A stretch of DNA of 64,000 nt from the IMG/VR virus record IMGVR_UViG_3300025122_000009, positions 1 through 64,000 of that record; one strand, 5' to 3'. Source of the DNA: a virus. Below the pieces are notes generated by a model. It was given only the letters and a program-made list of their open reading frames with translations. It did not search any database and was not told where the DNA came from. Both the position numbers and the translations under genes were made by a program. Shown in pieces: positions 1 to 64,000 of the stretch (the stretch's first letter is position 1; every line of letters begins with the position of its first letter).

Positions 1-2
1 TT

Positions 3-3000
3 GATGACGTGTATTCTCAAAATGGGACTGCTTTGGAAAGGTCAACTGGTCATTATGTCCTGGGCCAAGGAGGAGCCCAGGACATTTTTAGAGATTTTAT
101 CGGCAAAATTTGGACAAAAACTCTGGGCGCTTCCGGTGATCCTCAAAAATTAACCTTTCTTAATCCTAAAATGGGTGCAGATAGTGGCGACGTTTCCACA
201 AATATGCCATGTGATATATATGTGGATGCCGCGATGCTCGTGGGTGATAGTGGGCTGCCCGAATATAGGCAAAAATTATTTATAGATCCCGACATTGAAT
301 GGCTATATGATAATATAGTCCCCGAACTTTTTCCTGACAACGATTTCAACCAACAGGTGAAAGACGTGGTGCTTCAAGCTTTGAGCGATCCCACAGAGAA
401 GCTTCTCGGGGTTGAGACAAGTATTGTTAATAAAGCTACGACGATTATTGACCAGATCCGCACTTGGTGGATGGCGGTTCTTAAATTTGAAGATGCTCCT
501 GACACTCTGCCCGAATCGGCTATATTTAATCCGCTAATTGTCTATGGGCCGTCTTATCAAGATTACAATTTTGAGATGTCTACTCCATTTAGCATCGAAA
601 ATGCTAAAAAGATGTTGGGCTTGAAACCCCTTATTGCCCACATAAACCCGGTATATAATTTTTACATTAACGAATACGAATGTCGCTTAAAACAAGATTC
701 GTTCAAAGAACAGATAATTCCGAACTTGTATGCTTTTATATCATCATATATACCTGAAGATTATGGGAACCAAGAACACAAAACGAGTAAAAAATTTGAA
801 GATTTGATTAGCTTGGGGGGCCTGCTGGAGGGGTATGATGGGTCTTCCTTGGTCTCTACGCCATACCAGTTCGGCCCGGGCCAGAATTTGGTCCCTGCGG
901 CATCGACAAATTATTTTAGAACTTGGACCACCACTCTAGAGAAGGCCGATCCCGATCAGTTATTAATTTTGGGCCCGCTGGCCAAGCGATATACTAACAT
1001 TCTTTTTCCTTTAGATAATACGAATATGCTTCAGTATTATAACAAATTAAGATTTATGTTTCCCATGTTTAATAGCTTAAAATTTTCAACAGGCATATTA
1101 ACACAGTTCGGAGATTTATTTCGGTCTTCTAAGCTGGCTCAACATTTTATGCGCTTTTATGTGAGCTATGGTGATATGGGGCTTTTTGATGCATCGCAGC
1201 ATTCTATGCAGGACATAAAAAAAGAAGAGAATTTTGTTTTACAAGAAACGGCCTTGTCTGATAATGGTTCACCTACCACTACTACAACAATTATTAATGA
1301 TACAAAAATGACAGTTATGGATCTGCGATCTTGGTTGGCCACGATGGAGTTGATAGATCTTGTACCCGATGACAATGATATGATTCGTCTTGCTATGCCG
1401 CCTAATCATGAACAGCATTTTAACGAAAACGCTATTTTCATGACTACCAATAAGAACGAGGAGATGATAAATGTTAAATCATCTAACGAACTAGAGAGAT
1501 CCATATTGGCGTCCATACTTTATGGTAAAATTAGAAAAATTGCGAAATCTCATATGCGCCATTACAGCGAGTTGTGTAAAGGAAGCGGCGCCTACTCTGA
1601 AACTTTAATGTATAAGGTAGAGAAGTGGGTCGGTGATGAAGGCCAGGGCAACAAAGTACAGACATTCTATTTTCTCAATTCGAGCAAGTTAGATGTTTTA
1701 AATTTTATCGATACACAAGTCAGCTATAATATACGCTACACCTACAAAATTGCTGCGATTCAATTGGTCGTCGGAACAGAGTATCGCTATGATATGGCGC
1801 CTCAATTTGCGTCTGCGAAATCCCAAACAGGGGGGTATATAGACTTATGGGAAAGTGCAGAGCAAAAAGCGGCGGCGGAGGCGTGGGAAAAGCAAACCGC
1901 TGGAACAACCGGTGCCGCAGGAAAGGTTGGTCCTTTTCACAATTACGCCGATCCTGCCGTGCAGGAGATCATGGTCAACTGTGAAACACCGGAACTCATA
2001 AGTCCGTCGAACCCTTACTTCGGGTTAAAAGATCCGTGCGGCTGCGCTAACATATTGATTAAGGAAAATATAAAACAAGGGACGGACTGGGGGCCCGCAC
2101 AATTCTGCGCTGCCAGCATAGATGCTTGTTGTCCGGACTTGCAACCTCTGGGTGATAGTGATTCAAATGTGCCCCCGGGTCACGGCGGCAACCCCAGCGG
2201 CCACGAGACCAGCCCGGGCACCAGCGGTGCGGCTGCAACTCCCGGCATTATGGACCTTATTGATATTGGGACCACTTTGTTAACAGCCATCCCGGTTGTT
2301 TATAAACCAGTATTTAATATTGTCGAAATTCCATATTTTACGTTAGATGGCAGGATTTTAGATAAACCTCCCATCTTCCCGGATGTTAATATTGTTCCTT
2401 ACAAGGGTATAAACAATAAATTGTTGGTTAATTTAAACAGTTCTGTTGGTGAATACAAAATGATGCCTATCGCCTTTAATGGTGAGGAGGAAAAAGAATT
2501 TGGATTGATAAGGGAGGCACAAAAGATCACCGATCCTACAGGTCCAATAACTTTTAAATCTGATGACACGATTGCACATGGGGGATTTTTTCAGGTCTAC
2601 CGAACGGACAAAAGGCCAGAAAAATATAGCGATTTTGATAAGCACCTTAAGCATGCTTTAAGCAGTACGAGCCTTGGGTTGCGTGCCGAATCGGTTGCTT
2701 TTGTGGATGACATCAAGCCAAATAAAAAATATTACTATACTTTTAGAGTTGTCGATACGCATGGGAATTCTTCTAATCCAACGGAAGTTTTTGAGGTGGA
2801 GATGATTGATGATAACGGAACGGTGTATTTTAGACAGAGGATTATAGAATTGAAACCTCTGGAAGAAAAGGCGCCCTACCTGCCATTAAAAAAATATGTC
2901 CACATTCAACCAAGTTTGGCTCAAAGAATCATTAATGAAGAAGGATTTGGTAATGCGACCTCGGCTTTCGAGTTTAGCACTTTGAATGGCAACAAAGGAC

Positions 3001-3257
3001 CAGTAAAGCTGGGCGTGCAAGAAGAATCACTGTGGGGCAAACGGTTTAAAATTAGATTTACTTCTAAATCAACTGGGAGGCAGGTTGATCTTAATGTCAA
3101 TTTCAAGCTTACCAACGAGAGCCAAATGGAAAAATTGGGCAATCAAATAAAAGATGCCCAAGCTGTCGAGGGTGTACAAGCTTCTGGCGGTGGTCTAGTG
3201 AACCCAATTGACGAAGTAGATAGTGGCGCCCCGGCCAAACCACTTGAGGGGTGGTAA
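3..3257 (+). CDS. Large virion structural protein, 5' end outside window
   Basis: The reading frame is open from the left edge of the window, so the gene starts upstream and at least 1,084 codons are seen; the GTG at 9 is probably not the true start. I do not recognise the family. The C-terminal third contains a beta-rich segment (roughly nt 2560-2820, including YYYTFRVVDTHGNSSNPTE) that looks like a fibronectin type III fold. A Cys-rich stretch (nt 2030-2140, CGCANILIK and CAASIDACCPD) is followed by a Gly/Ser/Pro linker at nt 2160-2250. It is followed by three structural-looking genes. Its size and position suggest a baseplate or tail-fibre-network component. Role is inferred from context only. 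Confidence 0.7.
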   Translation, partial: DDVYSQNGTALERSTGHYVLGQGGAQDIFRDFIGKIWTKTLGASGDPQKLTFLNPKMGADSGDVSTNMPCDIYVDAAMLVGDSGLPEYRQKLFIDPDIEWLYDNIVPELFPDNDFNQQVKDVVLQALSDPTEKLLGVETSIVNKATTIIDQIRTWWMAVLKFEDAPDTLPESAIFNPLIVYGPSYQDYNFEMSTPFSIENAKKMLGLKPLIAHINPVYNFYINEYECRLKQDSFKEQIIPNLYAFISSYIPEDYGNQEHKTSKKFEDLISLGGLLEGYDGSSLVSTPYQFGPGQNLVPAASTNYFRTWTTTLEKADPDQLLILGPLAKRYTNILFPLDNTNMLQYYNKLRFMFPMFNSLKFSTGILTQFGDLFRSSKLAQHFMRFYVSYGDMGLFDASQHSMQDIKKEENFVLQETALSDNGSPTTTTTIINDTKMTVMDLRSWLATMELIDLVPDDNDMIRLAMPPNHEQHFNENAIFMTTNKNEEMINVKSSNELERSILASILYGKIRKIAKSHMRHYSELCKGSGAYSETLMYKVEKWVGDEGQGNKVQTFYFLNSSKLDVLNFIDTQVSYNIRYTYKIAAIQLVVGTEYRYDMAPQFASAKSQTGGYIDLWESAEQKAAAEAWEKQTAGTTGAAGKVGPFHNYADPAVQEIMVNCETPELISPSNPYFGLKDPCGCANILIKENIKQGTDWGPAQFCAASIDACCPDLQPLGDSDSNVPPGHGGNPSGHETSPGTSGAAATPGIMDLIDIGTTLLTAIPVVYKPVFNIVEIPYFTLDGRILDKPPIFPDVNIVPYKGINNKLLVNLNSSVGEYKMMPIAFNGEEEKEFGLIREAQKITDPTGPITFKSDDTIAHGGFFQVYRTDKRPEKYSDFDKHLKHALSSTSLGLRAESVAFVDDIKPNKKYYYTFRVVDTHGNSSNPTEVFEVEMIDDNGTVYFRQRIIELKPLEEKAPYLPLKKYVHIQPSLAQRIINEEGFGNATSAFEFSTLNGNKGPVKLGVQEESLWGKRFKIRFTSKSTGRQVDLNVNFKLTNESQMEKLGNQIKDAQAVEGVQASGGGLVNPIDEVDSGAPAKPLEGW

Positions 3258-3270
3258 TATAAAATAAAGG

Positions 3271-3300
3271 CACTATTTAAATAAAAATACTATTTAATAA
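3271..3300 (+). promoter_or_regulatory. Possible late-promoter motif, two copies
   Basis: The gap before the next gene holds CACTATTTAAAT (3271-3282) and ACTATTTAATAA (3289-3300). Closely related CACTATTTATAA-type words recur in other gaps before structural genes (5418, 28759, 37801). T4 late promoters are a single AT-rich -10 element read by phage sigma gp55, so a comparable element is plausible here, but the link is inferred. Confidence 0.4.
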
Positions 3301-3314
3301 AAAGAGGATAATTT

Positions 3315-4256
3315 ATGGCTTTTTTAGACAATTCTGGAGATATAATTTTAGATGCTGTTCTGACCGACACCGGTCGTCATCGACTGGCGATGGGAGATGG
3401 CAGTTTTAGGATAACAAAATTTGCTCTAGGCGATGATGAAATTAATTATGGCTTATATGACAAAAACAACGCATCAGGATCGGCTTATTATGATCTAAAC
3501 ATATTGCAGACTCCGGTCCTAGAAGCATTTACTAATAATACGTCCTTGATGAAGTCTAAATTAATTTCTGTTCCTCGAACAAATTTGCTCTATTTGCCCA
3601 TATTAAAAGTAAATACGCTTATGCCCGCTACTCAAATGTATTCTAATACGGAAAGCTATTTGGTGTTGGTGGACAATGATACAGAAGGTAAATATAGCAA
3701 CGAAGCCGGCGTTCTTACGGGGGAAAACCCCGGAGGCTCTGCCAAAAACTTTATTCGAGTTGACCAGGGGTTGGATACAACAGATCTTCCACCCACATTT
3801 CCATTGGATGCCGATTTGGTTGAAACCCAATATATTGTGGAAATAGACAACAGGTTTGCACAACTTTATACTCCGGAAGGGAACGGCACAGCGAAGGTCA
3901 GTTTTATTGATGATGATCAAATAGCAAGCTATTATCTTTCTTTTAATATTGAGACTCAATATGTAAAGACAACACCCAACGCACTGAAAACAGATGATGA
4001 CGGTGGCGCTGATAATGCTATTGATGGGCCGAGAGGAACAATCTTAGAGTTTAAATTGAAAGCATCGATTGATTTAAACTCTAGTACTTTCCTTTTTACA
4101 CAGCTTGGCGACGAGGTAAAGTACGATCTTGGAAAAGGGTGCCAGAATTTTTATTACATCGATTCAATTATTAGAATATCGGGCGCAACTACTGGTTATA
4201 GAATAGACATTCCAGTTAGGTTTCTTAAATGGAAAGAAGCAACGACAGGATGTTAA
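3315..4256 (+). CDS. Virion structural protein (hypothetical)
   Basis: This 313-residue protein starts at an ATG behind AAGAGG. Its N-terminus (MAFLDNSGDIILDAVLTDTG, then RHRLAMGDGSFRITKFALGD) is a distinctive opening that I associate with uncharacterised structural proteins of T4-like environmental phages. It has no signal peptide, membrane segment or recognisable catalytic motif and is rich in beta-strand-like sequence. It lies between a giant structural protein and two paralogous structural proteins and shares their late-promoter-like leader, so it is probably a tail, baseplate or fibre-attachment protein. Exact role unknown. Confidence 0.75.
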   Translation: MAFLDNSGDIILDAVLTDTGRHRLAMGDGSFRITKFALGDDEINYGLYDKNNASGSAYYDLNILQTPVLEAFTNNTSLMKSKLISVPRTNLLYLPILKVNTLMPATQMYSNTESYLVLVDNDTEGKYSNEAGVLTGENPGGSAKNFIRVDQGLDTTDLPPTFPLDADLVETQYIVEIDNRFAQLYTPEGNGTAKVSFIDDDQIASYYLSFNIETQYVKTTPNALKTDDDGGADNAIDGPRGTILEFKLKASIDLNSSTFLFTQLGDEVKYDLGKGCQNFYYIDSIIRISGATTGYRIDIPVRFLKWKEATTGC

Positions 4257-4289
4257 CTTTTAGGAAAATAAGGAAAGCAGGGAGAAACT

Positions 4290-5396
4290 ATGGCTACCAC
4301 ATATAAATCTTTTTTAAATAATGATGTAACATCCACACGGACTTTACTTCACGAGGCAATTCCAATTACCGGAACAATTGTTTCCGGAACATATGTTGAG
4401 ACCGCTACAGCTACTTCAAATATTAAAAATTATGCCCATGCTATGTTTCAATCGGTTTATGATTATCCTTATTTAAGTTCTTCGGCTAACCATATTTTTG
4501 ATCTTACATGTGGGTATCATTCTACTTCGGCGCTTTCTAAATCTTCCGTTGGAGGTGTAGGAGGTGCTTCCTCCGATCAAAATAAGAAAATTAATCTTTA
4601 CAGCCAAATGGCACAGATGCTTGTAGGTCATGATATTAGTGGGAATATTAGGCAGTTTGACCAAGATGGGGATCTGATTGCTGGCGGTAGAAAGATGAAG
4701 GAAGTTTTCTTTATCAATTATGCGCGCCTTTTGAATAAAGACGAAATTAAAAAGGGCTCTTATTCAATAACATTTTTGACGGGAGGTACGATTCTAGCCC
4801 CTGCGAACCCATTAACCATTACAGATTATAATGCCCAAAACGAATTCCGTGTTAATTCGCCAGCGGGAGAGTATGGTATCCTTTACACCTCTTCAGCTAC
4901 TCCAACTAGTGATGCCGGAGTGGGTCATATTTATTATCAGGCCGGGATTGTTGTTGTGACTGCCTCCGTTTTTAGTGGGCTTACACCCAGCAATATTATT
5001 ACTCCTACAGGGTTTTGTCAATTTGGAGATGCCGATGGAGGATATGATAGGGAGAACATCGAAAGAGTACTAAGTGGATCTAGTATTACCGCTTCTTGTG
5101 ACGGGATAAGAAATAGGTGGCAGGCTAATGCGTACAATAACACTACAGAACTAAATTCGACCATCTATTTTGCGAGAGTTAATCACAACGACTTTAACTA
5201 TAGCACAAATCCGACTTATCTCTCTTCTAGCAAGATTGTTGTAAAAAATAATACTTTTGATATGCCCGTTTCGTATATAACCACAGTTGGTCTTTATTCA
5301 GCTGATAACGAATTGCTGGCGGTGGCCAAACTATCGGAGCCTCTTAAAAAGCAACCCGATAACGAAGTAACTCTAAGAGTTCGCCTAGACTATTAA
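4290..5396 (+). CDS. Virion structural protein, paralogue A
   Basis: This 368-residue protein starts at ATG 4290 after an AAGCAGGGAG ribosome site. It shares a C-terminal block with the next gene: here STNPTYLSSSKIVV, then TTVGLYSADNELLAVAKLSE and PLKKQPDNEVTLRVRLDY; there SNNPTYIEYG, SRIGIYDEDKNLIGIAKVAN and PVKKTEDREFTFKLKLDI. The pair looks like an old duplication with a conserved C-terminal domain and diverged N-terminal parts. No enzyme motif is visible. The context is entirely structural, so a baseplate or tail-periphery subunit is the best guess. Confidence 0.75.
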   Translation: MATTYKSFLNNDVTSTRTLLHEAIPITGTIVSGTYVETATATSNIKNYAHAMFQSVYDYPYLSSSANHIFDLTCGYHSTSALSKSSVGGVGGASSDQNKKINLYSQMAQMLVGHDISGNIRQFDQDGDLIAGGRKMKEVFFINYARLLNKDEIKKGSYSITFLTGGTILAPANPLTITDYNAQNEFRVNSPAGEYGILYTSSATPTSDAGVGHIYYQAGIVVVTASVFSGLTPSNIITPTGFCQFGDADGGYDRENIERVLSGSSITASCDGIRNRWQANAYNNTTELNSTIYFARVNHNDFNYSTNPTYLSSSKIVVKNNTFDMPVSYITTVGLYSADNELLAVAKLSEPLKKQPDNEVTLRVRLDY

Positions 5397-5417
5397 AATT
5401 TTCCTTTTATGATATGG

Positions 5418-5430
5418 CACTATTTATTAT
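5418..5430 (+). promoter_or_regulatory. Possible late-promoter motif CACTATTTATTAT
   Basis: This word sits 15 bases before the start of the next structural gene and differs by one base from CACTATTTATAA, which occurs identically at 28759 and 37801. Its position before structural genes supports a late-transcription element; no experimental support is visible. Confidence 0.4.
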
Positions 5431-5445
5431 GCGAGGAATTTTTAA

Positions 5446-6633
5446 ATGCCTTATTATAAATTCGGTCCAAATGACACATTCTATAATAGAATAGAGACAC
5501 ACCCTCAGAAAGATTTTTTTATTTGGAATGGGAAGGTTTATTATGATTATAATACCGAACGAATAGGTCCGCTTTCAGGACAGCCAGAGAATAATGTTTC
5601 TTTGGGAAACATTAGCTTATATGAGCTAAATGTAGACCGCCCCTCTAACGCTTTAATTTACCCTTTCATAACCAAGGGGGGAAGCCTCACTTCTTTTAAA
5701 ACAATATCATTAAAAAGTTTTAATGCGGATTTTCAATATGGAGATATAATCAGCGGGAGCTATCCTTTAAGCGCCACTATTACAAGAGATTGGTCCGTAG
5801 CTGGCGCCGCCACCTCCTCTGCTTGTTCTTATAACATTTGCAAGCCCCACCTAGTCGCTCTAGAAAATACATTAAATTATTACACCTATTTGAGCCCTCA
5901 TTATGAGTACTCTTCTTCTTACGGGAACAAAGCCACACAGGAAATGGGCATTATATTTATTCCTTCTATATTTTATGGCTCCCATATAGAAAAGGGTAGT
6001 ATTAGTTTAAAATTTTATGTAACTGGAACATTAATTGGCGAGCTTCAAGATAAAGATCGAAATGGCAATTTAGTCGAAGTTAGCGGTTCGAAGACGGGGA
6101 GCGTAGCTGGGGTTGTGCTGTATAATGAAGGGGCGATGCTCTTAACTGGCAGTTGGGACTTGGATACCAGCCATACGGAAATATATACCCCGGGCGGAAG
6201 TGCGGAAACCCCCACTTGGAAATACTTTGGATGGACGGGATCTTTGGGGGCAACCACGGCACCCTCTTCAAGTTTCGCCATGTCATTTCGAGGAACAAAC
6301 TATGTGCCAGTTCGTACAATGTTCGCGAACGCGCCGAAAGGGCGTCTAAACCACTCAAACAACCCCACTTATATAGAATACGGCCAGAGCGGTTCTACAA
6401 CAACCCCCAAGGCCACCAAGAAGGGGTTTATGGAAGATAAGAATATTGATATCAAAAATACTGTTTCCAGTTCTTTTCCTGATCCTACCGCACCTTTCCA
6501 GAAGCAAACTTGGATTTCTCGTATTGGAATTTATGATGAAGACAAAAACTTGATTGGAATTGCCAAAGTGGCCAACCCCGTTAAAAAGACTGAAGATCGG
6601 GAATTCACTTTTAAATTGAAGCTTGATATATGA
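5446..6633 (+). CDS. Virion structural protein, paralogue B
   Basis: This 395-residue protein starts at ATG 5446 behind GCGAGGAATT. The C-terminal ~80 residues match the previous gene in pattern (NNPTY, GIYDEDKNLIGIAKV, then a charged KxKxxDxE strand ending in LDI). The N-terminal part begins MPYYKFGPNDTFYNRIETHP, an opening I associate with uncharacterised myovirus virion proteins. It is rich in Ser/Thr/Gly/Tyr, as fibre-like or baseplate proteins are. Two tandem paralogues suggest a hetero-oligomer or an attachment site for different fibres; that is inference. Confidence 0.75.
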   Translation: MPYYKFGPNDTFYNRIETHPQKDFFIWNGKVYYDYNTERIGPLSGQPENNVSLGNISLYELNVDRPSNALIYPFITKGGSLTSFKTISLKSFNADFQYGDIISGSYPLSATITRDWSVAGAATSSACSYNICKPHLVALENTLNYYTYLSPHYEYSSSYGNKATQEMGIIFIPSIFYGSHIEKGSISLKFYVTGTLIGELQDKDRNGNLVEVSGSKTGSVAGVVLYNEGAMLLTGSWDLDTSHTEIYTPGGSAETPTWKYFGWTGSLGATTAPSSSFAMSFRGTNYVPVRTMFANAPKGRLNHSNNPTYIEYGQSGSTTTPKATKKGFMEDKNIDIKNTVSSSFPDPTAPFQKQTWISRIGIYDEDKNLIGIAKVANPVKKTEDREFTFKLKLDI

Positions 6634-6639
6634 TATACT
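6631..6639 (+). promoter_or_regulatory. Possible extended -10 promoter before the RuvC-like gene
   Basis: TGATATACT fits an extended -10 element (TGnTATAnT) with no good -35 box upstream. Transcription would begin near 6646, which is the A of the next ATG, giving a leaderless or nearly leaderless mRNA. It marks the change from structural to replication genes. Low confidence because it rests on one short match. Confidence 0.3.
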
Positions 6640-6645
6640 TTTGGT

Positions 6646-7188
6646 ATGATCCTCGGACTTGATGTAAGCACAAGTATAACCGGTGCAACGCTTTTAGACG
6701 AAAATGGCAGCATTGTGCTGTGTGAGGCGTGGGATACAAGGAATAAGAATCGTTATGAGGATTTATTTGCCAAAGCTGATCAAATTCGTTTCAAATTATG
6801 GCAGATAGGGACTTATCATAAAATCGAAAAAATCTATATAGAACAGTCTCTTCAATCATTCCGGAGTGGGTTCTCCTCTGCACAGACACTTTCAACGCTT
6901 TCAAGGTTTAACGGGATTGTCTCGTGGCTTTGTTATAAGACACTAAAAACCAAACCAGAATATATTGCAGCTACATCAGCTAGAAAAACATGTGGCATAA
7001 AAATTGCAAGGGGCGAGAAAGCGAAAGAGGTGGTCCTAAAACATTTGCTTGACAACGAACCCTCCTTTAATGTAGAATATACTAAACATGGGAACCCAAA
7101 GCCGGGTTCTTATGACCAAGCTGATTCAATTGTAATTGCAAGAGCAGGGTATATTCTTTGTCAGAACAGCAAAAGCTCAACCTCTTAA
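6646..7188 (+). CDS. RuvC-like Holliday junction resolvase / RNase H-fold nuclease
   Basis: This 180-residue protein shows the RuvC arrangement of acidic residues: D6 in the first strand (MILGLDVSTSITG), E66 at the end of the second core strand (IYIEQS), and D157/D160 in the last helix (YDQADSIVIARAG). Family members cut four-way DNA junctions with two metal ions; in phages they resolve recombination and replication intermediates before packaging. The length fits RuvC (about 170). It overlaps the primase gene by 31 bases, so the two are translationally coupled. No ribosome site is evident before ATG 6646. In function it could replace T4 endonuclease VII (gp49). Confidence 0.85.
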   Translation: MILGLDVSTSITGATLLDENGSIVLCEAWDTRNKNRYEDLFAKADQIRFKLWQIGTYHKIEKIYIEQSLQSFRSGFSSAQTLSTLSRFNGIVSWLCYKTLKTKPEYIAATSARKTCGIKIARGEKAKEVVLKHLLDNEPSFNVEYTKHGNPKPGSYDQADSIVIARAGYILCQNSKSSTS

Positions 7189-8096
7189 GTGATGTCCTTG
7201 GCTGGCATTATCCTGCTGGCACAGAATATGTATTCCATTGTAAATTCTGTGATCATCACAAAAAGAAACTTTCCGTCAATATAGAAAAGAACAAATATAA
7301 ATGTTGGATCTGTGACACCAGCGGAAATGACATTCGTTATCTGGTTCGACGCTTTGGTGCTCGTAATCAATTGGATCAATGGGATGTGTTGACCAACCGT
7401 GTCAACTTATCTGGTTTCGATAACTTATTTGAGGAAGAAGAGGAAATTGTTGAAGAGACTATTAAACTTCCAGATGAATTCGTTTCTTTGGCTAATCGCA
7501 ACGTGCCTTATTCTGCTCTCATTCCAAAACAATACTTGAGGGGTCGAGGGATCACAAAGGAAGATATCTTAAAATGGAAGATTGGTTATTGTCCCAGCGG
7601 AGAATATGAGGGGAGAATTATTATTCCTTCTTTTAACATGGATGGTTATGTAAACTATTTTGTTGGCCGCTCTTATGGAGATAAGTTCCCAAAATATAAG
7701 AACCCTCCTGTTTCAAAGAATATCGTTTTCAATCATTTATATATTGATTGGTCCAAAGATATTATTTTGGTTGAGGGGATATTCGATGCGATTGTGGCTG
7801 GTGATAACGCCATTCCCATTCTCGGCTCGACTTTGAGGGAAGATGGAAAGTTGTTTCAAGAAGCCGTAAAAAACGATACTGTTGTATATCTGGCACTAGA
7901 CCCGGATATGGAACAGAAGACGCGAAAGCTTATTCGAAAGCTGCTTTCTTATAACATAAAAGTGTATAAAATTGACGTATCACCGTATGCGGATGTTGGC
8001 GAGATGACAAAAGAAGAGTTTCAAAAGAGGAAAGTTGCTGCGGCGTTTTTAAATGAAGAATACTACTTATTGTACGAAGTTATAAACTCTTTATAG
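7158..8096 (+). CDS. DnaG-type DNA primase
   Basis: This 312-residue protein starts with TTG inside the RuvC-like gene. An N-terminal zinc ribbon has paired cysteines C28-x2-C31 and C49-x2-C52 (FHCKFCDHH and YKCWIC). A Toprim domain follows, with LVEGIFDA near residue 205 (catalytic Glu) and ALDPDMEQK near 246 (the DxD pair). This is the layout of short phage primases such as T4 gp61, which make RNA primers for lagging-strand synthesis with the replicative helicase. The cognate helicase is probably the gp41/DnaB-like protein at 56336-57697. A sigma70-like box pair (TTGACA at 7049, TAGAAT at 7073) lies upstream inside the previous gene. Confidence 0.88.
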   Translation: MSEQQKLNLLSDVLGWHYPAGTEYVFHCKFCDHHKKKLSVNIEKNKYKCWICDTSGNDIRYLVRRFGARNQLDQWDVLTNRVNLSGFDNLFEEEEEIVEETIKLPDEFVSLANRNVPYSALIPKQYLRGRGITKEDILKWKIGYCPSGEYEGRIIIPSFNMDGYVNYFVGRSYGDKFPKYKNPPVSKNIVFNHLYIDWSKDIILVEGIFDAIVAGDNAIPILGSTLREDGKLFQEAVKNDTVVYLALDPDMEQKTRKLIRKLLSYNIKVYKIDVSPYADVGEMTKEEFQKRKVAAAFLNEEYYLLYEVINSL

Positions 8097-8107
8097 GAGG
8101 GTGTAAA

Positions 8108-8218
8108 ATGAGTGGTTTTATTCACAGGTTACTAAACTTATTCAATTCCCAACATTGCTGTTGTTGCTGCGGTTGCTGCGAGTGCCATGATTGCCTCGGA
8201 AAGTGCAACGCCAATTAA
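8108..8218 (+). CDS. Cysteine-rich 36-residue micropeptide
   Basis: An ATG at 8108 follows a strong TAGGAGGGTGT ribosome site and opens a 36-codon frame. The first half (MSGFIHRLLNLFNSQH) could form an amphipathic helix. The second half holds ten cysteines in 17 residues (CCCCCGCCECHDCLGKC). Nothing in the DNA looks like a simple repeat error; the Cys codons are mixed TGC/TGT. Such density suggests metal binding (metallothionein-like), a disulfide-rich peptide or a lipid-modified membrane peptide; I cannot decide. It lies between the primase and the first tagged internal protein and seems to share their operon. Confidence 0.6.
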   Translation: MSGFIHRLLNLFNSQHCCCCCGCCECHDCLGKCNAN

Positions 8219-8232
8219 AAAGGAAACAAAAA

Positions 8233-10020
8233 ATGTCATTGTCACAGAAACAAATTAGAAAGATTATTCGAGAAGAACTTAAGAATATAAAGAATATTCA
8301 AAAGGTTATCCCACACCCCGCATTTCGAAAGTCCAAATGCACAGTTTATCTAAAAGAATCCAATGGTAAAATGAAAACAGTTTCATTTAATTCTCTTCGC
8401 AAGCAACAGAGAAAGGGTGTCTTTAGCGAACAACAAGTTCACGATATTTTAAAATCTTCTTTTGATCATGACATGCGTATGTTCAATCGTTACAGCGCTG
8501 CTTACACAAATTTAAGCCAACATATGATTTCTGAAGGTCTTATCGCTGAGAATGGAAAAATTACCAAGAAAGGGCGTCTTTTAGAGAGGAAAGAAAGAGG
8601 CGTCGTCTTGGTTGAAAGTGACATGCGAAAGTATGCCGCTAGTCTTATTTTGGAGCAAGAGGAAGAGGAAGAAATAGATGTTCAATCCATCAAAACCACA
8701 GGCCAGAAAGTTTTCGGCGCTATTGGCAAAGGTTTGAAAAAAGTTGGCAGTTTCTTGATGACCCCTTTTAAAGCATGGAAATGGTTTAAAGACAAGGTGT
8801 GGGAGGTGGTTTCTGGACTTTTTGCCAAGATTGGTCAGATGATTAGTGCTTTTGCACAAAAATACAACTTAGAGTGGTTACAGAATACCGTGTCGGGAAT
8901 TGAGAAGGTTATAGCTGCTGTCAAGAAATTTTGTGACAAAAATAAATGGGTCAAAATAATGTGCAATATGGTGCTCTCTGTCGCGCTCGCTTTTGCTATA
9001 AAAGCTGCTATCGGAGCAATTATGGCCGCAATGGGTGTCACTGCCTCTGGGCTGCTGATATCAGCCGCTGCTGGCACGGCATGTGCGGCAGGAGCCGTCG
9101 CTGGCGCTCTTGGTGAGGGCCCAGCACCCAAAAGCTTGTTAAAAGAAGTGGGCGCTTCTGATTTGTGCAACTTGGCAGCAACGGCAGCCACATCCACCAC
9201 AAACAACACTTTAAATTTGGTCAAGGGTGTCATTAAGTATCTGGCATCTGAAGAGGGCAACCTTGGTGCCGCCGCACAACAGGCCCTGGAGTTTGTCGAT
9301 AAATATCACGAGACGTTGACAGCAGCGGGTAAAGATATAGGCGTTGGAAGCGGTGCCAAATCAAAAGAGGTTCTTGAAAATCTTGGCAAAGCCGCCCGGG
9401 CGTGTAAGACTGAAGGTGCCCAGATGGTGGCGAAGGCTGTTGGGTTTATAAAAGAATATGGACTTGGATTAAAGGCCACCGCCGGCGCCGCCGACGCCCA
9501 CTCCTCCGGAGCCGCAGACACGACGTCGGATGCTTTTTTAGAGTTGGGCAGAGTGGCGATGTCAGACACCCAAGACAATTATCAAAAACTGTTCAATTTG
9601 GCAAAAGACATCCAGGGAGAGGGTTGGGATCCAAAGACTTTCGTTAACAGCGTTGTCAAGATGGGGTCCAATCTTGGCTTTGATTCCGTTCCGAAGTGGG
9701 CTGAATCTGCAGCAGAAGCTATGAAGGCCAGTGGCGAAATTTCTGCTGGATCTTTTGAAGCCGGCGAAGCCGCCGCAGAAGGGGCGACCACGTTTAAAGA
9801 CTGGATGCAAGAGATCGGGGGCCTCAAGAATCTGCTTGGACCGGCCGGCTTTGAGGGTAGACAGGCTGAATTCATCGAGGCCGCCAAGGCATTCAAGGAT
9901 TCAAAAACGGGAGAGGTGGGCTTCATGGCTTGGAAGGCGGCTGGCCAGCCCGCTTTGAAAGGGGCAATATTACAGGAAAATTTTAATCGGATACAGAGAT
10001 TAGCAGGAGTGTTGGCATGA
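8233..10020 (+). CDS. Large tagged protein with hydrophobic Ala/Gly core, probable internal capsid protein
   Basis: I place the start at ATG 8233 (AAAAAGGAAACAAAAA upstream) rather than 8191, because from there the N-terminus MSLSQKQIRKIIREELKN matches the peptide that opens the next six genes. The protein has 595 residues. Residues ~241-295 are Ala/Gly-rich and hydrophobic (VLSVALAFAIKAAIGAIMAA onward), enough for one or two membrane passes; the rest is charged or Ala-rich helix. A large protein with a capsid-targeting-like tag plus membrane segments would fit an ejected protein that lines or crosses the host envelope, but no homologue is recognised. A downstream gene overlaps its stop by ATGA. 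Confidence 0.7.
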   Translation: MSLSQKQIRKIIREELKNIKNIQKVIPHPAFRKSKCTVYLKESNGKMKTVSFNSLRKQQRKGVFSEQQVHDILKSSFDHDMRMFNRYSAAYTNLSQHMISEGLIAENGKITKKGRLLERKERGVVLVESDMRKYAASLILEQEEEEEIDVQSIKTTGQKVFGAIGKGLKKVGSFLMTPFKAWKWFKDKVWEVVSGLFAKIGQMISAFAQKYNLEWLQNTVSGIEKVIAAVKKFCDKNKWVKIMCNMVLSVALAFAIKAAIGAIMAAMGVTASGLLISAAAGTACAAGAVAGALGEGPAPKSLLKEVGASDLCNLAATAATSTTNNTLNLVKGVIKYLASEEGNLGAAAQQALEFVDKYHETLTAAGKDIGVGSGAKSKEVLENLGKAARACKTEGAQMVAKAVGFIKEYGLGLKATAGAADAHSSGAADTTSDAFLELGRVAMSDTQDNYQKLFNLAKDIQGEGWDPKTFVNSVVKMGSNLGFDSVPKWAESAAEAMKASGEISAGSFEAGEAAAEGATTFKDWMQEIGGLKNLLGPAGFEGRQAEFIEAAKAFKDSKTGEVGFMAWKAAGQPALKGAILQENFNRIQRLAGVLA

Positions 10021-10247
10021 AAATTACAAAGACAAGATTAAAGCAAATTATTCAAGAGGTTTTAGAAGAGGACTTTGGATCCCCAGGCCAGCCCGATTGG
10101 GAAGCCGAAGCGACAGCGATTGAACAATATCCTGAAACGCCCTCTTTGGAAGAGGGGGTGAGAGAACTTCTCGACCAGTGGCCTGACAAGCGGCACCCTT
10201 ATTATCAGGATTTGGAAAATCTTTATACTCAATTTACAACAGGATAA
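10017..10247 (+). CDS. Small tagged protein (76 aa)
   Basis: It starts in an ATGA overlap with the previous stop. The first residues MKITKTRLKQIIQEVLEE belong to the shared N-terminal peptide family and contain L-E-E, matching the (L/I)-x-E cleavage rule of T4-type prohead proteases. The remaining ~55 residues are acidic with no recognised domain. In this model the mature product would be a short acidic peptide released inside the capsid. Function unknown. Confidence 0.65.
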   Translation: MKITKTRLKQIIQEVLEEDFGSPGQPDWEAEATAIEQYPETPSLEEGVRELLDQWPDKRHPYYQDLENLYTQFTTG

Positions 10248-10253
10248 ATTAGC

Positions 10254-10691
10254 ATGAAACTTACAAGATCACATCTCAGGCAACTTATTCGAGAAGTAAT
10301 ACAAAAAGAGGGAATTGGGGATTGGCTGGATCGCATGAGGGCTGGCGAAGAATCCTCCGGAGCAGCGTATCGTGAAAAACTGGCGGCGCACGAAAAAGAA
10401 AAAGAAGAAAGGAAGAAGGGGAAGAAGAAAAGCTTTTTCGGATCAGAGTTCGGAAGCGGCCTCGAAAAAGCTTTAAGAGAAGAGGAAGAAGAAATGTCAG
10501 AGGCAAAACGTGCACGGCCGGCTGAATTTAAGTCGGGAGATAAAGTGACCCACGAGGAATACGGGACAGGCACCGTAACTCACCCGGGAGCGTCTACTGA
10601 TGCTACAGGGGGTCGAGAGGTTTCTGTTAAGTGGGATGATCCGGATATCGGATCCCGAAGAGCAATTGAGGCGAACCTTAAAAAGAAATAA
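10254..10691 (+). CDS. Tagged protein with C-terminal beta-barrel-like domain (145 aa)
   Basis: The N-terminus MKLTRSHLRQLIREVIQKEG is a copy of the shared tag; (L/I)-x-E occurs as I-R-E. A strongly charged helical middle follows (nt ~10390-10500, K/E-rich). The C-terminal ~55 residues (KSGDKVTHEEYGTGTVTHPG, then REVSVKWDD) resemble a small SH3/KOW/CarD-like barrel of the kind found at the C-terminus of UvrD-type helicases (GdkVxHxxFGxGxV). That part may bind protein or nucleic acid. It shares an operon with the other tagged genes. Confidence 0.65.
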   Translation: MKLTRSHLRQLIREVIQKEGIGDWLDRMRAGEESSGAAYREKLAAHEKEKEERKKGKKKSFFGSEFGSGLEKALREEEEEMSEAKRARPAEFKSGDKVTHEEYGTGTVTHPGASTDATGGREVSVKWDDPDIGSRRAIEANLKKK

Positions 10692-10703
10692 AGGAGAAGT
10701 GTC

Positions 10704-10832
10704 ATGAGATTGAGGGATATGGATCTAGAGAGAACAATTGCCAGAATCGATGAAAATATTTCGGATTGGCATTCAATGGCAGAACTGGAAGAAGCTTATG
10801 AGCTTTGGACATGGCACCCAGGAATGGGATAA
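10704..10832 (+). CDS. Small hypothetical protein (42 aa)
   Basis: The ATG at 10704 follows an AAAGGAGAAGTGTC ribosome site, which is why I accept this short frame. The product begins MRLRDMDLERTIARIDENIS and ends WTWHPGMG; it lacks the shared tag. It is acidic and probably helical. It lies between two tagged genes with small gaps. Function unknown. Confidence 0.5.
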   Translation: MRLRDMDLERTIARIDENISDWHSMAELEEAYELWTWHPGMG

Positions 10833-10866
10833 TTTAAACTAGGAGAACAAAAATAGGAATATTATT

Positions 10867-11103
10867 ATGAAGCTCGCAAAATCAAAACTTAAACAGGTTA
10901 TCAAAGAAGAGCTAGAAAATATCTTGAGTGAGAAAGAAGATGATAAGTGGATCCAGGATGCCGAAGAAGATATTGAGAAGCGTGGGACTGAAGGCGTCTG
11001 TACAGGAGACAAGTTCGGGAGCGACAGTTGCCCTCCTGACAGCAAAAGATATAATTTAGCAAAGACATTTCGCAAGATGGCGAAAAAGAGGAAGAAAAAA
11101 TGA
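10867..11103 (+). CDS. Small tagged protein (78 aa)
   Basis: The N-terminus MKLAKSKLKQVIKEELENIL followed by S-E is a clear copy of the shared tag and ends in L-S-E. The remainder carries two Cys residues (GVCTGDKFGSDSCPPDSKR) and a very basic tail (FRKMAKKRKKK) that could bind DNA. Its stop overlaps the next start as ATGA. Consistent with a small internal or DNA-binding virion protein; unproven. Confidence 0.65.
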   Translation: MKLAKSKLKQVIKEELENILSEKEDDKWIQDAEEDIEKRGTEGVCTGDKFGSDSCPPDSKRYNLAKTFRKMAKKRKKK

Positions 11104-11540
11104 AGCTAACTAAGATGAGACTTAAGCAAATTATCAAAGAAGAGATTAAAAGGGTGTTGCATGAAAGTTGGGGTGATACAGGCTTACGTGGAATGGCCGG
11201 CACCGACCCCGATTTCAGCATGACGACGGGCATGAAACCCAAGGGCGAACGTTCTCAAGCCGTAACCGGGTTGGAGCCAGGACGCCAACGCAGTGGTGAA
11301 ACATACAAGAAGAAGGGCCGAGATCTTAAGAGCCGTGATAAAGACGCAACTTTCGCTCGGAACAGCATTAAGCTCGATCTAAAAGACCGTGGCGCGGACA
11401 TTGATGCTGTGCCTGGAGCCTTCATGCGCCTCCTCGGCCATCTGGAGACAAACGAAGTCGATGAAGCAGTGGCCTTGGCCATCGAAATGGGCGCTCAAGA
11501 CGACGGAGATCTGGCGAGTGAATTTGACATGTACACTTAA
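11100..11540 (+). CDS. Tagged protein (146 aa)
   Basis: The N-terminus MKLTKMRLKQIIKEEIKRVL followed by H-E ends the tag in L-H-E. After a linker rich in Gly, Lys and Arg, the C-terminal ~65 residues (nt ~11340-11530) form an acidic helical unit ending DGDLASEFDMYT. I recognise no domain. ATGA coupling to the preceding gene suggests coordinated translation of the tagged set. Confidence 0.65.
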   Translation: MKLTKMRLKQIIKEEIKRVLHESWGDTGLRGMAGTDPDFSMTTGMKPKGERSQAVTGLEPGRQRSGETYKKKGRDLKSRDKDATFARNSIKLDLKDRGADIDAVPGAFMRLLGHLETNEVDEAVALAIEMGAQDDGDLASEFDMYT

Positions 11541-11564
11541 GAATAATGGTCAAGGAATTCTAAT

Positions 11565-11912
11565 ATGAAGCTTACAAAATCAAGACTTAAACAAATTATT
11601 AAAGAAGAAATAGAACACGTTTTAAAAGAACTCGGCGCTGGCTATGGCGGAACAAACCCAGAGTTTACGGCAGCAGTGGCGCGAGAACCCGCCACAGCAG
11701 ACAAGTGCGCCGACTTGAGGGCGCAGCTTGACGATTCGCCAACGGCATCTGATGCGGAGTGGATGAAAACAAAAAGAGAACTTAAACGCTTAGGGTGTGA
11801 AGATCGGGGCCCCGAGTGGGGGGCGGGACGTCCGAAGAAAAGCTCTATCCCTTATTCCGAACGCGACTTCATCATGGGACATACGGGCGGCTATCGCGCT
11901 GCGGAGGAGTAA
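11565..11912 (+). CDS. Tagged protein (115 aa)
   Basis: The N-terminus MKLTKSRLKQIIKEEIEHVL followed by K-E is the most canonical tag copy and ends in L-K-E. Residues after the tag include two spaced Cys (DKCADLRAQL and RLGCEDRG) in a helical segment. No known domain is recognised. Its tag DNA is nearly identical to that of the next copy at 11918, which suggests recent duplication. Confidence 0.65.
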   Translation: MKLTKSRLKQIIKEEIEHVLKELGAGYGGTNPEFTAAVAREPATADKCADLRAQLDDSPTASDAEWMKTKRELKRLGCEDRGPEWGAGRPKKSSIPYSERDFIMGHTGGYRAAEE

Positions 11913-11917
11913 AACGT

Positions 11918-11986
11918 ATGAAACTCACCAAATCAAGACTTAAGCAAATTATCAAAGAAGAAATAAGGTCGATGATTTATGAATGA
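11918..11986 (+). CDS. Tag-only peptide ended by UGA; frame continues to 12127
   Basis: ATG 11918 (GCGGAGGAGT upstream) opens MKLTKSRLKQIIKEEI then R-S-M-I-Y-E, and TGA at 11984-11986 follows immediately. The 22-residue product is exactly one tag, ending in I-Y-E, the expected protease site. The same frame then stays open for 46 codons (PERDASREEDVIFIGEKEDH and on) to TGA at 12125-12127, with the acidic composition of the neighbours. The next base after the first TGA is C, a context known to favour readthrough. Either the gene was recently broken by a nonsense change, or readthrough makes a 69-codon product. Confidence 0.5.
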   Translation: MKLTKSRLKQIIKEEIRSMIYE

Positions 11987-12123
11987 CCTGAGAGAGATGC
12001 TTCCCGTGAGGAAGAAGATGTTATATTTATAGGGGAAAAAGAAGACCACCCGGGCCAATCATGTGACGAGGCCCATCCAGAGTATAAATCCCATGAAGAA
12101 TGGGAAACCAGCCAAAAAACTTC

Positions 12124-12152
12124 TTGACATTTGCCTTCATTTATTAGATAAT
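12124..12152 (+). promoter_or_regulatory. Sigma70-type promoter before the gp46/47-like fusion
   Basis: TTGACA (12124-12129) and GATAAT (12147-12152) are separated by exactly 17 bases. The -35 box is perfect and the -10 box has one mismatch. It lies 33 bases before the recombination nuclease gene, directly after the tagged-gene cluster, and would serve host RNA polymerase early in infection. Confidence 0.75.
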
Positions 12153-12184
12153 AGAACAGACGAATTAATACCCACGAGGTTTGA

Positions 12185-15100
12185 ATGAAGTTTGCCCATA
12201 TCGCAGATACCCATATTAAAAATCTAAAATACCATCATGAATATAAAATCGTATTTGAGAAATTATATGACCACTTGCGAAAAGAAAAAGTTGATTATAT
12301 AATTCACTGTGGAGATATTGCACATACAAAAACACAATTATCTCCAGAATTTGTGGAGATGTGTACAGATTTTTTTAGAAGCTTGGCAGACATAGCGCCC
12401 ACCTATGTTATTCTCGGCAATCATGACGGCAATCTAAAGAACTCAAGTAGACAAGACGCGATCACTCCGATTGTGGATGCCCTAGAACATCCCAACTTAC
12501 ATTTGTTGAAAGATTCTGGCGAAGTAATATTGAACGACGATTTTGCTTTAAATGTTCTTTCAGTCTTTGATATGGATAACTGGTGTGATCCTTCGGATTA
12601 TAACAAAGTCAACATTGCTCTTTACCACGGGTCAATTAGTGGCTGTAAAACAGATTTAGATTGGGTGATGGAACATGGAGAAAATGATATATCTGTATTC
12701 GAAGAATTTGATTATGCCTTCCTAGGCGATATTCACAAGACCAACCAAATACTTGATGAGGAAGAAAAAATTCGTTATGCCGGTTCTACTGTCCAGCAGA
12801 ACCATGGAGAAACAAATGATAAGGGATTTTTGATATGGGATATCAAAGATAAAAATACTTTCACCTGTAATCATATCGAACTTTTAAACCCCAAACCCTT
12901 CATCACCATCGAGCTTACTCCAAAGGGTAGAATTCCCAAAGGCACCCAGGTCCAAGAAGGGGCACGCTTAAGACTTGTGACAAATAATAATTTGCCTCTC
13001 CACACGATGCGAAAAGCAGTAGATGTAGCGAAGGTGAAATATAAACCAGAAACCATTACATTTTTAAATCGCTCGGCTGGGGATAGAGGAGACGTTAAAC
13101 ATCTTACTCACGGACTAGTCGAAGAAGATCTCAGAGACATAACTGTACAGGAAGAATTCATTAGTGAGTATGTTAAGGACTACGAAGCAGACGATGAAAC
13201 TTTAGAAAAAGTTTATGAATTGAATAGAAAATATAATGCCATGGCCGAAGCGGAAGAAGAGGTCTCAAGAAATATTAACTGGAAATTGAAAAAATTTGAG
13301 TGGGACAACTTATTTAACTATGGAGAGGGCAATAGTGTTGACTTTACTAATCTAAATGGAATTGTTGGAATATTTGGTAAAAACTATTCAGGAAAATCGA
13401 GCATTATTGACGGTATCCTTTATACTCTTTTCAATTCTACTTCTAAGAATGAAAGGAAAAATTTAAATATTATCAATCAAAACAAAGAAAACTGCAGCGG
13501 CAAATTAGAACTCACCATTGGTGATGACTTGTATACCATAGAAAGAACTACTGAGAAATATATTAAAAAGCTTAAGGGAGATGAAACTTTAGAAGCTAAA
13601 ACCAATATTGAATTTAATAGCTGCAATTCTGTCACCGGAGAGGTGGTTAGCCATAACGGGCTGACACGAAATGGCACAGATAAAAATATTCGCAAATATC
13701 TAGGCACCTTAGACGATTTTCTCATGACCTCGATGTCCTCTCAATTGGGTTCTCTTGCGTTCATTAACGAGGGATCGACACGGCGCAAAGAATTATTAGC
13801 CAAGTTCCTTGATCTGGAAATTTTTGAAAGAAAATATCGCATGGCCAAAGAGGATATTGTCGATTTGCGAGGCGCCCTTAAAAGTTTGGAGGGCAAAGAG
13901 TTCGATGAAGAAACAAAAAAAGCAGCGAAAGACTTGGTGTGGAATCAGGAACAGACAGAAGAGCACGAGGCAAAATGTGCACAATATAAAGAAACAATTG
14001 AAGAATTACAAAGCGAAGTAGGTGAGTTGGATGAAAAGATAAGCTCAATCCCAGCAGAGATTATAAACATTATTGATGTCAAAGAATCTATTTCTAAGCA
14101 TGAAGAGTTAATAGAAAGCCTGAAGGAAGTAAACAAAGAGGTTTCAAAAAAGATTGACTTAAATCAAATTTATTACGAGAAGATTGAAGCTTTTTTGGAG
14201 ACATTTGATATTCAAGAATATCGAGGCAAAAAGGATGTGATTATTGCCAAGAGGGCCGAACTTACACAGTTCATTGCCGATCTGGGGATAGAAAGTGATA
14301 AGAAAACTCGGTACATCAAAAAAGAAAGACTCCTTAATGAGGTGCCGTGTGGTTCTGAATTTTCCCATTGTAAATTCATCAAAGATGCCTATAAAGCTGT
14401 GGGGTTAATGACCGAGAGCACGCAGAAGATCGCTGATTTGAGCATCGCTATTAACCAAAAGGGCGAAGAAATTCGGGGGATGGACTGCGATCAGGTAGAT
14501 GATTATATTGACAAGTATACTCAGGTACTCGAAAAGAAAAACACAACAGCTACGGAGTTGGCCAACGATCAGATCAATTTTGAAAAGAACAAGGCTGAAT
14601 TGGCAAGGCAAGATATTTCTTTGGTTGAGTTACGCAAAAAAGAAGGAGAATACGAAGAAAACCGAGAAACTATTGAAAACTTGGAGACTTTAAACAAGGA
14701 GAAGAAAGATAAAAATAAGCGGCTTAGAAAACACCAACAAGAGCTTAAAGCGTGTAATGAAGAAATACTAGAATTTTATAAAGAGCACGGATCTCTAGAA
14801 CAGAAGTTAAACAACCTTCTAGAGCAGCAGAGAGAGTTGGCCGAGTTGCGTGAAGAATATGCTGCTTATGATTTGTTTATGCGCTGTATGCACAGTAACG
14901 GTATTTCTTATGATATTATTAAAAAGAAGCTCCCCATTGTTAATGAAGAGATTTCTAAGGTCTTGGCCAATGTCGTTGATTTTGAAGTCTTTTTTGATGA
15001 CGATGGTAAAAAGCTAGACATATACCTTAAGCACCCCAAGCATGATGCTCGCCCTATTGAAATGGGTTCCGGAGCAGAAAAAACAATTGCTGCTATGGCT

Positions 15101-15337
15101 ATGCGGTTAGCGTTGTTATCAGTTTCCAGTCTACCTAAATCTAATATTTTTATTCTCGATGAGCCAGCGACTGCTTTAGATGCTGAAAATATGGACGGCT
15201 TCGTTAGGATACTAGAAATGGTTAAGAATTATTATCAGACAGTTTTTCTTATTTCTCACGTGGATAGCTTGAAGGATATCGCAGATATAACAATTGATAT
15301 TGACAAAAAAGATGGTTATGCATTTGTTAATCATTAA
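12185..15337 (+). CDS. Fused Mre11/Rad50-type (SbcD-SbcC; gp47-gp46) recombination nuclease
   Basis: This 1,050-residue protein joins two proteins that are separate in T4 and E. coli. Residues 1 to ~340 form the SbcD/gp47 phosphoesterase: HIADTHIKN (D8, H10), HCGDIAHTK, LGNHDGN, ALYHGSI and FLGDIHKTNQ are the metal-binding motifs. From ~365 on it is SbcC/gp46: Walker A GIFGKNYSGKSSIIDG near residue 395, a long coiled coil, and a C-terminal signature MGSGAEKTI plus Walker B IFILDEPATALDAE. The coiled-coil apex has PCGSEFSHC (nt ~14344), a C-x6-C pair instead of the usual zinc-hook CxxC. The complex trims DNA ends for recombination-dependent replication and host DNA breakdown. Confidence 0.92.
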   Translation: MKFAHIADTHIKNLKYHHEYKIVFEKLYDHLRKEKVDYIIHCGDIAHTKTQLSPEFVEMCTDFFRSLADIAPTYVILGNHDGNLKNSSRQDAITPIVDALEHPNLHLLKDSGEVILNDDFALNVLSVFDMDNWCDPSDYNKVNIALYHGSISGCKTDLDWVMEHGENDISVFEEFDYAFLGDIHKTNQILDEEEKIRYAGSTVQQNHGETNDKGFLIWDIKDKNTFTCNHIELLNPKPFITIELTPKGRIPKGTQVQEGARLRLVTNNNLPLHTMRKAVDVAKVKYKPETITFLNRSAGDRGDVKHLTHGLVEEDLRDITVQEEFISEYVKDYEADDETLEKVYELNRKYNAMAEAEEEVSRNINWKLKKFEWDNLFNYGEGNSVDFTNLNGIVGIFGKNYSGKSSIIDGILYTLFNSTSKNERKNLNIINQNKENCSGKLELTIGDDLYTIERTTEKYIKKLKGDETLEAKTNIEFNSCNSVTGEVVSHNGLTRNGTDKNIRKYLGTLDDFLMTSMSSQLGSLAFINEGSTRRKELLAKFLDLEIFERKYRMAKEDIVDLRGALKSLEGKEFDEETKKAAKDLVWNQEQTEEHEAKCAQYKETIEELQSEVGELDEKISSIPAEIINIIDVKESISKHEELIESLKEVNKEVSKKIDLNQIYYEKIEAFLETFDIQEYRGKKDVIIAKRAELTQFIADLGIESDKKTRYIKKERLLNEVPCGSEFSHCKFIKDAYKAVGLMTESTQKIADLSIAINQKGEEIRGMDCDQVDDYIDKYTQVLEKKNTTATELANDQINFEKNKAELARQDISLVELRKKEGEYEENRETIENLETLNKEKKDKNKRLRKHQQELKACNEEILEFYKEHGSLEQKLNNLLEQQRELAELREEYAAYDLFMRCMHSNGISYDIIKKKLPIVNEEISKVLANVVDFEVFFDDDGKKLDIYLKHPKHDARPIEMGSGAEKTIAAMAMRLALLSVSSLPKSNIFILDEPATALDAENMDGFVRILEMVKNYYQTVFLISHVDSLKDIADITIDIDKKDGYAFVNH

Positions 15338-15364
15338 ACTATTTACTGCGTATAGGAGGACAAT

Positions 15365-15553
15365 ATGTTGAGACACGCAGTAGATAAATTTTTAACCAAA
15401 GTGATATCACGAAAACTTTTAGTATGGGGCACAGCAACGGGGCTTCTTTTCTTTTCTAATTTGAGTTCCTCGGATTGGGTCGCCGTTAGCTTAGTATATA
15501 TTGGTTCCCAAGGCGCCGCCGATCTGGCCAAAGCCTGGAAACATGGTGTGTAA
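15365..15553 (+). CDS. Small membrane protein, possible holin
   Basis: This 62-residue protein starts after a strong TATAGGAGGACAAT ribosome site. It has two hydrophobic stretches (VWGTATGLLFFSNL and WVAVSLVYIGSQGAA) flanked by basic N- and C-termini, the layout of a small two-pass membrane protein. It is followed, with a one-base overlap, by a probable inner-membrane spanin, so a holin or lysis role fits. No endolysin gene is visible nearby; it may lie outside the window. The function is inferred from layout only. Confidence 0.6.
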   Translation: MLRHAVDKFLTKVISRKLLVWGTATGLLFFSNLSSSDWVAVSLVYIGSQGAADLAKAWKHGV

Positions 15554-15966
15554 TGAGCTTTCTTGCCATTAAAGCATTTCTCAAAAAAACATGGGTGTGG
15601 TTTAAGAAAAATTGGTATGCACCTGTTGTTGTGCTTTATACTCTTGTTTTGTGGGTTGTATTTCGTAGAGGAGATAAGGCTTACGAAGTATTGCAGGCCC
15701 GAGACCAGAGTTACAAAGCTCAAATAAAAGCAATTAATGACGCGCATGATGCCGAAATTGCCGAAAGGAATAAAGTAATTAAAAAATACACGGAGATAAT
15801 CTCGGCTCTTGAAAAACAATATGCGGATAATAAATTAGTATTAGAAAGCAAAAAGAAAAAAGAGATAAAGAAAATCGTAGAAGAGTATAAAGATGATCCA
15901 GCAGGGCTGGCAAAAGTTATGAGCGAAAAATTTGGATTTGTATATGCTAAAAAGGAGGAAGCATGA
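15553..15966 (+). CDS. Putative inner-membrane spanin (137 aa)
   Basis: A basic N-terminus precedes a single membrane segment at residues ~22-38 (APVVVLYTLVLWVVF), followed by ~90 residues of charged coiled coil (nt 15680-15890). This is the topology of an i-spanin: anchored in the inner membrane with a periplasmic coil that contacts an outer-membrane lipoprotein. The ATG overlaps the preceding stop by one base and its own stop overlaps the next start. Homology is not claimed. Confidence 0.5.
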   Translation: MSFLAIKAFLKKTWVWFKKNWYAPVVVLYTLVLWVVFRRGDKAYEVLQARDQSYKAQIKAINDAHDAEIAERNKVIKKYTEIISALEKQYADNKLVLESKKKKEIKKIVEEYKDDPAGLAKVMSEKFGFVYAKKEEA

Positions 15967-16448
15967 TAAAGAAGTTATTAATTTTGGCGGGTCTGGGAGC
16001 AGCTGTTTTTGCGTGTGCCACTAACGACTACCAAAACTATACTCCTGGAATTGTAATCTCGGCTGTTGAATATGATAACAAGCCTTACTCTCTAGGTTGT
16101 AAAGGAGAGTTCAAATGTGAGAAGGAAACACTTGAATGTGTGTATTACTTCCATGAGGAAGCCCAAAAGCGTATTGATGGGGCCAAGGCTTTAATAAAAA
16201 AGGATGCTGAAAATATTCCTGTAGCCATCGAATTCTATAATGCGTTATGTAATTTGTACCAAGTTAAAACACATCTGAAGGTACTCAAAGAAGAAGATAG
16301 GGAAGACTGGGACATATTAGAAAAGACGGGCCTAATTAGACAAACGGATTTGGTTGCGCTGATATTGGCGGTAAAGATTCGTGAATTGGAATTAGAGAGT
16401 AGAGGAGACTGTAATGAAGCAACTAGTTGTCCTAGCCGTAGTTTTTAA
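15963..16448 (+). CDS. Exported protein, possible outer-membrane spanin (161 aa)
   Basis: The N-terminus MIKKLLILAGLGAAVFACAT is a signal sequence ending at Cys18. The residues before it (VFAC) only partly fit a lipobox, so lipoprotein processing is possible but not certain. The mature part has further Cys pairs (GCKGEFKCEKETLECVYY) and a helical C-terminal half. Following a putative i-spanin by a 4-base overlap, it could be the o-spanin partner. It is longer than typical o-spanins. The next gene begins inside its end. Confidence 0.5.
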   Translation: MIKKLLILAGLGAAVFACATNDYQNYTPGIVISAVEYDNKPYSLGCKGEFKCEKETLECVYYFHEEAQKRIDGAKALIKKDAENIPVAIEFYNALCNLYQVKTHLKVLKEEDREDWDILEKTGLIRQTDLVALILAVKIRELELESRGDCNEATSCPSRSF

Positions 16449-16872
16449 TATTATATTTCCGGCGCCCTTGTTTGCCCAGGCAATTCCTTCTGAGCCTCCA
16501 AAAATTGTTGATCTGAAAAAAGATGAGAAAGCACCCTTTACTGGAGTCTTGCTAAACTCCACTGCCGGCGCACAGATGTTGGCAAATCAAAAGTTTACTG
16601 AAGCAGGATGTAAGTTAAAAGTAGATTTTGAATTAAAGAAATTAAAAGCTCAACACGATTTGATGATGGAGAGCTTGAAAATTTCTATGAAAGCCTCAGA
16701 AAACAAGTATACTTCACTCCTAAAGATTAAAGATGAAGAAGTTGAAAGGTTAAGCTCGATTGCCCTAGAGCGGCCAAATGATTATGCACATTGGTGGGCC
16801 GCCGGCGGCTTTATTGCAGGGGCGCTGGTTTCAATTGGAATATTTTATGCAGCCTCACAAGCAAGTAAATAG
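16414..16872 (+). CDS. Exported coiled-coil protein with C-terminal membrane anchor (152 aa)
   Basis: The N-terminus MKQLVVLAVVFNIIFPAPLF then AQA is a clear signal peptide with an A-x-A-type site. A periplasmic coiled coil (nt ~16600-16760) follows, then a C-terminal membrane segment (AAGGFIAGALVSIGIFYAAS). A secreted coil anchored by its C-terminus resembles unimolecular spanins or inner-membrane lysis accessories in reverse topology. The start lies 35 bases inside the previous gene behind AGAGGAGACTGTA, so the cassette is tightly coupled. Role in lysis is inferred from neighbours. Confidence 0.5.
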   Translation: MKQLVVLAVVFNIIFPAPLFAQAIPSEPPKIVDLKKDEKAPFTGVLLNSTAGAQMLANQKFTEAGCKLKVDFELKKLKAQHDLMMESLKISMKASENKYTSLLKIKDEEVERLSSIALERPNDYAHWWAAGGFIAGALVSIGIFYAASQASK

Positions 16873-16882
16873 GTAATTTATC

Positions 16883-19627
16883 ATGTCTGCGATTGGAAAA
16901 TGGACACTTGGAAAATTAAGACGTTTTATTTGCATTGTCGTAAACTCTGATTGTCCTGCTGAAACTCCCGACGCCGGTACATTCGACACAATTCATGTCT
17001 CTCCAGGTCCAAGCGATTTTAATGGAGATGTCGTTGCCGGCTCGACTTGCGCTGATGAATTTTACCTTTCCAGTTCTCTAACGGCTAGTTGTGATACTTT
17101 AATATTAAATGACAAGAGAGTATTTTTTGGGGATGCATCGGGGATTAAGCCGGATCCTGATGGGGGAGCGATTTATCATGATACGGGTGTCTCCTACAGA
17201 CGCCTTGTTGTAAGTAGTTCTGCTGATACAAGTTTTTTGGGCGGCATTTATGGCCACCATATTGAGAGTGGGGCACTCGCTGGACCCGGCAGTTATATAG
17301 GCGTTAATGGCGATAGTCTGTTGGTATTGACTTCGGCTCAAGACACAACTCCCGATTTAAGCGGCGACAATATTGCTGGAACAAATTGTACTAATTACTT
17401 TTATCTTTCCAGTTCGTTAACAGCAGCTTGTGCCACTTACCTGTCGGGAGTTGTTGGAATTGGTGTACCGGGTGGTTTTGATTCGGATTTGTCACTAACA
17501 CCTCGACTTAAAATTTCAAATGCGGATGATAACACATCCGCTGGTACCGTAGTTGATATCGAGCAGCATAGTGATGAGATTGATGGCTCTGATCTCTTTT
17601 TCTACAAGACGAGAGGCACCAACGCTTCTCCCACTGACGTGGAAGGCAATGACCAGATAGGACTTATTCGTTTTTTCGGCCGCTTCGGTGGAACTCGTTC
17701 AGAGGTCGCTCGCTTTGAGGTGGGGGTTGATCAAGCCAGCGGGCAAGCCGCTACATTTGGTGATGCTCCCGGTTTTTTTCAAATCGCCACCACTCCGAGC
17801 GGTACTGGCGCACCGAGGCGGCGTTTTATTATAGCTGAAAACGGGAATGTTGGTATCGGGCCCAATTGGGGCACCGGCGGCCCATACAAGGATGAGATCC
17901 ACGCCCAGTTGCATGTTTCAGGAAGTGTCATTATGGGAACCGACTGCGACGATTTCGTTCACATTTCTGGCTCATTAACGGCTAGTTGTTGTGAACATAA
18001 GTTTCTTGGCCCTGTTATTATGGAGGAGGGCGCCGGCTCTGCATGCACGCCTCCGAAGTTTTATTTTACAAAGAGTAATCCCGGGGTTACACATGAGATT
18101 TCTCTTTCGGGTTCGTGGTTGTCTGCCTCGACGGGAATAACTCATGTAAGTGGAGGTATCACCCAATATGCTGCTTCCGCTGCTTACACAACGATTTCTA
18201 CTTCTGGTTCTCTTACAACGGGATCGGACGGAATAGTTATAATCAAGCCGGGAAAAATTGGTATTGGTACAGATAATCCCGCTACCGCACTTCAGGTCGC
18301 GGGTACAATACGTGCGCAAGAGATCTCTATTGTTGGCGGCGCTATTACGGGCAGCCGAGCTATTTTTACTGAGACTTTAAATGTGACTGGCGCGATCACA
18401 ACTGCTGCGGCTATTGTTGCCACTGGCTCTGTCCGAGCAGCCGGCGATCTCTACACAAATCAGATTAGAAGAAACTCAAGCAACTCCACAACTACTAAAA
18501 TCAATCTTGACGCTAGTGCGCAAAAGTTTTTTGTTGGCCACTCCAGCAATGAAATGATTAAAATCACTTCCGCCGGCCTCTTTGTTAAGGGTGCTATGTC
18601 GGGTTCAAGCACTCTTAAAACTGCTGGTGCTATCACGACTGCCGGAGCTTTAAACGTAACAGGCACCATCACGGCTGCTGGTATAGCTAGCGGCACAATT
18701 GCTGGACCCGGAAGCTACGTTGGACTTAATGCAAACAACCAACTTGTATTGACTGCTTCTGCCGCAGGCGGCAGTACAAGTCCTGGTGGAAGTGACACAC
18801 AAATACAATACAATAATGGTAGTTCTTTTGGAGGGGTCGCTTCTTTAACATATAATGACGGCACAGGTCATTTAAATGTTATTGACGATAAGAAACTTTA
18901 TTTTGGCACAGGCGATGATGCTTCTATTGAATATGATGAAAATGGAACCGACCGACTAATCATCAGCGGACCCGCATCCGGTATTGATATTACAGGCTCT
19001 ATTTTCGCTACCGGTATAGCAAGCGGTTCAATTGCTGGCCCGGGAAGCTACGTTGGACTTAATGCAAGCAACCAACTTGTATTGACTGCTTCTGCTGGCG
19101 GTGGCGGCACAGACACAAATGAATTTGTAATTACGTGTCAAGGGTTTACATACAGTCATACATCTAATACATATTTTCGTACCCTCCCTGGAAGTGCCGG
19201 CGGAATTGGCTACTGGACCACAGCAGAAGCTGGGCAAACCACTAACGCGGGTGACACACTTACCATTGATTATCAACTTGCTGGGCCATCTGGAGCTACT
19301 TTTATTGCTCCTGCCGCTTGCACGATAACTGAGCTTCGGGGCTATATTAAGTGTGGATCCGGAGCAGATATTTTAACTGCTAGATTATACAAAGCTACCG
19401 GCACGGACGATACGACTGGTACTAGTGATTCGATGACTGCTACACAAATCAATGCTGGCGCCGCAATATCGGCTGCTACAAATGGAAAGTGTTTCACACT
19501 AGCTGAAACAATTAGTAGTGATAATGCTTTAGCTGCTGGAGAATCACTTATATTAGCATTTACTGCCAATGGTTCATCAACACAAAAGAATTATTTTACA
19601 ATTACCATTCGTGGGGTATGGAGTTAA
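16883..19627 (+). CDS. Tail fibre / adhesin protein
   Basis: This 914-residue, Gly/Ser/Thr/Ala-rich protein has the beta-repeat composition of tail fibres. Two internal motifs recur. One is a Cys-flanked block (STCADEFYLSSSLTASCDTL, NCTNYFYLSSSLTAAC, DCDDFVHISGSLTASCC). The other is SGxIAGPGSYVGLNxxNQLV followed by LTAS, seen three times. Middle segments (NVGIGPNWG, KIGIGTDNPATALQVAG) resemble the GIGTxxPxxxLxVxG units of fibre proteins that often precede an intramolecular chaperone domain. The C-terminal ~170 residues are non-repetitive and probably carry the receptor-binding part. It directly follows the lysis cassette. Confidence 0.8.
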   Translation: MSAIGKWTLGKLRRFICIVVNSDCPAETPDAGTFDTIHVSPGPSDFNGDVVAGSTCADEFYLSSSLTASCDTLILNDKRVFFGDASGIKPDPDGGAIYHDTGVSYRRLVVSSSADTSFLGGIYGHHIESGALAGPGSYIGVNGDSLLVLTSAQDTTPDLSGDNIAGTNCTNYFYLSSSLTAACATYLSGVVGIGVPGGFDSDLSLTPRLKISNADDNTSAGTVVDIEQHSDEIDGSDLFFYKTRGTNASPTDVEGNDQIGLIRFFGRFGGTRSEVARFEVGVDQASGQAATFGDAPGFFQIATTPSGTGAPRRRFIIAENGNVGIGPNWGTGGPYKDEIHAQLHVSGSVIMGTDCDDFVHISGSLTASCCEHKFLGPVIMEEGAGSACTPPKFYFTKSNPGVTHEISLSGSWLSASTGITHVSGGITQYAASAAYTTISTSGSLTTGSDGIVIIKPGKIGIGTDNPATALQVAGTIRAQEISIVGGAITGSRAIFTETLNVTGAITTAAAIVATGSVRAAGDLYTNQIRRNSSNSTTTKINLDASAQKFFVGHSSNEMIKITSAGLFVKGAMSGSSTLKTAGAITTAGALNVTGTITAAGIASGTIAGPGSYVGLNANNQLVLTASAAGGSTSPGGSDTQIQYNNGSSFGGVASLTYNDGTGHLNVIDDKKLYFGTGDDASIEYDENGTDRLIISGPASGIDITGSIFATGIASGSIAGPGSYVGLNASNQLVLTASAGGGGTDTNEFVITCQGFTYSHTSNTYFRTLPGSAGGIGYWTTAEAGQTTNAGDTLTIDYQLAGPSGATFIAPAACTITELRGYIKCGSGADILTARLYKATGTDDTTGTSDSMTATQINAGAAISAATNGKCFTLAETISSDNALAAGESLILAFTANGSSTQKNYFTITIRGVWS
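18681..19095 (+). repeat. Internal DNA repeat in the tail fibre gene (copies 333 bases apart)
   Basis: An 82-base segment at 18681-18762 recurs at 19014-19095 with few differences; GGAAGCTACGTTGGACTTAA is identical in both. They encode the SGxIAGPGSYVGLNxxNQLV unit. A third, degenerate copy lies near 17268-17340. Such repeats can recombine to swap or delete the intervening fibre segment. Confidence 0.85.
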
Positions 19628-19628
19628 A

Positions 19629-19874
19629 ATGAGTATTACGAAAGAACAACTTAAAGATGGCATTAAAGATAACAACACTTTTCCCGATGGCGACCTAGAG
19701 CTAGCCGACCTAAGAGCGGCTGTGGACGAGCTTCGTGAGGAGTATACTAATGAATTTGATGCACACATGGAAAAGGGCACAACAATTCCTGTAGAGTTAA
19801 TGAAAATTTATTTAAATTTGGAAAATTACGATCATATGCTTCTCACGATTCCTAAATTGCCGGGTACACATTGA
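19629..19874 (+). CDS. Small hypothetical protein (81 aa)
   Basis: I choose ATG 19629 (TATGGAGTTAAA upstream), right after the fibre stop, rather than a start 60 bases earlier inside the fibre gene. The product (MSITKEQLKDGIKDNNTFPD onward) is acidic and helical with no recognised domain. Its position after the fibre suggests a late protein, possibly a fibre-assembly helper, but there is no direct evidence. Confidence 0.6.
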   Translation: MSITKEQLKDGIKDNNTFPDGDLELADLRAAVDELREEYTNEFDAHMEKGTTIPVELMKIYLNLENYDHMLLTIPKLPGTH

Positions 19875-19876
19875 AG

Positions 19877-20314
19877 ATGAATAAAAAAGATTTAAACTAC
19901 ATCGTCAAAGTAGAAAAAGCTATCGCAAAGAAGTATGGCGAAGAAGCTATTCAAAATCCAAGAGCAAATTGGAACGACGAAAAAGAGCAAGATTATCTTG
20001 AGCAAATTAAGATATTACACAAGAAAGAAATGAAGCAGAGGGACAAAGAAGAGAAAGTTCAAAAAGATGGGTTTTTAGTATCCAAAAAACTACTTAATAA
20101 AAGAGAGGATAGGACTTGCCCAGCATGCTTTAGCTATTCTTTCAAACCTGTAGATGATGTGTACATGAATAAATATGATTGTTGTCATCGTTGTTACAGG
20201 GGTTTTGTTAAGGGAAACGAAGAACTCTGGATGGATTTGAGCGAGCGAGTGGAATTTTTAGTTTCCTATTATGCACAAGGAGAAGACGATGGCAACCGCA
20301 TTAGAAATTGTTAG
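19877..20314 (+). CDS. Zinc-ribbon-like hypothetical protein (~145 aa)
   Basis: The start is either TTG 19871, overlapping the previous stop, or ATG 19877. The N-terminal half is a charged helix; the C-terminal half has CPAC (RTCPACFSYSF) and CCHRC (YDCCHRCYRGF), a probable zinc-binding knuckle. No catalytic motif is seen. Its end overlaps the ribosome site and start of the next gene. It may bind nucleic acid or protein; family not recognised. Confidence 0.6.
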   Translation: MNKKDLNYIVKVEKAIAKKYGEEAIQNPRANWNDEKEQDYLEQIKILHKKEMKQRDKEEKVQKDGFLVSKKLLNKREDRTCPACFSYSFKPVDDVYMNKYDCCHRCYRGFVKGNEELWMDLSERVEFLVSYYAQGEDDGNRIRNC

Positions 20315-20906
20315 AGGTATTTCACAAGTAATGGCCAACTCATATGATGGGGCTATGGACGAAGAAGGCAACAAAATTGAAGTTGGCCTCAATCGCGAGG
20401 AGGGTAACCCCATCACAGACAGTCGGGTGATGGATGGCTTCGCATATACCATTTCTGGTAATCGGTTGAGACTTAGTTATCATGGAGGCTGTAGGTTAAA
20501 AGATGTCCATAACAATAATAAGTTTGAGGGCGAAATGGAGTCGATGATCAACAAGATCAAAAATTTCATCACCAGAGAGTATAAGAAAGTAACGGGTGAC
20601 GCCCTAACACTTACTAAAGACGGAGAAATAAACATACTCGTGCAGCCCATTTCAATGATTCGGACGGATATTGTAGCGAACCAACATTACAAAATTGGAA
20701 AGATGCCCGATGTAGTGGAGACAGAAGGGGGAGATAGAGAATTAGATCCCCACATTAAAGACTTTGCTGCACAGGTGAAGAAGTTTATGGCAATTGGGAA
20801 GAAAGAATACCCGGGCGTCAAGAAAGCAAAGAATATTAAGAAAGGGGCAAATGATAAAGACCCCGCAGTAAAGCGACTTAAAGATATGTATAAGACATAC
20901 AACTAG
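20289..20906 (+). CDS. Hypothetical protein (205 aa)
   Basis: ATG 20289 is preceded by CACAAGGAGAAGACG and lies inside the end of the previous gene. The product begins MATALEIVRGISQVMANSYD. It is soluble and alpha/beta-like, with a basic C-terminal tail (KKAKNIKKGANDKDPAVKRL). The stretch DGEINILVQPISMIRTDIVA may be part of a compact domain. It directly precedes two tagged proteins and the terminase. I do not recognise the family; a virion or packaging role is possible. Confidence 0.6.
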   Translation: MATALEIVRGISQVMANSYDGAMDEEGNKIEVGLNREEGNPITDSRVMDGFAYTISGNRLRLSYHGGCRLKDVHNNNKFEGEMESMINKIKNFITREYKKVTGDALTLTKDGEINILVQPISMIRTDIVANQHYKIGKMPDVVETEGGDRELDPHIKDFAAQVKKFMAIGKKEYPGVKKAKNIKKGANDKDPAVKRLKDMYKTYN

Positions 20907-20915
20907 GAGAATAAC

Positions 20916-21203
20916 ATGAAAGTCACAAAAACGTTTTTAAAAGATATTATCCGAGAGGTTTTAGAAGAACAAGAGGGACAACCTCAAGCCGCTGCGCCAA
21001 AGCAGCGAGCCGACGTAGCGAGGGTGTCGAAAAAGATGGGTGCAACTTCTGGACTGGCCGATATGATGCAAAATATTGACAACCGCTTGGAGTTACAAGA
21101 GTTGCTCCTCCAGCTTGTTCAGGGGGTGGGCGAAAAGCTTAAACCTCAAGACATTTATATGGCGCTTAATTTAGTGGCGAAACAAATTCAAAAAGGCCAA
21201 TAG
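20916..21203 (+). CDS. Tagged protein (95 aa)
   Basis: The N-terminus MKVTKTFLKDIIREVLEEQE is a copy of the shared tag, containing L-E-E. The rest is a Gln-rich linker and a helical domain (nt ~21050-21190, including LQELLLQLVQGVGEKL). AACTAGGAGAATAAC gives a good ribosome site. This copy lies 9 kb from the main cluster, just before terminase and portal, so the tag marks a dispersed set. Confidence 0.65.
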   Translation: MKVTKTFLKDIIREVLEEQEGQPQAAAPKQRADVARVSKKMGATSGLADMMQNIDNRLELQELLLQLVQGVGEKLKPQDIYMALNLVAKQIQKGQ

Positions 21204-21214
21204 GAAAACGTAAA

Positions 21215-21712
21215 ATGAACTTAACTAAAAATGAATTAAGAAGCCTCGTTCTGGAAGAACTAGAAGAAATGGAAGAATTGGATGAAGGCTTCCTGGACCG
21301 CATGCGAATGAAATTTGCCGGAGGCAAAGCCAAGGGCAAAGCTTACTTGCAAAATCTCAAAAGAATGGGTAAGCGAGCCAAAGGGAATATTGGAGGCGCC
21401 CCAGGCGCTTTACCTGCCGCCGGTGAAGAGGGCGGAGAAGGTCCAGTCAATGTCAAGAGAGCCGGCGCTTTTGCCGGGGCTAATAAGAAGCTTGAAATAT
21501 TCCAAAAAAGATTAGAAGATATGTATGAGGATTTATTTAAAGATTTGGAAAGCTTCGCAGATATCACCGATAACGAGGATGTTCATAAATATGGGAAAGA
21601 TCTAGGCAAACAGGTTAAAGCTGCGGGGACTGCAGCCGCAAATCTCCAGAGATTTATGAGCATGCTCGACAAGGACAAACCCGAGCCGCAACTTTCCCAA
21701 CGCGAGGAATAG
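21215..21712 (+). CDS. Tagged protein, diverged copy (165 aa)
   Basis: The N-terminus MNLTKNELRSLVLEELEEME keeps the pattern (M-K/N-L-T-K, L at 8, hydrophobic pairs, then L-E-E). A basic Gly/Ala-rich segment follows (MKFAGGKAKGKAYLQNLKRM), then an acidic helical C-terminus (nt 21480-21710). The basic segment released after tag removal could bind packaged DNA. It ends eight bases before the terminase gene. Confidence 0.6.
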   Translation: MNLTKNELRSLVLEELEEMEELDEGFLDRMRMKFAGGKAKGKAYLQNLKRMGKRAKGNIGGAPGALPAAGEEGGEGPVNVKRAGAFAGANKKLEIFQKRLEDMYEDLFKDLESFADITDNEDVHKYGKDLGKQVKAAGTAAANLQRFMSMLDKDKPEPQLSQREE

Positions 21713-21720
21713 GATATGTC

Positions 21721-23304
21721 ATGTCTGACTTCCAACTATCTAAACAGCAAGTCATTAAAGAAATAATCAAATGTGGCAAAGACCCTGTACATTTCATAAA
21801 TAATTATACCAAAATTGCTCACCCCATCGATGGGCTCATTCCTTTTAAAACTTACGATTTTCAATCTGAACTCCTTCTGGATTTTAATGATTATCGCTTT
21901 AACGTTATTCTAAAAGCACGTCAGCTTGGGATTTCGACTATTGTAGCTGCGTATGTCGCGTGGATGATGATTTTCCATCGGGACAAAAACATTCTTGTCA
22001 TGGCAACAAAGTTTAGTACAGCTACCAATCTGGTAAAAAAAGTGAAGCACATGATCAAAAATCTACCAAAATGGATTAATATCGCTGAAGTGACAATAGA
22101 CAACCGTGCTTCTTTCGAATTATCAAACGGCTCACAAATTAAAGCTTCTTCCACCTCGGGAGATGCTGGCCGATCTGAAGCTCTTTCCCTTCTGGTCGTG
22201 GATGAGGCCGCCCATGTTGAGGGGTTAGATGATTTGTGGGCTGGGCTATATCCCGCACTTTCAACGGGTGGAAGGTGTATTGCGCTGTCAACTCCTAACG
22301 GTGTTGGGAACTGGTTCCATAAAACTTACGTTGATGCCGCAAACAAAGAAAATGATTTTTACACCACCGTCTTGCCATGGGATGTCCACCCAGATCGCGA
22401 CTTGTTGTGGTTTGAAAAAGAAACAAAAAACATGTCTCGCCGTGAAATTGCTCAAGAATTAGAATGTAATTTTAATACTTCTGGTGAGACGGTTATACAT
22501 CCTGATGATCTGGCGCGGATGGAGGAGCATGAATGTTGTGAACCTAAATATAAAACGGGGTTTGATCGTAATTTATGGATTTGGGAAACTTACAATCCGG
22601 AGCATACTTACTTGCTTGTAGCTGATGTAGCGCGAGGAGATGGGAAAGACAATTCAGCTTTTCATATTATAAATGTGGATACTATGGAGCAAGTGGCTGA
22701 ATATCAAGGAAAACCTAATTTAGATATGTTTTCTAATCTTTTGAGCGAAACGGGCAGAGAATACGGGGATTGTCTTTTGGTTGTAGAAAACAATAATATT
22801 GGATTTTCTGTGCTGGACAAACTGTCCGGGGATTATGATTATCCCAATTTATATTACTCTGTCAAATCTACGCACGAGTATGTTGATCAACTTATAGCAG
22901 AGACACGTTCAGGCACAGTAGCGGGATTCACCACCTCGATGAAAACACGTCCATTAATTGTGGCCAAACTAGAGGAATTCATACGGAATAAACTAATTAC
23001 CTTGCGTTCTTCACGTTTGGTGAATGAGTTCAGAACTTTTATCTGGCATAATGGGCGCCCCGAGGCCATGCGTGGCTATAATGATGATTTGACATTAAGT
23101 TTCGCCATCGCATGCTGGGTAAAAGATACTGCTCTTACCACTAATCAGAGAGCGATGGAGTACAATAAGGCATTTTTAAACGCAATGACGACCACGAAAA
23201 CGACCTTAAATACGACAATTCCGGGAATGAATGGCTATAAAGAAGTGACAAAAGATGATAAAATAGCTGAACATAACGAATTTAGTTGGCTTTATAAAGG
23301 ATAA
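21721..23304 (+). CDS. Terminase large subunit (gp17-like)
   Basis: This 527-residue protein has the N-terminal packaging ATPase with a phage-type Walker A (KARQLGIST, residues ~65-73) and Walker B LLVVDEAAH (~157-165). The C-terminal RNase H-fold headful nuclease shows ADVARGDGKDNSAF, VVENNNIGF and RGYNDDLTLSFA as its acidic motifs. It pumps DNA into the prohead through the portal and cuts concatemers. No small terminase is recognised in the window. The portal gene follows four bases later, the usual order. Confidence 0.95.
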   Translation: MSDFQLSKQQVIKEIIKCGKDPVHFINNYTKIAHPIDGLIPFKTYDFQSELLLDFNDYRFNVILKARQLGISTIVAAYVAWMMIFHRDKNILVMATKFSTATNLVKKVKHMIKNLPKWINIAEVTIDNRASFELSNGSQIKASSTSGDAGRSEALSLLVVDEAAHVEGLDDLWAGLYPALSTGGRCIALSTPNGVGNWFHKTYVDAANKENDFYTTVLPWDVHPDRDLLWFEKETKNMSRREIAQELECNFNTSGETVIHPDDLARMEEHECCEPKYKTGFDRNLWIWETYNPEHTYLLVADVARGDGKDNSAFHIINVDTMEQVAEYQGKPNLDMFSNLLSETGREYGDCLLVVENNNIGFSVLDKLSGDYDYPNLYYSVKSTHEYVDQLIAETRSGTVAGFTTSMKTRPLIVAKLEEFIRNKLITLRSSRLVNEFRTFIWHNGRPEAMRGYNDDLTLSFAIACWVKDTALTTNQRAMEYNKAFLNAMTTTKTTLNTTIPGMNGYKEVTKDDKIAEHNEFSWLYKG

Positions 23305-23308
23305 ATAA

Positions 23309-25237
23309 ATGGTAGATCAAACCAAAAACCCTCGTGAACAAGGTTCTCAATTATTTAAGCGTTTAACGAGATTATTTTCTGGACCTATTGTAAACTTTAG
23401 AGCGCAGACCCCCCGACGCTTAAAACGCCGCCAGCTAGACAAATATAATTTTACATCGGCTAGCGGAAAGCAGTTTAAAAAACAATCCTATGAATTGATG
23501 GGAAGTGGGTTTACGCCCAACTCCTTAATGGGTCAAATCAGTCGTGCAGAGAGATATGCTGATTTCGATCAAATGGAATATACCCCCGAGCTAGCCTCCG
23601 CTTTAGATATTTATGCAGATGAGATGACTACTTCGTCGGATTTACAGCCGTTGCTTAACATTGAATGCCCTAACGACGAGATCAAGGCCGTCCTAGAGTC
23701 TTTGTATCACAACGTTTTAAACGTGGATTACAATTTGTTTGGCTGGTGTCGGACTATGTGCAAGTTTGGAGATTATTTTCTTTACTTAGATATTGACGAG
23801 ACACAGGGGATTACAAACGTTATTGGATTACCGACTCCTGAAGTTGAGCGCCTGGAAGGAGAGGATAAAACTAATCCCAATTATGTTCAGTATCAATGGA
23901 ACTCCGGAGGGCTCACTTTCGAAAACTGGCAGATAGGCCATTTTAGGATCCTGGGCAACGATAAGTACGCTCCTTATGGTACATCGGTTCTGGAGCCGGC
24001 GCGCCGGATTTGGCGCCAATTAACTCTTTTAGAAGATGCGATGATGGCCTATCGTATTGTTCGTTCTCCGGAACGTCGTGTATTTTATATTGATGTGGGC
24101 AACATCTCTCCTAATGATGTGGAGCAATATATGCAGCGAGTAATGACGCAAATGAAGCGTAATCAGGTTGTTGATCCGTCAACTGGAAGAGTGGACTTAC
24201 GATATAATCCCATGAGTGTAGAAGAAGATTATTTTATTCCGGTGCGTGGGGGAGTTAGCTCTAAGATAGAATCTCTCGCTGGAGGGACCTACACCGGCGA
24301 TATCGATGACGTTAAATATTTGAGAGATAAATTGTTTTCTGCGATTAAAATTCCTGCGGCTTATCTCACTTCTACCGAGGAAGCGGCAGAAGAAAAGACC
24401 ACACTAGCACAAAAAGACATTCGTTTTGCGCGAACAATTCAGCGTCTCCAGCGGTCTGTGGTGACCGAGTTAGAAAAAATTGGCATTATTCATTTGTATA
24501 CTGTTGGCTTCAGGCAAGAAGATTTAATTTCTTTCAAGCTTAAGTTAAACAACCCGTCCAGAATTGCCGAATTACAAGAGTTAGAGCACTGGAGAACGAA
24601 GTTCGAGATCGCAGGGTCGGCAACGGAGGGATTCTTTAGCAAGCGATGGGTGGCTCATAATGTCTTTAACGTTCCTGACGAAGAATTCGTGCGCATTCAG
24701 CGGGAAATGTATCACGATAGAAAGTTTGAAGCACTCCTGGAAAAAGCTGCCGAAGCTGTTACTGCGGGAGGAGAGCCCGGTACCGGGGAAGAGATGGGAG
24801 ACGAGCTTGGTGGCGACTTAGGGGGAGACGAGCTTGGTGGCGACTTAGGGGGAGACGAGCTTGGTGGAGAAGAAATGGGAGGCGAAGAGGCCGGTGAGGA
24901 TGAAGGAATGTTGCTCGCTGCACCACCCGCCAAACGAGATGATATTGGAAGAAAAATGTATACATCCCGTGGTGCAAAAGGGAAAGATTATAAACCCGTA
25001 GTAAGCCGCAACCCAGCCGGGGACAGAAAGAAAAACCATAAAAGCAAGTACGCCGCCGAGATGGGGGGAGGCAACTTAAGAAATATATATAAAGGTTTTG
25101 AGCTATCAAAAGGAATTTATGAAGCGAAAGAACCTAATTATAAAGAAGATGAAAAAAAGATGTTTGAAGTTAATCGGGAAGTGAAAAAATTAATAAAAGA
25201 ATTGGAGTCACGAGATAATGAAGCTAAAGCACAATAA
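23309..25237 (+). CDS. Portal protein (gp20-like)
   Basis: This 642-residue protein follows the terminase and contains portal-like blocks: RAERYADFDQMEYTPELASA near the N-terminus, LEDAMMAYRIVRSPERRVFY in the middle (a hallmark of T4-type portals), and AIKIPAAYL. T4 gp20 has 524 residues; much of the extra length is a C-terminal Gly/Asp/Glu repeat (nt 24770-24900) and a basic tail. The portal is the dodecameric ring at one capsid vertex, docking terminase, scaffold and neck. The following gene overlaps its end by 20 bases. Confidence 0.95.
   Translation: MVDQTKNPREQGSQLFKRLTRLFSGPIVNFRAQTPRRLKRRQLDKYNFTSASGKQFKKQSYELMGSGFTPNSLMGQISRAERYADFDQMEYTPELASALDIYADEMTTSSDLQPLLNIECPNDEIKAVLESLYHNVLNVDYNLFGWCRTMCKFGDYFLYLDIDETQGITNVIGLPTPEVERLEGEDKTNPNYVQYQWNSGGLTFENWQIGHFRILGNDKYAPYGTSVLEPARRIWRQLTLLEDAMMAYRIVRSPERRVFYIDVGNISPNDVEQYMQRVMTQMKRNQVVDPSTGRVDLRYNPMSVEEDYFIPVRGGVSSKIESLAGGTYTGDIDDVKYLRDKLFSAIKIPAAYLTSTEEAAEEKTTLAQKDIRFARTIQRLQRSVVTELEKIGIIHLYTVGFRQEDLISFKLKLNNPSRIAELQELEHWRTKFEIAGSATEGFFSKRWVAHNVFNVPDEEFVRIQREMYHDRKFEALLEKAAEAVTAGGEPGTGEEMGDELGGDLGGDELGGDLGGDELGGEEMGGEEAGEDEGMLLAAPPAKRDDIGRKMYTSRGAKGKDYKPVVSRNPAGDRKKNHKSKYAAEMGGGNLRNIYKGFELSKGIYEAKEPNYKEDEKKMFEVNREVKKLIKELESRDNEAKAQ
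24800..24867 (+). repeat. 27-base tandem repeat in the portal gene
   Basis: The unit GACGAGCTTGGTGGCGACTT plus AGGGGGA occurs at 24800-24826 and 24827-24853 with a half copy after. It encodes DELGGDLGG. It is in frame and exact, implying recent slippage or recombination in a flexible acidic linker that is not part of the usual portal core. Confidence 0.9.
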
Positions 25238-26039
25238 GAAGAGGAATACCGTTTTTTTATTTGAAACGTTAGTGCGGGAACTTACTAAATCTATTATAAG
25301 AAAAGACCCCCGTTACAAAGAACAACTAGTTTCTATTATTAAAGAAACTTTTAACAAAGAGAAGATTCTTGGGAAAGAATTGACGTTATATAAATCTCTA
25401 CTTCAAAGACAGAATCTAAAAATCCATTTAGCTGAAAAATTAATTTTTGAGGCACGCAGCCAATATAGGAAACTTGATAAAGATAAGATTTTTGTAGAGC
25501 AAAGTAAATTAATCAAAGAGATTAATCAAAGTTTATCTAAAAAAGTCTTTGCGAACTATATCCCCAATTATAAAAGTATCGCTACCGTTTATCAAATATT
25601 TAATGATGAATTGCTTCCTAGAAAAAGAGTTCTTTTAGAAGATACCGTGGTGGGGTGGCTCACCGGCGTCCCCCACACCGAGGGGAGCAATCTACCAAAA
25701 GTAGATAATTTAGTAATAAGAAAATTTGTTGACAATTTTAATAGTAGATATGGCGCTGCCATGCTAAGGGAGCAAAAAGAATTATTACAAAAATACATTT
25801 TCTCCTTTAGGGATAACGGTGTCGAATTCAAATTATTTTTGAATGAAGAGTTGGGACGCTTAAAGACAGTCATTAAAAATGGGCTCAAGATAGAAGAAAT
25901 CGAAAAGGATAGCGTGTTGCAGCGCAAAAGCAAAGAGGTTCTAACTCTCATGGAAACATTTAAAGAGGAACCGCTTTCTAGTGCGATGGTAGAAAAAATC
26001 GTCAAGATTCAACATTTAGCCAGCGAGATAAAAAGCTAA
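25218..26039 (+). CDS. Hypothetical head-module protein (273 aa)
   Basis: It overlaps the portal end by 20 bases and the next gene by one base, so it is strongly coupled to head assembly. The protein is highly charged and helical (MKLKHNKKRNTVFLFETLVR onward), with no membrane segment or catalytic motif. In T4 the corresponding interval holds small prohead-core genes (67, 68). A core or portal-associated role is therefore possible by position only. Confidence 0.65.
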   Translation: MKLKHNKKRNTVFLFETLVRELTKSIIRKDPRYKEQLVSIIKETFNKEKILGKELTLYKSLLQRQNLKIHLAEKLIFEARSQYRKLDKDKIFVEQSKLIKEINQSLSKKVFANYIPNYKSIATVYQIFNDELLPRKRVLLEDTVVGWLTGVPHTEGSNLPKVDNLVIRKFVDNFNSRYGAAMLREQKELLQKYIFSFRDNGVEFKLFLNEELGRLKTVIKNGLKIEEIEKDSVLQRKSKEVLTLMETFKEEPLSSAMVEKIVKIQHLASEIKS

Positions 26040-26593
26040 TGCCGATTACCGTTAATATAGGGAAAGAAGCTGTCGAAGCTTCCGAAGCAGAACAGAGACC
26101 TGTTCAAAGTCGGATAGCTCTAAATGCTCGAAGAAGTTTGGATGGCAATTATATGATTTTTAACCACCCTGAGATTGATATTATTGTAATGCCAGAGAAA
26201 AATAAAGTTGTCTCCTTTTCTAAGGAAAAGGCGAGCAAGAATGTGTATGACGCCCAGGATAGGCTATTCCAGTATTTAATTAGGCGTGGTACGATTGAGT
26301 TTGATTCTGTACAAGGGGGAAATATTTATAACTCTTTGGAGGCTTCAATTTTAGAATCTAAAATTGAAGGGGTTAATTCCGTTCAGAGCGTGCTGTATAA
26401 TATTGGTAAATTTTTAATGGAGGAAAAACCTTACTACGCCTTTCTTAAAAGTTATTTTGAGGAAGAAGAAGATTGGCTTTTGGATCCGGATGCCAAGCAC
26501 TCTACCGAACTCGGGGAAGTGCCCCAGGAAGAAATTAAAGGTGATATCCGCCCTGGAATGTTGCCTTATGGCCTATATTACGAGTATTATTAA
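26039..26593 (+). CDS. Hypothetical head-module protein (184 aa)
   Basis: It starts in an ATG overlapping the previous stop. The middle part is mixed alpha/beta (RSLDGNYMIFNHPEIDIIVM), and the C-terminus is acidic with an aromatic end (GMLPYGLYYEYY). No family is recognised. Position between portal and protease suggests a conserved head-assembly function; nothing in the sequence fixes it. Confidence 0.65.
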   Translation: MPITVNIGKEAVEASEAEQRPVQSRIALNARRSLDGNYMIFNHPEIDIIVMPEKNKVVSFSKEKASKNVYDAQDRLFQYLIRRGTIEFDSVQGGNIYNSLEASILESKIEGVNSVQSVLYNIGKFLMEEKPYYAFLKSYFEEEEDWLLDPDAKHSTELGEVPQEEIKGDIRPGMLPYGLYYEYY

Positions 26594-26604
26594 CGGAGGA
26601 ATAA

Positions 26605-26901
26605 TTGGATCTTTTATATTTTGTTTTAACAGCTTATGGATTAACTCAGCTTTTAGTTTTCGCCTCTATATTCCGCCCCATCCGCCCCCAGCATCATTTT
26701 TTCCATTGTGCAATGTGCATGGGCTTTTGGGTCGGCGCGTTTTTGTTCGGCATTAATGAGTTTACAGAACTATTTACATTTGACTATAACGTCGCCAATT
26801 TTTTTATTTTGAGTTGGCTTAGTTCTGGAACTTCATATTTTGTTAATATGTTATTAAAGGATGAGGGTATAAGGTATGAACACAAAATCACCAAAGAATA
26901 A
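26605..26901 (+). CDS. Small membrane protein (DUF1360-like)
   Basis: This 98-residue protein starts with TTG behind ACGGAGGAATAA. It has two or three hydrophobic segments and a central HHFFHCAMCMGFWVGAFLFG block. The CxxCxGFW pattern is typical of DUF1360-type small membrane proteins found in phages and bacteria, whose function is unknown. An inner-membrane protein inside the head operon is odd; it might act at the membrane site of prohead assembly, but that is a guess. Confidence 0.65.
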   Translation: MDLLYFVLTAYGLTQLLVFASIFRPIRPQHHFFHCAMCMGFWVGAFLFGINEFTELFTFDYNVANFFILSWLSSGTSYFVNMLLKDEGIRYEHKITKE

Positions 26902-26947
26902 AAAATGGCAACTTCAACGAGTTCGACGGTGTTGTAGTGGCTCTTAG
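26876..26947 (+). CDS. Possible basic micropeptide (23 aa)
   Basis: An ATG at 26876, preceded by GATGAGGGTATAAGGT, opens MNTKSPKNKKWQLQRVRRCC then SGS before TAG. It overlaps the end of the membrane-protein gene. It is strongly basic with a terminal Cys pair. The plausible ribosome site is the only support, so it may be chance. Confidence 0.3.
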   Translation: MNTKSPKNKKWQLQRVRRCCSGS

Positions 26948-26952
26948 CTCAC

Positions 26953-26967
26953 GCGGGTAGTGCCCGC
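26953..26967 (+). other. Small GC hairpin before the prohead protease gene
   Basis: GCGGG (26953-26957) and CCCGC (26963-26967) can pair around a five-base loop, in a short gap that is otherwise AT-rich. No T-run follows, so it is not a standard terminator. It could shape mRNA processing or translation of the protease, whose start is 17 bases downstream. Confidence 0.35.
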
Positions 26968-26983
26968 ATGAAGGAAAAATAGT

Positions 26984-27583
26984 ATGCCTAAACAACTTCT
27001 CAGAGAATACTATGAATTGTGTGAGGGTGGAATTTGCCAAGATTTGTTAACAGAGGAAGAAAAGCGCTTTGTTAAAAATGGCGGCATGATTTTGTCTGGA
27101 AAACTTCAAGAAGCCGAGGCTCAAAATGGAAATGGCCGCGTTTATCCGATTGCCACACTTCAGAGAGAAATGAAAAATTACCAAAAAGTAATAGACGACC
27201 GCCGCGCCCTAGGCGAGTTAGATCATCCGGATGATTCAGTTATTAATTTAAAGAACGCTTCTCACTTGGTCACTGAAGCGTGGTGGGATGGAAATAGCGT
27301 GATGGGCAAAGTACGAATTTTGGACACTCCTTCTGGGGGTGTGTTAAAATCTCTAGTTAATTCAGGAGTTTCTCTCGGCATTTCCTCCCGAGGCTTAGGT
27401 TCTGTGACCGAAGCTAACGGGCGCACACTGGTGGAAGATGATTTTCAATTGATATGTTTTGATTTTGTTTCAGAACCTTCCACCACCGGCGCTTACATGG
27501 CTCTTCAAGAGGGGGCTGCTAAACAGATTTTTTCGAAGACAGATAGAATTAATAGGGCGCTCAACAGCGTACTGGAGAAATAG
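26984..27583 (+). CDS. Prohead maturation protease (gp21-like)
   Basis: This 199-residue protein belongs to the herpes/T4-type serine protease group: the catalytic His lies in LGELDHPDDS (H81) and the catalytic Ser in SLGISSRGLGSV (S134/S135). T4 gp21 cleaves scaffold, capsid protein and internal proteins after (L/I)-x-E inside the prohead and then degrades itself. Sitting between portal and scaffold genes is the expected order. It is the likely enzyme for cutting the N-terminal tags described in this window. The start has AGGAAAAATAGT upstream. Confidence 0.92.
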   Translation: MPKQLLREYYELCEGGICQDLLTEEEKRFVKNGGMILSGKLQEAEAQNGNGRVYPIATLQREMKNYQKVIDDRRALGELDHPDDSVINLKNASHLVTEAWWDGNSVMGKVRILDTPSGGVLKSLVNSGVSLGISSRGLGSVTEANGRTLVEDDFQLICFDFVSEPSTTGAYMALQEGAAKQIFSKTDRINRALNSVLEK

Positions 27584-28015
27584 ATGAAGAAGTCGGACCT
27601 TAAAAGACTTATTAAACCCATTGTGCAAGAGTGCATACAAGAATCACTTTTGGAAGATGGGGTTTTGTCTCGGGTCATATCTGAAGTAATGATGGGGCTA
27701 GCTCCCCAGGCGCAATTAGTTAGCGAAGACAGGGAAAGGGCGCCCACTCACCAGGCCAAGCCGAGGGGTGAAAGCGAAGTACTGCAGCAACTTAAACAAC
27801 AAAGACACCAGATGTTAGATAGCATTGGTACCACGTCCTACAACGGGGTCAATCTGTTTGAAGGTACTGACCCTCTAAGCAGCGCTGGCACACCTGGAGA
27901 GGCGGCATCACCCACGTCACCCCTGTCGGGTATCGACGCACGAGATCCCGGTGTAGATATTTCGTCGTTGGCTGGCGTCTTTGGGAACACATGGAAGGCA
28001 ATTGGGAATGGCTAA
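27584..28015 (+). CDS. Tagged-like head-module protein (143 aa)
   Basis: It starts immediately after the protease stop. The N-terminus MKKSDLKRLIKPIVQECIQE keeps the spacing of basic and hydrophobic residues of the shared tag and ends in I-Q-E, although it is the most diverged copy. The remainder is a low-complexity linker and a Gly/Asp/Pro-rich C-terminus (DPGVDISSLAGVFGN) without recognised domains. Genes next to gp21 in T4-like phages are often protease substrates, which fits. The bS21 gene starts inside its last codons. Confidence 0.6.
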   Translation: MKKSDLKRLIKPIVQECIQESLLEDGVLSRVISEVMMGLAPQAQLVSEDRERAPTHQAKPRGESEVLQQLKQQRHQMLDSIGTTSYNGVNLFEGTDPLSSAGTPGEAASPTSPLSGIDARDPGVDISSLAGVFGNTWKAIGNG

Positions 28016-28238
28016 GAACGTGAATGTAAGTGTAGAGAGAAGAGAAGGGGAGACTGTAGAGAGGCTCCTTAGACGGTTTGTGAAGAGAGTGAAAAAAGAA
28101 GGTATTTTAGAAGAATATCGCGAGAGGCAGTATTATGAGAAGCCTTCTGACAAAAAGAGAAGAATTAAAAGTGGACAAAAACGCATCGCCCAGCGAAAAC
28201 AAGAAGAACAAAAAAAAGATTTAGAGAGGAAAAATTAA
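28008..28238 (+). CDS. rpsU: Ribosomal protein bS21 homologue
   Basis: The true start is ATG 28008 (ATGGCTAA overlap with the previous stop). The 76-residue product has the bS21 pattern: VNVSVERREGETVERLLRRF near the N-terminus, RVKKEGILEEYRERQYYEKP in the middle, then a long basic helix. bS21 is a peripheral small-subunit protein that helps mRNA selection at the anti-Shine-Dalgarno region. Phage-encoded bS21 is known from environmental phage genomes and is thought to be exchanged into host ribosomes. It lies among head genes rather than with translation genes, suggesting late expression. Confidence 0.9.
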   Translation: MAKNVNVSVERREGETVERLLRRFVKRVKKEGILEEYRERQYYEKPSDKKRRIKSGQKRIAQRKQEEQKKDLERKN

Positions 28239-28676
28239 ATGGCTTATTACCAACAAAAGAAGGGGCTAGGAAATGTGGGTTCATACCAAATATCAAGCAT
28301 CCCGTATGCCACGTCCTCGATTACGGTTCCCCACTTGTCCGAAGGCACTCCACTAAGAGTTGATTTTCCGATGGTGTCGAAATTTGTAACTGTTGTCAAC
28401 TCAGGATCGACTAGCGGCGATGGGCGCATGCGAGTGGGATTTTCGTCTTTAGGAGTGACGGGATCAGAAGTGTCTGTTGGGGGTATTTCGGGTCAGAATT
28501 ATTATTTTACTTTAGAGGAAGGAAATTCCTATACGGCCGATTGGCGCGTAGAGAGTCTATATTTGATGATGGATAACGTACACCACGGGGGGACAGCCAG
28601 TGTTATTGCCGGCCTTACAGGAATTTCAAGCGGCTCAATTTCCGCCAATTGGTCGGGCACCATAGGGGTTGGGTGA
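28239..28676 (+). CDS. Probable capsid-associated structural protein (145 aa)
   Basis: It starts on the base after the bS21 stop. The N-terminus MAYYQQKKGLGNVGSYQISS resembles small structural proteins next to T4-type scaffold and capsid genes. The body is beta-rich, Gly/Ser-rich and lacks Cys, and it ends LTGISSGSISANWSGTIGVG. A capsid decoration or fibre role is plausible. No charge pattern of scaffold and no membrane segment is seen. The ~140-base gap after it contains a late-promoter-like motif and no gene. Confidence 0.65.
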   Translation: MAYYQQKKGLGNVGSYQISSIPYATSSITVPHLSEGTPLRVDFPMVSKFVTVVNSGSTSGDGRMRVGFSSLGVTGSEVSVGGISGQNYYFTLEEGNSYTADWRVESLYLMMDNVHHGGTASVIAGLTGISSGSISANWSGTIGVG

Positions 28677-28758
28677 TACGACCGCTGTCCCTTATATTTA
28701 GCAAGCCTTTAGCCTTATAGCTTCTTAAGTTAAAAAACAGTCATTTAACTATTTTAAA

Positions 28759-28772
28759 CACTATTTATAAAC
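28759..28772 (+). promoter_or_regulatory. Possible late promoter CACTATTTATAA before the scaffold gene
   Basis: CACTATTTATAA is identical to the word at 37801 before the tail tube gene. It lies ~45 bases before the scaffold start in the only gap above 100 bases in the head module. Scaffold and capsid are the most highly expressed late genes, which fits a strong late promoter. On the complementary strand the word contains TATAAATA, the T4 late consensus, so its true orientation needs testing. Confidence 0.5.
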
Positions 28773-28815
28773 GATGTAAATTAATTTAGTTTTGCCAAGT
28801 CGAAGGAGCACTAAA

Positions 28816-29838
28816 ATGTCAACAATGTTAGAGCAAGCGATTCTGGATGCGGAAGCCCTTAAAGAGGCTGCTGTCAAGAATGCTGAACAGATTGTGATCG
28901 AAAAATACCAAACGGAAATAAAAGAAGCAGTTGAGACCCTTCTAGAGCAACCTGAAGATGATCCTTTCGGGGACCCCCTCGATCCCCTAGGGGGGGAAGA
29001 AGCAGTCCCGGAAACAGATGAAGAGTTGGCACAGCAGATTCCCCTGGCCTCTACGGAAGGAGAAAAATTATGCCCGTGCCCTGGAGAGGAAGAAGAAATT
29101 GAAATCGATTTCGATCAATTGGCTGCGCAAATGAAAGCCGAAGACGAGGAAGGGGAAGAAGATACGGACGCCGCGCTAGAGATAGGCTCTCCGCTGATGG
29201 AAGGCGAAGAAGAAGTAGAACTTAACGAAGACGAACTTATAGACATTTTAGAAGAATTAACTTTGGACATGGAAGCTACTCAATCCGGATGGATGAACCG
29301 GCCTACCTATGAAATTGAGCATGAGGTAGACAAATTACAAGCCAAAACGCCTGTAGAACTGGATATCGAGGTGGATGAAGAAGAGGTGGCTAAGTCTACT
29401 ACATATTTGAGCGAGTCTTTAGAAGAGGCAAAAAAACAAATTAATAAATTAAAAAATAATATTATGGAACGTACAGAAGAAAACGTGAAATATAAACAAA
29501 TACTTTTGCAAATGCGAGATACTTTAAATGAAGTTAATCTTCAAAATGCAAAGTTGCTCTATACAAACCAAGCTTTGGGTGACGACTCCCTGAATGAGCG
29601 GCAACGTAAAACTATTGCCGAGGCCATCTCAAAAGCCGGTTCTGTAGCAGAGGCTAAGACAATTTTCGAAGCACTTCAGAGCACGGTGGGTAAAGCTTCC
29701 GTTTCAAGGCGAAGAGCGCCAAAATCACTAGGCGAGGCTGTTGAGAGAAGGTCTATAACACTTCCCCATAACAGGGGACAAAAAGCCAAGGCCGATCATT
29801 TTTCTGATCGGTTGAAGCTTTTAGCTGGTATTAAATAA
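28816..29838 (+). CDS. Prohead scaffold / core protein (gp22-like)
   Basis: I start at ATG 28816 behind CGAAGGAGCACTAAA, giving 340 residues. The protein is extremely acidic in its first half (many EEE/EDE runs), helical in its second half, and ends with a basic tail (FSDRLKLLAGIK). These are scaffold features, and the place between protease and major capsid protein is that of T4 gene 22. Scaffold assembles on the portal, is cut to peptides by the protease and leaves before packaging. Sequence similarity to gp22 is weak, so the call rests on composition and order. Confidence 0.8.
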   Translation: MSTMLEQAILDAEALKEAAVKNAEQIVIEKYQTEIKEAVETLLEQPEDDPFGDPLDPLGGEEAVPETDEELAQQIPLASTEGEKLCPCPGEEEEIEIDFDQLAAQMKAEDEEGEEDTDAALEIGSPLMEGEEEVELNEDELIDILEELTLDMEATQSGWMNRPTYEIEHEVDKLQAKTPVELDIEVDEEEVAKSTTYLSESLEEAKKQINKLKNNIMERTEENVKYKQILLQMRDTLNEVNLQNAKLLYTNQALGDDSLNERQRKTIAEAISKAGSVAEAKTIFEALQSTVGKASVSRRRAPKSLGEAVERRSITLPHNRGQKAKADHFSDRLKLLAGIK

Positions 29839-29859
29839 CTTAATGGAGGATTAAACAAA

Positions 29860-31806
29860 ATGTCAGTATTAGATAGATTAACAGAAGGTGTTGTTAATCG
29901 CAATCTCCAGAAAGAAGGTGCCGCTTTGCTTAATAAGTGGGAAAAGACTGGACTTCTTGAAGGGATGGGCGATGAGAACGCCAAATCGGGTATGGCCCGA
30001 CTGCTTGAAAACCAAGCAAAAGAGCTTCTTCGTGAAGCTAGTTCCATGGCAGCGGGCGATGTTCAAGGATTCGCCGCAGTTGCTTTTCCAATCGTGCGCC
30101 GAGTTTTTGGCTCTTTGATTGCAAATGATCTCGTGTCGGTTCAACCAATGAGCTTGCCATCGGGCCTCATTTTCTTCCTTGATTTTACTTTTGCGAATCG
30201 CAAGCTTGATCAGGGTTTGAACACCTCGCTGTATGGCGGTGGCCGTGTGGCTTCCCAAATTACGGGCGGTGTTGTTCTTACCGACCAGAATGCTGAAAGG
30301 AGCTTTTATGCGCTCAATCAGGGCTATTCGTCTCCAACTGGGGCGGGGCGGCAGGATATGGTTCTCATCGCTTCTGGCGTTGTTGGAAGTAATTTCCGCG
30401 ACGATGCGCCTATCTCAGCGAGCGGTCCTGTGACAGCCGCCTCTTATGGTGGCGGCAATATTGCTACGAACTTGTCTAAGTTGTGTCAGTATGATCCTGA
30501 CTTGGAAGGTAAATCAGTTGTTGTTTACACGATGCCATCGAACTTAACTGCTGTTGGCAGCGACGGCGACGGCCAATCCGCTACTTTCGCTCAATTTAAT
30601 CGTAATGATATGATCACAATTGACTTTAACGATGGTGGCAATCCTTGGTGTACTGCCGATGGTCAAAACACTGGTGAGGGCGTCGTTTGTCGTCATGTCC
30701 GACGCTTGACAGATCTCGTGGGAGCGAGTGCAGCAGACGCCGGCTTGGCATTGAATGCGTTGCCTATCAATAGTGCTGCCAGCAACTTGGTTCTTGTTTT
30801 CGAGAGCACCTCTAGTGTCGGCAGCGAAATTATTACAGCAGACATGACGCAATCTATTAATCGTGGCGGCGCCCGTTCTGGCCCCCATAGGCGGACTAAT
30901 TTCGCGACCTGTAGTTTTGCCATTACTGACCAATTTAACAACGTTGGTGCAGGTGCTATTGGTGCTGTCGTGGGTGCGAACGCCTGGGGTTTGGAAGAAC
31001 CCAAGCCGTCAACCGGACTGTCCGGTTCCGGCGATGCCAAAAACGTAATTCCTGAGATTGATATCAAAGTGGATAGTGTTGCGGTGACGGCGATTACTAA
31101 AAAGCTCAAAGCTAAGTGGTCTCCAGAGCTTGGACAGGATCTGCAAGCATATCACAACCTTGATGCCGAAGTCGAACTTACGAGTATTCTTTCTGAGCAA
31201 ATTGCTTTGGAAATTGATCGTGAGATTTTGGAAGATCTTATCAAAGGTGCTACTGCTGAAACTTATTATTGGAGTCGGCGTCCCGGTTTATTCGTAAATC
31301 GCAACACCGGAGCGGACACTAGTAATGGGGCCAATCCTCCCGACTTTACGGGTACTGTGTCTGAGTGGTATGAGACACTTCTGGAAACAGTCAATGACGT
31401 TTCCGCTCAGATTCACCGTAAGACGCTTCGTGGTGGGGCAAACTTCTTGGTTTGCAGCCCCGAAGTGGCGAATCTCCTTGAGTTTACCACCGGTTTCCGC
31501 GCAAGCGTGACCGCTGATACCCCCAAGGGCACAGCCGGGGCAATTAAGGTGGGTCAAATTAGCAAGAAGTGGGACATTTATGTTGATCCGTACTTCGTGC
31601 GTAATGTGATTCTAGTTGGTCGTAAGGGCGGTAGCTTCCTCGAAAGTGGATATGTTTACTCACCCTACGTTCCACTCCAGGTCACTCCCACTATCTTTGG
31701 TACGGAAGATTTCGTACCGCGTAAAGGGGTTATGACTCGTTACGCTAAGAAGATGGTCCGACCCGATATGTATGGCTTGGTTATTATTCAAAATCTTCTT
31801 GGCTAA
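29860..31806 (+). CDS. Major capsid protein (gp23-like)
   Basis: This 648-residue protein, behind a TGGAGGATTAAACAAA ribosome site, has the gp23 block SVQPMSLPSGLIFFLDFTF at residues ~90-110 and ends with PDMYGLVIIQNLLG. The first ~50 residues contain (L/I)-x-E sites (LLENQ, LLEGM) where a gp21-type protease could trim the delta region. It is longer than T4 gp23 (521), probably from insertions in the middle beta-rich region. It forms the icosahedral shell. A strong terminator follows, consistent with very high expression. Confidence 0.95.
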   Translation: MSVLDRLTEGVVNRNLQKEGAALLNKWEKTGLLEGMGDENAKSGMARLLENQAKELLREASSMAAGDVQGFAAVAFPIVRRVFGSLIANDLVSVQPMSLPSGLIFFLDFTFANRKLDQGLNTSLYGGGRVASQITGGVVLTDQNAERSFYALNQGYSSPTGAGRQDMVLIASGVVGSNFRDDAPISASGPVTAASYGGGNIATNLSKLCQYDPDLEGKSVVVYTMPSNLTAVGSDGDGQSATFAQFNRNDMITIDFNDGGNPWCTADGQNTGEGVVCRHVRRLTDLVGASAADAGLALNALPINSAASNLVLVFESTSSVGSEIITADMTQSINRGGARSGPHRRTNFATCSFAITDQFNNVGAGAIGAVVGANAWGLEEPKPSTGLSGSGDAKNVIPEIDIKVDSVAVTAITKKLKAKWSPELGQDLQAYHNLDAEVELTSILSEQIALEIDREILEDLIKGATAETYYWSRRPGLFVNRNTGADTSNGANPPDFTGTVSEWYETLLETVNDVSAQIHRKTLRGGANFLVCSPEVANLLEFTTGFRASVTADTPKGTAGAIKVGQISKKWDIYVDPYFVRNVILVGRKGGSFLESGYVYSPYVPLQVTPTIFGTEDFVPRKGVMTRYAKKMVRPDMYGLVIIQNLLG

Positions 31807-31836
31807 GATTAAGTAATAACTGAGAGTCGTATCTCG

Positions 31837-31869
31837 CCCCACTTTCGCTTGTCGAAAGTGGGGTTTTTT
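31837..31869 (+). terminator. Rho-independent terminator after the major capsid gene
   Basis: CCCCACTTTCG (31837-31847) pairs perfectly with CGAAAGTGGGG (31853-31863) around a five-base loop, followed by TTTTTT. It closes the head operon 30 bases after the capsid stop. Confidence 0.95.
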
Positions 31870-31918
31870 ATTTCTATTAATAAAAGCCAAATCTATTTAC
31901 TAGCGGAGGATTATATTT

Positions 31919-33208
31919 ATGGCAGTCCCAACTTTGACACCAGCTAGCGTAGTGAGTGCTGTTGTGTTGCCGGTCACAGGCACATATACCAACGTTAATT
32001 CACCCACCAACCCACTTCCTTTCGGGATTTATTGCCAAAGTGAATTGGAAAGTAGTACTCTGGCGTTTGTTTCGGGCGCCGTAGACCAAGTGGCATACGT
32101 GTATAAAAAGTTGGGTGGTGATGTATTAGATTTAGAGATAACAGAATATCAAGTTTATGCTGCTTACGAAGAATCTGTTTTAGAATACTCCTATATTATT
32201 AATTCGCATCAAGCTAAAAATGTTTTATCCGACGTTTTAGGCAATACTACGGCTTCTTTTAACGAGGACGGCCAGATCATGCCCGGGGATGAATTATCAG
32301 GCTCCCAGGTGGAACTAAAATATCCTAAGTTCACTTATACCTATTCACGTAGAATTGCTGATGGTATTTCTACAGAGGCCAATATCGGAGGGTCAGAAAA
32401 CATTTACTCGGCATCTTTTTTTATGACGGGCGGCATTCAGGATTATGATTTACAGACAATAATTTCAAGTAGTGCAAACAATACTGCACGACCTTACTAC
32501 AATTTGGTTAAAAATAATAAAATTACTGTAAGAAAAGTTTATTATAGAACTCCTCGCTCGATGTGGCGATTTTATGGGTATTATGGGGGGATGAATGTTG
32601 TTGGCAACATGTCCACTTACGGGCAATTTGCCGATGATTCTACTTTTCAGATAGTGCCCGTTTGGCAGAACAAGGCCCAGGCCATGGCCTACGAAGATGC
32701 TATTTATACTCGTGTTTCACATTGGTCCTATGAAATTAAAAATAATAATTTAAGGTTGTTTCCCATTCCTACGAGCAATTACTCCCCGGAGAAATTTTGG
32801 ATTGAATTTACAGTCCAAACAGATGCCTGGGTTGACGACGCAGATTCTAAAACGGGGACTGATGGCATAAACAACATGAATACGATGCCTTTTGAGAATA
32901 TTCCATATGTTAACATTAATAGTATCGGGAAACAGTGGATACGTAGATTTGCTTTGGCGTTATCAAAAGAGATGCTAGGACAAGTGAGGAGCAAATTTGC
33001 TACCATCCCTATCCCTAATGAGTCGGTGACTTTAAATGGGGATGCTTTGGTTACACAAGGAAAAGAAGAGCAAGAGAAATTACGAGAAGAATTAAAAACA
33101 TTATTAGATGAACTTACTTACAATAAATTAGCGGAACAAGATGCTGCTTTGGTAGATTCTTCAAATAAAGTAATGCAGCAAATTCCTTTTGGGGTCTTTG
33201 TGGGGTAA
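31919..33208 (+). CDS. Neck / head-completion protein, probable gp13-like
   Basis: This 429-residue protein follows the capsid gene with a TAGCGGAGGATTATATTT ribosome site. The segment LEITEYQVYAAYEESVLEYS suggests the helical core of a head-tail connector. A beta-rich middle and a helical C-terminus follow (nt 33060-33190). The gene order capsid, this gene, a gp14-like gene, a gp15-like gene, sheath, tube matches T4-like neck genes 13-14-15-18-19, so gp13 is the best positional guess. No direct motif proves it. Confidence 0.6.
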   Translation: MAVPTLTPASVVSAVVLPVTGTYTNVNSPTNPLPFGIYCQSELESSTLAFVSGAVDQVAYVYKKLGGDVLDLEITEYQVYAAYEESVLEYSYIINSHQAKNVLSDVLGNTTASFNEDGQIMPGDELSGSQVELKYPKFTYTYSRRIADGISTEANIGGSENIYSASFFMTGGIQDYDLQTIISSSANNTARPYYNLVKNNKITVRKVYYRTPRSMWRFYGYYGGMNVVGNMSTYGQFADDSTFQIVPVWQNKAQAMAYEDAIYTRVSHWSYEIKNNNLRLFPIPTSNYSPEKFWIEFTVQTDAWVDDADSKTGTDGINNMNTMPFENIPYVNINSIGKQWIRRFALALSKEMLGQVRSKFATIPIPNESVTLNGDALVTQGKEEQEKLREELKTLLDELTYNKLAEQDAALVDSSNKVMQQIPFGVFVG

Positions 33209-33213
33209 TATGA

Positions 33214-33732
33214 ATGACACAAAACAAATGGAGCCAGCCCGACCAGCCGCCACCGCCCTTGTTTATGGGGCAAAAGGAACGCAATCTTGTTAAGCAAGTC
33301 AACGATGAACTCATTGAAAGAGTTATCGGGCAACAAGTTTTATATTATCCCATTAGTATAGATCACACGGACTTTCACGATATTTATGGGGAAGCGATAA
33401 GAAAAACATTTCTTCCTCCAATCCGAGTATACGCCCTTGTAGAGTGGAATGGGTATGAAACTGAGAATACTCACATGGGGGTTCACAGGCGCCCGTCTGT
33501 GGTGATCCATTTTCATCATCGAAGACTAACACAAGACCAAGATCTATATGTGCGAGAAGGAGATTTTGTTTTATATGGACAGTCATATTACGAAATCGTA
33601 TCAACGGATGAACCAAAAGAATTATTTGGGCAAAATGCTCACAAGGTGGAAATAAGCGCGCAATGTATTAAAGCCCGTCAAAGTTTGTTTGATGCTGGTG
33701 GAATAATAGGAAACCCCAACTCTTATCCTTAA
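33214..33732 (+). CDS. Neck protein, gp14-like
   Basis: This 172-residue protein has the blocks DHTDFHDIYGEAIRKTF, IRVYALVEWNG and REGDFVLYGQSYYEIVST. The last resembles the REGDxxYxxxxxxxFEI strand found in T4-type neck protein gp14. gp14 joins gp13 to close the filled head and receive the tail. Only five bases separate it from the preceding gene. It is shorter than T4 gp14 (256), so the call is moderate. Confidence 0.6.
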   Translation: MTQNKWSQPDQPPPPLFMGQKERNLVKQVNDELIERVIGQQVLYYPISIDHTDFHDIYGEAIRKTFLPPIRVYALVEWNGYETENTHMGVHRRPSVVIHFHHRRLTQDQDLYVREGDFVLYGQSYYEIVSTDEPKELFGQNAHKVEISAQCIKARQSLFDAGGIIGNPNSYP

Positions 33733-33747
33733 AGGAAAAAAGTAGAG

Positions 33748-34689
33748 ATGACAAAAACAGTAGAAAATCTCCCCTATCATGTCTCCACAATCGAGACGAT
33801 TGATGGTGCTTTCTGGGACCACATTCAAGATATGAATATTCATGTCATTGGGAACCAAGGGTGGAAAAAAATGCCGGTGATATGGGCTTCCGCCGAACGG
33901 GCTTATCAGATCAAGCATAACCAGGACCTTAGAGATCCGGATGGGAGTCTTATCCTTCCTATTTTGACCATCGAGCGAACGGCTGTTGAAAAGAGCCTGT
34001 CTAAAAAAGGGAGCTTCTTTGGCTATGTGCCGTACCTTTATCCTGACGGCAAGCGTGACGGAGTTACGGTCGCTCGACAAATGAACCAAGCTAAGACGGG
34101 CGATTTTGAAAACGCTTTATCCAAATATCATACTACTAAAAGTAATTCTCCTCGCCCTCCGACCAAGACGGTTTACAAATATGCGTCGGTACCGATGCCC
34201 GTCTATTTATATATCACTTATGCAGTCACAATACGGACTCAATACCAGCAGCAGATGAATCAGGCCATGGCTCCTTTCTGGACGGACACCGGAGGAATTA
34301 ATTATTTTACTATTTTTAAAGATGGTCATAATTTTGAAGCCTTCATAGCCGAAAGCTTTGGCCAAGAGAACAATTTTTCTAATATGGGAACTGATGAGCG
34401 AACCATTGAAACAAAATTCGATATTAATGTTTTGGGATATGTGATTGGAGCAGATGCAAACCAGGAGACCCCCAAGGTGGTAGTGAGAGAAAGCGTGGTG
34501 GACGTTAAATATACTAATGAAAGAGCTATATTTGGGCAAATCCCGCAAGGCATAAGCCAAGCTGAGTGGGGTGCCTATTGTGGGGTTCCAAATCACAGAT
34601 CTGAGAGAGTTAATAATCCGGGAACCGGCAAGAATCCTGGTGCCCCGGGCTTCCCCCTTCCTTGTGAGGATTTTTTGGACGAGGGTTAA
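33748..34689 (+). CDS. Tail terminator / sheath stabiliser, gp15- or gp3-like
   Basis: This 313-residue protein contains KKMPVIWASAERAYQIK and LILPILTIERT near the N-terminus and YASVPMPVYLYITYAVTIRT in the middle. These match the layout of T4 gp15 (V-P-I-x-Y/W-A-x-x-E, then L-P-x-I, then P-V-P-x-x-x-x-x). gp15 caps the sheath and tube and joins the tail to the head neck. Place directly before the sheath gene supports it. The last 40 residues, Gly/Pro-rich, appear to be an extension. Confidence 0.75.
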   Translation: MTKTVENLPYHVSTIETIDGAFWDHIQDMNIHVIGNQGWKKMPVIWASAERAYQIKHNQDLRDPDGSLILPILTIERTAVEKSLSKKGSFFGYVPYLYPDGKRDGVTVARQMNQAKTGDFENALSKYHTTKSNSPRPPTKTVYKYASVPMPVYLYITYAVTIRTQYQQQMNQAMAPFWTDTGGINYFTIFKDGHNFEAFIAESFGQENNFSNMGTDERTIETKFDINVLGYVIGADANQETPKVVVRESVVDVKYTNERAIFGQIPQGISQAEWGAYCGVPNHRSERVNNPGTGKNPGAPGFPLPCEDFLDEG

Positions 34690-34730
34690 TATAAAAAACA
34701 TATTTGTTTAGAGTTTTTGGTCAAGTAAGG

Positions 34731-34742
34731 AACTAATTATAA
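34731..34742 (+). promoter_or_regulatory. AACTAATTATAA motif before the tail sheath gene
   Basis: This 12-base word occurs identically at 39592 before another tail gene and resembles CACTATTTATAA at 28759 and 37801. It lies ~55 bases before the sheath start, in a 107-base gap that also contains two ribosome-site-like AAGGAG words (34741, 34781). A late promoter is likely but unproven. Confidence 0.4.
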
Positions 34743-34796
34743 GGAGAAATTATTGTAAATAAAGCTATTAGTTGCAGTTAAAAGGAGAACAACAAG

Positions 34797-37760
34797 ATGT
34801 CAATTAAGCAATTTAAATTTGTATCCCCGGGTGTTTTTGTCAACGAGATTGACAATTCTTTTCTTCCGGAGATCCCAGACAAGGTTGGCCCTGTCGTCAT
34901 CGGCAGAACAGAGCGCGGCCCTGCGATGGAGCCTTATAAGGTTAATTCTTTTGCGGAATTTGTAAATGTTTTCGGCAATCCTATTCCCGGCGGCTCGGGC
35001 AAGGATGTATGGAGATACGGAAACTACACTTCTCCCACCTATGCAGCTTATGCTGCTCAAGCTTATTTGCGAAATAGCGCTCCTGTTACTGTTGTTCGCC
35101 TATTGGGCGATGCCAATCCCGGCGCCACCGCCGCATCCGGAAAAGCTGGGTGGAAAACCAATCACGCATATAATAGCTTCGTCGGCGGCGGCGCATTTGG
35201 TCTGTGGATAGCCCCCTCGTCTTCCCTCCAAGACAACATTACCGGCACTTTAGCCGCTGTTTGGTATATGGACAGAGGGTCGATCTACTTGAGTGGCACT
35301 AGAGCAGATGAGGGCGATGGCGCCGCAGGCGCCGCCCACGGACAGGGGGTGGCTGTAAAGAGCAGCAATTCCCCCTATGGGTTTAAAGCGATGGTTTATC
35401 AAGGCCCTGCCGGCGTGCACTCGGCCAACGCCGACCTGGCGACCGAGTTTAATTTTAACCCCAATAGCAGCAAGTTCATTCGTAAGGTTTTTAACACTAA
35501 TCCTACTTTGACAAATACTAATATTGGGCCATCGACTACAACAACCGCATCTTATTGGCTTGGCCCGACGTATGAGAACTGGCTTGGTAATCCCTACGCG
35601 GGTCACAACGTCACCTCCTCTGTCGGTTCTTATTGGGGAGTTATTTTACCCTTGAGAAACGCCGCTGAGAGCGTAGACGAATCGGATAACCAAGTGCAAA
35701 TGACCACAGCCCAAACTGATTGGGTTTTCTCGCAGGATTTGGGGCAAGGTCCGAGCGCGACTGGTTCATATACATATGGCCAGATGCAAAATTTATTTAA
35801 ATTTTATGCGTTGAATAGCGGGTTGTGGGAAGGACAGCGGTTTAAGATCGCGATTCAAGATATTAAAGCTTCGACTAATAGTGCCTATCCTTACGGATCG
35901 TTTTCGGTTGTTGTTCGGAACGCGAAAGACAGCGATTCTGCGATTGAATATATAGAAAGATTTTCTCAATGTAGTTTAGATCCCCAATCCCCCAATTATA
36001 TAGCTAGAAAAATTGGGGATGTTTATAAGGTATGGAACTACGAAGAAGGAAGATACAGGGAGTACGGAAACTACAAGAATCGTTCAAAATATATCCGAGT
36101 TGGAATGAACGAGCAAGTAGATGGCGCCTTTACAAACGAAATGTTTTTGCCTTGGGGATACCGGGGGCCAACCAAATATGGGCCCTGGTTCTTTTTGAGT
36201 GGTGGGGTGGATGCATTTACAACTGCGGGGGGTAGTACCGCAACGACGGTACCTGTCACGGGCGGCCAGACCGTTGCGGGCGAAGCTGAAGGTTGGACTG
36301 GTATCGATGGTCAGTTAATCTCGTATACCCCCCGCGTTGCCGCCGGGGCACAATCAATCATGTTTGTGACTCCTTCGATCTTGGCTCGAACTTCTAGCTT
36401 GACAGCACCGAATCCTTCTAAGGCATATTGGGGTGCCACGGCTCAAGTTCATGGCAAGCCAGCAGAATTTGATTATAATTGGTACGACTATGTGCGCGCC
36501 CTGAACGCGAATGTTGTGGGAGCACAACATTCGGAAACCCATGCGATGTTTAGTGCGCTGACAAGATCATTTATATTTAGTTTGGATGACTTATCTGCTT
36601 CGGTTAATTATGCCGGAGGTCCCGGACAATCAACCACTTCTCAAGTAAATGATATGGGATGGCAACAAGGTGCTCGTGCGAAAGGAGTGTCCTATCGCGG
36701 AACCGGATCGTATAGCGAACTTTTGAAGCGTGGATTCGACCAGTTTGTGATACCTCTTTACGGAGGTGCTAATGGGCTTGACATTCATGAAATGGATCCA
36801 TTTAGAAACAGTAAGATGGGTGCCACGAGTGTTAACGAGACCACAAGCTATGAATATAATAGTATTAAAAGGGCCATTGAATCGGTGACCGATCCCGAAG
36901 TGGTAGATTGCAATATTATCACGATGCCGGGTCTTACACTTCCAGGGTTAAACCAGAGGTTGCTACGCGCCGCTGAATCCCGAGCGGATTCTTTGGCTGT
37001 TATCGATCTTCCTGGTGGCTATCAGCCAAAAACTGAAGCAGTTGGTAGCGAGCAAGATAGAATGGGCAGTATAGATGGCGTAATCCAGGGACTCGAAGAC
37101 ATGCAAGAAAATACGAGTTACGGATGTGCGTATTACCCATGGGTTCAGATAAGAGACCCACAAAATAATGCTATGTTTTGGGCACCACCATCTATTGCTG
37201 CGTTGGGAGTTATGGCCAATACCGAAAAGAAAGCGGAATTGTGGTTTGCTCCTGCGGGCTTTAACCGAGGAGGATTAACAATTGGCGCAGCGGGCATTCC
37301 CATTACCAATGCACGCACAAAGCTTTCTTCAAAGGAGAGAGATAAGCTGTATGAGGCCAATATTAATCCTATTGCGTCTTTCCCAAGTGAAGGTCTTGTG
37401 GTCTTTGGCCAGAAAACTTTACAGGTTCAGACGTCAGCATTAGATAGAATTAATGTGCGTCGTCTCATGAACTTCATTAAGAAAGAAGTATCACGCATGG
37501 CGGCCACTGTGTTGTTTGACCAAAATGTGCCGGCTACTTGGAATCGCTTCTTAAGCAAAGTTAATCCATTCTTGAGATCTGTTAAAGCTCGTTTTGGGTT
37601 GCAAGATTTTAAAGTTGTTTTGGATAGCACTACTACAACTCCGGAGTTGATTGATAGAAATATTATGTATGCTAAGATTTTCTTGAAACCAACACGAGCT
37701 ATTGAGTTTATTGCTATTGACTTTAATATCTCAAATAGCGGAGCGGCGTTTGCCGATTAA
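34797..37760 (+). CDS. Tail sheath protein (gp18-like)
   Basis: This 987-residue protein starts QFKFVSPGVFVNEIDNSFLP, the typical sheath opening (SPGVxxxExD). It ends with the conserved C-terminal core (NVRRLMNFIKKEVSRMAATV, VLFDQNVPATWNRF, and a final strand IEFIAIDFNI). T4 gp18 has 659 residues; the excess lies in the variable middle domains exposed on the sheath surface. It forms the contractile cylinder around the tube. A 15-base-pair hairpin ends the transcript after the stop. Confidence 0.95.
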   Translation: MSIKQFKFVSPGVFVNEIDNSFLPEIPDKVGPVVIGRTERGPAMEPYKVNSFAEFVNVFGNPIPGGSGKDVWRYGNYTSPTYAAYAAQAYLRNSAPVTVVRLLGDANPGATAASGKAGWKTNHAYNSFVGGGAFGLWIAPSSSLQDNITGTLAAVWYMDRGSIYLSGTRADEGDGAAGAAHGQGVAVKSSNSPYGFKAMVYQGPAGVHSANADLATEFNFNPNSSKFIRKVFNTNPTLTNTNIGPSTTTTASYWLGPTYENWLGNPYAGHNVTSSVGSYWGVILPLRNAAESVDESDNQVQMTTAQTDWVFSQDLGQGPSATGSYTYGQMQNLFKFYALNSGLWEGQRFKIAIQDIKASTNSAYPYGSFSVVVRNAKDSDSAIEYIERFSQCSLDPQSPNYIARKIGDVYKVWNYEEGRYREYGNYKNRSKYIRVGMNEQVDGAFTNEMFLPWGYRGPTKYGPWFFLSGGVDAFTTAGGSTATTVPVTGGQTVAGEAEGWTGIDGQLISYTPRVAAGAQSIMFVTPSILARTSSLTAPNPSKAYWGATAQVHGKPAEFDYNWYDYVRALNANVVGAQHSETHAMFSALTRSFIFSLDDLSASVNYAGGPGQSTTSQVNDMGWQQGARAKGVSYRGTGSYSELLKRGFDQFVIPLYGGANGLDIHEMDPFRNSKMGATSVNETTSYEYNSIKRAIESVTDPEVVDCNIITMPGLTLPGLNQRLLRAAESRADSLAVIDLPGGYQPKTEAVGSEQDRMGSIDGVIQGLEDMQENTSYGCAYYPWVQIRDPQNNAMFWAPPSIAALGVMANTEKKAELWFAPAGFNRGGLTIGAAGIPITNARTKLSSKERDKLYEANINPIASFPSEGLVVFGQKTLQVQTSALDRINVRRLMNFIKKEVSRMAATVLFDQNVPATWNRFLSKVNPFLRSVKARFGLQDFKVVLDSTTTTPELIDRNIMYAKIFLKPTRAIEFIAIDFNISNSGAAFAD

Positions 37761-37771
37761 TTAAAAAAATG

Positions 37772-37807
37772 AATAGTGGAGTGGATATTTTAATCCACTC
37801 CACTATT
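37772..37807 (+). terminator. Perfect 15-bp hairpin after the tail sheath gene
   Basis: AATAGTGGAGTGGAT (37772-37786) and ATCCACTCCACTATT (37793-37807) pair without mismatch around a six-base loop ATTTTA. The tail behind it is AT-rich (TATAATA) rather than a pure T-run. It probably ends or attenuates the sheath message or protects its 3' end. Its right arm is also part of the promoter-like word at 37801. Confidence 0.8.
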
Positions 37808-37812
37808 TATAA
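37801..37812 (+). promoter_or_regulatory. Possible late promoter CACTATTTATAA before the tail tube gene
   Basis: Identical to the word at 28759. It lies 28 bases before the tube start and begins inside the right arm of the sheath hairpin, so one short sequence may both end the upstream message and start the downstream one. Confidence 0.5.
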
Positions 37813-37839
37813 TACACTTCAGTAAGGAGACATAATGAA

Positions 37840-38436
37840 ATGGCAGGTTTTTGGACAGACATAAATATTGAACCAAAAAGAGCGTATAGATGGTTGGCGT
37901 ACATCGGAGGAATGGACCCCTTTCTTTGTAAGAAATTTACAAAGCCGAAGGTAACAATTAGTGAAACTTCACACAAGTTTCTTAATCATACTTTTTGGTA
38001 TCCCGGTCGAGCGGAATGGGATACGGTCTCCTTTACACTTGCTGACCCCGTTAATCCCGATGCTGCTGCCATTATGTTTGGCAAACTGATGATGTCTGGG
38101 TACAAATATCCAGACAACTTTAGCAATAGCGTGTCCACCATTTCCAAAGCCAAGTCCACAGCAGGACTTGGTGAAGTGAGAGTGGTCCAGTTGGGTTCTC
38201 AGGCATCTAGTGCTGATAATGCCAACCCCATTGAACAATGGACGTTGGTTAATGCCTGGATCAAAGACATCGGGTTTGGCGAACTGGATTATGAATCTGA
38301 AGATATGGTTAACATTGAAGTGACTTTGCGGTATGATTATGCTGTGTTGGATCCATTTGATCCGGAAACCGCCGCCAAGGACCAAGATGGGGCTCCGGCT
38401 CCGACACCCCAACAGTTAGCTGATACTTTGGGTTAA
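37840..38436 (+). CDS. Tail tube protein (gp19-like)
   Basis: This 198-residue protein follows the sheath gene, as in T4. It has the tube-protein pattern: KRAYRWLAYIGGMDPFLCKK at the N-terminus, FLNHTFWYPGRAEWDTVSFT (the loop before the conserved W-D-x-V-x-x-T-L strand), and a long strand LVNAWIKDIGFGELDYESED followed by NIEVTLRYDYAVL. It polymerises into the inner tube through which DNA passes. Length is close to T4 gp19 (163) plus an extended acidic tail. Confidence 0.92.
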   Translation: MAGFWTDINIEPKRAYRWLAYIGGMDPFLCKKFTKPKVTISETSHKFLNHTFWYPGRAEWDTVSFTLADPVNPDAAAIMFGKLMMSGYKYPDNFSNSVSTISKAKSTAGLGEVRVVQLGSQASSADNANPIEQWTLVNAWIKDIGFGELDYESEDMVNIEVTLRYDYAVLDPFDPETAAKDQDGAPAPTPQQLADTLG

Positions 38437-38467
38437 CAGAATTTTAGGAGAAACAAATAGGTGATAT

Positions 38468-39346
38468 ATGGCGATTCGAAACAACGAAGAAAGAATGGGA
38501 GCCCGACAGCGAAATAGTGGCGACCCACCCCCCCTCCAAGTAGAAGACCAAAAAGTAGAAAACACAAAGGAGGCACCCCCGCCTCCCATCGCTTTTTCAA
38601 CCCCAACAGAATTTGTAGACCTACCTTCAAAGGGAATGTTCTATGCCGAGGGTCACCCACTCCATGGGAAGGATTCAATTGAAATTCGTTACATGACAGC
38701 GAGGGACGAGGATATTCTAACCTCTAAATCCCTTTTGAAAAAGGGAATAGCTATTGACAGGCTATTGCAAAATGTTATTGTTGATAAGAATGTTGAAGTT
38801 GAACAGTTATTGATTGGCGACAAAAATGCCTTAGTGATTGCTGCAAGGATTACGGGGTATGGTGCGGATTACAGCACGAAGCTTATGTGCCCTGCTTGCG
38901 GCACCCATACCCAGACATCTATTGATCTGGGAGAAGTACCCCATGCAGAGGTAGAGTTCCCAGAAGAGGTGGATCGCACAGCAAACGGGACATTTATAAT
39001 TATTCCTCCTCGTACCGAAGCACAGGTGGAAGTAAAATTGTTAACAGGGGTAGATGAGAAAAAGTTGGCTAAAACAATCGCGTTTAAAAAGAAGAAGAAC
39101 CTTCCCGAGTCTACTCTAACAGATCAACTTAGATTGAGCATCGTATCAGTAAACGGAACAAAAGAACCTAATATGATTAATCTTTTTATTGGTGCGTTGC
39201 CCGCTTCAGACGCTCGTTATATTCGCGATCTTTATTCAAAAATCATGCCGAATGTAGATATGAAACATGAATTCGAATGTCCTGCCTGTGGTTATGAACA
39301 GGAAGCGGAGGTGCCGTTCACAACGGACTTTTTTTGGCCTAAGTGA
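38468..39346 (+). CDS. Baseplate / tail-assembly protein, gp26-like, with zinc knuckles
   Basis: This 292-residue protein contains VDLPSKGMFYAEGHPL and IEIRYMTARDEDILTSKSLL, the hallmark of the T4 gp26 baseplate family (LPSkGxFY..., RxMTxxDE). Two cysteine knuckles (LMCPACGTHTQ and FECPACGYEQE) suggest bound zinc. In T4, gp26 takes part in baseplate hub formation. Its 3' end contains a run of seven T (39329-39335), after which a +1 shift would enter the following frame. The Pro-rich N-terminus (~40 residues) looks disordered. Confidence 0.85.
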   Translation: MAIRNNEERMGARQRNSGDPPPLQVEDQKVENTKEAPPPPIAFSTPTEFVDLPSKGMFYAEGHPLHGKDSIEIRYMTARDEDILTSKSLLKKGIAIDRLLQNVIVDKNVEVEQLLIGDKNALVIAARITGYGADYSTKLMCPACGTHTQTSIDLGEVPHAEVEFPEEVDRTANGTFIIIPPRTEAQVEVKLLTGVDEKKLAKTIAFKKKKNLPESTLTDQLRLSIVSVNGTKEPNMINLFIGALPASDARYIRDLYSKIMPNVDMKHEFECPACGYEQEAEVPFTTDFFWPK

Positions 39347-39557
39347 TAAGTACATCGAACATGTTTATGAACAATTTTTTGTCCTCAAATACCACGGAGG
39401 ATGGAGTTTCTTTGAGGCATACAATCTTCCGGTGAAGTTGCGTAGCTGGTTTTTACTTCGTTTGCAGAAGCAGTTGGAACAGGAAAAGCAGCAAATGGAT
39501 GAGGCATCCAGAAAAGCTAAGAGCAAAGGTGGCTCTCGTTCCCTCCCGCGCCGATGA
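39294..39557 (+). CDS. Small baseplate/tail assembly protein, start unclear, possible +1 frameshift product
   Basis: The convincing part is SDKYIEHVYEQFFVLKYHGG through EAYNLPVKLRSWFLLRL and a basic tail, resembling small tail-assembly proteins encoded after gp26-type genes. The frame lacks a start with a ribosome site near the homologous part: ATG 39294 and ATG 39267 lie inside the preceding gene, and the residues they add (MNRKRRCRSQRT) are the out-of-frame shadow of its zinc knuckle region. A +1 shift on the T7 run at 39329-39335 would join it to the gp26-like protein instead. Real coding is likely; the mode of expression is uncertain. Confidence 0.6.
   Translation: MNRKRRCRSQRTFFGLSDKYIEHVYEQFFVLKYHGGWSFFEAYNLPVKLRSWFLLRLQKQLEQEKQQMDEASRKAKSKGGSRSLPRR
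39329..39335 (+). other. T7 run, possible frameshift site
   Basis: The gp26-like frame reads GAC TTT TTT TGG CCT AAG TGA here. Skipping one base gives TTT TTT GGC CTA AGT GAT, entering the next gene's frame just before its conserved part. The upstream frame ends nine bases after the run. Programmed shifts between tail-assembly genes are common in long-tailed phages, though not described for T4 itself to my knowledge. Confidence 0.45.
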
Positions 39558-39591
39558 TAAATTAAACATTCCTTCCTTATTTTAATACAAT

Positions 39592-39603
39592 AACTAATTA
39601 TAA
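39592..39603 (+). promoter_or_regulatory. AACTAATTATAA motif before the next tail gene
   Basis: Exact copy of the word at 34731, about 30 bases before ATG 39634 and just upstream of TTGGAGGAGAAATA. It probably serves the tape-measure operon as a late promoter. Confidence 0.4.
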
Positions 39604-39633
39604 TGAACCACTATATCCGTTGGAGGAGAAATA

Positions 39634-39999
39634 ATGGACAGTAAGATGCCTGATGAAACCCCTATTGTTATTGACTTGAGCGCAGCTAATAAAGTTGAGG
39701 TTAGTGAACGCCTCAACTATTTACAGAAGTTGGCTATTTCATCCCCCGAATTTTTGGGCAGTTGGATAGGCAGTATTATGCATCGTATGTTCGGGGGCCC
39801 TGCGATTCCCGTTACCGTGCGCGGCACTCGTTCCCAGATTAAAACTTTCGCCAATACCCTCCAAAAAGAAAAGCGTTATATTGAGAATTATAATAAATAT
39901 GGTTTAAATGATCCCAATACTTATAAATCCAAGGCTAAACTCCAAAATGCTGTCTCTAAATTTGAGCGAGCAACGGGTATAAGGTGGCCCTTCAAATAG
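39634..39999 (+). CDS. Hypothetical tail protein (121 aa)
   Basis: ATG 39634 follows TTGGAGGAGAAATA. The protein is soluble and helical; blocks are SSPEFLGSWIGSIMHRMFGG and a basic C-terminal half (FANTLQKEKRYIENYNKYGL). Lying immediately before the tape-measure gene, it is probably a tail-assembly or tape-measure partner. Conserved-looking but family not recognised. Confidence 0.65.
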   Translation: MDSKMPDETPIVIDLSAANKVEVSERLNYLQKLAISSPEFLGSWIGSIMHRMFGGPAIPVTVRGTRSQIKTFANTLQKEKRYIENYNKYGLNDPNTYKSKAKLQNAVSKFERATGIRWPFK

Positions 40000-40013
40000 A
40001 GAGGAATCTATAG

Positions 40014-43000
40014 GTGACGAACGGACCACAAGACGAAGCTGCTGCTCAAAGAGCCGCCGATTTAGCCGCCCTTAATTTGGAACGCGCTAAGGCGCTATCT
40101 AAAATAAACGCAGAAAATCTTACCTTAGCGGAAGCCGCACAGAAAGCCAACGAAGGCACTATTAGAGCGCTCGAAAGACAGACTATGCACATGGAGCGTG
40201 AACTAGAACTGGCCATAGAGAAGGGCGACAAAGACCAAGACGAACTTGACGCCCTCCTAAAAAAAATCGATGCCAACAAAAGACTTGTGGGTCTGGCCCA
40301 GGATAATTTAGACCTTGCCAATAGGCGCGTTGAAGCACAAGGCAAACTACGCGATATAGGTGGGGACATTTTACGCTCTAGTATGGGTATTAATACTGCC
40401 TGGAAAGATAGTACAATGTTGGGCACCCTGGTATCCGCCGCCGAGTCTGGAGAAGACTTTGCTGATAACTTAAATCTAATTGCTGATGGCTTCGAAGATA
40501 TGATACAGCCTCTCAACGTTGCGGGGATGGCTATTACCAAATTATTTGACACAACCAAACAGATGGTGTTGAGCCTCGACGGCGCTTTCGCTTCTTTCAA
40601 CGCAGCAACTGGCCAAGCCGGAAAATATAATGAAACAATTGTTGCAACAGCCGATGCGGCAGCGAAGTTTGGCATAGATGCCGCCGGTGCTGGCGAAGCC
40701 GCACAAGCGCTTTTCGTAAACATGTCGAGCTATACAGATCTTGCCCCCGACGTAGCAGCCCAATTGGGCACAACGGCTGCCGGCTTGGAGAAAATGGGGT
40801 TTGGGGCAGCCAACGCCGGCAAAATAATGGATCACGCCATGAAGGGGTGGGGCATGAGCGTTGGTGAGGCCGAACAAATGACAATGGACTTAGCAGCATC
40901 GGCCCAAGCCCTGGGCATGGATATAACACAATATGGAGCCCAATTTCAGACCGCCATGAAAGAGCTGGGCAAATATGGGCCTGAAGCCGTAGACATATTT
41001 AAGGATTTGGCCGCTGTTTCGAAAACGGCGGGTGTTGAAATGGATACGCTAATGGGAATAGCTGATCAGTTTGACACCATCGATAAAGCGGCAGAGGCAT
41101 CCTCCAAACTTAATATGATTATGGGAGGAAATTTATTTAACAGCATGGAACTGTTGAATTTAAAAGAGCATGAAAGAATAAAGGTAGTCCAAAAGCGTAT
41201 TGCTCAATCGGGTCGTTCGTGGTCAGCGATGGATCAACATGAAAGACAGGCTCTGGCGGCCACTCTTCAAATTAGCGATATGGCGGAAGCCAATAGACTC
41301 TTCGGCATGAGCGCTTCGGCTTATGAAGAAAACGCCAAGAAATCGGCAGAAGCTACAATGCATCAAGAACAATTGGCAGAAGCTACTAAAGCCTCTACGT
41401 CCATGGGAGAGAAGTTTGCCCTTATTATGGAACGAATGGCTATTGGAGCGTCGTTTATTGTCGAGGGAATTAATTGGATTCTAGATGGGCTCTTAGAGTT
41501 GGGCGACGCGGCAGGATGGATACTATTTGGCGTATTGATTCTCGGGCTCTGGGCGCTCTCGGCTGTAATAAGAATTGTCGCAAAGAAAATGGGCCAATAT
41601 ATAGGGGAAGGGATGGGCGAAGCCATTCGGGGTGTAATGGACGCCACCGGTGAGGGAGCAGAGCAGCTAGGGGAGAGTATTCAAAAAATGGGACAATCTA
41701 TTCGAGCCGTCTGGCCTTCCATTTTGGCCATCGGCGCAGCTTTCTTGATGATGGGGCTCGCTCTCTTTTTGGTTGTATATGGTATTGTGCTCTTGGCCCG
41801 GGCCATAGGTGAATTATCGGGTGGTCAAATGTTCTTATTGGCAGGGATACTTATTGGAATTGGGGTGGGGCTATATTTTGCCATTCCCGCGTTACTTTCA
41901 TTTGCCGCAGCGTCTGCGGCATCCGCCGTCCCCATTCTTATGCTAGGAGCCGCTTTTGCCCTCTTCGGCCTCGCTGTATTATTGGCCGGTGTGGGATTAT
42001 GGATTGTAGCTAATGCTATTCTAATGTTGGTACCCCATGTCGCTTCCGTTTTCCTTCTGGTGGTTGCTTTGGGACTTTTAGCAGCCGTATTGTGGGGCCT
42101 TTCTCTAGTTGCCTTTCCTATTTTCTTGGGCATGATCCTCATCTCTAGTGCTTTGGTGATACTAGGGGTGGGTATTGCAGCTGTCGCCATACCCATGATG
42201 CTTTTCTCGTTGGCTGTTACCATGTTGGCGGCTGGTATAAAGGCCATGGCCGCCGGGATGTGGGCCTTTGCGGACGCTCTCTTCGCAATTGTTCCTCTGA
42301 TCCCACAGGTAATGTTACTCGCAGGCTCGATGATGCTTCTGGGAATGTCTGCCATGCTATTGACTGTGTTTGGACCTTTAGCTGGAATTGGACTCGGAAT
42401 TATGGCGCTTGGTGTAGGGTATCTGGCCGCTGCTTTGTTGCTGATTAAGACCAAAGATCTTATAGCATTGGGAGTAATAATGACAGGCTTTGCTGCAGCT
42501 GCCAAAAATATGGATAAGGTAAAGTCGGCTGCGGGTTATATTGATGATATGAACGACTCTCTACTAGATGGTCTCCCCGTTTATGAAGACGCGATTCCTC
42601 TCCTAGCCATGCTTGGAACTTCTTTCGTTACTTTTGGTGGGGATGTATTAATGGGGGTGGCGGCTCTAGAATTATTTGGTGGTGTGTTATCATTTCTTAC
42701 CCCAATAATGGAACTTTTCACGCAAACTTTTGACCATTTGGCTTTCGCAGTACTGCCACAATTTTTTAGCATGACTCCGATGTGGCTTGAGTTGGCTGCG
42801 GTATGGCTTACTTTCATGCCTATTGCTATGATGTTGGCCGCCGTTATACGAGAATTCGCGCTGTGGAGTATGATTGCTGCGTATGGCATGATGTCGCTGG
42901 GGGCCTCACTATTTTGGGCCGGGGCAGCTATCAATAGTATTCAGGCGGAGACCCTCAACGCGCTAGCGGAATTTTTCAAGGCCCTCGTTTTAGCTCTTCA

Positions 43001-43415
43001 AGGCGGTATTGCAGGGATGATGGACGACATTAGTTGGTCGTTGTGGCAAGTTAGCTGGGCGACCAATTTGCTTGATGAATCCGCGACGGCTAGTTTGGGG
43101 CACATGTTTCATGGATTGGCAGTCGCGTTCCCGGAAATTGCTAAACCAGAGGCCCCGGAGCAGTTGGAAAAAGTAGTTCAAGCGCTAAATTCGGTAGAAA
43201 CTTCATGGATGGATAAAATTGGCGACGTGCTTGATCCCTTCGGTATTTACGGAGGCATTTTTGATGCGATGACTGGTGGGGGTGGTAAAAAAGAAGCTGC
43301 TGCAGGAACCGCCGGCGCCGGTAACCAGACCATTATATTAAAGGTGGATGGCCGAGAATTGGGTAGGGCCGTAACTAAGTCACTAAACCAAGTGAACAAC
43401 TTGCAGCTAGGGTAA
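40014..43415 (+). CDS. Tape measure protein with long hydrophobic core
   Basis: This 1,133-residue protein starts with GTG 40014. The first ~480 residues are charged helix (coiled coil near residues 15-110). Residues ~490-820 contain many hydrophobic segments (LFGVLILGLWALSAVIRIVA and others). The C-terminus ends GRELGRAVTKSLNQVNN, the DGRExGRA(V/I) tail common in phage tape measures. It sets tail length during tube assembly and is thought to leave with DNA and help cross the inner membrane. In T4 the equivalent (gp29) is 590 residues, so this is a large non-T4 type. A long tail is expected. Confidence 0.85.
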   Translation: MTNGPQDEAAAQRAADLAALNLERAKALSKINAENLTLAEAAQKANEGTIRALERQTMHMERELELAIEKGDKDQDELDALLKKIDANKRLVGLAQDNLDLANRRVEAQGKLRDIGGDILRSSMGINTAWKDSTMLGTLVSAAESGEDFADNLNLIADGFEDMIQPLNVAGMAITKLFDTTKQMVLSLDGAFASFNAATGQAGKYNETIVATADAAAKFGIDAAGAGEAAQALFVNMSSYTDLAPDVAAQLGTTAAGLEKMGFGAANAGKIMDHAMKGWGMSVGEAEQMTMDLAASAQALGMDITQYGAQFQTAMKELGKYGPEAVDIFKDLAAVSKTAGVEMDTLMGIADQFDTIDKAAEASSKLNMIMGGNLFNSMELLNLKEHERIKVVQKRIAQSGRSWSAMDQHERQALAATLQISDMAEANRLFGMSASAYEENAKKSAEATMHQEQLAEATKASTSMGEKFALIMERMAIGASFIVEGINWILDGLLELGDAAGWILFGVLILGLWALSAVIRIVAKKMGQYIGEGMGEAIRGVMDATGEGAEQLGESIQKMGQSIRAVWPSILAIGAAFLMMGLALFLVVYGIVLLARAIGELSGGQMFLLAGILIGIGVGLYFAIPALLSFAAASAASAVPILMLGAAFALFGLAVLLAGVGLWIVANAILMLVPHVASVFLLVVALGLLAAVLWGLSLVAFPIFLGMILISSALVILGVGIAAVAIPMMLFSLAVTMLAAGIKAMAAGMWAFADALFAIVPLIPQVMLLAGSMMLLGMSAMLLTVFGPLAGIGLGIMALGVGYLAAALLLIKTKDLIALGVIMTGFAAAAKNMDKVKSAAGYIDDMNDSLLDGLPVYEDAIPLLAMLGTSFVTFGGDVLMGVAALELFGGVLSFLTPIMELFTQTFDHLAFAVLPQFFSMTPMWLELAAVWLTFMPIAMMLAAVIREFALWSMIAAYGMMSLGASLFWAGAAINSIQAETLNALAEFFKALVLALQGGIAGMMDDISWSLWQVSWATNLLDESATASLGHMFHGLAVAFPEIAKPEAPEQLEKVVQALNSVETSWMDKIGDVLDPFGIYGGIFDAMTGGGGKKEAAAGTAGAGNQTIILKVDGRELGRAVTKSLNQVNNLQLG

Positions 43416-43435
43416 ATAAAGGAGGGTAGTGAAAA

Positions 43436-44293
43436 ATGGCGTTTGAGTGGTGGAACATGAAGTTGGGTCCGAAGCCGGAAAGTCGGAGCGTGGCATATGA
43501 TGATGAGAGTTCCGCTTACGCCAATTATCGCAACTTATATATTAATTTTTTAGGAGTGGGGACAGGCCGCGCCGTTCGTTTTAAAGCATTCTTAACGGAC
43601 TTTTCTGATGACTTCTCTTCAAATTGGAACGAAGAAGAAGTATATGGAAGGATGGACCCTATTCTTACTTTCCAATCAACAAAGCGTGCTTTGACTTTTG
43701 CTTTTGATGTCCCTTCCGCTAACTATGCTGAAGCGGTTGCTAATTTTCGACGCCTTTCGCTACTGATCGGCCTGTTATATCCCGGGTATTCCGGAGGGGG
43801 TGCTAACGCACTTTCCACCGCACCGCTGTTCAAAGTTTCCTTTACCAATTGGGTGAACACAGGTACTGGAGGAGCGGTCCAGGAGAGCGGACTCGTGGGA
43901 GGCATCAAAGGATTCAATTTTACGCCGGATTTAGAAGCGGGAGTGTGGGACGATCCGGGCTTTGTTACGCCCAAAATATTTAGTGTTAGTTGTGACATGA
44001 CTGTGTTACATACTGAAGCTTTGGGGTGGTCAGGCAGTAGCTGGAGAGGCCGAGGACCCGGGACGCAGTTCCCTTATGGTGCACCCTTTATGGAACAGCC
44101 GGAGGGAATGGAATTGCCGGATAAAGAGGTCACGCAACAGAACGATGCGGGGTCATCGGGAACGGATGAAATGGTGGAGGCGGCTGAAGAGATTATTTTG
44201 GAGGGTGGAATGTCAATGGACCCGAACCAAGCCGGCGCACCGATGACCTCGGCAGACGAAACCGCTGACTACACTGTTAACACTTTAGACTAG
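43436..44293 (+). CDS. Baseplate/tail-tube initiator protein, probable gp48/gp54-like
   Basis: This 285-residue protein has VRFKAFLTDFSDDFSSNWNE and a long beta-rich region (RKLSLL-type helix, then FKVSFTNWVNTG). FxAFIxxxxDxxxxxWxxxxxYGRxxPIxxY-like blocks occur in baseplate-tube proteins that connect hub and tube; here it reads EEEVYGRMDPILTFQSTKRA. The last ~60 residues are acidic and disordered. Position after tape measure and before the gp53-like gene supports a tube initiator role. Moderate confidence. Confidence 0.65.
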   Translation: MAFEWWNMKLGPKPESRSVAYDDESSAYANYRNLYINFLGVGTGRAVRFKAFLTDFSDDFSSNWNEEEVYGRMDPILTFQSTKRALTFAFDVPSANYAEAVANFRRLSLLIGLLYPGYSGGGANALSTAPLFKVSFTNWVNTGTGGAVQESGLVGGIKGFNFTPDLEAGVWDDPGFVTPKIFSVSCDMTVLHTEALGWSGSSWRGRGPGTQFPYGAPFMEQPEGMELPDKEVTQQNDAGSSGTDEMVEAAEEIILEGGMSMDPNQAGAPMTSADETADYTVNTLD

Positions 44294-44309
44294 GAAGGTA
44301 TATAATAAA

Positions 44310-44648
44310 ATGGCATCAAGATATATAAATCGTAAAATTACGAGAAACGATAATAAACTTTACAAATCGGTGTTTGAGGATAGAAATGTTAAGTATATTA
44401 GACAGTTTCGTTCACCGGTTCTGGCTTATCCTACAGCAGATCAGATGCGTCTCGTTCAAAAGGTTGGCCATATTTGGACACTGGGTGACAGATATTATAA
44501 ATTAGCGCATAAACATTACGGAGAATCTCAGTATTGGTGGGTAATTGCTTGGTTTAATAAAAAGCCCACGGAAGCACACGTCGCGCTGGGTGATACCATT
44601 TATGTGCCGCTTCCTTTACACGCAATTTTAGGCATGCTACAGGTATAA
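44310..44648 (+). CDS. Baseplate wedge protein with LysM-like fold (gp53-like)
   Basis: This 112-residue protein contains VGHIWTLGDRYYKLAHKHYG then ESQYWWVIAWFN and GDTIYVPLP. The pattern GDRxxxLAxxxYGxxxxWWxIAxxN...G..ixiP is that of LysM-like baseplate proteins such as T4 gp53 or phage P2 gpX. T4 gp53 joins wedges into the baseplate ring. The next gene starts four bases later. Confidence 0.78.
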   Translation: MASRYINRKITRNDNKLYKSVFEDRNVKYIRQFRSPVLAYPTADQMRLVQKVGHIWTLGDRYYKLAHKHYGESQYWWVIAWFNKKPTEAHVALGDTIYVPLPLHAILGMLQV

Positions 44649-44652
44649 AAGA

Positions 44653-47259
44653 ATGAGTACTGAGCCCACAGTCACTACCGATGCGGATCAAAATCCAGCC
44701 GGTCAACCAAGATTTGCAGAACAGTGTTACTTATTATGGAATTGGTCAACCTTCCATAAACAAAATTTGAGTCAGACCTATAGTAATTTTACTGTTTTAA
44801 TGGGTGAACCCTCGATGATTATTAACCGCCTTCTGTCTAAAAAAGGAATAGAGAGGCTCTTTGAACTGAAGCCTGTTGAAGTATCTGCTCTGGTCCCTAA
44901 AATTCGCATCTTCAAATCTCGTCCCGGAGGAGGGGCAGATCAAGAATTAATATTTCAGGACCATACCTCCCGCTCTTCGATTGAAAACATTATGAAAAGT
45001 GGTTATGGCCGTGGCGACGGTATTGGCATTAAAGGTTTTGATTATGAACTAGAGGGGGGTGCACCAAAGGGCGGCGCCGCGATGGTCCAAAAGGGATCTA
45101 CCAAGCTTAATTTTAAATTTTTATTTCAAAATTTGGAAATGTTAGTTCACCGAAGCGAAGGTCACCCCGCTTTAATTGATTTACTTACATTACCTCCCGC
45201 AAGCGATCAGCCGCCCCTCAATTGCCCCGAAGGGGGCGCTGTAAATATTTCTCATTTATGGGATACAAAAGAGTTTGTCATGAAGGTGGTGTATGGGTGG
45301 GCGGTCCCCAACGGGTCTTTGATTAGTAATGACCTCAAGGCCGCGATTCGCGGCGCTGCTACCACTTTGATGGTAAACACTACCGGGCACGATCTAGATT
45401 TTCAACTAGACGGAAGCGTTCAGTTGAGTGTGGATGCCACGGGATATGCCGATGCCGTCCTGCGTGATCCGCTTTCTGATGTTTTGTGGCTCGACAAGAA
45501 ACGATCTAAAAATCAGGATATGAAAAAAACGGAGATAGAGGACACTAAAAAAGAGTTGGATGAGGCCAAAAAATTAAAGGAAGAGGGTGAAAAAGAAGAG
45601 GCGACAGCAGAGAAGGAGCAGAGTGGTTGGCAAGACCTCGGTGACATGGTTGGTCTGGGCAGCGATGCAAACCAAGACGCCGAGAAAAAAATTGAGGATG
45701 CGGAAGCGGTCATAGATAAAAAAGAAGAGGAGGTGAAGGCCGCAGCGAAAGCTTATGATAAAGATGCGGCGGCCAATAAAGTGTTTGTATATCAGAGATT
45801 ATTGAATGCCCTTAACACGTCGGGGCGAATACTTTATTTCGATTTAACACCGGAACAAATTACCGCTTATGAGGCCGATGTGGCCGCCACTCTTAAGGCG
45901 CGTTCTGGAGCCGGCGCCAAAGCTCCAGCCCCGGCCTCTCCAGAAGCATCAGATACCAAAGGGCCCGAAGAGAAGGAGAAGGAGATAGCCGAAGCCAAAC
46001 CAGCAGAGCAGGAGGAGTTAGAAAAGAAGGATGTAGAGGGAAACGAGTCCACCCAGCCTGAAATAAAGCCTCAGACCGCTGACCCTGGAGAGACACCTGT
46101 TGGAGATAATAACACTGCCGTGGAAAAGGCTGTTGAAAAAACCGTCGAAGACCCCGAAGGGGCCAAAAAGGACTTGGAGAAGCATATAGAAACAAATTTA
46201 GTCCAAACAGGCGGCCAGTCTCCCATTAACAGAGTCTTTTATTTCTACTATGGCGACCTTTTGGACGTAGTATTTGGAGTGTTAAATGACAACCCCGCTG
46301 CTATAAATATAAGATCAATGTTAGGGCCGATTTCTTTTACTGATGCCAAAACTAACGTTAAAACGATTTGTAATTTGGCTGACATTCCTATTTCGTTAAA
46401 TAAGTTTTTAGAGTGGTTTAACCGTAACGTGGTGGGGGAAGGGGTGACGGAATATCTTTTAGAAAAGTTTGTGAAGGATACTATTAAAGGGCTATTGATG
46501 TCGGCACTAGGGGATGATTGCTGGGAAAGTCAAGGTGCCCCCACACCGTCGCCCACTGTGGCCATGATTCCCTTGATTGTGCCGGGGACAGGCGAGGGCG
46601 GCCAGGAAGCTAGAATCCCGAAAGGGGGGCGCCTCAACGTAGGGGACATATCGTCTGTGAACATTAAAGAATTGGTTCCTGGCACCGAAGACCGCAGCGC
46701 CACTGGCCTTCATACTTATATTTACATATACTCATATGCATGGTCGGCGGGAGATTTAAACGGGGATCCTGCAGCCGATTATGACAAAGGCATCTATCAT
46801 CTTAATATTGGAGGAGACCGAGGGCTTGTTAAAAGTATGAAGTTCAGTAAAATAAGCATGCCCCACATAGAGGCTTCCCGGGCGCTCAAACAAAGTTGTG
46901 ATTTGAGACACCTACAACAAGCGTATAAAATTGTAGTAGAGATGATTGGCAATTCGATATTTAAGCCCGGGCAAATGGTCTATATTAATCCCTCCACTAT
47001 GGGCAGCGGAGATCCTCAGTCGCGTCGTCTTATCACAGAGAAACTGGGCTTGGGTGGGTATTACACGATACAGAAAGTGTCTGGCGATATTACTGCGGCG
47101 GGATTTCGCACTACCATAGAGGGTGTGCGCGAGCACGGAAGCGAGAATAGTGATCCTAAAACCCAACCTCCTACTGATGGCGCCGCTGCAACGGAACCAC
47201 CTGTGGATGCCATACCTGACAATATGACTCTTCCGAAGGGCATAACCCCGGACCAATAA
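44653..47259 (+). CDS. Baseplate hub protein (gp27/gp44-like) with acidic insert
   Basis: This 868-residue protein has an N-terminal hub-like part (VEVSALVPKIRIFKSRP; GSTKLNFKFLFQNLEMLVHR; LWDTKEFVMKVVYGWAVPNG) and a C-terminal part with ADLNGDPAADYD-type loops. It ends with barrel-like strands (IFKPGQMVYINPSTMG, LGLGGYYTIQKVSGDITAAG) typical of hub proteins that mount on the tube. Between them lies a ~250-residue Lys/Glu/Ala coiled-coil and low-complexity insert (nt ~45520-46200). Hub proteins trimerise under the tube and carry the spike. No lysozyme domain is visible. Confidence 0.7.
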   Translation: MSTEPTVTTDADQNPAGQPRFAEQCYLLWNWSTFHKQNLSQTYSNFTVLMGEPSMIINRLLSKKGIERLFELKPVEVSALVPKIRIFKSRPGGGADQELIFQDHTSRSSIENIMKSGYGRGDGIGIKGFDYELEGGAPKGGAAMVQKGSTKLNFKFLFQNLEMLVHRSEGHPALIDLLTLPPASDQPPLNCPEGGAVNISHLWDTKEFVMKVVYGWAVPNGSLISNDLKAAIRGAATTLMVNTTGHDLDFQLDGSVQLSVDATGYADAVLRDPLSDVLWLDKKRSKNQDMKKTEIEDTKKELDEAKKLKEEGEKEEATAEKEQSGWQDLGDMVGLGSDANQDAEKKIEDAEAVIDKKEEEVKAAAKAYDKDAAANKVFVYQRLLNALNTSGRILYFDLTPEQITAYEADVAATLKARSGAGAKAPAPASPEASDTKGPEEKEKEIAEAKPAEQEELEKKDVEGNESTQPEIKPQTADPGETPVGDNNTAVEKAVEKTVEDPEGAKKDLEKHIETNLVQTGGQSPINRVFYFYYGDLLDVVFGVLNDNPAAINIRSMLGPISFTDAKTNVKTICNLADIPISLNKFLEWFNRNVVGEGVTEYLLEKFVKDTIKGLLMSALGDDCWESQGAPTPSPTVAMIPLIVPGTGEGGQEARIPKGGRLNVGDISSVNIKELVPGTEDRSATGLHTYIYIYSYAWSAGDLNGDPAADYDKGIYHLNIGGDRGLVKSMKFSKISMPHIEASRALKQSCDLRHLQQAYKIVVEMIGNSIFKPGQMVYINPSTMGSGDPQSRRLITEKLGLGGYYTIQKVSGDITAAGFRTTIEGVREHGSENSDPKTQPPTDGAAATEPPVDAIPDNMTLPKGITPDQ

Positions 47260-47274
47260 TGAGGGAAAAAATAT

Positions 47275-48687
47275 ATGAAAGATAGAAAACCTCTTAACAA
47301 TAAAATTTTCACCCCTCAAGGGAAAAATGGCCTTAATGCGATTGCGTCCTATAAATTCCGGAAGTTTTACAAGGATAAGTATCTTCAAATGCACAAGCCA
47401 TTTGAAAAAGCTTTAATAGATTTGTGGTACGATAAACCCTTGTTTGGAAAAGTTAGTGCGGAGGGAGACGCCATTTTTCTTTCGGAAACAAATTTGAAGC
47501 AGCTTAGGGTGGAGGGAGACAAAACTCTTTTTGCGGTTGATTTTGTAGCCGATGCGTTTAGCGATCTGCAAACACACTTTGTGGAAGCTGCTTTTCAGAG
47601 AAGAATAAAAACAGAAGACACCCCCTATGTTTCCCTAGATCCTCAGATAGCATGGGCTCCAATTGGCAATATGTACCACAATTATTTGACCTCTATTTAT
47701 AAGAGTTTCGTGTCCAATTATATAACGTCCCGAGGCGCCGAAAGAAAAATAGGAAATTTTGACGCCTTTGTACAATTGTTTATTATGTTCTTGCGTGATG
47801 TAGGAGTAGATTTTCCCTTTACTCGAACAGGTTTTATATTATCTAACCGATGTCCCAATACGGTGTCTGGGTTGATGATTGATCTAGCGGGAGCAGCCCA
47901 TGGCGCCGACTTAAAAAAGGTAAATAGTTTTATAAAAGATCGCAATTTTAGATTTTTTCGTGATTCCGCTAAAAATTTTGGTTTTATGGTAGATCGGAAC
48001 GCCCCTTGGCGTTTGGTAGCAGATCTATCATCGCCCAAGATGCAGGAGTACATAGCACGCTATGGCTTGTGGGATAGTAGCAGCGATATGATAGATAAAT
48101 ATTATTATAAGTCTCATCGCTTGGATATAGAGACGATGAAGGCGTATTTGGTTGAGTTTTACAACTCTTTTGCCCTCGAACTCCCCTATACGGATTGCCC
48201 CACTCAGATTGTATCTTGGGATACGCCCGGGACAACCGGGAACAAAGAAAGAATTTCTCGAAGGAGAATTTTTAGACAAAAGGTGACACGACAGCAAGTA
48301 GATGCGGCTTACGGGCCTACATTTTGGCTGAAAACATATTTATTAATACGCATGTATGAAAGTGGCGCCGCAGTTACTTGGAGCCGGGATCGTTTTAAAA
48401 ATAAAACAAAGCAAGTGTTTGAATATTACAAAGTGTTTGACTTTGAGACCGCAATAGGGTATATTAATGATTGGGCGAAGAAAGAGATGAAACTCAATCT
48501 TGCTAAAATGCTAGCTACGGATAAGTCTTTAGGAGTATCGGCATCCGACATACAAAAAGCACAGGATCAATATCCACAGACAGGACCAAGCGTAAATGAC
48601 ATTATTTCAGGTTATCAAGAGCCAAAAGAGAAGCCAAAAGAAACCAACATCGGCAAATCTACTGTATTTGACCCCCCACTTGACTAA
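47275..48687 (+). CDS. Baseplate structural protein (hypothetical, 470 aa)
   Basis: It follows the hub gene closely. Typical blocks are FRKFYKDKYLQMHKPFEKAL, NYITSRGAERKIGNFDAFVQ and TGFILSNRCPNTVSGLMIDL. The last resembles large conserved structural proteins of T4-like environmental phages. It is rich in aromatic and basic residues, has no membrane segment, and ends in a Pro/Lys-rich disordered tail. A baseplate wedge or hub-associated role is likely by position. The polymerase gene starts within its last codons. Confidence 0.65.
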   Translation: MKDRKPLNNKIFTPQGKNGLNAIASYKFRKFYKDKYLQMHKPFEKALIDLWYDKPLFGKVSAEGDAIFLSETNLKQLRVEGDKTLFAVDFVADAFSDLQTHFVEAAFQRRIKTEDTPYVSLDPQIAWAPIGNMYHNYLTSIYKSFVSNYITSRGAERKIGNFDAFVQLFIMFLRDVGVDFPFTRTGFILSNRCPNTVSGLMIDLAGAAHGADLKKVNSFIKDRNFRFFRDSAKNFGFMVDRNAPWRLVADLSSPKMQEYIARYGLWDSSSDMIDKYYYKSHRLDIETMKAYLVEFYNSFALELPYTDCPTQIVSWDTPGTTGNKERISRRRIFRQKVTRQQVDAAYGPTFWLKTYLLIRMYESGAAVTWSRDRFKNKTKQVFEYYKVFDFETAIGYINDWAKKEMKLNLAKMLATDKSLGVSASDIQKAQDQYPQTGPSVNDIISGYQEPKEKPKETNIGKSTVFDPPLD

Positions 48688-49804
48688 TACGGTACCTACT
48701 AGCGGTCGGACTTGGCGACATCACCCTTGTTTGGAGGAGGGCTCTTATGAATACGCTAACCTTTATTGCGAGGGCAAGACTTTAGATGAAGTGTGCCCTG
48801 CAGCGCTGCGTGACAAGTGGGAAATTCAAACTAAACGCTTGAAGGCTTTTTATCGCGCTTTTAGGGAGGCTAAGGTTGATCTGACAGAACATTGTTTTTA
48901 TGAGCAACTCCCTCCTGGTTTGTTAAAAGAATATTTGGAGTTGAAAAACCAGATTACTACTCACGTCTTTGATACTTATCCAAAACCTGCGAATTATGAT
49001 TTTTTGTTTGAGTTAACAAAAGTAGTAGAAGAAATAAAAGAAAGAAAAATAAATGTTGATCCTTCTATTTTAAAGAAGCGCTTTGCAGAATATAAAGTGC
49101 GCCAATTTTATAAAAAAATCTCCCACACCTATCCTTCCATTTCTTATAATATTTTTGGAACAAAAACAGGACGCCTTACTACCACCAAGGGTAGTTTTCC
49201 CATCTTAACGATAGATAAAAGTTATCGTTCTATAATCAGACCACAAAATGATTTTTTTGTCGAATTGGATTTCAACGCAGCGGAATTGAGGACGCTGCTT
49301 GCATTGGGAGAACACGAACAGCCGGTGGAGGATTTACACGACTGGAATGCGGAACATGTTTATCGGGGATTGTTATCCCGAGAGGAATCAAAGAAGAGAA
49401 TTTTTTCTTGGCTCTATAATCCTTCATCGAAAGATTATTTGTCGGCCCGGGCCTATGACAGAAAGAAAGTGCTTGAAAAATACTGGGATGGTAAAGTTGT
49501 AAGAACTCCTCTTGGGAGAGAGATCGATGCTGACCAGCACCACGCTCTCAACTATATTATTCAAAGTACCACGAGTGATTTATTTTTGGATAGAATGATA
49601 GCGGTACATAAATTTTTGGCAGACAGAAAATCCTTTATTTCTTTTTCAATACATGATAGCCTAGTAATTGATTTTGCTGAAAGCGAGCGCAACTTGATTT
49701 CCGACATTGCTCAAATTTTTTCGCAGACAATTTTTTCAGATTTTTTGACTAATGTTCGAGAAGGTCAAAATTATGGAGATATGGACGTAAGATGCAAACT
49801 GTAA
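48680..49804 (+). CDS. Short family A DNA polymerase (polymerase domain only)
   Basis: The polymerase core motifs are present: GRLTTTKGSFPIL (T-x-TGRL-type motif), motif A FFVELDFNAAELRTLLAL with catalytic Asp (nt ~49250-49310), a motif B-like helix with basic residues then F and Y (ESKKRIFSWLYN), and motif C ISFSIHDSLVIDF with HDS (~49652). The start is uncertain: I use TTG 48680, overlapping the previous stop by eight bases; ATG 48596 would add residues read out of frame in the previous gene. At ~374 residues it lacks the 3'-5' exonuclease domain of T7 or Pol I. Proofreading, if any, is encoded elsewhere. Confidence 0.85.
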   Translation: MTNTVPTSGRTWRHHPCLEEGSYEYANLYCEGKTLDEVCPAALRDKWEIQTKRLKAFYRAFREAKVDLTEHCFYEQLPPGLLKEYLELKNQITTHVFDTYPKPANYDFLFELTKVVEEIKERKINVDPSILKKRFAEYKVRQFYKKISHTYPSISYNIFGTKTGRLTTTKGSFPILTIDKSYRSIIRPQNDFFVELDFNAAELRTLLALGEHEQPVEDLHDWNAEHVYRGLLSREESKKRIFSWLYNPSSKDYLSARAYDRKKVLEKYWDGKVVRTPLGREIDADQHHALNYIIQSTTSDLFLDRMIAVHKFLADRKSFISFSIHDSLVIDFAESERNLISDIAQIFSQTIFSDFLTNVREGQNYGDMDVRCKL

Positions 49805-50658
49805 TTGGATTGGGCCAAGCCGGTTTTAATATCGCGACGGGTTTCGCGAAATACCCTCAGTATAATGTTTATACGCTGGATTCCGAGGCGCAGCACACTC
49901 CTAACCACTTTCTTCTTCCCAAGTGTGCGAACCATGAGGAGTACGAGTCGCGTACTCCAGATTTGTCAGGATACTTTAAAGAAATCCCAGAGGGGGAAGA
50001 GGTATTATTTATTATTGGGGGCGGAGGAACTGTAAGTGGTGCTTCTCTTGCGATTTTGCAGCAACTTCAAAAGTGCAAAATTCACCTCCTTTATATTAAG
50101 CCCGATATCTCTCTAGTGAGTGAACAAAGGATGAAGCAGGAACGTGTGGTCTTCAATATTCTCCAAGAATATGCGCGATCTAGTGTTTTTGAACGCATTA
50201 TTTTAATTGACAATATGGAACTAGATAGAATAGCGGGAGGGGCTCCGGTAATAGGATATTATAAGGAATTGAATAAAATTTTAATTTCTGCTCTTCACAT
50301 GATAAACGTCTTTACCCACTCTGAAGCTGTTATGAACACAATCGCCAAACCGCTTGAAATGACGCGCATTACAACGGTTGGCGTTCTAGATGTGGAAAAA
50401 AACGAAGAGAAGTTGTTTTTTCCCTTGACAGCGACTAGGGAAAAGAGTTATTATTATGCAGTGAACAACGAAACGTTAAAAACGGATCGCGAGCTATTTA
50501 AAACTATTACTGGACAACTGAAAGAAAAAATTATTGAGGATAAACTGAAAATCTCATACGGAATTTATTCAACTCAGTATAAAAAGAATTATGGTTTTTT
50601 AATCGCTCGAAGTTCTATGGTGCAAGGCATTATCTTAGAAAAAACCGAGGAGGAATAA
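49792..50658 (+). CDS. Tubulin/FtsZ-like GTPase
   Basis: This 288-residue protein starts QTVIGLGQAGFNIATGFAKY, like the first nucleotide-binding loop of FtsZ/tubulins, and has IIGGGGTVSGASLAILQ at residues 74-90. That resembles the tubulin signature loop (GGGTGSG) with one changed or inserted residue. Strand-helix alternation follows (HLLYIKPDISLVSEQRMKQE). Phage tubulins such as PhuZ (~315 residues) build filaments that position replicating DNA. The start overlaps the polymerase stop by 13 bases. Fold assignment is from motifs only; a Rossmann-type enzyme remains possible. Confidence 0.7.
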   Translation: MQTVIGLGQAGFNIATGFAKYPQYNVYTLDSEAQHTPNHFLLPKCANHEEYESRTPDLSGYFKEIPEGEEVLFIIGGGGTVSGASLAILQQLQKCKIHLLYIKPDISLVSEQRMKQERVVFNILQEYARSSVFERIILIDNMELDRIAGGAPVIGYYKELNKILISALHMINVFTHSEAVMNTIAKPLEMTRITTVGVLDVEKNEEKLFFPLTATREKSYYYAVNNETLKTDRELFKTITGQLKEKIIEDKLKISYGIYSTQYKKNYGFLIARSSMVQGIILEKTEEE

Positions 50659-50659
50659 T

Positions 50660-50923
50660 ATGTCTATTCGTATACGTGCGTATGTGGGAACATTTGAGAA
50701 AAAAAATGGCCAAGAGCGAGCTATGAAATTTGCTCGGCTGGAGGATTTACCAGAGGGGTTTGTGGAACAAAAAACTAAAGGGACTAACAAAACTCGCAAA
50801 CTCGTGGAGGGCAATGAATTGGTGTGGGATCTTGATGAGAAGAGTTTCCGCGTTTTTAATTGGAATACCGCGAAGGGGGATGTTTCACAAATCGAAAATT
50901 TTTCTCTTGACAGCCTAGACTAG
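50660..50923 (+). CDS. SH3-barrel/WYL_2-like small protein (87 aa)
   Basis: It begins one base after the previous stop behind CGAGGAGGAATAAT. The pattern is FEKKNGQERAMKFARLEDLP, a variable loop, then ELVWDLDEKSFRVFNW. It fits the small Sm/SH3-like phage family (KKDGxxRxM..T...lP ... vWDlxxxxxRxF) often found near replication genes in T4-like phages. Function is not known; nucleic-acid or protein binding is likely. Confidence 0.7.
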   Translation: MSIRIRAYVGTFEKKNGQERAMKFARLEDLPEGFVEQKTKGTNKTRKLVEGNELVWDLDEKSFRVFNWNTAKGDVSQIENFSLDSLD

Positions 50924-50935
50924 GTATGTTAATAT
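50907..50935 (+). promoter_or_regulatory. Possible sigma70-type promoter before the SSB gene
   Basis: TTGACA (50907-50912) is a perfect -35 box; 17 bases on is TAATAT (50930-50935), a weak -10, and TATGTT lies closer at 50925. It is positioned in the end of the previous gene and the short gap before the single-strand-binding protein gene. Confidence 0.4.
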
Positions 50936-50992
50936 TAGTGTCAGATGTTCAGAAAATTTGCTGGGCATACTCTAACTATAAGGAAAAAAATA

Positions 50993-51733
50993 ATGGGTAT
51001 TGATCTTAAGAAAATTAAAGCAAGAAAAATGGCGTTGGACAACAGAGGAGGTAACAGTAACTTTTGGCGTCCTCAAGATGGCGACCAAACCATTCGTATT
51101 GTACCAACTCCAGATGGAGATCCCTTCAAGGATTTCTTTTTTCATTATAACGTAGGCAAAAATTCGGGTTTTGTGTGCCCCAAAAAGAATTTTGGTGATG
51201 ACTGTCCTGTATGCGGATTTGCTACAAAGCTTTATAATGAAGGGACTGACGACAGCATCAAGATGGCAAAGTCTCTCTTTGCTCGTCAACGCTTCTTCTC
51301 TCCCGTAGTTGTGCGTGGTGAAGAGGCGGATGGGGTGCGCATTTGGGGTTATGGGAAGATGGCGTATGAGTCACTTCTTAACTTGGTGTTGAATCCTGAG
51401 TATGGCGATATCACCGATGCTGAAGAAGGCACCGATCTTATTCTTACGTATGGGAAGCCTCCCGGTGCTACCTTCCCACAGACAAAGCTCCAACCTCGGA
51501 GACAATCATCTCCGCTTTGTCAGGACGGTCCAGAAAAGTGTGCTGAAATGATGGAAAGCATTCCAGAATTTGAGGGGCTTTTTGAGCGCAAAACTACAGA
51601 ACAAGTGGGCGCGATGTTAGACGAGTTTTTGGCTGACGAAGATAGTGCTGAAGACAGTTCTGTAGAAACTTCTAAGTATAACGCCAAGGAAACATCATCA
51701 GTTGATGATGCTTTCAGCGAATTGCTTAGTTAG
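50993..51733 (+). CDS. Single-stranded DNA-binding protein (gp32-like)
   Basis: I choose ATG 50993 (TATAAGGAAAAAAATA upstream), giving 246 residues. The N-terminus MGIDLKKIKARKMALDNRGG is the basic cooperativity segment. A zinc site follows: FFFHYNVGKNSGFVCPKKNF then DDCPVCGFATKL (His plus three Cys, as in T4 gp32 H64/C77/C87/C90). The C-terminus is acidic and Ser-rich (DEDSAEDSSVE...DDAFSELL), as in gp32, where it recruits partners. It coats single strands for replication and recombination with UvsX. Confidence 0.93.
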   Translation: MGIDLKKIKARKMALDNRGGNSNFWRPQDGDQTIRIVPTPDGDPFKDFFFHYNVGKNSGFVCPKKNFGDDCPVCGFATKLYNEGTDDSIKMAKSLFARQRFFSPVVVRGEEADGVRIWGYGKMAYESLLNLVLNPEYGDITDAEEGTDLILTYGKPPGATFPQTKLQPRRQSSPLCQDGPEKCAEMMESIPEFEGLFERKTTEQVGAMLDEFLADEDSAEDSSVETSKYNAKETSSVDDAFSELLS

Positions 51734-51801
51734 TAAATGCCCGCAGGGAGGCATGGGGTTACAGATGTCTCAACTTACATTAATCAATACGAGGAAGAAG
51801 A

Positions 51802-52911
51802 ATGGCAAAAGCAAAAAAAGCTGGCAAGCTTTCGATTGCGGACATGCGTAGTTTAATTAACCGAAAAGCCGGCATGCCGGTGGCTCACAATTTAAGCGAA
51901 GAAAATCCCACCCAAGTTGCCGATTGGATTCCAACAGGTTCGCGGTGGCTCGATTCTATTGTTTGTCGAGGTAAGCTGGCAGGAATTCCGGTGGGGAAAG
52001 TCTCCGAGATCGCTGGCCTCGAATCTACTGGGAAATCATACATGGCAGCTCAAGTCGCAGCAAATGCCCAGAAAATGGGTATCGATGTGATTTATTTTGA
52101 TTCCGAATCAGCGATTGATCCGAGCTTCTTGGAGCGCGCCGGTTGTGATTTGGATACTCTTCTTTATGTTCAGGCGCAATCTGTTGAATTTGTGCTAGAG
52201 ACTATTGAGGATCTGCTGGGCTCCAATGAAAACAGAATGCTGTTTATTTGGGATTCGTTGGCCTTAACCCCAGCTATTTCTGATATCGAGGGAGATTTTA
52301 ATCCTCTTTCATCAATGGCGGTCAAGGCTAGGATTTTGGCCAAGGGAATGTCTAAGTTGACCGTTCCTATTGCCAATACTCAATCAACTTTTTTGGTTCT
52401 CAACCAATTGAAAACCAACATCACCCGCAGCCCTTCTGAGGCAATGACCACACCTTATATGACTCCTGGTGGTAAGGCGATGATTTATTCTTATTCGCTG
52501 CGCGTGTGGCTGACAGGGCGTAAAGCCAAAGCGTCATATATCATCGATGATAAGGGATATCGCATCGGTTCCGAAGTGAAGGTTCGGTTGGAAAAGAGCC
52601 GATTTGGTACACAGGGAAGACAATGTAATTTTAAAATTTTGTGGGGTGAGGAAATTGGTGTTCAAGACGAGGAGAGTTGGTTTGAGGCCGTTAAAGGTTC
52701 TAAGCATTTGGCCTCATCGGGAGCGTGGTATACTCTTGCACATGCGGACGGCACCGAAGAAAAATTTCAACCTTCTAAGTGGCCTGAAAAAATTCAAGAT
52801 GAGAAGTTTAGGACCAGAATTTTAGAAATCATGGATGAAGAAGTGATTTTAAAATTTGACAAGCGGGAGGTAGACGCCGACCAGTTCTACAATTCTGAAG
52901 AAGCGGTCTAG
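51802..52911 (+). CDS. uvsX: RecA/UvsX-type strand-exchange recombinase
   Basis: This 369-residue protein has Walker A VSEIAGLESTGKSYMAAQVA (nt ~52000-52060), Walker B MLFIWDSLALTPA, and the RecA L2-like region MTPGGKAMIYSYSLRVWLTG. Length is near T4 UvsX (391). It pairs homologous DNA for recombination-dependent replication. It follows the SSB gene with a short leader holding a weak hairpin (ATGCC/GGCAT near 51737-51756). The mediator UvsY is not recognised here. Confidence 0.93.
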   Translation: MAKAKKAGKLSIADMRSLINRKAGMPVAHNLSEENPTQVADWIPTGSRWLDSIVCRGKLAGIPVGKVSEIAGLESTGKSYMAAQVAANAQKMGIDVIYFDSESAIDPSFLERAGCDLDTLLYVQAQSVEFVLETIEDLLGSNENRMLFIWDSLALTPAISDIEGDFNPLSSMAVKARILAKGMSKLTVPIANTQSTFLVLNQLKTNITRSPSEAMTTPYMTPGGKAMIYSYSLRVWLTGRKAKASYIIDDKGYRIGSEVKVRLEKSRFGTQGRQCNFKILWGEEIGVQDEESWFEAVKGSKHLASSGAWYTLAHADGTEEKFQPSKWPEKIQDEKFRTRILEIMDEEVILKFDKREVDADQFYNSEEAV

Positions 52912-52930
52912 TTACTTATAAGGAGATAGA

Positions 52931-53680
52931 ATGAGTCCACAATTTAGAAAGTATTATGCTATAACGGTCATGATTATTCTGGCACTATTGATCGTAGAAG
53001 CATTATGTTGCCAATGTGCGAACGCGAAAGAAAAGCTCACTTACGACATTAATGTTTTAAGTGCGAATGTGGCAAAGGCTGTTATGGTTTATAAGCCGGA
53101 TAAGCATGAGAACAAAGAAGTCCTAAAACTGTTTGGTACTTTGGAGACTAAAGAAAACTGGGCTAAGTTTTATTCTGTCCAACACAAGGTGGCATCTATC
53201 GTGCTGGAGGATGATTTTCCTATTTTATCCGAGATGCATCTTAACAAAAACAACAACAAAAAGCGCTATACCTTACATTTTGGACCTGAAGGGATTGCCG
53301 GCTCAAAGAAGGTAAAGGGTAAAAAAGAAAGAGCTATTATCCAACCCACCACTGTACCTACTCACGACTTATTAAGCTGGATAAATTATCTTAGGAATCA
53401 TGATTTGGAAGTTGGTAAACCTTTTAGGTTTAAAATATTTAGTGGCAATCATTTTTATATGGTGGAATGCTTCCCCGGCAAAGTAGAAGATGTATGGACT
53501 AAAATGGGAATCATCCCAGCACATAAAATAGATGCGTCTATCCAGGGCCTTGGAAGGAAGAAGAAGTTTAAGAAAGAGGTAAAGGCGTGGATTAGCGCAG
53601 ATAGAAAAAAATTACCATTAAAAATGATTTTTGGCTTGACTTTTGGTGAGATTAGGGTTATTCTATCTAACGTAGACTGA
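52931..53680 (+). CDS. Exported DUF3108-like protein
   Basis: An N-terminal signal segment (YYAITVMIILALLIVEALCC, then QCANA) precedes a ~215-residue domain. It follows the DUF3108 pattern: LTYDINVLSANVAKAVMVYK, a central DLLSWINYLRNHDLEVGK (as in 'DpxSaxYyLRxxxLexG'), and KEVKAWISADRKKLPLKMIF then GLTFGEIRVIL. DUF3108 proteins are periplasmic proteins of Gram-negative bacteria with unknown function. It lies between replication genes but has no replication role I can see. The likely source is bacterial. The Cys pair in the signal could allow lipidation. Confidence 0.72.
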   Translation: MSPQFRKYYAITVMIILALLIVEALCCQCANAKEKLTYDINVLSANVAKAVMVYKPDKHENKEVLKLFGTLETKENWAKFYSVQHKVASIVLEDDFPILSEMHLNKNNNKKRYTLHFGPEGIAGSKKVKGKKERAIIQPTTVPTHDLLSWINYLRNHDLEVGKPFRFKIFSGNHFYMVECFPGKVEDVWTKMGIIPAHKIDASIQGLGRKKKFKKEVKAWISADRKKLPLKMIFGLTFGEIRVILSNVD

Positions 53681-53705
53681 AATTTTTATTAAGGAGAGAG
53701 AGAAA

Positions 53706-55304
53706 ATGAAAAAAGCAATTATTACAATTTTGGGTCTGGCGATCCTCTTGGCTTTGGTAGCCACGATGCTCGATATCGCTAGCGCCGATGCATGCGAGCC
53801 TCAAAGCACTCAAGTGGCTCATTATGACCATGATGACTATGGGTATGATAATCATCACTATGACGATGATTACGGGGATAACAGCTATTACGATGATGGC
53901 TATAGTTCTGGTGATTATGCGTACACCAATACCAACTATGCTCGAAACCAGTATGTGCCGGTAATCGTTTACGATCATGTTTATGACTATCGACTTGGGC
54001 GATGGACGTGGGTTAACAGCCACACCAACATGATGAGTTGCCACCGCGCCGGAAAGATCGTATTGTCGGCTTATAACCGGGGCTTAAACGTCCACTATGA
54101 AGGGTATCGCGGATGCCCCACCCGTGTTACTTATAACACGTATCATCGGGCCACTCAGACATACTTGACCTATCCCGCATTTCATGTTTATTGGGGAACC
54201 ACCTTCAATTGGATGCATACTGCTTTTCACCACCATGGATCGCTGTATGCCCATCACTACAACCCGCACCAGATCTACCAGCAACCTTATACGATGAGAC
54301 ACCACCATCACTCACAGTATGCGCACTACACTAACAATCAGCACCATACGTGGAAAACGAAACAGTGGCACACAGGACACTGGAAGAAGAATAGTTATAA
54401 CAAGAAAGTGGTGGTTAACAAGATTGTCAATAACAATAACGTGACTGTTAACGTGAGCAAGCATTACCGATCTAGTGATTGGAAGAAAAATAAGAAGTCT
54501 TCTAAGAAAAACTGGAAGAAGAAGGGTGGCAAGAAGGGCCAACATTCTGATTTGAGAAAGAACGGTAAAATGGGATCTCAACATTATCGACAACAGGAGA
54601 ATCGCAAAAAGCGTGAGAACCAGTCGGCTTCTTCCCCTCGCGTCAATAATAATAAGAAGCGCTCTAACAACAAGGGTGTTAATAAGAACAAGAAGCGCCA
54701 GAACAATAATGGACAGGCCCATCGCGGCAACCATAGCGCCCACAACAACAAGCGCCATCACCGTCAAGGAAAAAACGTGCCGAAGCGAAGTGATTTCCGA
54801 AATGGTGCGAACAAGCGTAAAAGCATGCCTAAGCGTGGTAATGTTCAAAGGCGTGGGAACCAACGACCACAAAAGGCAAACGCCCAGCGTCCCTTTCAGC
54901 GGTCCCCGAAGCGTTCTGCCCGAGCCCCCCAGCGCAACCATCAAAAGCGGCAGGTTCAGCAGCAGCGCCCTCGTCAGAACAAGCGCGTGACACGTCCTTC
55001 TCAAAGGCAGACACAGCGCCCCCGCGTTTCTCAAAGGCAGACACAGCGCCCCCGCGTTTCTCAAAGGCAGACACAGCGCCCCCGCGTGACCCAACGGCGC
55101 ACCGCTCCGCAAAACCGGCAGGTTCAGCAGCAGCGCCGTACCCCTCGTCGCTCCAACGTGCATCAGGGTCGCACCGCTCCTCAAAAGCGACAAGTTGCCC
55201 CGTCTAAGAGAGGAAACTCTAAGCGACACGCCAGTGCGAGTCGTCCCCACAACTCCCGACGTAGTGCGCCCGCACGCCCTCAGAATCGTCGGTCTACTCG
55301 TTAA
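53706..55304 (+). CDS. Exported His/Tyr-rich and Arg/Gln-rich low-complexity protein
   Basis: A clear signal peptide (MKKAIITILGLAILLALVAT onward to SADA) precedes three zones. Residues ~38-80 are Asp/Tyr/His-rich (YDHDDYGYDNHHYDDDYGD). Residues ~80-250 are Tyr/His/Trp-rich, with a possible folded part (VPVIVYDHVYDYRLGRWTWV) and four-His runs. Residues ~255-532 are Asn/Lys then Arg/Gln/Pro-rich and extremely basic, with tandem SQRQTQRPRV units. Such a protein could bind metals, nucleic acid or envelope polymers outside the cytoplasm. I do not know its function. It follows the DUF3108-like gene by 25 bases. Confidence 0.75.
   Translation: MKKAIITILGLAILLALVATMLDIASADACEPQSTQVAHYDHDDYGYDNHHYDDDYGDNSYYDDGYSSGDYAYTNTNYARNQYVPVIVYDHVYDYRLGRWTWVNSHTNMMSCHRAGKIVLSAYNRGLNVHYEGYRGCPTRVTYNTYHRATQTYLTYPAFHVYWGTTFNWMHTAFHHHGSLYAHHYNPHQIYQQPYTMRHHHHSQYAHYTNNQHHTWKTKQWHTGHWKKNSYNKKVVVNKIVNNNNVTVNVSKHYRSSDWKKNKKSSKKNWKKKGGKKGQHSDLRKNGKMGSQHYRQQENRKKRENQSASSPRVNNNKKRSNNKGVNKNKKRQNNNGQAHRGNHSAHNNKRHHRQGKNVPKRSDFRNGANKRKSMPKRGNVQRRGNQRPQKANAQRPFQRSPKRSARAPQRNHQKRQVQQQRPRQNKRVTRPSQRQTQRPRVSQRQTQRPRVSQRQTQRPRVTQRRTAPQNRQVQQQRRTPRRSNVHQGRTAPQKRQVAPSKRGNSKRHASASRPHNSRRSAPARPQNRRSTR
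54999..55088 (+). repeat. 30-base tandem repeat, three copies
   Basis: Unit TCTCAAAGGCAGACACAGCG plus CCCCCGCGTT at 54999-55028, 55029-55058 and 55059-55088 (last base differs). It encodes SQRQTQRPRV three times in the basic tail of the exported protein. Exact copies imply recent expansion. Confidence 0.95.
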
Positions 55305-55320
55305 CTAATAAAATTTACTG

Positions 55321-55349
55321 TTGACTTTCCAACCCTCCTCGGTTATACT
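55321..55349 (+). promoter_or_regulatory. Sigma70-type promoter overlapping a terminator
   Basis: TTGACT (55321-55326) and TATACT (55344-55349) are spaced by exactly 17 bases, each one base from consensus. Transcription would begin near 55356, about 20 bases before the exonuclease gene. The spacer and -10 box are inside a terminator hairpin. Confidence 0.7.
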
Positions 55350-55363
55350 GGGGAGGGTTTTTT
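55331..55363 (+). terminator. Rho-independent terminator overlapping a promoter
   Basis: AACCCTCC (55331-55338) pairs with GGAGGGTT (55352-55359), extendable by one wobble and one C-G pair, followed by a T-run to 55363. It ends the exported-protein transcript. The promoter at 55321 shares this sequence. Confidence 0.8.
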
Positions 55364-55376
55364 ACGTAGAGGAATT

Positions 55377-56336
55377 ATGAAAAGAGTAGTATTGATTGAT
55401 GCCCTAAACATGCTTTACAGGGCGTATATTGTGGACCCAAGCCTTTCTACCAACGGTTATCCAATCGGAGGAATTAAAGGCTTTCTTAAGATTTTACAGA
55501 AAATGGTGAGGGAAATGAAGCCAGACCGCGTTATTATCGCGTGGGATGGCATCGGTGGCTCAAAACGACGGAAATTGGTTCAAAAGGATTATAAAGCGGG
55601 AAGGAAGCCGATCCGGCTGAATCGGGACATTAGGAATATGTCCGAGAATGAAGAAATAGAGAATAAAATTTGGCAACAAACTCGTCTGACACAATATTTA
55701 AATGAGTTGCCTGTTATCCAAACCATGGTACCTCACATCGAGGCTGATGACATCATCGCGTATGCGGTTCAGATGAATTGTTTTAAGGGTTGGCAAAAGA
55801 TTATTATCTCTAGCGATAAGGACTTTATTCAGCTTTGTGATGACGAAACAGTGTTGTATAGGCCGATACAGAAGGTCTTTCTCAACAGCAAAAGGGTGGT
55901 GGAAGAGTACGGCATCCATCCGGCTAATTTCGCCCTCGCACGCGCCATTTCTGGTGATAAGAGTGATAATCTCAAGGGTGTTGGAGGCGTTGGGATGAAG
56001 ACAGTAGCCAAGAGATTCCCTTTTTTAAGCGAAGAAAAGACCCATTATATAAGCAGTCTTATCGACCATTGTGGGGAGATGAAAGAAGAAAAGGCAAAGG
56101 TTTATCAGACTATTCAGGAGAACGTGGACGTTATCGAACAGAATTATAAACTAATGCAGCTGTATTCCCCCAATATCCCAATTAACGGGAAACAAACTGT
56201 GCGGCATGCTATTGAAGATTTTGTGCCTGAATTTAATAAGACAGGCACGGTTAAGATGATGACTGAGGATGGCTTTGGAGCTTTTGACTGGTCATCCCTG
56301 TTCCAAAACATGAAACGTATCACGACGGAGAAATAA
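55377..56336 (+). CDS. 5'-3' exonuclease / flap endonuclease (T4 RNase H-like)
   Basis: This 319-residue protein is of the FEN/PIN type: VVLIDALNMLYRAYI (first Asp), RVIIAWDG, PHIEADDIIAYAVQ (Glu-Ala-Asp-Asp), IIISSDKDFIQLCDD (SSDxDF), and AISGDKSDNLKGVGGVGMKT (helix-hairpin-helix with GDxSDNxxG). T4 RNase H (305 residues) removes RNA primers and flaps on the lagging strand. Since the polymerase here lacks any exonuclease domain, this enzyme would supply primer removal. It is followed by the helicase gene with a one-base overlap. Confidence 0.92.
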   Translation: MKRVVLIDALNMLYRAYIVDPSLSTNGYPIGGIKGFLKILQKMVREMKPDRVIIAWDGIGGSKRRKLVQKDYKAGRKPIRLNRDIRNMSENEEIENKIWQQTRLTQYLNELPVIQTMVPHIEADDIIAYAVQMNCFKGWQKIIISSDKDFIQLCDDETVLYRPIQKVFLNSKRVVEEYGIHPANFALARAISGDKSDNLKGVGGVGMKTVAKRFPFLSEEKTHYISSLIDHCGEMKEEKAKVYQTIQENVDVIEQNYKLMQLYSPNIPINGKQTVRHAIEDFVPEFNKTGTVKMMTEDGFGAFDWSSLFQNMKRITTEK

Positions 56337-57697
56337 TGGAAAAAGTTGATTTTTCTAAATATGGGAAAGCTTTCCAAGAGGACCTGGCACAATTAATCCT
56401 GGAGGATAGATCCTTTTCAGATCAAATGCAAGAGGTTTTGAAGCTCGAATTCTTTGAATTTAGATATCTTCAAGTATTTATTGAAAAGATATTTGATTAT
56501 CGCAACAAGTATGGCGTTCATCCCACCAGCAAGATAATGATTACTCTCCTCCGCGCTTCTTTAGATGAGGAGAATGACGCGGTTAAGAAACAGGTTAGGG
56601 ATTATTTTGCGCGTATCCATAAAGCAGGATTCGGCGTCGATGGCGATGAATATATTAAGGAGACTTCGCTTGATTTTTGTCGAAAACAAAAGCTCAAGGA
56701 GGCAATGCTTGAATCGGTTAAGCTTTTAAAAAGTTCGTCTTTTGACGAGATTAGCGAAGTTATTAATCAGGCTCTAAAGCTGGGGAGTGATAATAAGTTT
56801 GGATACGATTATAAAGTAGACTTTGAAAAGCGATTTGAAATTAAAGCTCGCAATGCCGTCAGTACTGGGTGGAAAGAAGTTGATGACTTATGTAAGGGGG
56901 GCTTGGGAGAGGGAGAACTGGGAGTGGTTATTGCTCCTACCGGAGCGGGAAAATCAATGGCTTTGGTACACTTGGGGGCCGAGGCTGTAAAAGAAGGTAA
57001 AACTGTCATACACTATACTTTGGAATTGGGATCTACTATAATTGCATCGAGGTATGATAGTTGTATTACAGGCGTTCACTTGAAAGACCTCTTTTCTTTT
57101 AAAGAACAAATATTTGAAACTGTCCAAGAGTTGGAAGGAAATTTAATTATTAAGGAATACCCAACAAAATCAGCTTCGCCCACCACAATCAAGACTCATT
57201 TGGAGAAGCTTCGCCACCGGGGCATACCCATTGATATGATTATTGTTGATTATGGAGATTTATTGCGACCAAATGTGATAAGAAAAGAGAAAAGGCACGA
57301 ACTGGAAACTATTTACGAAGATTTGAGAGCCCTCGCTCAAGAATTTAAGTGTCCTTGTTATACGGCTAGTCAAACTAACAGGAGCGGCTTGAACGCGGAA
57401 GTAATTACAATGGAATCTATTTCAGAAGCTTTTAATAAATGCTTTGTAGCAGATTTTATCTTCTCCTTATCGCGCACCATCCAAGATAAAAACACCAACA
57501 GTGGGCGCCTTTTTATAGCTAAAAATAGAAATGGCCCGGACGGATTAATTTATCCTATATTTATGGACACGAGCAATGTGAAGATAAAGGTGCTTCCTTC
57601 GACTGGAGAAACGATGGATAGCGTTGTATCTAAAACGTCCAAAGAGCAGGGAGAACTTCTCAAAGAAAAATATAAGCAATTTAAAAAAGGTAAATAA
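56336..57697 (+). CDS. Replicative DNA helicase (gp41/DnaB-like)
   Basis: This 453-residue protein has a short N-terminal domain, then the RecA-type motor: Walker A VVIAPTGAGKSMALVHLG (residues ~198-215), HYTLELGSTIIASRYDSC, Walker B IPIDMIIVDYGDLLRP, and CPCYTASQTNRSG (sensor Gln). Length is close to T4 gp41 (475). The hexamer unwinds DNA at the fork and recruits primase. The start ATG overlaps the exonuclease stop by one base, so they are coupled. Confidence 0.93.
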   Translation: MEKVDFSKYGKAFQEDLAQLILEDRSFSDQMQEVLKLEFFEFRYLQVFIEKIFDYRNKYGVHPTSKIMITLLRASLDEENDAVKKQVRDYFARIHKAGFGVDGDEYIKETSLDFCRKQKLKEAMLESVKLLKSSSFDEISEVINQALKLGSDNKFGYDYKVDFEKRFEIKARNAVSTGWKEVDDLCKGGLGEGELGVVIAPTGAGKSMALVHLGAEAVKEGKTVIHYTLELGSTIIASRYDSCITGVHLKDLFSFKEQIFETVQELEGNLIIKEYPTKSASPTTIKTHLEKLRHRGIPIDMIIVDYGDLLRPNVIRKEKRHELETIYEDLRALAQEFKCPCYTASQTNRSGLNAEVITMESISEAFNKCFVADFIFSLSRTIQDKNTNSGRLFIAKNRNGPDGLIYPIFMDTSNVKIKVLPSTGETMDSVVSKTSKEQGELLKEKYKQFKKGK

Positions 57698-57700
57698 AGG

Positions 57701-60118
57701 ATGTATAACGAAGAGGAAGTTGGGAGTGCCACTCTAGAATATTTTAGGGGGGACGAATTAGCAAAAAATGTTTTTATGACCAAATATTGTCTTAAAGACA
57801 AGAAAGGCGCCTTGTTGGAGAAAACGCCTGATGACATGCACCGCCGGCTGGCTAAAGAATTTGCTCGGATAGAAAAAAAGTTCGGAGGCAAAAGGGCTCT
57901 CTCTGAAAAAGAAGTTTATAGTTTTCTTAAAGACTTTAAATATATTGTACCTCAAGGTTCTCCGATGATGGGCATCGGAAATGATCATGTAAACGTTTCT
58001 TTGTCTAATTGTGTTGTGGTGGACTCTCCTGCCGATACTATTTCATCGATTATGGATGCGGGAAAAGACTTGGCTAACCTTTTTAAGAGGAGATGTGGCG
58101 TAGGGTTAGACATCTCCGAATTGCGTCCGGAAAACGCTATTGTTAATAATGCGGCTGGCACCACCACAGGAGCATGGAGCTTTGCTGATTTTTACTCATA
58201 TGTGTGTCGGATGGTGGGACAAAATGGGAGACGCGGCGCACTCATGATTTCTATGGATGTGCGGCATCCCGACATAGAACAATTCGTTGAAATGAAACAC
58301 GATTTAGCTAAAGTTACCGGTGCAAATGTCTCTGTAAAGATAAATAATTCTTTTGCAAAAGCTGTCGAAAATAAAGAGTCATTTACTTTACAGTTTCCTG
58401 TGGGATCCTCCAACCCCACTCACACAAAAGAAATTCAAGCGGAGGAGCTTTGGAATAAAATTGTAGAATCAGCAACCAAAACAGCAGAGCCCGGGCTCTT
58501 AATGTGGGATAACATAATTAATAATCTCCCAGCTCATTGTTATAAAGAGGATGGGTTTGAAACGCTCACCACCAACCCCTGTGGGGAAATACCCCTTTCA
58601 GCTTATGATTCATGTCGGTTGATCTCTATTAACTTAAAGCATCTGGTAAAAAGTTCTTTCACCTCTCACGCCTATTTTGACTTTGAAGAATTTGAGAGAG
58701 TAGTTTCAGTAGCGATGCGACTTTCTGATGATTTGATTGAGCTTGAGATAGAAAAACTAGAAAATATTATTGCTGTTTGTGACACGGCTGATGAGAAAGT
58801 GTTATGGGAAAAATTGTTGAAAGCGTGTAGGGAGGGCCGACGCACCGGACTCGGGACTCATGGTTTGGCAGATGCAATTGCTCGTCTTCAAACCTCATAT
58901 GATTCTGAACCGGCTTACAAAGTGATACACGGTATTTACGAAACTTTGCGTGATGCTGCGTACTCCGAAAGCGTACAATTGGCGCAAGAACGCGGAGCTT
59001 TTCCGATATTTAAATGGGAGAAAGAAGCGACTAACGAATTTATAGGGAGGCTTCCCGAGCAGCTGCGAGAGGCCATTAAAAAATTTGGTCGAAGAAATAT
59101 TTCCATCTTAACTAACGCGCCTACCGGGAGTGTTTCCATCATGTCACAAACTAGCTCGGGCCTGGAGCCAGTTTTTCGCAACTCTTATACACGACGAAGA
59201 AAATTAAGCCACAACGAACAGCATTTGGTACCCGATTTTGTGGACGATCTGGGAGACAAGTGGATAGAATATGAGGTTTTTCACCACAACGTGCAAGAAT
59301 GGCTGGAGGCGAATAGGGGAAAAGAAGTGCCTGATTTTTTTACCACCTCCGATCAGATCGATTGGAAGAGGCGCGTGGAGATTCAAGCCGTTATCCAACA
59401 AAGTATCGACCATTCTATCAGTTCTACCATTAATCTCCCCAAGGGGACCGACCCTTCGGTCGTGGGAGAATTATATTTGTTGGGATGGAGTTTGGGTCTT
59501 AAAGGTATAACGGTTTATGTAGACGGGTCACGCTCGGGAGTGCTGCTTACCAAAAAAGAAGAGGGTAATTTCCCTCAGAACGGGGCCCCCAAGCGCCCCA
59601 ATGAACTACCTTGCGCCATTCATCACACTACCATTCAGGGAGAAAAGTGGGTCGTGCTGGTGGGCCTCCTACAGGGTAAGCCTTATGAGGTAATGGGGGG
59701 TCTATCTAATTTGGTGGAAATCCCAAAAAAGTACAGTGACGGAGCTTTAATTAAAAATAGTTTTAAAACTAAAGACAGTCGCTATGATTTAAAATTTGGC
59801 GATAACGGAGACGAAGTGGTAATTCGTGATATTGTAAAAGTATTTGATAATGCAAACAATTCTGCTTTTACGCGAATGATTTCTTTGGCCCTTCGTCATG
59901 GAGCAAAGCCGAGCTTTTTGGTTGAACAGCTTTATAAAGATCGGGATAGTGACATGTTCTCGTTTTCTAAATGTATTGCCCGTATCTTAAAGAACTATAT
60001 TCAGGATGGGGAGAGGGCGAACGGGGACAAGACATGTGTAGAGTGTGGTGAAGAAGGAATGATATACCAAGATGGTTGTGTTACATGCCAAAAATGTGGT
60101 TTTGCAAAATGTGGTTAA
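57701..60118 (+). CDS. nrdJ: Ribonucleotide reductase, class II (adenosylcobalamin-dependent)
   Basis: This 805-residue enzyme has the active-site Cys pair blocks SLSNCVVV (near residue 103) and TTNPCGEIPLSAYDSCRLIS (near 293; NPCGE is typical of class II), LTNAPTGSVSIMSQTSSGLE, and a C-terminal zinc/thiol motif CVECGEEGMIYQDGC then CQKCG, usual in NrdJ. It reduces ribonucleotides to deoxyribonucleotides with vitamin B12 as radical source and needs no NrdB partner; none is encoded beside it. It begins three bases after the helicase stop and ends the operon. Confidence 0.92.
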   Translation: MYNEEEVGSATLEYFRGDELAKNVFMTKYCLKDKKGALLEKTPDDMHRRLAKEFARIEKKFGGKRALSEKEVYSFLKDFKYIVPQGSPMMGIGNDHVNVSLSNCVVVDSPADTISSIMDAGKDLANLFKRRCGVGLDISELRPENAIVNNAAGTTTGAWSFADFYSYVCRMVGQNGRRGALMISMDVRHPDIEQFVEMKHDLAKVTGANVSVKINNSFAKAVENKESFTLQFPVGSSNPTHTKEIQAEELWNKIVESATKTAEPGLLMWDNIINNLPAHCYKEDGFETLTTNPCGEIPLSAYDSCRLISINLKHLVKSSFTSHAYFDFEEFERVVSVAMRLSDDLIELEIEKLENIIAVCDTADEKVLWEKLLKACREGRRTGLGTHGLADAIARLQTSYDSEPAYKVIHGIYETLRDAAYSESVQLAQERGAFPIFKWEKEATNEFIGRLPEQLREAIKKFGRRNISILTNAPTGSVSIMSQTSSGLEPVFRNSYTRRRKLSHNEQHLVPDFVDDLGDKWIEYEVFHHNVQEWLEANRGKEVPDFFTTSDQIDWKRRVEIQAVIQQSIDHSISSTINLPKGTDPSVVGELYLLGWSLGLKGITVYVDGSRSGVLLTKKEEGNFPQNGAPKRPNELPCAIHHTTIQGEKWVVLVGLLQGKPYEVMGGLSNLVEIPKKYSDGALIKNSFKTKDSRYDLKFGDNGDEVVIRDIVKVFDNANNSAFTRMISLALRHGAKPSFLVEQLYKDRDSDMFSFSKCIARILKNYIQDGERANGDKTCVECGEEGMIYQDGCVTCQKCGFAKCG

Positions 60119-60125
60119 ATTTTAC

Positions 60126-60154
60126 TTGACAACTATGTTTAGGTATGATAGCAT
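60126..60154 (+). promoter_or_regulatory. Probable sigma70-type promoter before the aceB/aceA operon
   Basis: TTGACA (60126-60131) is perfect; 17 bases on is TAGCAT (60149-60154), a 4/6 match to the -10 box. It lies 25 bases before the first gene of the block that leads to the co-chaperonin, malate synthase and isocitrate lyase. It is the only clear promoter-like element before those genes. Confidence 0.5.
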
Positions 60155-60178
60155 GTGGGTTGTTAAGGAAAAAGGGTT

Positions 60179-60415
60179 ATGGATTTAACACATTTAGTCT
60201 CGGGGCCAAATCGAAAATCTGTATGTAATGCTAGTGTCACCCACTATTGGGTGACAATAGGAGAAGCACAGGCTAGTGCTGGCAACAATATTACAGTTCA
60301 ACTTGAATGTAAGCATTGTAAAAAGAGAATATATGAATTTTTAACCAGAGAAGAATATTTTTTATGTGAAAATCAACTTAAAAGGAGTCAAAATGAAACC
60401 AGTTCCCGTAATTGA
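60179..60415 (+). CDS. Small Cys-containing hypothetical protein (78 aa)
   Basis: ATG 60179 follows AAGGAAAAAGGGTT. The product contains NITVQLECKHCKKRIYEFLT and two further Cys (KSVCNAS and YFLCENQ), perhaps a small zinc site. The first gene after the promoter at 60126. Function not recognised. Confidence 0.55.
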   Translation: MDLTHLVSGPNRKSVCNASVTHYWVTIGEAQASAGNNITVQLECKHCKKRIYEFLTREEYFLCENQLKRSQNETSSRN

Positions 60416-60683
60416 GGTTGTCATGGAGCAAAAACAAACGGACATTCAAAAAAAAGAAGAGCACATTACCAACTATATTAAATCGCTAGCTACTGTCGAA
60501 GAAGAGATGGAACCCTTTAAAGAACATAAGCGAGATTTGAAAAAGAGCTATGTAGAAAATGGGTGGCTCTCCAAAGAGGAAATCAGCATGGCGGTGAAGG
60601 CATATCGCCTCATGAAAGACGATGTTGATGTAGAACAATTGATGGATTTTTATGACCGTGTTTCTAAAACTGTGAGCAAATGA
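60393..60683 (+). CDS. Small helical hypothetical protein (96 aa)
   Basis: I choose ATG 60393, directly behind TTAAAAGGAGTCAAA, rather than the upstream 60366. The product (MKPVPVIEVVMEQKQTDIQK onward) is a charged coiled coil with a helical C-terminus (EEISMAVKAYRLMKDDVDVE). It overlaps the previous gene by 23 bases. This type of small helical protein is common beside phage chaperonin and RNR genes, but I cannot assign a role. Confidence 0.6.
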   Translation: MKPVPVIEVVMEQKQTDIQKKEEHITNYIKSLATVEEEMEPFKEHKRDLKKSYVENGWLSKEEISMAVKAYRLMKDDVDVEQLMDFYDRVSKTVSK

Positions 60684-60690
60684 GGTTGAA

Positions 60691-61008
60691 ATGAACTTTT
60701 ATCCCTGTAGCAGATATCTGCTGGTAAAGACTATCCGCGAAGAGAGTGTTGAAGAAGAGCAGCGTGTATTGTTGCCGGAAGGCTACACTCCCTCGAAGAA
60801 GGAATTCGGGGCTTATATGGTTGTATCAGCAGCCCCCGAAGTAGCACTTAGTGTATTTCCTGGCGAGGTGGTTGTGGTAGAAGAAAGCATGGTGAGAGAA
60901 ATTAATTTTCAGGGGGAGACCCACCTTATTGTATTAGAAAATTATGTATGTGGAGTTCTTTCGCCGGATGGGAAGGAAGAGTTCTGGGAAGACTGTGAAA
61001 CGGTATAG
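60691..61008 (+). CDS. GroES-like co-chaperonin (gp31-type)
   Basis: This 105-residue protein fits the GroES fold: NFYPCSRYLLVKTIREESVE (R-x-L-V-K strand), QRVLLPEGYTPSKKEFG (mobile-loop place with a hydrophobic triplet), AYMVVSAAPEVALSVFPGEV (strand plus roof), and ETHLIVLENYVCGVLSPDG (final strand). T4 gp31 replaces GroES so that the host GroEL can fold gp23. The probable target here is the large major capsid protein. It lies 26 bases before malate synthase. Confidence 0.8.
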   Translation: MNFYPCSRYLLVKTIREESVEEEQRVLLPEGYTPSKKEFGAYMVVSAAPEVALSVFPGEVVVVEESMVREINFQGETHLIVLENYVCGVLSPDGKEEFWEDCETV

Positions 61009-61034
61009 CTGATTATAATTAAAAAAGGAGTAGG

Positions 61035-62567
61035 ATGCTAAAAGTAAGAGATCGTGAAAAATATAAAAACATTTTAACCAATGAGGCATTATCTTTTGTG
61101 GAAGATCTGTCTCATCTGTTTGATGCCCGAATACATTCTGTATTAGAGTCTAGGGAATATACTCAGTTTTATTTTGATGCGGGTGAGAAACCTAATTTTT
61201 TATCTGAAACCCGAGAGATCCGCGAGAGCGATTGGATGGTGGGGGAAATCCCTGCCGAGATTATGGACAGGCGTGTTGAAATCACCGGTCCAGTTAACCG
61301 CAAAATGGTTATTAACGCCCTCAACTCAGGCGCCCGAGTTTTTATGGCCGATTTCGAAGATTCCAATTCCCCTACGTGGGAGAATTGTGTGGAAGGGCAG
61401 AACAATTTGTATGATGCTATTCGCGGGACTATTGACTATAGGGATCCCAAGACTGGCAAACACTACGCCCTTAATGACAACCCTGCGGTTTTGTTCGTGC
61501 GCCCGAGAGGACTTCATCTGGAAGAAAAAAATATATTGTGGAATGACAAGCCTATGCGTGCCAGTTTGTTTGATTTTGGCATGTATGTTTTCCATAATGC
61601 GCGCCACTTGGTAGAAAACGGTTCACGTCCTTATTTTTATCTACCGAAATTGGAGCACTATGCGGAAGCTAAAATTTGGGCTGATATTTTCCGTCATACC
61701 GAGAATTATTTTGGTATTCCAGAGGGGACGATTAAAGCCACAGTTCTCATAGAAACCCTCCCTGCTGCTTTTCAAATGGATGAAATTTTGTTTGCTCTTA
61801 AAGATCATTCTGCTGGACTGAATTGTGGACGATGGGACTATATTTTTAGCTTTATAAAGACTTGCAAGAACGACCCTCAGAGCGTGATGCCTGATAGAGA
61901 TCAAGTAACAATGACCCAGCATTTTATGAGAAGCTATACCCAACTTCTTATTTCTACCTGCCACCGCCGTGGTGCACATGCGATGGGAGGTATGGCGGCT
62001 CAAATTCCAATTAAAAATGATCCTGAAGCGAATGCGTCTGCCTTGGCGAAGGTCCGAGAGGATAAAATGCGGGAGGTGTGCGATGGACATGACGGGACGT
62101 GGGTGGCTCACCCGGGCCTGATCCCCATCGCTATGGAAGTTTTTGATACTCACATGAAAGAGTCTAATCAAATTCATAAACATTTGGATAATCTTAATGG
62201 ACCAATTGAAGCGCAGGATCTTTTGTGTGTCCCCAAAGGAACATGCACAGAGGCGGCTTTAAGAAAAAATATTAAAATTGGATTTGAGTATTTGAAGGCG
62301 TGGGTGAACGGTAACGGATGCGTGCCCCTTAATAATTTGATGGAGGATGCGGCTACTGCTGAAATTTCCCGCGCTCAAATTTGGCAATGGAGGAGGCATA
62401 ATGTTCAACTAGATAATGGACATAAAGTAACCTCTTCTTATTTGCGCCAGGTTTTAAAGGAGGAGTTGTCTGACGAAGAGGGTCAAGCTCGCAACTTGTT
62501 TGAGTCGCTTTGCCTTTCAGAAAAGTTGAGCGATTTTTTAACCCTAGAGGCGTATAAGGAGCTTTAA
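61035..62567 (+). CDS. aceB: Malate synthase A
   Basis: This 510-residue enzyme starts at ATG 61035 behind AAAAAGGAGTAGG. It holds the family signature [20 protein letters not shown] (H258), the acetyl-CoA/glyoxylate region [28 protein letters not shown], and the catalytic Asp in [18 protein letters not shown] (D438). Length is near E. coli AceB (533). It condenses glyoxylate with acetyl-CoA to malate, the second step of the glyoxylate shunt. No break or missing motif is visible, so it is probably active. The lyase follows two bases later in the order aceB-aceA, as in the E. coli aceBAK operon. Confidence 0.97.
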
Positions 62568-62569
62568 AA

Positions 62570-63790
62570 ATGATTAAACGACCATATACTGAAGAAGATG
62601 TATCACTTTTGCGGGGCTCTTTAAGAGAGGAGCATACTTTGGCTAAAAGGGCAGCTAAGACTTTGAGGCGCCTGTTGAAAGAGGAAGACTATGTTCATGC
62701 TATGGGGGCATTAACAGGGGGTCAAGCAATGCAGATGGTTAAAGCGGGCACCAAAGCAATTTATTGTTCGGGATGGCAAGTGGCCGCTGACGCCAACGAT
62801 TCTCATGAAATGTACCCTGATCAGAGTTTGTACGCGGTACACAGTGTTCCCATGTTAGTCCAGAAGATTAACAATACGCTTCGCCGTGCCGACCAAGTTG
62901 AGTGGAGTGAAAACGACCGCATCCCCACACGGGATTGGTTTGCCCCTATTGTGGCTGATGCCGAAGCTGGCTTCGGAGGATCTTTGAACGCTTTTGAATT
63001 AATGAAGGCTATGATCCGCGCCGGCGCAGCCGGCGTTCATTTTGAAGATCAGCTGTCTTCCGCGAAGAAGTGTGGCCATCTGGGTGGAAAGGTGCTGGTG
63101 CCAGCTTCCGAGTTTATTAAGAAGCTTGTTGCTGCGCGGCTAGCTGCTGACGTGATGGGCACTCCTACGGTTATCATCGCTCGCACGGATGCTGATAGTG
63201 CTCGTTTGTTGACGTCTGATATCGATGAAGTTGATAAGCCTTTTATTGAGAGCAGAAATCGAACTTCAGAAGGATTTCATAGGATCACGGGCGGAATTGA
63301 TATGGCTATTGCGAGGGGTCTTCAATATGCTCCGTATGCTGACTTGTTGTGGTGCGAAACCAGCACTCCAGACTTGGAAGAGGCTAAAAAATTCGCTGAT
63401 GCGATCCACAAAAAATTTCCTGGTAAAATGCTAGCATACAATTGCTCTCCATCCTTTAATTGGCGCAAAAATTTAGACGATAAAACTATCGCCAAATTTC
63501 AGCGTGAGTTAGGAAAAATGGGATATAAATTTCAATTCATTACTTTGGCCGGTTTCCACAATCTCAACCATCACATGTTCCAGCTTGCGCTAGATTATAA
63601 CAAGCGCGATATGTTGGCTTATGCTGATTTGCAGGATGCGGAATTTGCCGCGCAGGAAATGGGCTATACGGCTCACAAGCACCAGAGGGAGGTGGGAACG
63701 GGATATTTTGACGCTGTTTCGCAGGTTATTTCATCCGGGGACCCCTCCACTCTAGCGTTGAAGAACTCTACCGAAGAGGATCAGTTTTAG
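62570..63790 (+). CDS. aceA: Isocitrate lyase
   Basis: This 406-residue enzyme begins two bases after malate synthase, behind AAGGAGCTTTAAAA. Motifs: [39 protein letters not shown], the signature [16 protein letters not shown] with catalytic C168, [29 protein letters not shown] and the C-terminus [15 protein letters not shown] ending STEEDQF. It splits isocitrate into succinate and glyoxylate. Compared with bacterial enzymes (~428-434 residues), about 25 N-terminal residues are absent, but every catalytic block is present. No kinase/phosphatase (aceK) follows. Confidence 0.97.
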
Positions 63791-63806
63791 GAGTCTTTGA
63801 TGATCT

Positions 63807-64000
63807 TTGAAGCCTTTGACGCGGATTGCCGCCCTCTTGTTTGTATTGGGGAAAATATTTTGTTTTTTTACTATATTTTCTGTCTTTATAAACAGGGGGG
63901 CGGCAGAGGTTTGCCTCTTTATTTATATTGCATGTATAATTGGAGCCATTGTTTTATCTCTTGTAGATATGAGCCGAATTAAAAGAGAAGAACAAACTCC
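63807..64000 (+). CDS. Membrane protein, 3' end outside window
   Basis: The frame from TTG 63807 is open to the right edge and encodes two hydrophobic segments (IAALLFVLGKIFCFFTIFSV and VCLFIYIACIIGAIVLSLVD) followed by a basic end (MSRIKREEQ), the look of a real small membrane protein. An AGGAG lies 13 bases upstream. An alternative frame (ATG 63800 to 63982) has better ribosome-site spacing but a Cys/Tyr/Trp-rich, unconvincing product. Its place after isocitrate lyase might suggest transport, but nothing shows it. Confidence 0.5.
   Translation, partial: MKPLTRIAALLFVLGKIFCFFTIFSVFINRGAAEVCLFIYIACIIGAIVLSLVDMSRIKREEQT

Follow-up and report, generated by a model that had tools for sequence, protein, structure and literature searches.

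A predicted tubulin/FtsZ-fold protein in the replication cassette of uncultured T4-like phages

What is a protein that resembles tubulin and FtsZ doing among the replication genes of a T4-like phage? Most of what is known of phage tubulins comes from nucleus-forming jumbo phages and from prophage and plasmid partition. The locus discussed here lies in a stretch of 64,000 nucleotides (the window), part of an 87.8-kb IMG/VR viral record, where a gene of 288 codons that we call TUB occupies 49792..50658 on the + strand, from an ATG at 49792 to a TAA at 50656-50658. The original prediction, made from the letters alone, took its 288-aa product for a phage tubulin/FtsZ-like GTPase that may organise replication.

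The gene, its relatives and its neighbours

The TUB ORF is real, and its family is under strong purifying selection. A profile search finds relatives encoded in at least 590 IMG/VR stretches (a first search had given 22 loci), the records in this collection being fragments; identity between the window protein and its relatives is mostly 40-50%, and dN/dS is about 0.05-0.09 in the five pairs with measurable dS. Together with the conserved gene order described below, these values place the ORF far beyond chance. Apparent stop codons within TUB in three records were considered as a sign of recoding, an idea that was dropped when they proved to fall outside the aligned gene.

On the + strand, TUB begins inside the gene for a short family-A DNA polymerase (402 aa, 48596..49804, stop codon 49802-49804), with which it shares the expected overlap, 13 nt long; this polymerase is the upstream gene of TUB family-wide. 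Downstream on the same strand come an 87-aa protein that is WYL_2-like (PF10902, below cut-off; 50660..50923) and then, as had been foreseen, a gp32-type single-strand DNA-binding protein (SSB; 50945..51733; PF08804, E 2e-13) and a UvsX/RecA-type recombinase (51802..52911; PF00154, E 4e-35), while the rest of the replication cassette includes a 5'-3' exonuclease (55377..56336, +), a DnaB-like replicative helicase (56336..57697, +) and a ribonucleotide reductase.

This arrangement is kept with great fidelity. Upstream, 86 loci have flanks that leave room; polA is the next conserved gene in 81 of them, and the remaining five show none. The next one downstream, in all 89 loci with enough flank, is either gp32 (70) or the 87-aa gene (19, by tblastn). 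Taking polA as the anchor in a census of the 80 closest relatives, we find TUB in 79 of 80 contigs, the exception ending 463 bp after polA. The link to replication therefore stands in the form of this conserved place, with the short polymerase on one side and gp32/UvsX on the other. A single TUB gene is present in each of ten records 102-191 kb long, and TUB and polA distances are correlated (r=0.80, a value reached in 0 of 2000 permutations), although any core gene that is inherited vertically should co-diverge in this way, which is no proof of contact between the two proteins.

The genome is T4-type, as the prediction implied: the record holds PHROGs matches to terminase, protease and gp23 capsid genes alongside the DnaB helicase and ribonucleotide reductase. 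Best matches of the capsid protein (these are not a tree) are to LR756508, RM378, immuto and Mel-JY01, that is, to a huge uncultured phage, Rhodothermus phage RM378, Flavobacterium phage immuto and Microcystis phage Mel-JY01. On the strength of these capsid matches and the T4-like virion genes, the phage classes as Far-T4-like, a group whose link to marine Bacteroidetes/Flavobacteriales in the literature is purely one of prediction (PMC7198788, PMC13037479). Tubulin or FtsZ goes unmentioned in the Far-T4 phage papers that we covered, a partial literature in which an earlier mention is possible. A profile search of the three nearest-capsid isolates (RM378, immuto and Mel-JY01) found no TUB; immuto and Mel-JY01 have the same cassette order of polA, SSB, UvsX, exonuclease and helicase, with other small genes in the place of TUB, and TUB therefore looks like a fixed, lineage-specific addition. 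One of the Mel-JY01 genes in that place encodes 428 aa that include an S-adenosylmethionine lyase domain (L129:12406-13692; PF23780, E 4e-10).

Two further leads came to nothing. The sliding clamp PF02916 has no match in nine TUB records and none in the TUB-less isolates either, making its absence uninformative. The sole match to TUB in a cellular genome is in the WOR-3 MAG chromosome CP070664.1 (L104:7500-12800), where an upstream gene of unknown function, polA, TUB, gp32 and uvsX sit between runs of N; this N-flanked phage piece is probably a scaffolding artefact, and we do not take it for a prophage or a link to a host.

The predicted fold

Structure prediction shows TUB to be a minimal two-domain tubulin/FtsZ-fold protein. 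An AlphaFold2 model of the window protein, built from an 88-sequence alignment, has a pLDDT of 94.7 and a pTM of 0.92, and all 50 of its listed PDB matches are FtsZ, TubZ or CetZ proteins, matched over both domains (E 2e-13 to 2e-11, TM mostly 0.64-0.74, identity 12-18%). A second member, L082, independent of the first and shorter in its T4 loop, gave a model with a pLDDT of 93.3 and the same fold result; over both models, with 50 PDB matches listed for each, E runs from about 1e-13 to 1e-10 and TM is mostly 0.6-0.74. The best PDB match is S. aureus FtsZ (E 2.3e-13, TM 0.70), the TubZ structures 2xka and 4ei7 match at E 4e-13 to 5e-13, and the viral structure matches include FtsZ-like proteins of uncultured phages and the PhuZ of Noxifer. 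Models and full-length FtsZ/TubZ/CetZ matches alike have an N-terminal nucleotide-binding domain, the core helix H7 and a C-terminal domain, in that order.

The fold search proposed with the original prediction thus comes out in its favour, and it also disposes of the fold named there as the one that would overturn it, a NAD(P)-binding Rossmann enzyme. Such an enzyme would carry its GxGxxG motif by chance, and a few members do have weak matches to Pfam Pyr_redox_2/TrkA_N; yet the listed matches of two models all belong to the tubulin superfamily over both domains, which at the level of predicted structure rules the Rossmann reading out and leaves it a vanishingly small chance.

Sequence comparison is far less telling. 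PHROGs, Pfam and NCBIfam give the window protein no convincing family, the best match being Pfam Tubulin (PF00091) at E 0.0064, or 17.2 bits against a curated cut-off of 33. It would be unfair to exclude TUB on this account, because six of seven real PhuZ proteins that we tried as controls also fall below the PF00091 cut-off, the Noxifer PhuZ having no match at all. Profile comparison by hhalign is hardly more generous, giving E 9e-4 and a probability of 23% against PhuZ and, against FtsZ, aligning the T1 loop only. Homology from sequence is therefore weak, and the claim to it rests mainly on structure. On the models for the fold, and on gene order, co-occurrence and co-divergence for the core status in the cassette, we are nearly certain of both, and we read TUB as a new family of the tubulin superfamily.

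How does this family compare with its better-known cousins? Like PhuZ, it is a phage-encoded tubulin fold of similar size; the expected fit to the length of phage tubulins, however, is a rough one, since the 288 aa include no counterpart of H8/H9 or of the long C-terminal tail found in PhuZ and TubZ (crystallised TubZ chains have some 380-410 residues). TUB further differs from PhuZ in lacking the TubZ_C_2 domain (PF22334) and a T7 acid, and from FtsZ in lacking a Pfam FtsZ_C match and in sharing only 12-17% identity with it. The settings differ as well: TubZ belongs to type III partition operons, whereas TUB lies in a replication cassette with no tubR/tubC-type neighbour seen, and unlike PhuZ it is found in T4-like genomes below jumbo size that have no PF00091 match, in a polymerase/SSB context and with strict retention in its lineage.

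The nucleotide pocket

If the fold is that of tubulin, is the enzyme still there? A joint MAFFT alignment of TUB, FtsZ and PhuZ, made without structures, pairs T1, T4, N141 and N161 of TUB with T1, T4, N165 and N186 of FtsZ, and the conservation statistics that follow come from 146 distinct TUB members. Both loops singled out by the original prediction are present. The T1 loop GLGQAGFNIA (residues 6-15, 49807..49836, +) aligns with that of FtsZ and resembles those of PhuZ (GGAGFRIG in phiKZ and GGTGFNIG in D6, against GQAGFNIA), with G6 in 99%, G8 in 100% and G11 in 97% of members; at its position 12, 91% of relatives have Cys where the window protein has Phe. The T4 loop GGGGTVSG (residues 76-83, 50017..50040, +, placed by the joint alignment) is another matter. 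The window sequence GGGTVSG does differ from GGGTGSG at a single position, but calling this a one-residue change understates the divergence, because the window protein has one of the least altered versions: most relatives read G[SA]Gx[IV]S[GA], the middle glycine has become Ile or Val in 91%, and none of the 146 has the canonical GGGTG[ST]G (GGGTGTG in FtsZ).

Elsewhere in the pocket, a similar mixture of loss and retention is seen. The T2 position, assigned by the joint alignment, keeps D30 (94% D; 49879..49881, +), and in the region of the FtsZ T3 loop GAG no member has a G[ASG]G motif, the conserved residues being E49-x-Y51-E52 (92-95%; 49936..49947, +). The asparagines are largely kept, N141 in 92% (50212..50214, +), aligned with the guanine-contacting N165 of E. 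coli FtsZ, and N161 in 93% (50272..50274, +), at the start of H7 and aligned with N186.

It is through the T7-H8 segment that one subunit of a tubulin-type GTPase sets off GTP hydrolysis in its neighbour, the T7 motif NxDxxD/E contributing the catalytic acid. In place of that segment (GLMNVDFADV in FtsZ), the model and alignment put a short loop at residues 176-192 (50317..50367, +) without a conserved catalytic acid, the helix of residues 156-175 running through this loop into the strand 193-200 with no H8. The T7 check suggested at the outset therefore finds the segment missing or unconserved; N-x-D/E occurs anywhere in residues 170-193 of only 48 of the 146.

At the level of sequence and model, then, most members retain a predicted guanine-binding pocket but neither the canonical phosphate loops nor T7-H8. 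We infer that most would bind GTP or GDP and that TUB is probably a poor GTPase or none, with little or no T7-dependent hydrolysis; that its GTPase is non-canonical or absent we hold with good, if incomplete, confidence. On this point, and on a filament of the PhuZ kind, the original prediction is not supported, every member having non-canonical T3 and T4 loops, and a canonical GTPase was rejected.

Some members appear to have given up the pocket altogether. N141 is missing in 11 of 146 (L132, L136, L143, L147, L161, L167, L168, L192, L193, L200 and L202), ten of which also lack N161, while N161 alone is never missing; all 11 have lost Gly79 of T4, mostly to Asp or Glu. In a tree built without these columns, N141 changes five times, at least three of them on well-supported branches, which gives at least three independent losses, although the independent pairs are too few for a significant sign test of correlated loss. 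Such a pattern is consistent with all these residues serving a single guanine pocket, which is now and then given up with the remainder of the protein retained. The pocket-less members keep a QEYARS-type motif, H169 and Y263. The motif QEYARS itself (residues 125-130, 50164..50181, +) is family-specific, lies at the end of helix H5 and is close to fixed (Q and R 100%, S 99%, Y 96%); Q125, Y127, R129, S130, H169 and Y263 are all invariant or nearly so, and, to judge by FtsZ topology, QEYARS may sit on the side of the protein away from the nucleotide.

A part in the replisome?

We favour the idea that TUB is a core replication component with a non-canonical GTPase and a structural or switch-like role, an account that as a whole we hold to be somewhat better than an even bet. 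TUB would act, with nucleotide bound, as a subunit alongside the phage polymerase, SSB and recombinase, its fold serving as a scaffold or oligomer that GTP or GDP stabilises or regulates, and QEYARS, H169 and Y263 would form the working surface, retained even in lineages without the base-binding residues. For a replisome-associated scaffold in particular, we see the chances as evenly balanced. We also infer that TUB is not a cytomotive GTPase filament, bearing in mind that its non-canonical loops are compatible with polymerisation.

The rivals share much of this evidence. A PhuZ/TubZ-like filament that polymerises with GTP and positions replicating DNA or virions, with its catalysis rebuilt around, for example, the invariant R129 reaching across the interface, would agree with the shared TubZ/FtsZ fold, with the guanine Asn pair in 92-93% of members, with the invariant QEYARS motif that closes H5 and with the filaments that known phage tubulins form (PMC3678025, PMC10299810). 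The lack of T7-H8 and of canonical T3/T4 loops weighs against it, as does the gene's survival in the lineages that lost the pocket; moreover, the C-terminal domain PF22334, present in seven of seven real PhuZ tested, is absent here by Pfam (E<=1), and, whereas phages can do without PhuZ and a third of Chimalliviridae lack it (PMC10299810), TUB is near-universal in its lineage. We rate such a filament as unlikely.

More doubtful still is a pseudo-FtsZ poison that binds the ends of host FtsZ filaments and, as a T7-less cap, stops host division. The nearest solved structures are indeed bacterial FtsZ, and a subunit stripped of its T7 side would be one-sided and would act as a cap; against this, TUB shares 12-18% identity with FtsZ and has no apparent interface mimicry, and it always sits in the core cassette and co-diverges with polA, whereas typical host-takeover genes are variable. 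Nor do we see much prospect for an enzyme or sensor of another nucleotide, such as one that senses the dGTP/GTP pool and acts on the polymerase or on ribonucleotide reductase. The retained Asn pair, rebuilt phosphate loops and conserved acidic E49/E52 would suit it, as would the reductase in the cassette, but TUB shows none of the catalytic signatures that mark known enzymes, and at least three lineages keep the gene after losing the pocket.

If the favoured account is true, it suggests that a tubulin was re-used, from cytoskeleton to viral DNA-replication factor. There is precedent for repurposing in the divergent FtsZ families FtsZl-1 and FtsZl-2, which occur in cellular, membrane-remodelling contexts (PMC2875224); TUB differs in being viral, in lying in a replication operon and in having no Tubulin_2 (PF13809) match. 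A jumbo-phage survey counted two FtsZ/tubulin representatives (PMC7824862), and TUB would add a further one outside jumbo phages: a separate family with hundreds of members in an abundant uncultured marine T4-like group, missing from annotation libraries and from the isolate collection that we tested (tblastn with two TUB members found zero matches in 50,697 phage records, where a PhuZ query found 179). It is kept in its replication operon more strictly than PhuZ is in PhuZ's own group. The family widens the roles of the tubulin fold, and its natural variants with and without a guanine pocket make testable the idea of a tubulin that serves DNA replication without GTP-driven dynamics. That it is a third class of phage tubulin, an obligate and largely non-hydrolysing part of the replisome whose FtsZ/tubulin-derived pocket now has a structural role and has disappeared from several lineages with the replication function retained, is a proposal that we make tentatively, the balance being against it.

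The surrounding genes offer curiosities of their own. Upstream of polA, in the window and in most relatives, is a 470-aa protein (47275-48687) for which Pfam and PHROG give nothing convincing. A DUF3108-domain protein (E 9e-24, 52931-53680) lies between uvsX and the exonuclease gene, and a 532-aa ORF (53706-55304), rich in His/Asn/Gln/Arg/Lys, with RVSQRQTQRP repeats and no family match, also adjoins the replication genes. Pfam finds no 3'-5' exonuclease PF01612 in ten TUB-bearing records. Finally, the family-A polymerase (48596-49804) is only about 400 aa long across the whole TUB lineage, and the 5'-3' exonuclease (55377-56336) is a gene separate from it.
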